A stretch of DNA of 64,000 bases from Branchiostoma floridae (Eukaryota; Chordata; Leptocardii; Amphioxiformes; Branchiostomatidae), in NCBI RefSeq assembly GCF_000003815.2, contig NC_049985.1:4272267-4336266 (forward strand). Reading direction: 5' to 3'. A program made the translations under genes and the position numbers. Shown one piece after another: positions 1-64,000 of this stretch (the stretch's first letter is position 1; every line of letters starts with the position of its first letter). Below the pieces are notes generated by a model, which was given only the letters and a program-made list of their open reading frames with translations, did no database searches and was not told where the DNA came from.

Positions 1-229
1 ACTGCAACTACAAGCAACAACAAGTACTGTGAATAATGTATAAGATGTGAAACTGACGAAAGGTAATGGATGATATCTGAAACGTCCGTCCGTTTCCAAA
101 GTAAATTCCGGTGGCTTGAGTAACTTCTTTTGGGGGTGATGTCCTAACATGCATACGTCTTGTGCGTGCGTGTGAGAGGGGTAGCTTTCCATCAATATGT
201 TTTATCCGTATGGGGATAATCATTCATAG
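1..229. repeat. 3' flank of a further UGT unit or a dispersed repeat
   Basis: This segment matches 6608-6840 and 12413-12640, the regions just downstream of UGT copies A and B, including the shared block with AACATGCATACG and GGGGATAATCATTCAT. Similarity stops near 229. It may be the right end of a third UGT unit lying left of the window. Alternatively it is a longer repeat, because its core TATCTGAAACGTC..CCGTTTCC also recurs, more diverged, near 54150 and 63040. Confidence 0.6.
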
Positions 230-487
230 TTAGGCCATGTTGATTTGATTATATGGATGACATCCGCGCTCGCACCAATTTTTTGCCGTTCCTCCCCCCC
301 CCCCCAAAAAAAGTTTTGACCACACAATAAATTGTGCAAAGCAGCTGTAAAATGAGCACAAATATTCCGTAGATTGAAAAAAAAAGTATCAGATAACTAA
401 TCATAGTCTAATGCCATAGAATGCCAAAATAAATCTAAAGTCAAAGAATAAGATGTGAAAGGACAGAAACAAAAAAATCTACTGTTG

Positions 488-620
488 GTAGGGGGAGGTA
501 CCAGTACAGAAAATTCAGGTCCAGTTCAGGTCCAGAGGATCATTTTCAGGTCCGGATCTGAACCTGGACCTGATTGTCTGTGGAAACTTGAAAACTGGCA
601 ATACTCAAAACAATGGTAAT
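488..620 (-). repeat. Dispersed repeat with GGTCC-rich core
   Basis: The region is rich in CAGGTCC / GGACCTG words and ends in GGTACCAGTACAGAAAATTC. Its reverse complement recurs at about 20665-20803, where it ends in CCGGTACCCACCCCTAA. Related short copies with a GTCCGG..CCGGAC core lie at 31209-31380 and 39000-39105. The CCACCCCTA end resembles ends of hAT-like DNA transposons, but I cannot confirm the family. Confidence 0.5.
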
Positions 621-691
621 TGGTCAATTTTGCTACAAAGGAATCTGTTTGGTGGATTATTGGACTCCCACTGGCATTTAAAAATCCCAAA

Positions 692-1371
692 AACACACGT
701 GAATAATAGTTTCTCATTATAAACATTATCTAGCTGTTGCTAAATGCTACACAAACACTGGTAAAGTACCAGTCTTAAGAAACACGGGTAAATGCATCAG
801 TTCCTAAATACTAGAAAAAACAGTCATGTTGGAGGTGAAGATATCCCTTGGCCAGGTGCATATACCAAAATGTGCGTTATTCTAATTAATGCCTAATATT
901 TGCATAATTAATGAAGACATTACATAGTTCTTTTGTGGTCACTTCATGGTAGAGACTTCATATAGGAGACATATAGGTTGCTTGAGGACAGGTGAATACA
1001 ATGAAATACATCTTATGTCAAGACTCAGGTATATGCAATAATGGGAATACAAGGGACCCAACCCTCCTCGTCTGAAACAAGTTCAACTATCTTATTACCA
1101 TGTATACATGTAATTACGTTAATATTGATACTTTGAATGGAGTTATGTATCAAACTCGTGTACTTATATCATTCTGAAACTGCATTTTGTGATTTATACC
1201 AATCAACTTCTAAAATGTCATGTAAACCCGTTTTTTTTGGGGGGGGGGCGAAATCGCTAAAGGGGGCGAGGTAGCGGGGCGAGATCACTAGCCGGGGAGG
1301 GCGAGATCGCTAGTGATTTCGCCCCGGGGGGGGGGGGAGCAGATCGCTAGTGATCGCTGTCACACCGGTAC
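692..1371 (+). mobile_element. Dispersed element, left inverted copy (about 680 bp)
   Basis: The reverse complement of this block recurs at 15680-16376, with matching text throughout, for example GGACCCAACCCTCCT at about 1056 and AGGAGGGTTGGGTCCC in the right copy. One end is a G-rich / GCGATCTCGCC-rich stretch (1240-1340). No coding frame is visible. I read it as a non-autonomous transposable element inserted twice in opposite directions. The pair brackets the UGT cluster. Confidence 0.65.
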
Positions 1372-2036
1372 CGGTACTCACCCCTAGGCGTGGGGGTATA
1401 TCCAAGGAACGGCCCACTTGCACTGGGGAGTTCCAGCATATATCACAGAAGTTGGGTATGTCTGTTATCCCTAAACAGCAACTGGACAGCCTTTCATACA
1501 TACGTACATCCACCAATCACTGAAGAGAGTGGACAAATTTCGATTAATGAATTGCATGATACCGGGCTAGTGTACTAAATTTTAGCTACCCTGAGAATTA
1601 TTTAGCTTGTCTTTTCTGCACGCTAGGATGAGCTTTTCTCCAAGCAGAGGTTATGTCGTGGAGATAAATGAATTGCAAGGTAGCGGGTCTCCGGGCATGC
1701 TCGCTGTACAGCGGCTAGTGCGCTTAATTCCAATGAGCTGCAGAATAGCTACTCTGAGGATTGTTTAGGTTGCGTTTTCTGTACATTAGATAAGCTACTG
1801 CTTTACAAGAGCTGAGTGGATGAGAGATACGAATGCAAGTCATATTCGTGTCATTTTTATTGATAGTGTGCAAGTGTTTGTACTCATAGCATATCTATTC
1901 ACCTACCAAATGAAACGTGCAACTCCAGAGTATTACGCTAGGAGGCACGGCCTCCTGTGCATTGCCGGTGCCCGTTGTGTTTCCACTTGCAGTGGCATTA
2001 TGTACATTGTGTGACACTGGCAACGCAAATCTGATA

Positions 2037-2244
2037 CTGTAAATGCAGAAATGTTCGCGGTGGATTAATGTTCGCGGTTTTCGCGCTGACCACTTTACCG
2101 CGAACTTTAGACCACCGCGAACATTTTTCTATTACGGTATTAGACTGCAGTCTATGGCGTTACCGCGAACTTAAATCCACCGCGAAAAGTCCCTTTTCCC
2201 GCTACGGCGAAATTAAATCCCCGTGAACTTAGATACATTTACAG
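2037..2244. mobile_element. 208-bp MITE, TA target site, upstream of UGT copy A
   Basis: The ends are CTGTAAATGCAGAAATG and an imperfect inverted partner ending CATTTACAG, flanked by TA on both sides (2035-2036 and 2245-2246). The interior repeats GTTCGCGG / CCGCGAAC words. A second copy of exactly the same length lies at 6204-6411. The TA duplication and short terminal repeats point to a Tc1/mariner-type non-autonomous element. It lies between -317 and -110 relative to the UGT start codon. The matching spot in copy B carries only a scar. Confidence 0.85.
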
Positions 2245-2353
2245 TACCATGGACTGCATAGCACTACTGTTTGTTTAGTAACGCACGAATACCCTTGGCG
2301 GAGTGTCAGGCCCTGCCACTGTAGTTGTGTGTATAATAGTGTGAAGCGCAGCC

Positions 2354-5300
2354 ATGAAGTTTTTCACTCCGTTTCTTTCAGTGACTGTAACGTCGCTGTT
2401 TCTCCAATCCTGCCAGCCTGCCGTTGGAAAAAAGGTCCTTTTGGTACCCGTGCCGTTTGCAGAGAGCCATTGGATGGCCCAGGCCAGCCTAGGACGTGCC
2501 TTGGTGAACAGAGGCCATGTTGTGACCGCTCTGATGTCAGCAGATAGTTTGGCGGAGCGACGGTCTGCAGAGTTTCTGTTTGAGACCTTCGATGACCATG
2601 GCACCCGCGCAAGGCTGAAGGCGCTCGAAAGTCAGGTCTCCAATGCTGCAGAGATGTCTCTTGTGGGGGTGATACAAGCGGTGAGCATGCTGCCGCTGGA
2701 GATGGCGAAACACTGCGATTTTTTGTTTGGGGACGGTGAACTGTTGCAGCGACTGAGAGAATCACGCTACGGTGCCGTGGTCACCGACCCTTTCTTTCCT
2801 TGCGGAGCCATCCTCGCGGCGCACCTCCGGGTCCCTCATGTCGTCCACCTGCGGTCGAACCCCTACCGCATCGACCTCGCGGCCACAGGAGTCCCCCAAC
2901 CCCCGGCCTACGTGCCAGACTCGCTGCTGCCTTTCACCGACCATATGACATTTCTACAAAGGACGCAGAACGTTGTCGTCTCCGCCCTTGTGTCTCTGTT
3001 GTCCCAATGGATTCTAGGCAGCAACTTCGACGGTTTAGCCCGTAAGTTTGTAGGCGAGGACGAGACCCTTCTAAGCGCCATGTCGCGCGCCGACTTGTGG
3101 CTGTATCAAACAGACAACGTCTTGGATTTTCCCGCGCCCTCCATGCCCAACATGATCCAGGTCGGCGGGTTGAACGTCCGGGAGGTCGTCCCCCTTGCTG
3201 CAGTGAGTACACATACCTACGTGACTCCGGCCTCGTCGGATAGTAATCGCCTAAGCATTTGCACGAACCCTATGGAATTCGTACGAATATTATGTGATAC
3301 ACACGAATCACTATGCGAAAACGCACGAATATTATGAAATTCGCACGAATCACTATGCAAAAACGCACGAATATTATGAAATTCGCACGAATCACTATGT
3401 AATTCACACGAACATTATGAGATTTGCACGATCCTTATGCGAAATTGCGCAACCACTGCTGGGGTCACGTGACAGACGGAGCGGGATTTTGAAGATGGCG
3501 GCTTCGACCGGCGGCGACGGAAAATACGATGTTCACACGGCGAAATGAAGCAAAACAGTAGCTCACAGGCTATCAAATACATCTTTGCGACGGTAAATGT
3601 CCATTCCATGCCTTGAAATATAAATATCACGGGTAGAAAAGCTCAAAATCATGCCTCCTCCCGGCCGCCGTTTTTGCATAAGGATCGTGCAAATCTCATA
3701 AGGTTCGTGTGAATCACATAGTGATTCGTGCGAATTTCATAATATTCGTGCGTTTTTGCATACTGATTCGTGCGAATTTCATAATATTCGTGCGTTTTCG
3801 CATAGTGATTCGTGTGTATCACATAATATTCGTACGAATTTTTATAGGGTTCGTGCAAATGCTTAGGCACCCCTGGTAATAGATAGGGGACTTTAAATTT
3901 GACCATGTTTTTTAGTCTTTTTTAAGACTTGATCAACAAGGTTTTATGACAAACTATAATGGCTTCTTATCTTAACAATGAATACTTGGAATGTGTCATT
4001 TATGACATCAACAAGTTATGCTGAATTATGCTGAATTATGCTGATTAGCTGAATTATGCAAATGTGTATAAAGCCGCATCACACAGGCTTCGGAGTTTTA
4101 TCACATAGGCTTCCATCGAATGATTCGCCACACCAGTGCGGCGCGGTCGAAAATTCGAATACCTGAATCACCCTCCGGCATTCGGGCGATCCGACCCGCG
4201 GTCGGGCTGATACCTCGGGTGATAAAGAATACACCGTGTTGTTATTTTATTTATGTCATAACCAACTGAGAAAAAACATGTTTTGATGCAAAATGCGCCA
4301 GAAGTTGAACAAATTTGGTGCCCTAGAACAAAAAGTGTTGCAACAGCAATGTTCCAACGTCCGAATCAGTTATTCGAATTGTCAACCGTGCCACACTCGG
4401 CCCGCCGCTCGAAATGGTTCGATTTACTCGAAGAAAGCCTGTGTGATACGCCTTTCGAACCTGTGCGATACGGAAGTTATGGCCCGGTCCGGAACACCCG
4501 TATCGAACGTTTTCGCGTCACAGGCCTAGGTATGACATATTAAAGAAATACGTACACCGTGTTGTATTGTATATTTATCAAAAGTTTGAACTGCACAATA
4601 TTTTAGGACCTGGAAACGTTTGTCCAGAGCTCTGGAGAGGATGGCGTGGTGGTGGTCAGCTTTGGATCGATCGTCAAGACGATGCCCACGGAAAGAGCTG
4701 AGGTGTGGGCAGCAGCCCTGGCGAGGCTCCGACAGAAGGTGGTGTGGCGGTACACGGGAGAGAAGCCGGCCGGGCTGGGCACCAACACCAAGCTGATGGC
4801 CTGGCTGCCGCAGAATGATCTGCTGGGTGCGTGGGCAAAACAATAAGCTCAATCACCAGTCCTAGTGCGCATGTGTAGCGACATGGATTGTGGGTAATGT
4901 GTCAAAGGTTACGGTCCCTGAGACATATCCAAAACACTTCTGGACCTTGTTATACAAATCGAACGCGAGACAATAAAAAAGTAATGCTTACTACTCTTAC
5001 CAAGCAGAGGTTATGATTAGGCTCTGGTGCTTGTTTTGACGTTTTAGGCGTTTTTATCGCGCTTTCTATTCTTGATGTCTGGCGGCCGCGAGTCAGGGCC
5101 CATTGACATACTACCCAGAATCCCTGTCGCTGCCCATGCGTCCTCGGAATGGTGGTCGACATTATTTGCTTGTTTGTTTTATCAAGACCTCGTATTTTTT
5201 CGTGCGCCTTATGTGTTTTCAATTTGGTTTAGTGTGGGCTCTATTGTGCAGTCGTGTTGCTCCAACTCGCGGCGTTTTGTTACAGGTCACCCCAAGACCC

Positions 5301-6120
5301 GAGCCTTCGTCACCCACGCGGGCTACAACGGCGTGAGCGAAGCCCTGCACCACGGCGTGCCGATGGTTTGCGTGCCGTTTTTCGGGGACCAGCCTTCTAA
5401 CGCCGCCCGGGTGGTGGCCAGGGGACTGGGGGTGAAGGTGGAGTTCAGCACGGTCACTGCGGACGAGTTGTACCAGGCCATTCTACATGTTCTTACCAAC
5501 AACAGGTGAGCTTCACATATATTGTCTTTCGGACGAATGTTACACAAAATTCGTGACAGGTAGCGCGTAACAAAAATCACGCATATATATAGAATGATGA
5601 AGTGAATATTTCTGTCAAAAGTTTACCTATAGTGTAGTAGGTGTGAATTCTTAGAACTCTTTTGATCGATGTGTGTCTGAAACGCAAAATACAAAATTTA
5701 CTCATCAAGTAATCCGGATAGATTTTGACCAACCTTATCCAGTTGATTGAGATACTTTCATTATGTGACTGCATGAATGTTCCCTGTGTCAAGTAAAATG
5801 CATTTATTACTGTTAACGTTTCTACCTTGTTTCAAAGCTACCAAGAGACGGCAGCCCGCCTGTCCCACCTGCACCGTGACCAGCCCCAGTCACCCATGGA
5901 GCGGGCCGTCTGGTGGATAGAACACGTCATCAAACATGGCGGACTACCCCATCTCCGCGCACGCGCCGTGGAGCTGCCGTGGTACCAGTACCACCTGCTA
6001 GACGTGGCCGCGTTCCTGCTGGCCGTCGGTACAGCTGTTCTGAGTACCGTGTGGTACAGCTGTTCGTTACTCTGTAGGATGTGTTGCCGCAAAAGTTCTG
6101 ACAAACTCAAACGGCAATAG
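2354..6120 (+). CDS. UDP-glucuronosyltransferase-like enzyme, tandem copy A (complete, 4 exons)
   Basis: Exons 2354-3202, 4607-4826, 5286-5505 and 5838-6120 join with GT-AG borders and matching phases into 523 codons plus stop, the usual UGT length. By family, it moves a sugar (usually glucuronate) from a UDP-sugar to small lipophilic compounds in the ER lumen. Residues 1-25 form a signal peptide. His39 in ESHW is the expected catalytic base and Asp145 in TDPFFPCG its relay partner. The UDP-sugar signature runs from W349 ([16 protein letters not shown]) through THAG (366-369) to FFGDQ (388-392), split over exons 2 and 3. A C-terminal membrane helix (about 483-508) and a short basic tail (DKLKRQ) complete the type I ER topology. 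Intron 1 holds a foldback element, and a 208-bp MITE lies 110 bp upstream of the ATG. The sugar donor and substrate cannot be told from sequence. Identity as a UGT is very secure. Confidence 0.95.
3249..3868. mobile_element. Foldback element in UGT-A intron 1
   Basis: Two inverted arms of about 192 bp (3249-3440 and 3676-3868) flank a 235-bp centre. The arms are themselves tandem arrays of a roughly 40-bp word built from CGCACGAATCACTATGC and CGCACGAATATTATGAAATT. The outer ends are GCCTAAGCATTTGCACG and its complement. The centre is GC-rich and unlike the arms. It contains the palindromic E-box GTCACGTGAC (about 3465) and a short ORF with good start context, AAGATGGCGGC. The equivalent element in copy B is at 9076-9809, so insertion came before the duplication. 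Confidence 0.85.
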
Positions 6121-6203
6121 GCGAAAATGACGTAGTTACAGATTCGCCATAGTGAAAACTGTTTTAATCCGTCTGCATCGATGGGTTCCACCGTCTTGGG
6201 ATA

Positions 6204-6411
6204 CTGTAAATGCAGAAATGTTCGCGGTGGATTAATGTTCGCGGTTTTCGCGGTGACCACTTCACCGCGAATTTAAAACCACCGCGAACATTTTTCTACT
6301 ATGATATTAGATTGCAGTCAATGGTGTTACCGCGAACTTAAATCCACCGCGAAAAGTCCTTTTTCCCGCTACCGCGAAATTAAATCCCCGCGAACTTAAA
6401 AACATTTACAG
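6204..6411. mobile_element. 208-bp MITE, TA target site, downstream of UGT copy A
   Basis: It belongs to the same family and has the same length as the element at 2037-2244: CTGTAAATGCAG at one end, CATTTACAG at the other, TA on both flanks (6202-6203, 6412-6413). The equivalent place in unit B (12212-12213) has a single TA with both flanks intact, an empty site that proves the target duplication is TA. The insertion follows the UGT stop codon by about 80 bp, so it may lie in the 3' UTR. Confidence 0.88.
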
Positions 6412-7418
6412 TATTCTGATGTTGACGCCTGCTCTTCAGCAAATTCTTATTGGTCAATCGACATTTATAACTCTGCAGTAATATCATGAACTCACTTGCC
6501 GGCGCTTCTGTACCGCCGTACGTTGCTAGATACGAAAGGCACAATCCTGAAATTCTGGCACAACGCTACCCATATTGATTCTGCCTAATTTCTACGAAAA
6601 ATTACTAAAACAATTTAAATACAACACAAGCACTGTGAATAATGTATAAGATGTGAAACTGACAAAGATAATGGGTGCTATCTGAAACGTCTATCCGTTT
6701 CCAAAATGAATTCCGGTGGCTTGAGTAACTTCTTTTGGGGGTAATGTCCGAACATGCATACGTTTTGTGCGTGCGTTTGTGTGAGAGGGGTACCTTGCCA
6801 TCAATATGTTTTAACAGTATGGGGATAATCATTCATAGTTATCGGGAATATGATAATCCAGGTGTACGCATATGCGATTGCGAGGAACACGACGTCTGTA
6901 CCATGAGCCTACTTTTGTACACTTATCAGGGATAGTTCTTTTAATAAGCATATACCAAACTACAACTTTAACAAAAGAGCGTGACAATTTTTCAACTCGA
7001 GGGAGAGGCATGTTTTAGTATAGAGTAAGCTACACATGGCATGGTAGCTCAGTCTAGCAACCCCGGCTATCAGCCTCAGCCTGGCAACCCCACAGGACAA
7101 ATGCGTAGGTAAAGAGAAAGAATGGAACAAGGGAAAAACATTTGAAGCAGTTACATGTCTTTATTTTCGTTGAAATATGTTGTTCCTCGGAGCATTACAG
7201 TGAATAAGCAAGTGTCCATCAGAATCATTTCTGGGCTACTAAAATAGCTTTTAGTAAGGGCACAATTTTCCAGATGAGCCATAGATATAGTCTTGTTTAA
7301 TTCAACCCTTTATTCTACTTTGCTCTCTGTAAGTAAAGAGGTAGGATCACAACAGTAGTTTACAATAGTTAGTTTTCTGCCTTTAAAGATATTCTCGTTG
7401 ACAATCTCATGATGATGA

Positions 7419-7866
7419 TCAGCTGATGGAATCTATCCATTGTTGACACTTGGTGTGCACGTCTAGCCTGCGCCTAGGTAAGATCGCATTGTCCTTACTG
7501 TTTTACTGTCTTCAAGATCAATCTGAAGCTTCTTTAAGACGTATTCCCGGCGGTGTCCAACATCTTGCGAAGACATGGTGGGAGACCCTGACCTGCCGTG
7601 TACTTCCAGTGTGGTGGAGCCAGCGGTGCTGCACAACTGGAGTCGGTTAGGGTCCAGGATGTGGTCCACTCTCCTCAGCAGCACCCTGGTGTTCTCTCTG
7701 CGCATCATGGCGGAAGTCTCCCTGTCACCCCAGTGCAGAGGGTCGCACAGATCCTCCGTCAGACCCTCCATGTCCGGGATAGAGCTGATGTTGAGCGGCC
7801 GCTGCTGCCCGGGTCTGTTCGTCAGGGTTACGAACCCGTTGTTACACGTGAACTGCGTGTAACCTA
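7419..7866 (-). pseudogene. Truncated, frameshifted copy of the 13215-14375 gene
   Basis: This is the 3' part of the same reading frame as the intact gene at 13215-14375. Both share TQFTCNNGFVTLTNRP, PLNISSIPDMEGLTEDL and GHRREYVLKKLQIDLED. It is cut at its 5' side by the duplication breakpoint (about 7860), so the first half of the protein is missing. A 7-bp deletion relative to the intact copy (around 7495, near the LQIDLED codons) shifts the C-terminal frame. No start codon belongs to it. It is a by-product of the UGT duplication. Confidence 0.85.
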
Positions 7867-8065
7867 TCAGTGTGCAAGTGTTCGTACTCATAGCATATCT
7901 ATTCACCTACCAAATGAAACGTGCAACTCCAGAGTATTACGCTAGGAGGCACGGCCTCCTGTGCATTGCCGGTGCCCGTTGTGTTAGGACTGGGTATATG
8001 TGTACCCGACTTTCCACTTGCAGTGGCATTATGTACATTGTGTGACACTGGCAACGCAAATCTGA

Positions 8066-8073
8066 TACTAGTA
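8066..8073. other. Transposon excision scar upstream of UGT copy B
   Basis: Unit B reads CTGA-TACTAGTA-CCATGG where unit A has CTGA-TA-[208-bp MITE]-TA-CCATGG. TACTAGTA equals TA, the first two bases of the element (CT), its last two bases (AG), and TA. This is the footprint expected when a Tc1/mariner-type element leaves by cut-and-paste. Confidence 0.8.
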
Positions 8074-8180
8074 CCATGGACTGCATAGCACTACTGTTTG
8101 TTTAGTAACGCACGAATACCCTTGGCGGAGTGTCAGGCCCTGCCACTGTAGTTGTGTGTATAATAGTGTGAAGCGCAGCC

Positions 8181-11100
8181 ATGAAGTTTTTCACTCCGTT
8201 TCTTTCAGTGACTGTAACGTCGCTGTTTCTCCAATCCTGCCAGCCTGCCGTTGGAAAAAAGGTCCTTTTGGTACCCGTGCCGTTTGCAGAGAGCCATTGG
8301 ATGGCCCAGGCCAGCCTAGGACGTGCCTTGGTGAACAGAGGCCATGTTGTGACCGCTCTGATGTCAGAAGATAGTTTGGCGGAGCGACGGTCTGCAGAGT
8401 TTCTGTTTGAGACCTTCGATGACCATGGCACCCGCGCAAGGCTGAAGGCGCTCGAAAGTCAGGTCTCCAATGCTGCAGAGATGTCTCTTGTGGGGGTGAT
8501 ACAGGCGGTGAGCATGCTGCCGCTGGAGATGGCGAAACACTGCGATTTTTTGTTTGGGGACGGTGAACTGTTGCAGCGACTGAGAGAATCACGCTACGGT
8601 GCCGTGGTCACCGACCCTTTCTTTCCTTGCGGGGCCATCCTCGCGGCTCACCTCCGGGTCCCTCATGTCGTCCACCTGCGGTCGAACCCCTACCGCATCG
8701 ACCTCGCGGCCACAGGAGTCCCCCAACCCCCGGCCTACGTGCCAGACTCGCTGCTGCCTTTCACCGACCATATGACGTTTCTACAAAGGACGCAGAACGT
8801 TGTCGTCTCCTCCCTTGTGTCTCTGTTGTCCCAATGGATTCTAGGCAGCAACTTCGACGGTTTAGTCCGTAAGTTTGTAGGCGAGGACGAGACCCTTCTA
8901 AGCGCCATCTCGCGCGCCGACTTGTGGCTGTATCAAACAGACAACGTCTTGGATTTTCCCGCTCCCTCCATGCCCAACATGATCCAGGTCGGCGGGTTGA
9001 ACGTCCGGGAGGTCGTCCCCCTTGCTGCAGTGAGTACACATACCTACGTGACTCCGGCCTCGTCGGATAGTAATCGCCTAAGCATTTGCACGAACCCTAT
9101 GGAATTCGTACGAATATTATGTGATACACACGAATCACTATGCGAAAACGCACGAATATTATGAAATTCGCACGAATCACTATGCAAAAACGCACGAATA
9201 TTATGAATTCGCACGAATCACTATGTGATTCACACGAACCTTATGAGATTTGCACGATCCTTATGCGAAATTGCGCCNNNNNNNNNNNNNNNNNNNNNNN
9301 NNNNNNNNNNNNNNNNNNNNNNNNNNNNNNNNNNNNNNNNNNNNNNNNNNNNNNNNNNNNNNNNNNNNNNNNNNNNNGGAGAAAGTGCGCAACCTCTGCG
9401 GGGGTCATGTGACAGACGGAGCGGGCTTTACAAGATGGCGGCTTCGACCGGCGGCGACGGAAAATACGATGTTCACACGGCGAAATGAAGCAAAACAGTG
9501 AAGCTCACAGGCTATCAAATACATCTTTGCGACGGTAAATGTCCATTCCATGCCTTGAAATATAGATATCACGGGTAGAAAAGCTCAAAATCATGCCTCC
9601 TCCCGGCCGCCGTTTTTGCATAAGGATCGTGCAAATCTCATAAGGTTCGTGTGAATCACATAGTGATTCGTGCGAATTTCATAATATTCGTGCGTTTTTG
9701 CATAGTGATTCGTGCGAATTTCATAATATTCGTGCGTTTTCGCATAGTGATTCGTGTGTATCACATAATATTCGTACGAATTTCATAGGGTTCGTGCAAA
9801 TGCTTAGGCACCCCTGGTAATAGATAGGGGACTTTAAATTTGACCATGTTTTTTAGTCTTTTTTAAGACTTGATCAACAAGGTTTTATGACAAACTATAA
9901 TGGCTTCTTATCTTAACAATGAATACTTGGAATGTGTCCTTTCTGACATCAACAAGTTATGCTGAATTATGTTGAATTATGCTGATTAGCTGAATTATGC
10001 AAATGTGTATAAAGCCGCATCACACAGGCTTCGGAGTTTTATCACATAGGCTTCCATCGAATGATTCGCCACACCAGTGAGGCGCGGTCGAAAATTCGAA
10101 TACCTGAATCACCCTCCGGCATTCGGGCGATCCGACCCGCGGTCGGGCTGATACCTCGGGTGATAAAGAATACACCGTACGCGTGTTGTATTTTATTTAT
10201 GTCATAACCAACTGAGAAAAAACATGTTTTGATGCAAAATGCGCCAGAAGTTGAACAAATTTGGTGCCCTAGAACAAAAAGTGTTGCAACAGCAATGTTC
10301 CAACGTCCGAATCAGTTATTCGAATTGCCAACCGTGCCACACTCGGCCCGCTCGAAATGGTTCGATTTACTCGAAGAAAGCCTGTGTGATACGCCTTTCG
10401 AACCTGTGCGATACGGAAGTTATGACCAGGCCCGTCACAGGCCTAGGTATGACATAAGAAATACGTACACCGTGTTGGTATGACATAAGAAATACGTACA
10501 CCGTGTTGTATTGTATATTTATCAAAAGTTTGAACTGCACAATATTTCAGGACCTGGAAACATTTGTCCAGAGCTCTGGAGAGGACGGCGTGGTGGTGGT
10601 CAGCTTTGGATCGATCGTCAAGACGATGCCCACGGACAGAGCAGAGGTGTGGGCAGCAGCCCTGGCGAGGCTCCGACAGAAGGTGGTGTGGCGGTACACG
10701 GGAGAGAAGCCGGCCGGTCTGGGCAACAACACCAAGGCTGGCTGGCTGCCGCAGAACGATCTGCTGGGTGCGTTAGCAAACAATAAGCTCGCTCACCAGT
10801 CATAGTGCGCATGTGTAGCGACATGGATTGTGGGTAATGTGTCAAAGGTTACGGCCCCTGAGACATAACCAAAACACTTCTGGACGTTGTTATTCAAATC
10901 AAACGCGAGACAATAAAAAAAGTGACGCTTACTACTCTTACCAAGCAGAGGTTAGGCTTCGGCTGTTTAAAATTTTTAGGCGTTTTCATCAGGCTGTCTA
11001 TTTTGTACTCCTTTCTTGATGTCCCGCGGGCGCGAGTCAGGACCCAATGACATACTACCCAGAATCCCTGTCGCTGCCCATGCGTCCTCGGAACGGTGGT

Positions 11101-12130
11101 CGACATTATGTGCTTGTTTGTTTTATTAAGTTTGTATTTTTTCTTGAGCCTTATGTGTTTTCAATTGGTTTAGTGTGGGCTCTATTGTGCAGTCGTGTTG
11201 CTCCAACTCGCGGCGTTTTGTTACAGGCCACCCCAAGACCCGAGCCTTCGTCACCCACGCGGGCTACAACGGCGTGAGCGAAGCTCTGCACCACGGCGTG
11301 CCCATGGTTTGCGTGCCGTTTTTCGGGGACCAGCCCTCTAACGCCGCCCGGGTGGTGGCCAGGGGACTGGGGGTGAAGGTGGAGTTCAGCACGGTCACCA
11401 CGGACGAGTTGTACCAGACCATTCTACATGTTCTTACCAACAACAGGTGAGCCTCGCGTATATTGTCTTTCGGACGAAAGATCGACAAGATTAGTTGTTT
11501 CTCTCAGAAATAACAACACTTGATTGTATACTTAGTAGGCCAATTTTAAGATCGTGGCATATACTCTGAGACAGAACTGAAAATCAATCATTTTTTGTAA
11601 TCTTTGAGTTTGTACGATGAAAAATTAAGTACAATAGATATAGAACAATTGTTCGCAGGTGTGTGACTTTTGCGGTGCAGCGAGAGGTCACCCGATCGAA
11701 AATTGTGACATTAGCACAATAAATGCACTAGAATTTTACCTTGTATTTTCGTATTTCAGTCATTGTTCCAAGCCTTTGCGTGTATCTACTATATATATTG
11801 ATGTTCCCATTTTTTTTAGTAAAAAGCGTTTTTACCTTGTTTCAAAGCTACCAAGACACCGCAGCCCGCCTGTCCCACTTGCACCGTGACCAGCCCCAGT
11901 CACCCATGAAGCGGGCCGTCTGGTGGATAGAACACGTCATCAAACATGGCGGCCTGCCCCATCTCCGCGCACGCGCCGTGGATCTCCCGTGGTACCAGTA
12001 CCACCTGCTAGACGTGGCCGCGTTCCTGCTGGCCGTCTGTGCAGCTGTCCTGGGTACCGTGTGGTACAGCTGTGCGTTCGTCTGTAGATTGTGTTACCGC
12101 AAAGGTTCTGGCAAACTCAAACGGCAATAG
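8181..12130 (+). CDS. UDP-glucuronosyltransferase-like enzyme, tandem copy B (complete, 4 exons)
   Basis: Exons 8181-9029, 10551-10767, 11227-11446 and 11848-12130 give 522 codons plus stop. The product has the same architecture as copy A: signal peptide, ESHW catalytic His39, [11 protein letters not shown] and FFGDQ motifs, C-terminal membrane helix and basic tail (GKLKRQ). Exon 1 differs from copy A at only four residues (A63E, A213S, A228V and M244I by my count), so the duplication is recent. Exon 2 is 3 bp shorter: the TKLMAW of copy A reads TKAGW here, one residue fewer just before the PQNDLLG signature. Intron 1 holds the same foldback element, interrupted by a 100-N gap. The promoter-proximal MITE of copy A is absent and a 4-bp scar remains. 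All splice phases are intact, so I read it as functional; the effect of the lost residue is unknown. Confidence 0.94.
9076..9809. mobile_element. Foldback element in UGT-B intron 1, interrupted by gap
   Basis: It is orthologous to the copy A element at 3249-3868, with the same arms and the same centre around AAGATGGCGGC. In the centre the E-box of copy A (CACGTG) is CATGTG here. A 100-N assembly gap (9278-9377) sits at the inner edge of the left arm. The flanking words ATTGCGC and GTGCGCAAC suggest little real sequence is missing, if copy A is the guide. Confidence 0.8.
9278..9377. other. Assembly gap (100 N)
   Basis: Exactly 100 N, the usual placeholder for a gap of unknown size. It lies inside the foldback element of UGT-B intron 1 and does not touch an exon. 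In copy A the corresponding text is continuous across GAAATTGCGCAACC. Confidence 0.99.
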
Positions 12131-13214
12131 GTGAAAACGACGTAGTTACAGATTCGCCATAGTGAAAACTGGTTTAATCCGTCTGCATCGATGGGTTCTA
12201 CCGTCTTGGGATATTCTGATGTTGACGCCTGCTCTTCAGCATCTTCTTGGTCAATCGACATTTATAACTCTGCAGTACTATCATGAACTCACTTGTCGGC
12301 GCTTCTGTACCGCCGAGTTGCTAGATACTAAAGGCACAATCATGAAATTCTGGCACAACGCTACAAAAACTCATATTGATTCTGCCTAATTGCTACGAAA
12401 AATTACTACAACAATCTAAATACAACATGAGTACCGTGAATAATGTATAAGATGTGAAATTGACGTAAGGTAATGGGTGCTATCTGAAACGTCTGTCCGT
12501 TTCCAAAATGAATTCCGGTGGCTTGAGTAACTTCTTTTGGGGGTAATGTCCTAACATGCATATGTTTTGTGCGTGCGTTTGTGTGAGAGGGGTACATTTC
12601 TATCAATATGTTTTAACAGTATGGGGGTAATCATTCATAGTTATCGGGAATATGATAATCCAGGTGTACGCATATGCGATTGCGAGGAACACGACGTCTG
12701 TACCATGAGCCTACTTTTGTACACTTATCAGGGAGAGTTCTTTCAATAAACATATACCAAACTACAACTTTAACAAAAGAGTGTGACAAGTCTTCAATTC
12801 GACGGAGAGGCATGTTTTAGTATAGAGTAAGCTACACATGGCATGTGGTAGCTCAGTCTAGCAACCCCGGCTATCAGCCTCAGCCTAGCAACCCCCATGA
12901 TGGGCAAATGCGTAGGTAAAGAGAAAGAATGGAACGAGGGAAAACATTTGAAGCAGTTACATGTCTTTATTTTCGTTGAAATATGTTGTTCCTCAGAAGG
13001 CATTACAGTAAATAAGTCAGAATCATTTCTGGGCTACTTGTATAAGAGTTGAAATAGCTTTTTATAAAAGGCACAATTTTGCAGATGAACCATAGACAGT
13101 CTTGTTTAATTTATTTTCCTTTCTGTAAGGAATATGGTAAGATTGCAACTGTACCTTGTAATAGTTAGGTTTCTGTCTAGCACCTTAAAAAAATATTGTT
13201 GAACACGATATTGA

Positions 13215-14375
13215 TCAGCTGAAAGAATCTATCCATTGTTGACACTTGGTGTGCACGTCTAGCCTGCGCCTAGGTAAGATCGCATCGTCCTTACTGTTAA
13301 CGTTTTTCACGTCTTCAAGATCAATCTGAAGCTTCTTTAAGACGTATTCCCGGCGGTGGCCAACGTCTTGAGAAGACATTGTGGGAGACCCTGACCTCCC
13401 GTGTACTTCCAGTGTGGTGGAACCGGCGGTGCTGCTCAACTGGAGTCTGTTGGGGTCTAGGATGTGGTCCACTCTACGCAGTAGTACTCTAGTGTTCTCC
13501 CTGCGCATCATAGCGGAGGTCTCCCTGTCCGTCCTGTGCAGAGGGTCGCACAGATCCTCCGTCAGACCCTCCATGTCCGGGATAGAGCTGATGTTCAGCG
13601 GCCGCTGACCACTGGGTCTGTTTGTTAAAGTCACGAACCCGTTGTTACAGGTGAACTGCGTGTCGGTTTTGTTCAGTCTCCGTCGCAAGTGCGGCAGCTG
13701 GAGCGGCGGTAGGTTCACGCTGGCGGCTAGCAGGTTGTTCCTGTTGCGTGCTGGCGGCATGTCCTTCTTTGCGGTAGTGGTGAGAGTTTGCGTGCTCGCC
13801 TGAGGAAAGCTTGTTCGGCGGAAACTTTGCATGTCGAGGTGCAGTGACGCGACCAGTGCCCGCGGCGGTTGTTGTGGTTGGGTTGCCATGGTGACGGTAC
13901 CTGTAGAATGTCTCATCCCCCGAGGCACTACAGGGACTAAAGTCCCTCCCGAATTACTATAATAGTTCTCCACATGTGCTAAACGTTCGCTTTCACTGGG
14001 GACTTTTCCTTTTCTTTTGCCCCTCTTCGTGCTGTGATCCTCGAATTTGACACGAAAATCACTATATTGACTTACTTGACGTTGTTTTGTCGTATCAGTT
14101 CCCTGCTTCTTTGCGGCAACATGTATCAAAGTCTGAGAATCTCCCAACGTGCCGTTCTTGTCCGCCAGGCGGTCGGGGGCAGCGCCGGACAGGAAGGTGA
14201 CTTTCTTGGCAGTCCGGTGGGGCTGGTTCTCACGCCAGTGTGTTCTCGCCATGTTCTCCAACAGTCGGAGGTTATCAGCGCCCCGCCTGACAGAGTCCAA
14301 CCTCCGGTTACGGAACAAATGGTCGTCAAATTGAACCCGATCCAGACTTCCTGATGACTCCATACTTGCAGCCAT
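13215..14375 (-). CDS. Hypothetical single-exon protein, 386 aa
   Basis: An uninterrupted minus-strand frame of 386 codons starting MAASMESSGSLDRVQFDDH; the stop codon is at 13215-13217. I do not recognise the family. The protein is hydrophilic and basic, with no signal peptide or membrane segment. It is rich in Ser, Thr, Arg and Gln, with an Arg/Lys-rich stretch (TKRGKRKGKV) and a better ordered C-terminal third (LTEDLCDPLHRTDRETSAMM to LKKLQIDLED). Support for a real gene: the frame is long for the local base composition, and the fragment at 7419-7866 keeps the same frame over most of its length despite nucleotide changes. It lies head-to-head with a possible small secreted-protein gene starting at 14793. 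Function is unknown. Confidence 0.65.
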   Translation of the reverse strand: MAASMESSGSLDRVQFDDHLFRNRRLDSVRRGADNLRLLENMARTHWRENQPHRTAKKVTFLSGAAPDRLADKNGTLGDSQTLIHVAAKKQGTDTTKQRQVSQYSDFRVKFEDHSTKRGKRKGKVPSESERLAHVENYYSNSGGTLVPVVPRGMRHSTGTVTMATQPQQPPRALVASLHLDMQSFRRTSFPQASTQTLTTTAKKDMPPARNRNNLLAASVNLPPLQLPHLRRRLNKTDTQFTCNNGFVTLTNRPSGQRPLNISSIPDMEGLTEDLCDPLHRTDRETSAMMRRENTRVLLRRVDHILDPNRLQLSSTAGSTTLEVHGRSGSPTMSSQDVGHRREYVLKKLQIDLEDVKNVNSKDDAILPRRRLDVHTKCQQWIDSFS

Positions 14376-14736
14376 TACTTAGGAACGTCCTGACGTTGTA
14401 TATATACAAATATAAAAGAATCGTCCAAAACTTGCTGTGTTGTAGAGAACTTTTCCTTCACGCGACAGGGCTCGGAAGTGTCCAGAACAACAACCCACTC
14501 CGCTTGGCTCTCGTACAAATCTGCTTTTAAGAGGTGCCTTAGCAAACAGCGGTGCACAAACAAACCCGGGTTGCCTGGCGGCGGCAGGCATACCTGTCCA
14601 CGGTACGGACAGCTGTTTACTCTAACCGCCGAGTAGATATGAGGGGCTTCAGTTTGACTCGTGGCGTTCTGTTCGCCTTTCTAGCAACACGGGTGGCTAG
14701 ACGTCACGGACCAAGACAAAAAAATCACTAATGCAG

Positions 14737-14745
14737 TATATAAAA
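14737..14745 (+). promoter_or_regulatory. TATA box
   Basis: TATATAAAA on the + strand lies about 48 bp before the nearest downstream ATG with a hydrophobic leader (14793). This spacing fits a transcription start near 14770 and a short 5' UTR. No other gene on this strand starts nearby. Confidence 0.5.
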
Positions 14746-14792
14746 CAGTGCAAAACGACGCAAAAGCAAGTCAGCCAGACATCTGCTCGGAG

Positions 14793-17134
14793 ATGATGTT
14801 TGCTCTTTGTAACGTATTGGTGTACTTAATAGGTCAGGCCATGTACGGTAGCGGGGGTGTAGGGTCAAAAGGTTGATGTACGGAGTCTACGGACACGTCA
14901 TCATGGCAAATATACCCACCTCCCTCGAACGAAACCTCTGCTTGGATTTGAAAATAGTTTTTTTAATACATGAAAGATGAGCTGTGCTTTTTCAGGTACC
15001 TTTAATTTATTTATACAAGCCCTTCCATTGTGCAATACGATGCCCGGAATTCCGTTAAAGTTTATGTTATATTTCCTTTGGCCAGTTTCGAGTCGAATGG
15101 CTCCATGTACCCATTAAAGCTGGTATGTTAAAAGTTATTTTAAGTGTGCGAGTAGCTACGTGTACGCAAAGAGCTTAAATTTGTATAAGACAGTGTACAC
15201 CGAAACGTCCCCCTTATTCTTCTCGATAAGTGTATATCCTATAGGAACTCATTTTTACCTGACTGAAGTGATGAGGAAAGTCGTCTTAAGTGCCTTTCTA
15301 AAGGGCACAGCGTGGCAGGGGGTGGCAACACAGTTACAATCATTTGGGAAAGTGAAGGGACAACGTGTCTGCATCTCAAGAATTAAACTTCATAAAAACT
15401 TACCCTCAAATGCTGGCCTGTTATATGTCCGCTGTCATCAAACACATTTGCCAGAATATCTACACGGCTTGTCTGCAGCACATAGACCGGCCCTTTCCTA
15501 ACCGGAGACCTTGGATTAGTCCTGTAGGCTCAAAACAGCTATCTGACGATAATTCCACTTATCAATCTCATGGGGATGAAAAAAACCCGAGATGGATGAA
15601 GGTTAACCTGTGTTTACGCAATCTCTCGCTTGATGGGGTTAATGACCCCTTACCCGATCGAGAGGTGGCGGCAACTGTAGGGCCGGTGTGACAGCGATCT
15701 CGCCCCCCCGTGATCTCGCCCCCCCCCCGGGGGCGAAATCACTAGCGATCTCGCCCTCCCCGGCTAGTGATCTCGCCCCCCTACCTCGCCCCCCTTTAGC
15801 GATTTCGCCCCCCCCAAAAAAAACGGGTTTACATGACATTTTAGAAGTTGATTGGTATAAATCACAAAATGCAGTTTCAGAATGGTATAAGTACACGAGT
15901 TTGATACATAACTCCATTCATAGTATCAATATTAACGTAATTACATGATAATAAGATAGTTGAACTTGTTTCAGACAAGGAGGGTTGGGTCCCTTGTATT
16001 CCCATTATTGCATATACCTGAGTCTTGACATAAGATGTATTTCATTGTATTCACCTGTCCTCAAACAACCTATATATCTCCAATATGAAGTCTCTACCAT
16101 GAAGTGACCACAAAAGAACTATGTAATGTCTTTATTAATTATGCAAATATTAGGTATCAATTAGAATAGCGCACATTTTGGTGTATGCACCTGGCCAAGG
16201 GATATCTTCACCTCCAACATGACTGTTTTTTCTAGTATTTAGGAACTGATGCATTTACCCGTGTTTCTTAAGTCTGGTACTTTACCAGTGTTTGTGTAGC
16301 ATTTAGCAACAGCTATATCAACTTGCGCGTAGATAGTGTTTATAATGAGAAACTATTATTCACGTGTGTTTTTGTTAGTGCTTTGGAAATGTTTCCAGCA
16401 CAAGAAAGAAAACACTGTGACAAATTGAAAACATATAGCTGACGTATTCCGTACCATAGACGGTGTTGATTTATACGTTCGCAGTAGCACTGTTTTTATG
16501 CCACCTCAGCTGCAAAAATTGTCTTTTTCATTTCAATGTCATGTTTGCACCGAACAATATAGTATCGACTTTCGAGGTAAGACAGGCATCTTACGGTACG
16601 GTAATAAGGTGCCATATAGGTACCAGGTAACACACCATATACGTTACTCCCCAGGTGCAGTATAGTACCAGGTAGCGCACCTGTAATATGTAGTAACCAG
16701 CTGCTCTTGGGGGGGGGGGGCGAAAACGCTAAAGGGGGGCGAAGGTCGTGTTAAGTGCCAGAACCGGATTTCAATCATCCAATTCATTTCAAATGAACTC
16801 ATTCTAATCAACACACCCAGGTCCCATTCAAAGCCTGCAGGAAGATGTGGAGGGGTTCCCCACTAACTACCCAGCTGCCACCGCCGAGGCGATGTCGTCC
16901 CTGGTGCAGGACTTCGGGGATCTGCTGGACAGCTTCAACTGCAGCACCAGCGGGACCAACTGTGATCTGACACGCGGGACGGACTCTGTGGTAGAGTTAG
17001 ACAGCCGCTGGACTATTGTTGAAAGGCGCACCCTCGAGTATGAACCTGGAGGCATGAGGAGAGCCATACGATTCAGAATCCTCTTTAAGAGTTATCGTCG
17101 TTTACGAATTATCATTCAGATCTTCATTTACTGA
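14793..17134 (+). CDS. Possible small secreted protein, 2 exons, 122 aa
   Basis: Exon 1 (14793-14847) encodes MMFALCNVLVYLIGQAMY, a good signal peptide, behind a TATA box. It ends with one spare base at GTAGCG, a weak donor. Exon 2 (16821-17134) follows a CACACCCAG acceptor, begins with the two bases needed to complete that codon, and encodes 103 more residues to a stop at 17132-17134. The mature part has SLQEDVEGFPTNYPAATAEA and one close cysteine pair (NCSTSGTNC, with a possible N-glycosylation site). The tail is very basic then hydrophobic (SYRRLRIIIQIFIY), which may be intron read-through. I do not recognise a family. The phase match, TATA box and leader support it; the weak donor and odd tail count against it. 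Confidence 0.4.
15680..16376 (-). mobile_element. Dispersed element, right inverted copy
   Basis: This is the reverse complement of 692-1371 over nearly its whole length, with small indels. One end carries the C-rich GCGATCTCGCCC stretch (15690-15815), the other CACGTGTGTTTTTG. A short fragment of the G-rich end also lies at 16709-16750. It sits in the large intron of the possible secreted-protein gene. No coding frame. Confidence 0.65.
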
Positions 17135-17920
17135 GTTTTTCTACACGTCAAACAAGTTTTGAATTAATAAAGTGTAATTCTACTCTAAAAGTGCGCAGAT
17201 CTAAAAGTGTGCGCAAACATATCAGATATTTGGCGGAAGTTAGCATTTGTATGAAAAACGATTTGCCTTTCAAAAAGTTACTAAAACTAATCTCTGACCT
17301 CCTGATCGGGCCTGCCATATCGACTTTGAATTACGATACATGTATATGATTCTGATTGACGCTCGGTTGTGCATATATTGTTATTCTATGTTGTTGTTTG
17401 TTAATAATCGAATTTCTGTTATTTCTTTATGGTTTATGTTATTCTGTTTATGCTGTTCTGTACAGGGCAAGCCTGTGAAACAGTGTGTTAAGCTTTGACC
17501 GCCCCTACCCTGTATAAAGAAAATAGAAGTAAATAGAAATAGACCACGTGTACGTACGGCACGTCTAGAATCCTATTAACTCTTCATATTTCAAAGTTGT
17601 ATAATATTTATCTATCTTATATAGATTGGAGGTGCAAATTTGAACTTATATGCGAGCGAAATAATGTATCAGGAATATCAATGTTTCTCTCTATTCAATG
17701 TTGAAGAAAGAAGTGACGTGGTGGATTTCTTGTATTCTGCTATTCTTAGTTAAGAAAAACATCATTTATCATGTCTGTTATAGAATAAAGAAGCATGAGT
17801 ACATGTACAGAACCTGTACTGCAGTATATTTAACCAAGACCATTGTGGCTCAACCATACTGGCAATCCTCTGCGTCCTCTGACAGGACAGCATTTGCCTG
17901 TATATGCCAAACAGCCACCC
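17135..17920. other. No gene seen
   Basis: AT-rich intergenic DNA after the possible secreted-protein gene. I see no supported exon, RNA gene or clear repeat. Confidence 0.6.
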
Positions 17921-17931
17921 TGGCCTAACAG

Positions 17932-18173
17932 TAGCCTCCATAGCAGGCTCTCTCGGGCCTTTTTTTGCTCATAATACACTTTTGCTGGCCATTTCTTTTG
18001 TACTGGGTTGCTGATTGCTGCTGGCCTTCTCCGACTGTCGGCCCGCAGAGCCTGCATGGAAAGGGGTCGGCAGTCAGAGAAAGCCAGCAATCAGCGACCC
18101 AGTACAAAAAGAAATGGCCAGCAAGTGTATCATGAGCAAAAAAAAGACCCCAGAGAGCCTGCTATGGAGGCTA
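17932..18173. mobile_element. 242-bp MITE with 9-bp target duplication
   Basis: The terminal inverted repeats are about 100 bp long and start TAGCCTCCATAGCAGGCTCT (left), complementary to the right end. Both sides are flanked by the identical 9-mer GCCTAACAG (17923-17931 and 18174-18182). A 9-bp duplication with long inverted ends is typical of Mutator-like (MULE) elements. There is no coding capacity. Confidence 0.85.
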
Positions 18174-19434
18174 GCCTAACAGCCTGCCATCCAAGCCTGT
18201 GTAGTGCTGGTCAACCATCAGCCAATCAGATGCTCGCTCTCCTGTTGTTGGAGGTAAAACAATCAGCCAATCACACATGTACACTGCTGTCTAAGGTCAA
18301 GAGGCAATGTCATTGGCTGGTAACTTTCCCTCAAACTAAAGGAGGATTTCCTCCTTTGTTAGCCTGGGTACAATCCTCCCTCAGGTAACTGTAATAGCCG
18401 ATGTAGGTGGCACTTTTTCTCCTATATCCTTTGATCTACCAACCTGATAAAATTATTTTCGAAACCCAGGCTAATATTTCCAAGCATAAAAGAAAAATAC
18501 ATCACACAGAATTCCTTTAATAACTCACTTTCTGGAATGCTGGTTCTCAAAAATCCATTTCATACCTACCAAATAGTCTCTATTTGTTATTTTCAGATTG
18601 TTGCTTGTTCTTCTTTGTAGCATAGCAGCAAAGAAAGATGCTTTGTAGCATCTTTGATTAAATTTTAAACATGTTGGCAACAATATTGCAAATTCTTGAC
18701 AAAGACATCTGATATACATGTATGGCTGTCAAGTATTTGTACAATTGTGTGTAATCTTTTAAAAATAATGCTGAGAAGATGCCATGAATGTTCACTTGTT
18801 CAGTATCAGGACAGAATTCAGTACTACTGCAGATACGTTTGCTATTTTTGCAGCCATAGACTAAAAATATTACAAACGTTCAAAGAACACATCTTTACAC
18901 ATTTCAAAATACCATGTACAGTCTTTCATATCAAACTATGTACAGTGCAAATCGCGCTATTTCCACTATAATACACACGAGTGCCAACAACCAAACAGCT
19001 AACGTCCTCACAATCCAAACAGCTCCTATACAGTGTAACAGCACAATCGTTCCTTCATAGGCTTAAGCTTTGTTCTCATGGCCACAACTGAGCAATCAGG
19101 GTAACAGTTGTATTGGGGTCAACTGTGCCAGTGTTACATAACAGCCACCTTAGCGCTCAACCAACTTGGGTTTCTTGCAGCTAGAAGAGTACAGGGCCCG
19201 CAGTACGACGCGACAGCACAAATTCCTAGCGTCTTCTTCCAGCACTTCCCTATAAAGGAAATTCAAGCTGGAATTCTGGCTGGATCCACAAGAATTGCAG
19301 GTAGATTCCACACGTGCGTTGCCTCCATGTTCAAATGTTCAGTAAGCTGCGTGCACTGCAATATTACACCATAACACCGCCTTTCCTCCTTCCTATTGTT
19401 AATCACTCGCTCTGTCCATCCTTTCCGACCACCC

Positions 19435-22400
19435 CTAACTGTTCCCTCCGTCCTTTGTTACTACGACCTTGCGGAGTCTCGGGTTTCTCGCGCCAGCGGG
19501 TTTGGCGGAAGATGGCGGTGACGGAAGTGTTGGCAGAACGCCTGGTGTCTCCACCACGTGGTACCTGTAGTAGTGGTGATAGTTGGTTTATTGAGCAATA
19601 TAACATAGAAAATTGACATTGCACCAAAAACAATTGCAGGAGAGCATTTTACATACACTTTCAACCTATAGAATAAAACTAACACGAAGAATTACCAATA
19701 AAATAATGTCTGACATGGTCAACAATGATACTGTACATATCATAAAATATCAAAAGCAGGATGCAAGTTATTCAAAGCAATGCTACTGTCTAGCACCAAT
19801 AACAGTTCAGTTTTGTATGCTGACAAGGAGTTTAGCCAGAGTTTCGCACTTGTAAGGCAGGGTTGGACAAGTCCACTACCCCAATGTTCAGGGCAAGAGA
19901 AAGTGCTGATTGAGCAGGTGCATGACCTACTCCACTTGCCTGATCGGTAAGTAAGATTTTTCCATTGAGTGAGATTTTGATATACTTGTCACTTTTTGAC
20001 ATCAAGCAATGTCAACAAAGAAAAAAAAAAGCAATAATAAGAATTCCATTGCTGGAAGTGACATTTCAATGTTGGGTAAGTGAGAAATTGTTTCGAACAA
20101 GTAAATTTTTGCTTGCTCGATAGGAATTTTAGAAAACTTGTCCAACCCTGGGGAAAATTGAAGTGAATTCCTCAGCAGTCTGCCATGAGCCTACCTGAGG
20201 AGCCGGGGAGCGGATGACGGACTCAACGGCCTCCTTACAGATGGCCTCCCAGGAACTTGAGGGGGTGTGGAGAGCCCCGGTCTTGAAGGGAGCGACGGTC
20301 GGGCAGGGGGGGTCCTGGCGGACGGAGGGGGGGATGGGGTGGAATGTGGAGAGGTGGAAACAGAAGAAGACGTTGAAGGTCGTTGTCTTGGTCGGTTGTC
20401 TGATGGGAGATCTGGAAGGTGAAGACATGAACTTGTAAACAATAAGAACACAGGCAGATTTACAATAGATTATGTTCTTGGACTTACTGACCCAAGAAAA
20501 TAACAAGTGCGAAGCAGAGAAGAGTTGATAGTCATTTTCACCATGTTTCTAAAGTCAAACTTGGTCAAAATCAACAGAGGCTTTATTCTTGTACATGAAG
20601 GATTTTGAAGGGCTAGTGGGAGTCTTACACTCCGTCAAACAGATTCATTTGTAACAAAATGGACTGTTGTTTTGAGTGTTGCCCATTCATAAGTTTTCAC
20701 AGACAATTGCAGGTCCAGGTTCAGGTCTGGACTGGGACCTGACCCTCTGGTCCTGAACTGTACCTGTATCTGAATTTTCTGCACCGGTACCCACCCCTAA
20801 CCACAGTGCATCTCACTGCACATGCATGTTTAAATCCATAAACTGGATTTCAGATGTATTTGCTGCCCTTAACAACACCAGCACGAGAGGGGAACCTTTC
20901 CTTACCAGCAGTGATGTTGTGCACTGCCCTCATTGGTCCAGACCTGACCCCTGACCCGGTCACAGGGGACCGTCGGAGCTTCCCCGCCGAGGTCGGAGGT
21001 GAGGAGAGCATCGGGGATCGTCTTGAGTCCGAACTCCTTGTCATGCCGTGCTTTTGCCTACTGGGTTCAACCAAAGATGTTTTAAGAAACACTCAGATCT
21101 AGAGATGGCACATTTCACTCCCTTACCCATACTGCACTGTGACCTTAAATTTCAGCCCACAGACAACAACAGCAATAGTGAGATGGTTCACGTCTTTGTA
21201 ACATGTAACTAGAAAGGCCGACATTTGCTTAAGAGCAAATACAGCATATTTCAGCCATACCCCTTTCCACGCAACATTGGACTGTTCCAAATCACCCCTG
21301 CGCAAAAATGGAACATCCTCTTAACAGTACATTATCCCCCAAAGTGGACTGGTATTGTGAATTGATTCCAGGTAAAAACAGAGCTTGCTTCTATTTTTCA
21401 GAAAATGACAATAATCACACCTTCCATTCAGAAAATTTTCATCATGACTGAACATTGTTGAATGACTTCATGTAATGTCATTAACAATTTTCAGTACGAT
21501 AACTAGGTGTAAGTTTAAAAAAGTATAAGCTCCTTGTGATGTGGGTACATTTATTATTGCAGTGAACTTTTTTTATTCAAGTAGGGCATACGATTTAATA
21601 ATTATCAAGCAGGTGCAGGTACTGTAGGAGCGTTTGTTTTCTTCAAGCTGTAAAACTGTTAAACTGTTTTACTTTGTATGCAATCAGCCATCGAGCCTAT
21701 TCTTATTTTAGTTTAACAACTTCCTGCCAGACCCGGAAGATACGATTGAACCTTGTTCGAGGATTTATTTTCGTCTGTCTGGTCAGTCTGTTCATACCCT
21801 GGCGCTGAGAGTGTTTTATTGGGCTGAAACTCTGGCAGTTTAAAGTTACTTACAATTTAAATGTTCAAAGTTTATGTCAAACAACAACAGCACTAGGAAA
21901 TGTGGCCACTATAGACAGGTGGTCACTATAGAGAAAATGCTGATCTATTGACTAGGAGCCATACGTTACACATGATTTCAGTACACTGATCATTAATCAT
22001 ATAAACATTGCACAGGTAAGCCAATTGTTTAGATGTACAATTAAGTTCAAATAATTCTGAAGAGAAATATTGATGAGAAAATAATCATTCTCGCCACTGT
22101 CTAACTTATAATTACGTATCAAAACTAAACGCAGATTTTCTAACTAACGCACCTTTCGCCGACTTCCATATTTTTGTATACTGTTGAGCTAAGTAAAGTT
22201 TGTTGTTTATGAGGTTTTAGTTGTCTTTGAAGCTTTGACCCGAAATATTTTAAAGTCAAACTGCTGAAGAGAAGTAAGTGACTGCTACGATTATCGTAGA
22301 TATGGCCCTAAAAAAACTGATAAAAGAAGCCTTCTCAATAGTCTAAAATGCAAGAGCTTCCGGGGGGGCTTCGCCCACCTGGGTCCCCACCCCCCCCCCC

Positions 22401-25400
22401 CCCCCCACAGTGGCCCTGCCCCTGGACCCCGCCAGGGACATTCGGTGGCCCCCGGACCCCTGTCCGACGCTTTGAAAAAATCCTGGCGAGAAGTCTGTAC
22501 GGCCTGAGTCTTCAAGTTAACGTATTGTGTGGTCCCGCTTATGAATATTAATTAGCCTTCGCTTTCCTCTTCGCTGATTGGCTGAACCATTAATTGAATT
22601 AACTCTTCCTGCCGGCTAGACGCAGGTGCAGATGTCGGCTCTGTGGGGTGAACGTCCGAAAGGTCATGGCATGGAGAACGAAAGAAAACCAATTTCCCCC
22701 AAAAAAAGTGCTGTAATTAAGCCTTTTACAGTACTTTCTGCCAAAAATTTCACTTGGATCATTTTACCAACTATCTTATGCCTATCTATACCAAATGTTA
22801 CTCATACCAGGGTACAGGGGTGCAAAATATACCGTTATAAGACCGTCAACAACAGTCGCACGGAGCTAACAGCGCAGCGAAAATACCACCGCTAGCGTTT
22901 CAACTTCGGATAACAAGTTATAAGTACTGTTGAACTCAGTAACGTTAAAGTTTGTTTTTAGTTGCCTTTGACGGTTTGACCTGAAATAGTGTTACGCTAA
23001 ACTCCTGAAGAGAAGTTAAGTGACTGCTGCGATTATCATAGATATGCCCCTAAGAACTGATACAATATAAAGCCTTCTGAATAGTCTAAAATGCGAGAGC
23101 CTTAGGCGGGCTTCGCTCCCCCTGGCGGGAACACTGCTATATGCGGGATCATGAGGCCCCGCTTATGAATATTAATTAGCCTTTGGCCTCCTCTTCGCTG
23201 ATTGGCTAGGTCTTTGATTCAATTAACTCTCCGGCTGACGCGCACAGATGTGGCTCTGTGCGGGGTCACGGAAGGTCACGTCAGGAGGCCAAAAGAAAAC
23301 AAATTTCCCCTCAGAAAAGTGCCAAAATTAATCATTTTAAAGTTGTTTATGTCAAAAATTTTACTTGAATCTTGTTACCAAGTATCTAATGCCTATCTAT
23401 ACCAAATTTCAGGTCATTTAATTGTAATACCAGGGTACAGGTGCCAAAAGTGTCCTTTTTTGGTCAAAAATTGGCCAAAAATCGCAAAAATAAGCATTTT
23501 GTTGCACTGTACACCAAAAGTGTTATTGAATTTATATGAAGGGATTATCAAGGCACATCTGTGTCAAATTTCAGCTCATTCGGTTGCAATACCAAGGTAC
23601 AGGAGCCAAAAGTGTCCTTTTTTGGTCAAAAATTGGTCAAAAAATCGCAAAAATAAGCATTTTGTTGTACTGTACACCAAAAGTGTTATTGAATTTATAT
23701 GGGGGCATTATCAGGACACATCTCTGTCAAATTTCAGCTCATTTGGTTGTAATACCAGGGTACAGGGGCCAAAAGTGTCCTTTCTTGGTCAAAAATTGGT
23801 AAAAAAATCGCAAAAATAAGCATTTTGTTGTACTGTACACCAATAGTGTTATCGAATTTATATGGGGGCATTATCAAGGCACATCTCTGTCAAATTTCAG
23901 CTCATTTGGTTGTAATACCAGGGTACAGGGGCCAAAATATACAGTTTTGGTCTAAAATTGACCAAAAAATCTCAATAAAATCATTTTAGAGGCAGATATG
24001 AAAAAACTGAGAAAAAAGCATCAAGGTATTGGCCCATTCTACCCCTGTGCCAAATTTCAGGTCATTCGGTCCAGGAACGGCGGAGATGAATCACTTTGAA
24101 GATTTGACAGGAGAAGAAGAAGAAGAAACATTACGAATACAATATATTTCACCATACTATGTATGGCTGAAATATAATAAATACTGCTTTAGGCAACTTT
24201 GTGTTCATCTTTAATGTATTACCTTGTGGCAGCTCCTGTTCTGGTTCCATTGCTGATGTTCTGTAGCTCCTTCTCAAGCAAACTTCTTTCTGTCTTCAGC
24301 TCTGTAGAAAAGAAAGCATGACTTGATAATGTGCTTTAGCATTTGAGGAATGCTTAAATTCTTATCAAACACCATAACAACACACCTACATGTAGTCAGT
24401 GAGTTACAACTGCATGAAGTTCCTTTTTGCTCAGCCAACCCACAATTCAATGATTTCTTTTTTTTGTATAATACATATACATACACACACAAGCTCTTAA
24501 TCCCACACAGACACACACACAAAACACATAGAGTTAAGTGCTAAGACAGTACATACCCCCTAGAGAAGGCTCCACGACTGTGGCTGGAGTACTGGCTCTA
24601 CTCCTGAAGTCTGCCTCATCCTCCAAACATGTCTGGAAAAGTACAACACACAATACACAGTCCGCTTCAAATTCAGTTTCTGTATTCCCTGCTCAAAGTT
24701 GAACTGTCTGGAATTAGCTGTATTATGTGGAGATAAAGAGCTAAGTAACACCTGATTTATTTTCATTTCTTTTTGCATCTTAAAATGTGACGCATTGCAT
24801 TGGGTGGAACATTACACCAATATAATAGGATAAGCTGTTCTATACAAACCTGTAAGAATGCAATATCCTGTGTCAGCACACTGCATTCTTGCTCCAGAGT
24901 TTGTCTGAAATACAAATAGCAGGTTTTTAGCCTTCAATTGAGGGAAAGAAAATAAAAGTTCCAATTTCTTATACACAAACATGTCATTGAATAACAATGG
25001 ATCTTAATAAGTAAGAAAATAGTATTATGTATTCTAATGACAAACGCTGTCGTACAATGGACAACCTAAGCATACCTGAGATGTTCGACCACCTGGTCTA
25101 TTCGTGACACATTCAGGTTGTCCTGTAGTCTGTCTATCTGGTCACTCATACCTGAGGAGATGGACATCCTGTAGGCATAGCACATATCATTAGATTCTAC
25201 TCTGTATACATAGGGGTAGGGGAGATACATGTATACATGCTGTTTAAAGTCATACCTTGACCTGTCTGTATATGGTATCCCACTGGCTTTTATTTGAGAA
25301 CACTGATTGGAAACTAGAAAGGCCGACATTTGCTCTCACTATATGCTCGTGAGCAAATTAAGCATATTTCAATCCATCTTCATCCCCATTCAAAAATGTA

Positions 25401-28072
25401 CTGTTCCATATCAACCTTTTGCAGAAATGGACCAATTCCAAAACATTATCCCACTCCAAAATTGATTTTGAAAAAGTTACCCCTGATGGACTCTTCTCAA
25501 ACACCCCTTTCTATGCAAAATTGACTAGTCTATGATCAAAATATAAAAAGAAAGTTCACAACCCTAGGATGTTCCTAGGATAGCAATAATATTTTGCCAT
25601 CTAGTGGCTATGTTACTGACATGTTGTGAATATAGACATCACAAAGAAGGTTTGTTTGTAACTGCCATACCTGTCATCATCACTAGAGGGCGTTGCTGTA
25701 CGCCTGAGGGGTGTCTCCCTGCCACTCCTGCTGCTGCGGGCGGACGAGGGGCGACTCCCAGAGGTCGAAGGTCGGCTGCCAGTGCCAGGTCGGCTGCCAG
25801 TGGCTGCATGCCGACACAATATGATGTAAATGAAAATAAATTTGCCTAACTACATGTATCATGTTACAAACACTCAAAGTCTGCCATGATCAATTTCACC
25901 CAAACAAATTATTACAGTCTACATAATGTACAATTTCTTTTCTTGTAATACATAGAAGTATCTTTATAGATAATATAGATTTCAGAAAAAGACATCAAAC
26001 ATTTCAAAAAAATATTATACCTAATAGCTGTATTAATTTTCTTTTTTTATTTCAATGCGGTCAATCCAGTCTGCCTGCAGGACCAACTTTGGACCAAGCC
26101 AACCTTCCCATCCTGCCATTTTCCAGTTTGATCATCTTTTGCCTCACAACCTGTCACTCTGTGAAATTCAAATACCTACTAGTACACACTAGGACAAACA
26201 TATAGACTAAAAACAACACCTCAATTTTCATGAACGTGACGAATGTCGCAACAGAAGTATGTGGATCAGCCTGAACAAGAGAGGACACATCCACTCAGCC
26301 TTGCTTTCATTCCTTCAAACTACTTCCCCTTGCTCCTAGGCCCACTTAACATTGACACCGCTTAGACCTTCATGTGAAGCGTAGCTGATCTAGGAAATAA
26401 GGGTTGTGTGGCAGTATTTTTATGAATCAATGTGCGACCACCTCTGACCTGGTCCTGCGCCCGTTCTTCTTGTGTCTAAAGACAAACCATCACTGTAGTG
26501 TAGGGAAGTGTTGCATGACGGTATGACATTTTCAATGTAAAGTGGGCCTTATGTCTATTCTGCTGTTTTACTTCCAGTATCTCATGCTCACCTTTGTTGG
26601 TAGCATACTGGATCACCCCAGGGTTGTGTTTAGACAACAAGTCCTGCACATTCCTGCAACAGAAAATACCAAATCATGTATAAGTTCCTCCTTTTTTATA
26701 ATGCAATAGGCTATAGCTACATTCAGTCTTCATAAGTTGGATAAAAAATGTATGTGTGAGGGATCCATAAAAATGCATAACTTAAAAAAATGTGCTAGAA
26801 ATAGTGGCCGCAGTCATTCCTCAGTAAGACATCCGGATCCGCATACATGTAGTTCCAGTTTCAAACTTTAAGCAGCGTACCAACCTGGTTTCATTGCATA
26901 CGTCTTCAGCCAGCTAGAGCCGTAGAGGCTTCATGCCAGGCTGACTCAAGTTCTTTAACTGGAGCTATCCAGATGTCTTACTGAGGGATAACTGCGGTGT
27001 GATAGATGCCGATTTAATAGCTGAGGAATGAGTCCACTCTACTATACATGTATAATATTGTATCACCAGGTTTACCAGAAAAAAACATGTTACAAAATCA
27101 AATCCTACCTCCCCTCCGAGTTGGCACGTTCCTTCAGGTTCTGCAGTAGAAACTTGATCTCGTCCACGATGAGTTCCCTCTGCCGCGGAGGCTCGGGCAG
27201 CTGGCCGGATCGCAGCCCGGATCTCCTGCCGGATCCTGTCCGGATCAGCTGATCAGTGTCGTCACGGTAATCCTGCCAGATCTCTAGCAACGTCCTCACC
27301 TGGTGACATACATGAATTTGATACTCCTTTATCAAATCAACTTACACTTTTGAGGACCAAGGGGCCCTGAGCCTAGGCTGAATAGAAATTCTAACTGGAA
27401 ACCATGTAACTTCACTACCCACCCAAAAAAGGCAAGGGCTAAGGGTGGGAAAAGGTTTCTCTAGTCTACTAGTACGGTAGGTTGGAAAACAACACAACTT
27501 TTTTTTCCTAGGCCTAACAAAATATTCATATAGGGAAGAAAAAGATGTAAGAAACATCAAAAACTTCCGCAAATAGTTTCATCAGGGTGATAGATCAATT
27601 GAACAAAGTCCTCTTCGTAACTTACACAACCTTCCTTCAATTCTTCCGTAAACGTTTCAACGGCCGTTTGTCGCCTTCATCAGTACAAAAAAAAAAAGAA
27701 GAAAAAATTTTCTTTTTTGTTGTTTTTCCAATTTTTTTTTCACTGATGAAGGTGAAAGACTGTCGTTGGAACCATTATGGAAGACTTAAAGGAAGGTTGT
27801 GTAACGAAGAAGACTTTGTTCAATCAAAATGCCTCACAATAAGAACAAAATCATATGCACTGTATTTACACTTCTAAGTATCTAAATAAGTTCCAACTGA
27901 CCTCTGCATGAAGGTCCATACACTGCTCCACCAAGGTCGTTCCCAGGATGCCTTTCACCTCCTCTAGCTCGCCCGCCGGGACGTACTCCTCCACGGTCTG
28001 CCATAACGATGTCGGCGGCTCGTACGCCTCAAGGTCAAAACTGGCCTCAATGTCAGAAATGGGACTCTCCAT
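19435..28072 (-). CDS. CCDC24: Coiled-coil domain-containing protein 24
   Basis: Eleven minus-strand exons join with GT-AG borders and consistent phases into 445 codons: 28072-27902, 27299-27109, 26653-26592, 25803-25671, 25144-25076, 24904-24850, 24632-24557, 24301-24223, 21060-20906, 20411-20195, 19564-19435. I recall vertebrate CCDC24 blocks that match in order: SLWQTVEEYVPAGELEEVK near the N-terminus, RELIVDEIKFLLQNLKERA in exon 2, the highly similar LNVSRIDQVVEHLR in exon 5, LEQECSVLTQDIAFLQ in exon 6, and EPSLGELKTERSLLEKELQ spanning exons 7-8. The C-terminal third is Pro/Ser/Arg-rich and poorly conserved, so the last two exons rest on phase and splice sites only. The exon 5 acceptor (TATGAG, at 25145) is the least certain; a nearby CAG would introduce a stop. 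The protein has predicted coiled coils and no settled function. Confidence 0.88.
19858..20150. mobile_element. 293-bp terminal-inverted-repeat element (hAT-like ends)
   Basis: The ends CAGGGTTGGACAAGT and ACTTGTCCAACCCTG are perfect inverted repeats of 15 bp, and the inside is non-coding. A truncated relative at about 31965-32066 ends in AAAACTTGTCCAATCCTG. CAGGG ends are common in hAT elements, but no 8-bp target duplication is visible here, so the family is tentative. It lies in the last intron of CCDC24. Confidence 0.75.
20665..20803 (+). repeat. Dispersed repeat related to 488-620
   Basis: Reverse complement of the 488-620 repeat: ACAGACAATTGCAGGTCC to CCGGTACCCACCCCTAA. It lies in the intron between CCDC24 exons 9 and 10. 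Confidence 0.55.
22190..24110. repeat. Tandem dispersed-repeat block in CCDC24 intron 8
   Basis: Two related stretches (22190-22915 and 22925-23330) share GAATATTAATTAGCC, CTCTTCGCTGATTGGCT and a TCTAAAATGC..GAGC block. They are followed by about 3.5 copies of a roughly 163-bp unit (23430-23990) containing GGTACAGGGGCCAAAAGTGT and GTCAAATTTCAGCTCATT. Long open frames inside come from the repeat period, not from a gene. This block explains the unusually large intron between 21061 and 24222. Confidence 0.75.
26808..26997. mobile_element. 190-bp MITE
   Basis: Imperfect inverted ends: CCGCAGTCATTCCTCAGTAA on the left and TTACTGAGGGATAACTGCGG on the right, extending inward to ATCCGGA / TCCAGAT. 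Part of a relative is seen at 54962-55020 (CAGTCATCCCTCAGTAAGAC). It lies in CCDC24 intron 2. Confidence 0.7.
27598..27824. mobile_element. 227-bp MITE
   Basis: Inverted ends ATTGAACAAAGTC and GACTTTGTTCAAT continue inward with TCTTCGTAAC..ACACAACCTTCC and its complement, about 90 bp per arm. An A/T-rich centre (27690-27740) separates the arms. It lies in CCDC24 intron 1. Non-coding. Confidence 0.78.
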
Positions 28073-28574
28073 TCTTCCTGGGTATCCTTCAAGGTCACGT
28101 CAGAAATCCTCCCATTTTAGGGCTAAGAAAGTTTTTGAGAATTTTTTTTTCTTTCTTGTTTCTTATGCACGTTAGGTCATCATTCTCAGGTTGCATTTCA
28201 ACTCATGAAATGAGTCCTTCCATCTCTGAAGAAGCTATGGTAAGTCATCTAATAAAAAGTGCTGCTTCTTCTTCCTTGTGATTTGATTCCTTCACATCAC
28301 GTTTAAGAGGAAAGTCTCCATTTTGCAGGAAGGAGCATTCTCTCACTACAGTACAGGTCAAGAAAACAAGAAACAATCAAACAACAGCATTGCATGTCAT
28401 ACCTGGCTTTTGTGCATTCATTTCAGCATATCTAGTCCAAATTATGCGGAATATTTGTCGTCACTGGATTTCCAGTGCGGAAGGTACTCTCAGCACTCCG
28501 TTTCCTGAGTGAGTGCTGATTCGGAGTTTTCAAGGATCTTCCAGTGCTGAAGTCGTCTCACCACTTGACACCTA

Positions 28575-28714
28575 ATCTCCAAGCAGATCCTACGATGGCA
28601 TAAGATAGTACCAAAATGGCCAGGAGATAGTTAGCCAAGAGCAAAACACACTCCTAAGCCGGCTTCACTCCTCTGGCAGCTTTTGATACCGTAGGATTTG
28701 CTTGGAGATTATTA
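28575..28714. mobile_element. 140-bp MITE flanked by TTGACACCTA direct repeats
   Basis: The inverted ends share AATCTCCAAGCA.ATCCTACG. The 10-mer TTGACACCTA is present on both sides (28565-28574 and 28715-28724) and is likely a target duplication. A second family member with the same ends (TCTCCAAGCAGACCCTACG) lies at 42138-42304. Confidence 0.75.
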
Positions 28715-28804
28715 TTGACACCTAGTGCGGACGTAACTTCGGCACTAGACTTCCAGTGCGGAAGGCACCTTCAGCACTGGGCACAGAACCTGTGACTTCG
28801 GTAG

Positions 28805-28904
28805 NNNNNNNNNNNNNNNNNNNNNNNNNNNNNNNNNNNNNNNNNNNNNNNNNNNNNNNNNNNNNNNNNNNNNNNNNNNNNNNNNNNNNNNNNNNNNNNN
28901 NNNN
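28805..28904. other. Assembly gap (100 N) at a palindrome centre
   Basis: Exactly 100 N. The 19-mer GAACCTGTGACTTCGGTAG (28786-28804) abuts the gap and its exact reverse complement lies at 28912-28930. The true sequence is therefore probably a hairpin-forming element that the assembler could not cross. Confidence 0.95.
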
Positions 28905-29085
28905 ATCAAAACTACCGAAGTCACAGGTTCAATTTTCCTGCCCAACTTGAGAGATCCTGAAAAAAAGTGACACAACAACGAGGGTGGGAGGGGGGCGTAG
29001 CGAGCACTTCTTGCAACATACACATTTACCTAGCCAGACTGTTACATTTACGGCGACCTTAGGACCACATTACACCCTCCTATGG

Positions 29086-29292
29086 TTACCTTAAGTGTTT
29101 TATACTCACGATCAAATAGTGGATGTTGGAAAGATGGGCTATCTCGTGAGTAAACGTTGTTGAAGTGACCACCAACAGCCCGCCACTCTTTGGTGCCGAG
29201 AAGAATATCACCAAGAACAACAGAGCGCAGCCAAACGAGACAGAGCTTGAAGAGCTATTTGAGATGAATAATCTTTTGAGTGCATCGGCCAA
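29086..29292 (-). other. Unassigned minus-strand open frame with hydrophobic core
   Basis: A minus-strand frame encodes a Ser-rich stretch followed by a possible membrane helix (FGCALLFLVIFFSAPKSGG) and ends near GATC|GTGAGT, a good donor consensus at about 29109. There is no ATG at the frame start and no partner exon that I can connect. It could be an internal exon of an unknown gene between CCDC24 and SPCS3, or chance. Confidence 0.2.
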
Positions 29293-31600
29293 AGCCTTCT
29301 TAATTTTTGTGTTTCAACGACATAAAGATGCTATACTAGTTCTGATGTTTGTAACATGTTTGGTTTTATCACCGTTATAAGATCATTTACGCCGCGGTCT
29401 TGGTAATGTCGTCTGCGTTTTGCTGCGTTCAGTTACCGGTTGCCACCATCTCCAAGCAGATGTATGAATTGGGGTGGCCTGTTAAAGCATTTGCACGTAG
29501 GAATCACTATGCAAAAAACGTGCGAATTTTGTGTGATAAGCAAGAATCACAACGTAAAATGCACGAACCACTGCAGTACCGTAACAAGCTGCTAGGTGGC
29601 CCAGAGTCTAGCGTTAATGTTTTCAAGGTCTCAGCAAGACCTAGCCACAGACCAAATATCAATGCAATCCATCCAGGCATTCTCTCGAGTTCTGCTGGTC
29701 TTCTAGACATCCCCCCCCCACACACACACACGCTGCCGATATTGTAATAATGTGGTGAGTGTGGCTATTCTCAAACACAGGACCTCAACGAAGCTACTTA
29801 TTTACTTCTTTCATGCGCACAGTGCATACGACCTTTCAACCTGTCATCTAGTCAACGGCGTTCACATCTCTAAGCTTCTTACGTATGGTTTCCTTACTCA
29901 CATGCATTGGCTGTTAAGGGCACAGCCCAAACGCAGAGAAAGTTATGCATGCACGAAATCCGCTTGATTCCGTAGGATTTTGTACGCATCCCAAATATTG
30001 CCCACGTTTTTGCACGTAGACAGCACTCAGTTGCACGTACTTAGCTTTATAGATGGAATCCATGCACGCATTCATTTTAGCCTGATTTTGAAGTAGAGAA
30101 AAAAATAATAATTGTGTTCCTTTCAGTTTCACGATATGGACTACATAACAATGTTGTACCAAAGATAGGAGACACAGTAAATTCTGATCGTTTGATGTCA
30201 GTCTATGTATAATTATGCATCTTAAAAAATAACCACATTTAAAAGTCCATTGTTTGAGACTGACTTTACTTACTCTCTGCACATAGTATTTTCCATTTGT
30301 AAACCATACAAAATACATAAGATGTTTTTTTGGCAAACCACAGTGACTGTCAGTGACTCAGTTGAGTGCTCATTACAACTTACTACAGTTTCAAGATGTT
30401 AACACAAAACAAAGTTCTCCCACCTAATCTCACAGCAGATGTCAGAAGGCAAAATTTGTACATTGTCCTTTTAACTGCCCATCTTGTTTACAAACCGCCT
30501 TCTTAGCATAGCAAGGAAAATGTAGTGATTTTGCCTCCCAACATCTGCCTGGAAATTATTTGACATCACCTTCATAAACTTACTTGGGTTCATTTTTCTG
30601 CACAGTTTTACTTCTATTACAATAAAAAAGAACCCAAGTGTCAGAACTGTTGTAATATAAAAATTACTCAGATCACTTATGTCTCCTTTTACTTTCCTTG
30701 TCTCTAAACACTGTTATGTTAAACTGCCTATGCTTTTCTTCAAGTTTTAATGGCATTGTTTTAGGCCTACTTTACACGTTACAAACTTCAAAATTTTTAG
30801 GGACATACTTCTCTTTATGTTGTACTACTTCCTATTCAATTATTGTAACTTTTACAGGTACAATGTATTTGATTTGACTACTTTTCCCAACAGTTACATT
30901 TATTGTGGAGAGTCACAATGGAGAGTGGAACATTGAATGGGAGACTATTCAGAACAATGAACATATCGACATATATCAATCACTAACAAAGATATTTTTC
31001 TTTCATAATACAATTTCTTATGACACTTTTCGGTCACTATTGCAATGTAATAAACAGTTTATGGTTGGTTCCCCCTGCTGTTCTGTATTATCCCTCTATG
31101 TCATGTATAGACCAGTGAACAACACTCGAATGGAATCCAGTCTGGTATGCTTTGGCCTGTTCCCTACAGTCACTACTCTGCGTAGTAACTGTTGGAAGCA
31201 GGAAAAGGTTGGGTACAGAAAATTTAGGTCCAGACCCAAACTTGAACTTCTTCTGGTATAATCTGTCCACTTTATAATTGGTCCAAAGACCAGTCTACTG
31301 ATTTTTTTCAGGTCCGGTTTTTCTGGACCTGTGAAACAAAAATACTGTACCAGTACACCATACCAGTACCCAATCCTAGAGCAGGACAAGGCTTACAAGG
31401 CTGGACCCCAGTCTAGAACAGCACTGTTGAAAGAAGTCATATATACAGTATATCAATCAGTAACAAAATTATTTTCCTTTCATATTCAATCTCATATGAC
31501 ATTTTCCAGTCACTATTGCAATGAAATCCAGGGTTCACACAGTCCACCCCCCTTTTATGTTGGACCACTTGTGTATCCTGGTGTTGCTAGGCGTGTCCCT
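29293..31600. other. Gene-poor intergenic stretch between CCDC24 and SPCS3
   Basis: Mostly AT-rich DNA with no supported exon. A short degenerate relative of the UGT intron foldback arms lies at 29485-29570 (GCATTTGCACG, GAATCACTATGCAAAAAACG). A GTCCGG..TTCTGGACC repeat related to 488-620 lies at 31209-31380. Confidence 0.5.
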
Positions 31601-33702
31601 CTATATCCTGGCGTTGCCGGGTGTGTACTCGTCAGGAAACTGGAATGTCTTGGACCCCACGCCGCTGATTCTGGGCAGCGTGCCGGCGTTGGGGATGACG
31701 TTCCAGGACAGGGTCAAGGTCACGTTCTGGTTACCTCTGTGGGAGAACAAACCATACCTCATCATTAAACATTGTTATCATGCGATATCGAACTGAACTA
31801 TCAGAAGGCCACATTTCATGATGATTATTTCATGTAATTGTTACTTTCTACAGTCATGGCATCAAGCATTGGACAACACAAAAAAATAGAGCCATCAATA
31901 AAAGACTTCCACTGCTGAAAGTGAAAATACATAGAAAAATGTCATTTAAATTCCAGGCAACTGAAAAGTTGGTTCAGGCAAGTAAATTTTTCATTTATCA
32001 TTTTTTTAAATGTACTTGCCTGATAGGACGAGTGAATGTTAGAAAACTTGTCCAATCCTGAATAGTCTCTTACAAAAGGATTTTCAAATTGCCCAATGTA
32101 ACACAGAGAGCAGCATGTCTGCACCCACCTGAGTCCCTTCCCATCATCGAAGAAGTAGTATTTGGAGTGGAGGCTGCGGTAGTCCAGCCGAGCGTTCTCC
32201 CCTCTCCTGATGATCTTATCCCATAGAACAACCTGGTTCAGCTTCTACAGGTGGAAATAGAGACAGATATAATTTTGAGTAACTAAAAACACACTAGCAA
32301 GTTTAAATCAATGATTACATTCAAAATATGAACTTACAATGCTTAACTTTCTCTCAACATAAAGGTATACACGGCAAGGAGTGCTTTCTACTCAATCAAT
32401 GGGAGCCTGTGTGATATGGAAAATCATCATCTGGTCCCAATCCGGAACACTCATACCGAACGTTTTTGTGGCCCAGGCATGACAGAAAGTGCCTTACATT
32501 GTTTGGAGTGGTGTACTCTGCTGTCAGGTACAGGAAAAGCTGCTTCATGTTCCAGTTGAACAGGTGTTGGAGATGTGGGCTTTTGGTTAAGAAAAAACAA
32601 CTCAAACATACAGTTAAAATGGTCAACATTTCAAACATACATGTACAAGAAATGAATATCTTTGGATGGAATGTTCAACTGTATTAATGGGTAGTGTTAA
32701 CCTTGTTTACCAAACCTGAAGAAAGTCACACTTAAATTACATCAAAAGAACTTAAAATACAGCTAAAAAGGTAAGTACAATAATAACAACAACTGTCTGA
32801 CAAGAGCAGTGCAGTGTACTAGTAAGGATATCTGCTTGAAGGTCAAATGTGATGAAGCCAAGGTCATTCTTGTCTCTGGTTGTGCTGAAGTCCTGGACAT
32901 TTTTGCTGAAATAGTGAAAAATATGAAATCCATCAATCAAATGCTTTCTACTGTATGGATTTGCACACACATCCTTCAAAGCTGTAATGTACCATGAAGG
33001 ATGATCTTTGCTTTAGTAAAAATTAATTTAGTTCTAACAGTCCCTATAAGCATATCTTGGAAGCACCTCCAGCACACATCAAGACACTGCCGGTAACAGA
33101 AACAACAACAACAAATACCTCTGCCCACAGTCCATATGGTAAGTACTACAAGTCAACTAAATAACATTACGCACAAAGTTTTCTTAAAAGTTTGGTGAAA
33201 TAAATAAATTAAATATGAAGCTAGGTCATAAAACTCAGTTTTCAACTATTTCTAGAGAGAACTAAACAACTTTTATGGTGGGAACTGGGAAGACAACAGT
33301 CAAAAGGCAGAAGTCAATAATAAATTTCGGTTTCTTGCATGCATGTTTCCAGTTAACAAATCAAAAGCAAGGTAGAATATTTCAACTTCATGCATTTTTC
33401 TATGGTTGAATCTTTTACAGTATTTGTAGTTTACATATTGAACGAAGCCATCCCAATGTTAATATTCATCAATTGACCAGGTTGCCTATGCGCTGCGGCC
33501 ACGTAACCATTAGAACACACGAAAGCGTGTTTTGAAGGGGGAGGGGGGCGGATACTCACACGATGATTTTGTTGACGTCTATCTTGATGGGCGACAGATG
33601 GTCGTTCATGGAGGTCGTCAGGAAGCAGCAGAAGGTCAGCCCCGCCATCACGCTCAAGGTGAAGGCGAAAATCGTGTTCGCCCGGGATAAAACCGTGTTC
33701 AT
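31601..33702 (-). CDS. SPCS3: Signal peptidase complex subunit 3
   Basis: Five minus-strand exons give 181 codons (human protein 180): 33702-33560, 32905-32832, 32574-32498, 32244-32129, 31736-31601. Within the signal peptidase complex this ER membrane subunit is needed for removal of signal peptides. The N-terminus [20 protein letters not shown] forms the single membrane anchor. Conserved lumenal blocks follow: [51 protein letters not shown], and [18 protein letters not shown] with its N-glycosylation-type NVT. All junction phases agree. The junction between exons 2 and 3 only works as an AT-AC intron: Asp-Leu-Gln-His is restored by G|AT across it. Confidence 0.97.
32575..32831 (-). other. 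AT-AC U12-type intron of SPCS3
   Basis: On the minus strand the intron begins ATATCCTTAC (32831 downward) and ends CCCAC (to 32575). A branch-point-like TTCTTAAC lies just upstream of the 3' end. These match the U12-dependent consensus (ATATCCTT donor, TTCCTTAAC branch, AC end). No GT-AG choice keeps both frame and conserved residues: the only nearby GT (AGTACAC) and AG (AAAAG) give mismatched phases. Confidence 0.85.
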
Positions 33703-33867
33703 CTTGCCGATTTTTCAGTAAGCAACATATGCTAAAATTTCCGTGGGAGTGAAACTAGCTACACATTCCCCTCCGATCTGATTCTGTGAAGTAAAGCTAG
33801 CCGCGCATCCTGCCCTGCTCATTCGATACAGTAAACATTGCCGCGTATCAGGTATATATGGGGACCG

Positions 33868-33960
33868 TAATATGAGGAATAACACGACGTGAAGTTTCTC
33901 TTCACACGAGGATCAACACGAAACGTGCCAATGCTCTCGTGCCGCTATCTTTGCACGCTC
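33868..33960. repeat. Truncated relative of the 40205-40805 palindromic element
   Basis: AATATGAGGAATAACACGAC, then GAAGTTTCTC and ACACGAAACGTGCCAAT, is the inverse of text at 40730-40800. It looks like one arm of the same element and abuts the satellite. Confidence 0.5.
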
Positions 33961-33962
33961 GC

Positions 33963-34720
33963 CCCAGGTAAAGGCCCATTACGTGCACTTCTTCAATTTT
34001 AGCGATGTCCGCACGGCCGGGCATACAATGCTATATTTTCCCGCCCCGGGTGAAGAATAGGGCCTCAATCCGGCCCCATTACGTGCGTTTTTTTTTTTTT
34101 TTTCAATTTAGCGTTCCGCACGTAGCCGTGGCCGGGCATACATGGCTATATTTTCCCGGCCCGGTAGACTTGGCAGTCAATCCGGCCCCATTACGTGCGC
34201 TTCTTCAATTTCAGCGGTGCCCGCACGTAGCCGTGGCCGGGCATACACTGCTATATTTTCCCGCCCCGGGTGAAGACTAGGGTCTCAATTCGGACCCATT
34301 ACGTGCGTTTCTTCAATTTTAGCGGTGTCCGCACGTAGCTGTGGCCGGGCATACATGGCTATATTTTCCCGCCCCGGTAGACTCGGCGCTAAATCCGGTC
34401 CCATTACGTGCGCTTCTTCAATTTCAGCGGTGCCCGCACGTAGCCGTGGCCGGGCATACACTGCTATATTTTCCCGCCCCGGGTGAAGACTAGGGTCTCA
34501 ATTCGGACCCATTACGTGCGTTTCTTCAATTTCAGCGGTGTCCGCACGTAGCCGTGGCCGGGCATACATGGCTATATTTTCCCGACCCGGTAGACTCGGC
34601 GCTAAAACCGGCCCCATTACGCGTGCGCTTCTTCAATTTCAGCGGTGCCCGCATGTAGCCGTGGCCGGGCACACACGGATACATTTTCCCGCGCTGAGTG
34701 AAGACTCGGCATCATTCCTT
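33963..34720. repeat. Satellite of about 107-bp units upstream of SPCS3
   Basis: Seven copies of a unit with CCATTACGTGCG..CTTCTTCAATTT, CCGCACGTAGCCGTGG and CATACATGGCTATATTTTCC, starting at about 33977, 34077, 34189, 34297, 34402, 34510 and 34615. Two subtypes alternate (one with TGAAGACTAGGG, one with TAGACTCGGC), giving a higher-order period near 213 bp. The array begins about 260 bp upstream of the SPCS3 start codon, so it flanks or overlaps its promoter. Its open frames are repeat artefacts. Confidence 0.88.
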
Positions 34721-34734
34721 GCGGAGGTAAAATG

Positions 34735-37500
34735 GACTTGACTTGAAACTGACTCTACTCAAGCTTCTGCATACCAAATGGCAAGGCGTATTTGACCAAG
34801 TGGACAAGTATCCAAGCCATGGCGGAGAAGGCACGCCGGTAAATGTTAGCATTGCGTGAAACTATAAACAAAGATCACCGCCATTTTGTACTAGCATTTA
34901 CTATACAGTGTTTTCGATATAAAAAAAAACCTTTAATTGAGGCGCACATGTGTTTTAAAATGTAGACTCTAAGTATGAAATTGTAAACATGATTACGATC
35001 GTAAAGCTGTTATTTAAGTCCAATAATAAAAATTAAGTACATGTTTGTATTATTGGGCAAGCGACATTTATCGTGTAGTACGAAGATGTCTTGTTTACAA
35101 TCGATAATCCTGGACATTTATCGTGTAGTACGAAGATGTCTTGTTTACAATCGATAATCCTGGAGTATTTTGTGATGATGCTTCTCGGTGTACGTTGCCG
35201 GCAAATGGCGTGCTTTGGTGTGCTCACGAGATATCATGATTTTCTTCGTCAATGTTCAGTGACAAGCTTCGTTTTTGCTTACAAGGAGGAAAGACGACTC
35301 AAAGTCGGAAAGAGTAATGAAACACAATTTCTGATAAAGCATCTCATAATTGACTTTATCCCGTTAAACTCGGTAGATAAACTGTTGTTTGCGAAACTTG
35401 ACACAGAAAGTCATGTTTTGTGGCTATATATGTCAGTGTTAGTTTATCCAGATATTTTCAAACTACAAATAATTTTTCCACAACATGCGAGAATGGTACC
35501 TCCCAGACACCATGGCGCCACCGCTTTGTCGCGAGCCCGAAGCGGCATGACCAAAGGCGGCCGCGGGCTGTGCGGGAAAACTTGAATGTAGCAGACTTGT
35601 TGAACTAGGAATTCTCACGGTTACGGTGCACGAAATAATACTAACAAAATATGTGGGGCTTGTATCTAATCTCATTCAGCAATGGCAGACGGCTAGATTC
35701 CTCTGACAAATTAAATCTACGCTCAGCTATTATATAGTTATTTCATTTCAAACTTCATGTAAAACCCTACCGTTTTTTAAGATGTTGGCAAATACCTTTG
35801 AGATGGATAATGAGTTTCTGTTTGTTTTCTCTCCAATACGCAGGAACAGTATATCGAAGCTCCATCAGTGGTTTGAAGTGTCGGAGCAGGAGGTTAATTA
35901 CAAGTAAAGCCTCCTTGGTCGAAGGAAGAACAGTTTGCCATAGCAAGAGCTACAGCAGTTGTGTTGTTCTGAAGTGTGTGTATGTGTCTGTGTGTGTCGT
36001 TCAGTTCTATATGTGTGCGCGTGTGTGTGTCCTTCAGTTCTGTTGACGATATTTTGTTAATCCTAACACTACGTTCGTTTATCCTAACCTTCTGGTTGCA
36101 ACTAAGTAAGGCGCATTTTGTATGTAGAGTAGTTTATACAATACATTATATAAAGTAACAATATTGAATAGACTTTTATAGTATAAAGATTGTAATATCG
36201 CTCCTTTACAAGAACAATAACTCCAATGCCCGAAGCTTGTGTATAATAATATTGCCAAATATTTTTTATGGCAAACGCGGGGGGTGGGGGTGGTAAATGT
36301 TTGTTTCTTTTATTTTGTCACGAAACAGACAAAAGCCAAAGATTGTAATACACATTTGTGTCTAGAACGTCACGTCCCGGACTCTGGTGCACACTCTATT
36401 GTGCACACCTCGCTGTGACTTGAATGTCCAAAATGTCCTGCAACACATCAGCGCTAACTATTACTAAAAAACGACAGTACAGTCTGACCGTCGGGTCGTG
36501 AAAGACACTACACTATAGACGTCTTCATTCATTCATCATTATCACCTATCAACTTACCTTTTGTTATATGTAAGTAGGTCGGTGTGAACTGTCGGAACAA
36601 GTCGGAGCAAGGAGGTTAAAAAAACAACCTCCTTGGTCGGAAGAAGAGTTTCTCACGCCGTTTTACTTGAATGTATGTTGATCTCTTTCAACATCTTGTT
36701 ATGACGAAACATTTCTGTTCTGGTTTGCATGAAGATTGAAACTTACCTTCTATTAACTGTGTTCAGAACAACGATTTTACCAAGGAGCTTGGTTTTACTA
36801 ACACAAGTTGCGTCTTGACTTACCCTACAATAAATGACATTTGAGGAACAAGAAGAAAAACGAAAAGTCTTTTCTTGCAAATTAATGGTTGATTCTTTCC
36901 GTTTTCCACCTTCGAATAAGGAGATTCAAACTGTTTTTCTTTAAAATTTGGACTTTGTTACGCCTTCATTTAATTTGGTGGTAGGAACTTTATCATAATT
37001 CCTTTCACATTGTCTTCCTTCCTAACGATAACATTGGATCCATTCCAAAATACATTTATATACGAAGTATGGAATAAACAAGATACGGTAAAATATAAAG
37101 ATAAGCGCCCAAAGAAAAAAACAACCACCCAAGAAAGCTGCTTGTCAGTATAACAATAGAACACCTTTACTTGGAAACAACCGCTTGAAACAAAAACAAT
37201 GGGAAAATTGCCCTGAATAGATTGGTGTTGAGTTTGTGTTCAAGAAAAGCTCCATTTTTTTAAAAAGAATTTGTTTTCATGTCTTGTTTATTAAAAGTTA
37301 TTTGTCTTGGCGCTGGCTCTTTGCGTAAATTAACATTACTTCCAGTACGTATTACATGTATTTCTGACACGTCTAAAAACTGTTCTAGGCGTTTTTTTTA
37401 TCAACAACACATGTACATATACTAGTACATGTACAGTACGTCGCACCATACTAGTGTCGTTACTTTTGAAGCATCAAAGGTAAGTGTATACCATGGTCAT
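34735..37500. other. Gene-poor stretch
   Basis: I see no supported exon. Two related words built on GTCGGAGCAAGGAGGTTAA and CCTCCTTGGTCGGAAG occur at 35880-35930 and 36595-36650, suggesting decayed repeat ends. A GT-rich microsatellite lies at 35975-36035. Confidence 0.5.
35052..35163. repeat. Exact 51-bp tandem duplication
   Basis: GACATTTATCGTGTAGTACG through ATCGATAATCCTG occurs twice back to back without a mismatch that I can see. No coding context. Confidence 0.85.
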
Positions 37501-37544
37501 AATTCGTCAGCAACTACTTCCAGCCGGGCCGCTATTACAAACGT

Positions 37545-38000
37545 CGGAAACACGGTACGTTGATAATTTAATATATAGAAATTTACAAGTAAACTGATAC
37601 ATTTGAAATGAGACATATTTGAAAGCAAATGGATCATGAATGTAAAGTCCTTTCCAAATTCTCTGATCGTGTCTCCACCGACAGGAACAAGTTGGAACTA
37701 GAACATATCGTACTTCATTCGAATCAGCCAGATATACTTTGATTTGCATGCCATGGAGAACGTTGCCGATGCAAGTACTCAATACATTATACAATGGTGT
37801 TCATCACTCGTCGGCAACACGGTACGTTGATGATTTAATAGAAATTCATAAGTAAATTGATACAAATCTGAAAATTGAGACATGTTTGAAAACAAATGGA
37901 TCATGAATGTTAAGTCCTTTCCGAATTCTCTGATCGTGTCTCCCCCAACATGAACATGTTGGAGATAGAACACATCGTACGGAGTTCATTCAAATGAGAT
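37545..38000 (-). repeat. Two diverged tandem copies with a shared minus-strand frame
   Basis: 37545-37725 and 37813-37995 are about 85% alike by eye. On the minus strand both keep an open reading GGDTIREFGKD.TFMIHL.SNMS and then QRTV.PT, with changes that mostly preserve amino acids. This could be a duplicated exon of an unrecognised gene or a repeat of coding origin. No start, stop or clear splice sites tie it to a gene. Confidence 0.4.
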
Positions 38001-38221
38001 GCGTATATTCAAGACATTATAGAATGATTTCCATCACTCTGTATTATAAGCTGCTAACAACACCAATAATGAACCAAGGATAAAGAAAATGTTTCGTGCA
38101 GGATGTGTCACTCAAAATGATCGACGCGGTGAAATTGTCTCCACCCTTTTTTTAACCTCCTTGATAAGATGTATATAAGATCATAGATAGATATGAAATG
38201 AAACATACCAAACAGACGGGG

Positions 38222-39670
38222 AGGTAATATTGTATCAAACCAATCGTAAATGAATTCTGAAATGGAGTATTTTACAATGTTAAAAAAAAGGTTACTCGTC
38301 CCAGGGAGTCTAGCGGATTGAAGTGGTAGTTCGGTAGAATCCCCAAAGAATTCGCCAAGGCTCTTATGTGAAGTGACACAATGGCTAGATGGAGAGAACT
38401 ACATAATACGTATCTTTTTGTTACGATGGCTTGGCCAGAGCCTATGTTAAGAAACTATTAAAATTCCATCTGAATTTCCCGACACCTTCCGCTAAGATTT
38501 TGTATTTATTATGCTTGTTCCTATATAACTTATAACTACCGTTTTCATTTCATCACACCCAGCCAAGAAAACTCCCTTATAATATAAGGGAGTTTTCTTG
38601 GCTGGGTGTGAAATGAAAACGGTAGTTATAAGTTATATAGGAACAAGAATGAAAACGGTAGTTATCGTTGTATTTCAATTGCCAAAATTTACCCCCGACG
38701 TTGCAGCCAACAGAAGGTTATAATCTGTCGTTTCTCCCAAGACATGTAACCCAATAGTGTTATCAAAATAAGTTACAACTTACGTTACCATATTCACACC
38801 ACAGTATGTTTTGTGGAATATTTAACTCCCACTGCCGTTCTAAAATCCTGCAAGACTAACTGCCTCTGTACGATTGACTGGAAAACTCTGTAGAAATGAC
38901 TATAAACTCTAGTCTGCTTCGCTCTTGTTATTTTCTTTGACCAGTGTGCCCGAAAACGCGTGGATTCCTGATCATATGATCCGTTTTTTTTCTAATAGGT
39001 CCAACATTCGGTCCACCGATTTTTTTAGGTCCGGTTTTTCCGGACCAGTACAATAAGAAAAACCGGTTTTGTACCGGTACACCGAACCGATACCCACCCC
39101 TAATGCAGACAGATGTTTTTATACCCCCCAAAATATCGCTTAGTACGGATTCCTCTTCTTTCATATTTCGATCTAAGTCATCCAAGAAAATGAAATGAAT
39201 TCTAAGAGGTTGTAACATACTTGATTATACAAATATATTTTGATCGAATGGCAAAACTTGGCTTGCTGACGCTGCTCAATCTAATAAAAAGTAAGGACCA
39301 TGCCGGAAGTTGAGCCAGGAACACTATACCAACCCATTAACACTGCGTCCCTGGGAGCGGACGGGAAAAACACCTCACCTCACCTCACCTAGTCCCATCC
39401 TCATCTGGAGGGTCGGGGACTATGGTTGCCTTCCGCACAAGTGGAAAAACAACACAACCGTAAATAAACTTTGAAATGGAATATTTTATAATTTAGAAAG
39501 AAAAAGATAATTCGTCCCAGGGAATCCCATGGATTGACGTGGTATTTCCGAAAAATCCCCGAAGAATTCGTCAAAGCTCTTGATTAAAGTGACATGACAG
39601 CCAGGCGGAACAAAATGATACGTATTTTTTGTTACGATCGCTTGGCTAGATCCTATGCAGCTAAAAATAA
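38222..39670 (-). repeat. Second diverged duplicate pair (38222-38460 and 39465-39670)
   Basis: The two blocks share AATTCGTCCCAGGGA.TC, CCCC.AAGAATTCG and TTGTTACGAT.GCTTGGC. In the right copy the minus-strand frame contains a leader-like SVWAILFIFSCIGSSQA followed by CHVTLIKSFDEFFGDFSEIP. In the left copy that frame has a stop. I suspect decayed coding DNA, possibly related to the 37.5-38.0 kb pair. It also encloses a GTCCGG repeat at 39000-39105. Confidence 0.35.
38514..38647. repeat. Near-perfect long hairpin
   Basis: The left arm (68 bp) begins CTTGTTCCTATATAACTTAT. The right arm (65 bp) is its complement except for a 3-base TCA insertion in the left arm. The loop is about 3 bases (CCCTTAT-AAT-ATAAGGG). 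The inner sequence AAATGAAAACGGTAGTTAT then occurs a third time just after (38649-38667). Arms this alike suggest a very recent origin. Confidence 0.9.
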
Positions 39671-40204
39671 ATAGTATCGCCCAGACCGAGATGCTTTGCG
39701 CTTGTTGGTTGCCTAGGTAACACGTGGGTAAGCAGCGCGCATGCGTGCATATTTTGTTTAGCCGCGTCATTCGAACAACAATCGTGTTTACAGTCGGGCC
39801 GTTTCTTTCAGCTCCTTATTTACAACCTGCGTCACTACTTGTTTAGATTCAGCGAGCCAGCCTTTGGGAAGCTGTGGTTAAGTCACACATAGTACAAGGT
39901 ATGAATTCTGTTTTGTAATGTTTATCATTTATTTTCAGCTACGTACGCCGTAAATAGATTGGTTAGATATAGTAGAAAATGTTACGGTGTCGGCGGAGCA
40001 TTTCCTCGTATCGCTTGTAAGTTTACTACTCGCTCCTCCAAAGTACCAAACTAAATCATCAGTTTTCGTTGTAAGTTCTTTGTAAATAAGTAATCACCTA
40101 CTACTAGCTTTGTATCGCTGCGTCAAAAATGTTTGTTTACACAAAATATGTTGTTTACGCTGTGCAAATGCTGGGCTCTGTAATGAGGTAACGCACGTCG
40201 TGCG

Positions 40205-40805
40205 ACTTTCTATTCGGTTATAATGAGGAATTGTACGCCCGACCTCGCAAAGCATTGTGCGTTGCAAAATAGCGGCTATGATGTTCCAATCTACCGCGGC
40301 TGTAGACTCCTGTTTTTTAAAGGAAATTTACGCATTTCAAGTCCGACGTTTGCGACACGTTACTCATCGTATCAATGCGCTCCGTTTTACGCCACCGCTT
40401 TCCGCTTCTTGTGTACATGGATTACGTGCCAATTCGGGTTGCTTTGAGGTCATGCACGTGTCTGTTGACTACGCGAGGTACCTCGGCACGCGCAATGTTG
40501 CAATGTCCGCCGCTATGCCCGTCGCTTTTGCGCCCACGAAAACGCGTGTCCGTTCTGTGCACAAGCGTGCGAAGTCAGCACGGGGCGAGGTAATGCACGC
40601 GTTCGGAGTTTGCGTGAAGTTGCTCAAAACTCGTCAATCGGCACGAAACGTGCTATTCTTCAAGCGACGCTATCTTTACACGCGTGCGGTTACCGTCACG
40701 CGACAGTAACTCCGCACACGTGCAAAGATAGCGGCGTTTGAGAATTGGCACGTTTCGTGTGGATTCTCGTGTTTTGAGCAACTTCACGTCGTGTTATTCC
40801 TCAAT
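40205..40805. mobile_element. Palindromic MITE-like element
   Basis: Outer ends are ATAATGAGGAAT and ATTCCTCAAT in inverse orientation. A strong internal hairpin pairs GAAACGTGCTATTC..GCTATCTTTACACG (40645-40685) with CGTGCAAAGATAGC..AATTGGCACGTTTC (40718-40760). The open frames through it follow from its base composition. A one-arm relative lies at 33868-33960. Confidence 0.6.
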
Positions 40806-40979
40806 CCGGGTACCCCAAACATAGCTCCGCGTATTCCAAAACAGCAAGTTCTCAAGCAACGTTTTAGGTTGTATCCACTACCTATTGTCGGCGATATTGA
40901 TCTATTTTAAAATTTCAAGGTTTCCAAAACCATATCTAGCTGCTTGAGTAATTTGCGTGTCCTTGTTTAATCGACATAG

Positions 40980-41508
40980 CCGCATATCCCATTGTCACAG
41001 ATTCGGTGGAAGGTCAAAGGTCAGTAGCGGAAGTTGGCGGAATCAGTGCGCAGGTTCGGAAAGTGCACACAAGAGGAGCTAACCTTTTCCCTGTTGCACC
41101 TCCGCCTTAGGGGCAAACAACGGCTTACGCTTCATCGAACGATATTTCAGGCATTGTTGTGAACCTGCCCCGTACGTACAGGTGCCGGGGCAACGCCTGG
41201 AGCGCAGGCGGCGGAGGCAGCTAGCTAGCCCGAGGTAGGGAGGGCCGGCTTCGCGGTAAAACCGTGAAACCTTCAGATCTAATTTTGACTGCTGCTATCT
41301 TTGGTTGTTTGTGTGTGTTGAGTGCCGTACACGAGCTGTGACCGTTTCCTGTCCCTCTACCAGACGTGCGTCCGGCCTGGAGCGGTCATGTGTCAAGGCG
41401 CCTTTGTTGTGGGTCACCACAAGTCTCCCTGTTGGTGACACCTTCTGAGACGTCTGAGTCAACGTTAAGACGATAGTGGTGACGTCTTAAGGAGAAAACG
41501 AGGCGGAA
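40980..41508 (+). promoter_or_regulatory. Likely Furry upstream promoter and 5' UTR (CpG-rich)
   Basis: This stretch is clearly richer in CpG than its surroundings (for example CCCGTACGTACAGGTGCCGG and GGCGGCGGAGGCAGC near 41168-41220) and ends at a possible first coding exon (ATG at 41509). There is no TATA box. The placement as promoter is inference. Confidence 0.4.
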
Positions 41509-63719
<22,211 letters not shown>

Positions 63720-64000
63720 GTGAGTATAAAGTAATACCTTTGCCCAGGGTTGTAGCCAGCCTGAAATCATTTTTGAATAGAAATCCTATCGAGAGCCAAA
63801 GATGCAAGACGTTGCGCCAAAGGCACGACATTCCTAGGGGGTTCAGGCATGCCCCCCTGGAAAATTTGGAAATTTAGACTCTCTGAAACACTATTTTCTG
63901 CTTTTTGAGGTGTAAATTTTGCTGATAGACTAAGCTGTTCAACAGCATCTGTGGGGACAACAGGCAGGGCTAGTGTAAGTACTGCTTATATGGAAATGTT

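Follow-up and report, generated by a model that had tools for sequence, protein, structure and literature searches.

A predicted AT-AC, U12-type intron in the signal peptidase gene SPCS3 of the lancelet Branchiostoma floridae

The SPCS3 orthologue located in a 64,000-nucleotide stretch of the Branchiostoma floridae genome (hereafter, the window; C7:4272267-4336266 of an assembly of 513,431,437 bases in 431 contigs) contains, as its second intron, what is almost certainly a genuine AT-AC intron of the U12 type. This assignment is made from genomic sequence. It is based on the gene model, the splicing motifs and their spacing, the reading frame, and a U12 snRNA gene found in the same genome.

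The SPCS3 gene is located on the minus strand (33702-31601) and consists of five coding exons (Table 1), which upon splicing yield a 546-nt reading frame coding for 181 amino acids, without internal stops. The predicted protein is a full-length match to the Pfam SPC22 family (PF04573; profile positions 1-173 of 173, E 1.3e-64). It aligns with human SPCS3 (PDB 7p2p chain B) over residues 1-175 (E 1.9e-75), free of gaps and with identity at 108 of the 175 positions. Introns 1, 3, and 4 have GT-AG termini. Searches for SPCS3 relatives in viral contigs (8 pattern matches) and prokaryotic contigs (22) gave no match that was confirmed by tblastn. Upstream of SPCS3, the 34180-34642 segment is minisatellite-like, with recurring GRENIAVYARPRLRAGTAEIEEAHVMGPD-type units in the minus-strand translation. 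On the 3' side, minus-strand segments within 27111-28048 match the CCDC24 family (E 9.5e-11); a second match to this family in the same segment (E 0.0011) is under the cut-off score.

Table 1. Coordinates (window positions) of the SPCS3 gene and of the signals in its predicted U12-type intron.
Feature	Position	Strand	Evidence
SPCS3 exon 1, coding part, start ATG at 33702	33560..33702	-	Gene model and human SPCS3 alignment
SPCS3 intron 1, 654 nt, GTGAGT...CAG, ordinary GT-AG	32906..33559	-	Gene model
SPCS3 exon 2	32832..32905	-	Gene model and human SPCS3 alignment
SPCS3 intron 2, 257 nt, phase 1, AT-AC, predicted U12-type	32575..32831	-	Letters, gene model, motifs, join scoring
Predicted U12-type donor ATATCCTT, +1 to +8 of intron 2	32824..32831	-	8/8 to published consensus
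Putative intron 2 branch site TTCTTAAC	32586..32593	-	7/8 to TCCTTAAC; second A = 32587
AC acceptor of intron 2	32575..32576	-	Letters, gene model
SPCS3 exon 3	32498..32574	-	Gene model and human SPCS3 alignment
SPCS3 intron 3, 253 nt, GTAAGG...TAG	32245..32497	-	Gene model
SPCS3 exon 4	32129..32244	-	Gene model and human SPCS3 alignment
SPCS3 intron 4, 392 nt, GTGGGT...CAG	31737..32128	-	Gene model
SPCS3 exon 5, coding part including stop	31601..31736	-	Gene model and human SPCS3 alignment

Read on the minus strand, intron 2 runs from ATATCCTTAC at 32831 to TTTTTTCTTAACCAAAAGCCCAC, its last bases being TTTCTTAACCAAAAGCCCAC (CCCAC) at 32575. Exon 2 ends with CTTCAAGCAG at 32832, exon 3 starts with ATCTCCAACACCTG at 32574, and a stretch of 22 residues across the junction is colinear with human SPCS3. 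Both the coordinates and the letters of the AT-AC intron reported in the initial annotation proved to be exact. Its claim that the intron matches the minor-spliceosome consensus at the donor, branch, and acceptor was borne out as well. When scored against the minor-class consensus sequences given in PMC2831892, the donor ATATCCTT at 32831 matched RTATCCTT at all eight positions (+1 to +8), while the branch site TTCTTAAC at 32593 matched TCCTTAAC at seven of eight. The single mismatch, a T in place of the consensus C, was interpreted as a G-U wobble pair with U12 snRNA. The distance from the presumed branch A (the second A of TTAAC, 32587) to the intron end is 12 nt (13 nt from the first A), and the optimal distance is 11-13 nt according to PMC3584512. 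The branch-to-acceptor stretch, CCAAAAGCCC, has, by reading, no pyrimidine tract, and the AC acceptor is found in CCAAAAGCCCAC. The ATATCCTT donor, the TCCTTAAC-like branch site, the AC acceptor, and the short spacing are all shared with AT-AC U12-type introns collected in U12DB and SpliceRack. Intron 2 departs from this class at the T in its branch site and at donor position +9, where it has an A and the RTATCCTTT consensus has a T. The initial annotation had described AT-AC introns as a small minority of U12 introns, which is roughly right: they make up ~22% of human minor introns, as stated in PMC6717393.

AT-AC termini may also be processed by the major (U2) spliceosome, as is the case with some sodium channel introns (PMC2831892). 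These introns have a G at +5, whereas the +5/+6 positions of intron 2 are CC; moreover, intron 2 has a branch site at a 12-nt spacing, and we consider its processing by the U2 machinery extremely improbable.

To compare the AT-AC intron with other ways of joining exons 2 and 3, we scored all 7511 in-frame, stop-free joins within 32905-32498 (intron length, 30 nt or more) by aligning their products with human SPCS3. The highest score, 607, was common to three sliding registers: AT-AC (32831-32575), TA-CA (shifted by +1 base), and AT-AT (shifted by +2 bases). Since the three registers yield an identical protein, homology alone cannot choose between them, and the AT-AC register is singled out by its known terminal dinucleotides, which the other two lack, and by the register of the motifs. 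Thus, the AT-AC intron is not, as had been claimed, the only way to join the exons, though it is the sole top-scoring one with known termini. Five further registers with unusual termini scored 605. Another AC is located nine bases downstream; the corresponding AT-AC intron (32831-32566) is in frame, with a branch distance of 21 nt, and its use gives a protein of 178 amino acids and a score of 589.

Another explanation is that a GT-AG or GC-AG intron is removed instead, which would lengthen or shorten the protein, or that two such introns flank a micro-exon. Frame-keeping joins of this kind do exist (23 GT-AG and 15 GC-AG), and the best of them, a GC-AG join at 32812-32580, reached a score of 589 vs. 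607 for AT-AC. However, none of the 38 joins yields 181 amino acids: the protein is eight residues longer in the case of the best GC-AG join, whose GCACTG donor is unlike the usual GTRAGT pattern, and 41 residues longer in the case of the best GT-AG join (score 556). The AT-AC product, in contrast, is colinear with human SPCS3 throughout the alignment. Single-intron GT-AG and GC-AG joins were therefore rejected by protein similarity. The results also show that the statement in the initial annotation that GT-AG alternatives break the phase was too strong, since some GT-AG joins stay in frame yet spoil the conserved stretch. An extra small exon between 32575 and 32831, named there as an outcome that would speak against the AT-AC intron, was considered as well. 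Of 580 in-frame micro-exon schemes with two canonical introns, the 450 whose products came within 25 residues of the expected length were scored; the best reached 578 vs. 597 for AT-AC on a separate scoring scale, and such schemes were likewise rejected by protein similarity. Taken together, explanations by canonical introns appear highly improbable.

A U12 snRNA gene was detected in the host genome at C6:18502588-18502735, minus strand, scoring 132.1 bits (gathering score, 53). In the alignment, its branch-recognition stretch does not differ from the Rfam family consensus. By inspection, this stretch can pair with UUUCUUAAC if a single G-U wobble is allowed and one A is bulged out. The computed energy of the duplex with the U12 stretch was −7.1 kcal/mol for intron 2, −9.1 kcal/mol for the consensus, and −5.0, −7.5, and −3.9 kcal/mol for introns 1, 3, and 4, respectively. 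Because the intron 3 duplex is formed by a stretch outside the branch position, the duplex energies do not discriminate between the introns. A tRNA gene (L001 1045-1116) is encoded on the other strand, at a distance of ~0.4 kb from this U12 snRNA gene. Scans of the window itself for Rfam families (at the gathering threshold) and for tRNA genes found nothing.

Exact copies of ATATCCTT occur four times in the window on both strands, and exact GTATCCTT occurs twice. Complete sets of donor, branch, and acceptor motifs within 3 kb were seen four times, vs. 1.275 expected, and AT-AC sets shorter than 600 nt once, vs. 0.125 expected (the expectation is the mean over 40 simulated 128-kb sequences generated by a first-order model of the window). 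The four sets seen thus make the motifs alone weak evidence. The three further complete U12-like sets, 18424-20884 (plus strand), 28082-28307 (plus), and 58433-57985 (minus), are little above chance. No exon boundary was evident in the letters at the ends of the first, and the other two lie on the strand opposite to nearby CCDC24-like and FRY-like exons; none of the three is put forward as an intron. For intron 2, the place is fixed by homology, and the joint chance of finding the donor, the branch, and the AC at one of the 8 registers allowed by the protein is ~3.5e-8, assuming independent bases and accepting up to one branch mismatch and six spacings. This value speaks against accidental motifs in a pseudogene or an assembly artefact. 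A second SPCS3 copy elsewhere in the genome is possible, which would be compatible with such an origin of the locus; yet the 181-codon frame, in five exons, is stop-free, and the three other introns are GT-AG. We regard a pseudogene or artefact as exceedingly unlikely.

The predicted AT-AC intron of SPCS3 is presumably removed by the minor spliceosome. In such a process, the U11/U12 di-snRNP would recognise ATATCCTT, which would be bound by U11 and later by U6atac, and U12 would pair with UUUCUUAAC, leaving the bulged A as the putative branch nucleotide. Ligation of exon 2, ending in the G at 32832, to exon 3, beginning with ATCTCC at 32574, would then be carried out by the minor spliceosome and would restore the D codon in the D-L-Q-H-L-F stretch. 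U11, U4atac, and U6atac are presumed to be present in the species, and introns 1, 3, and 4 would be left to the major spliceosome.

The assignment of intron 2 to the U12 type is supported by its motif features, by the U12 snRNA gene, and by the effect of a minor-spliceosome mutation on human SPCS3 transcripts. Argente and colleagues reported misprocessing of SPCS3 and SPCS2 transcripts in RNPC3-mutant patients, and a link between signal peptidase subunits and minor splicing was proposed to play a role in human growth hormone deficiency (PMC3958305). Human SPCS3, together with intron 3 of human SPCS2, resembles the lancelet case in gene family (signal peptidase complex) and in being a minor-spliceosome target as judged from the transcripts of these patients (PMC3958305). 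Intron 2 was likely inherited, and is putatively the same intron as that of vertebrate, including human, SPCS3. An AT-AC U12 intron is also present in a gene for a different subunit of the complex, SPC25 (SPCS2) of Trichinella spiralis (EST ES570647.1), where the donor is ATATCCTTTC and the branch site is TTCCTTAAC; this intron is marked as lost in C. elegans (PMC2846911). Literature searches connecting SPCS3 with U12-type introns, minor introns, or the minor spliceosome gave nothing beyond PMC3958305 among the matches listed, those combining signal peptidase, AT-AC, and U12 gave nothing beyond PMC2846911, those combining Branchiostoma and U12-type introns matched three papers, and those combining lancelet and minor intron gave no match.

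Two other loci of the window contain repeated coding segments. An exon region with a MOR2-PAG1_N domain, which we take to belong to a FRY-like gene (Pfam gives the domain only), lies on the plus strand at 62081-62583 in three tandem copies: 62081-62211 (used as the reference), 62239-62369 (69%), and 62453-62583 (95%). Only the last copy extends into a longer family match (61 residues vs. 36 for the first), and a PDB search with a FRY-like exon gave no match. The triple could be a decayed partial duplication of an exon. At the other locus, two 327-amino-acid ORFs, 2354-3337 and 8181-9164, start 5827 bases apart and are near-identical where compared; the first matches UDP-glucuronosyltransferase. 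Both are trailed by similar downstream segments, and the pair is apparently a recent tandem duplication.

Introns of the U12 type form a well-established class, and SPCS3 has been studied before, in human, as a minor-spliceosome gene; intron 2 is thus an ordinary, though clean, example of this class in a gene whose connection with minor splicing was known beforehand. The initial annotation had stressed that the intron would make expression of a signal peptidase subunit depend on the minor spliceosome. Such a dependence agrees with the effect on human SPCS3 transcripts, while its importance was overstated, since disturbed processing of human SPCS2 and SPCS3 transcripts upon loss of minor splicing is already published (PMC3958305). 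A broader proposal, which we consider unlikely, is that U12 introns have been retained in SPCS2 and SPCS3 across deep animal divergences because slow minor splicing sets secretory capacity, so that signal-peptide processing is tuned by minor-spliceosome activity throughout animals. On the practical side, gene finders limited to GT-AG introns are expected to miss or distort intron 2, so that the SPCS3 protein predicted for this species would be wrong. The lancelet is one more animal with a signal peptidase subunit gene that appears to need the minor spliceosome.
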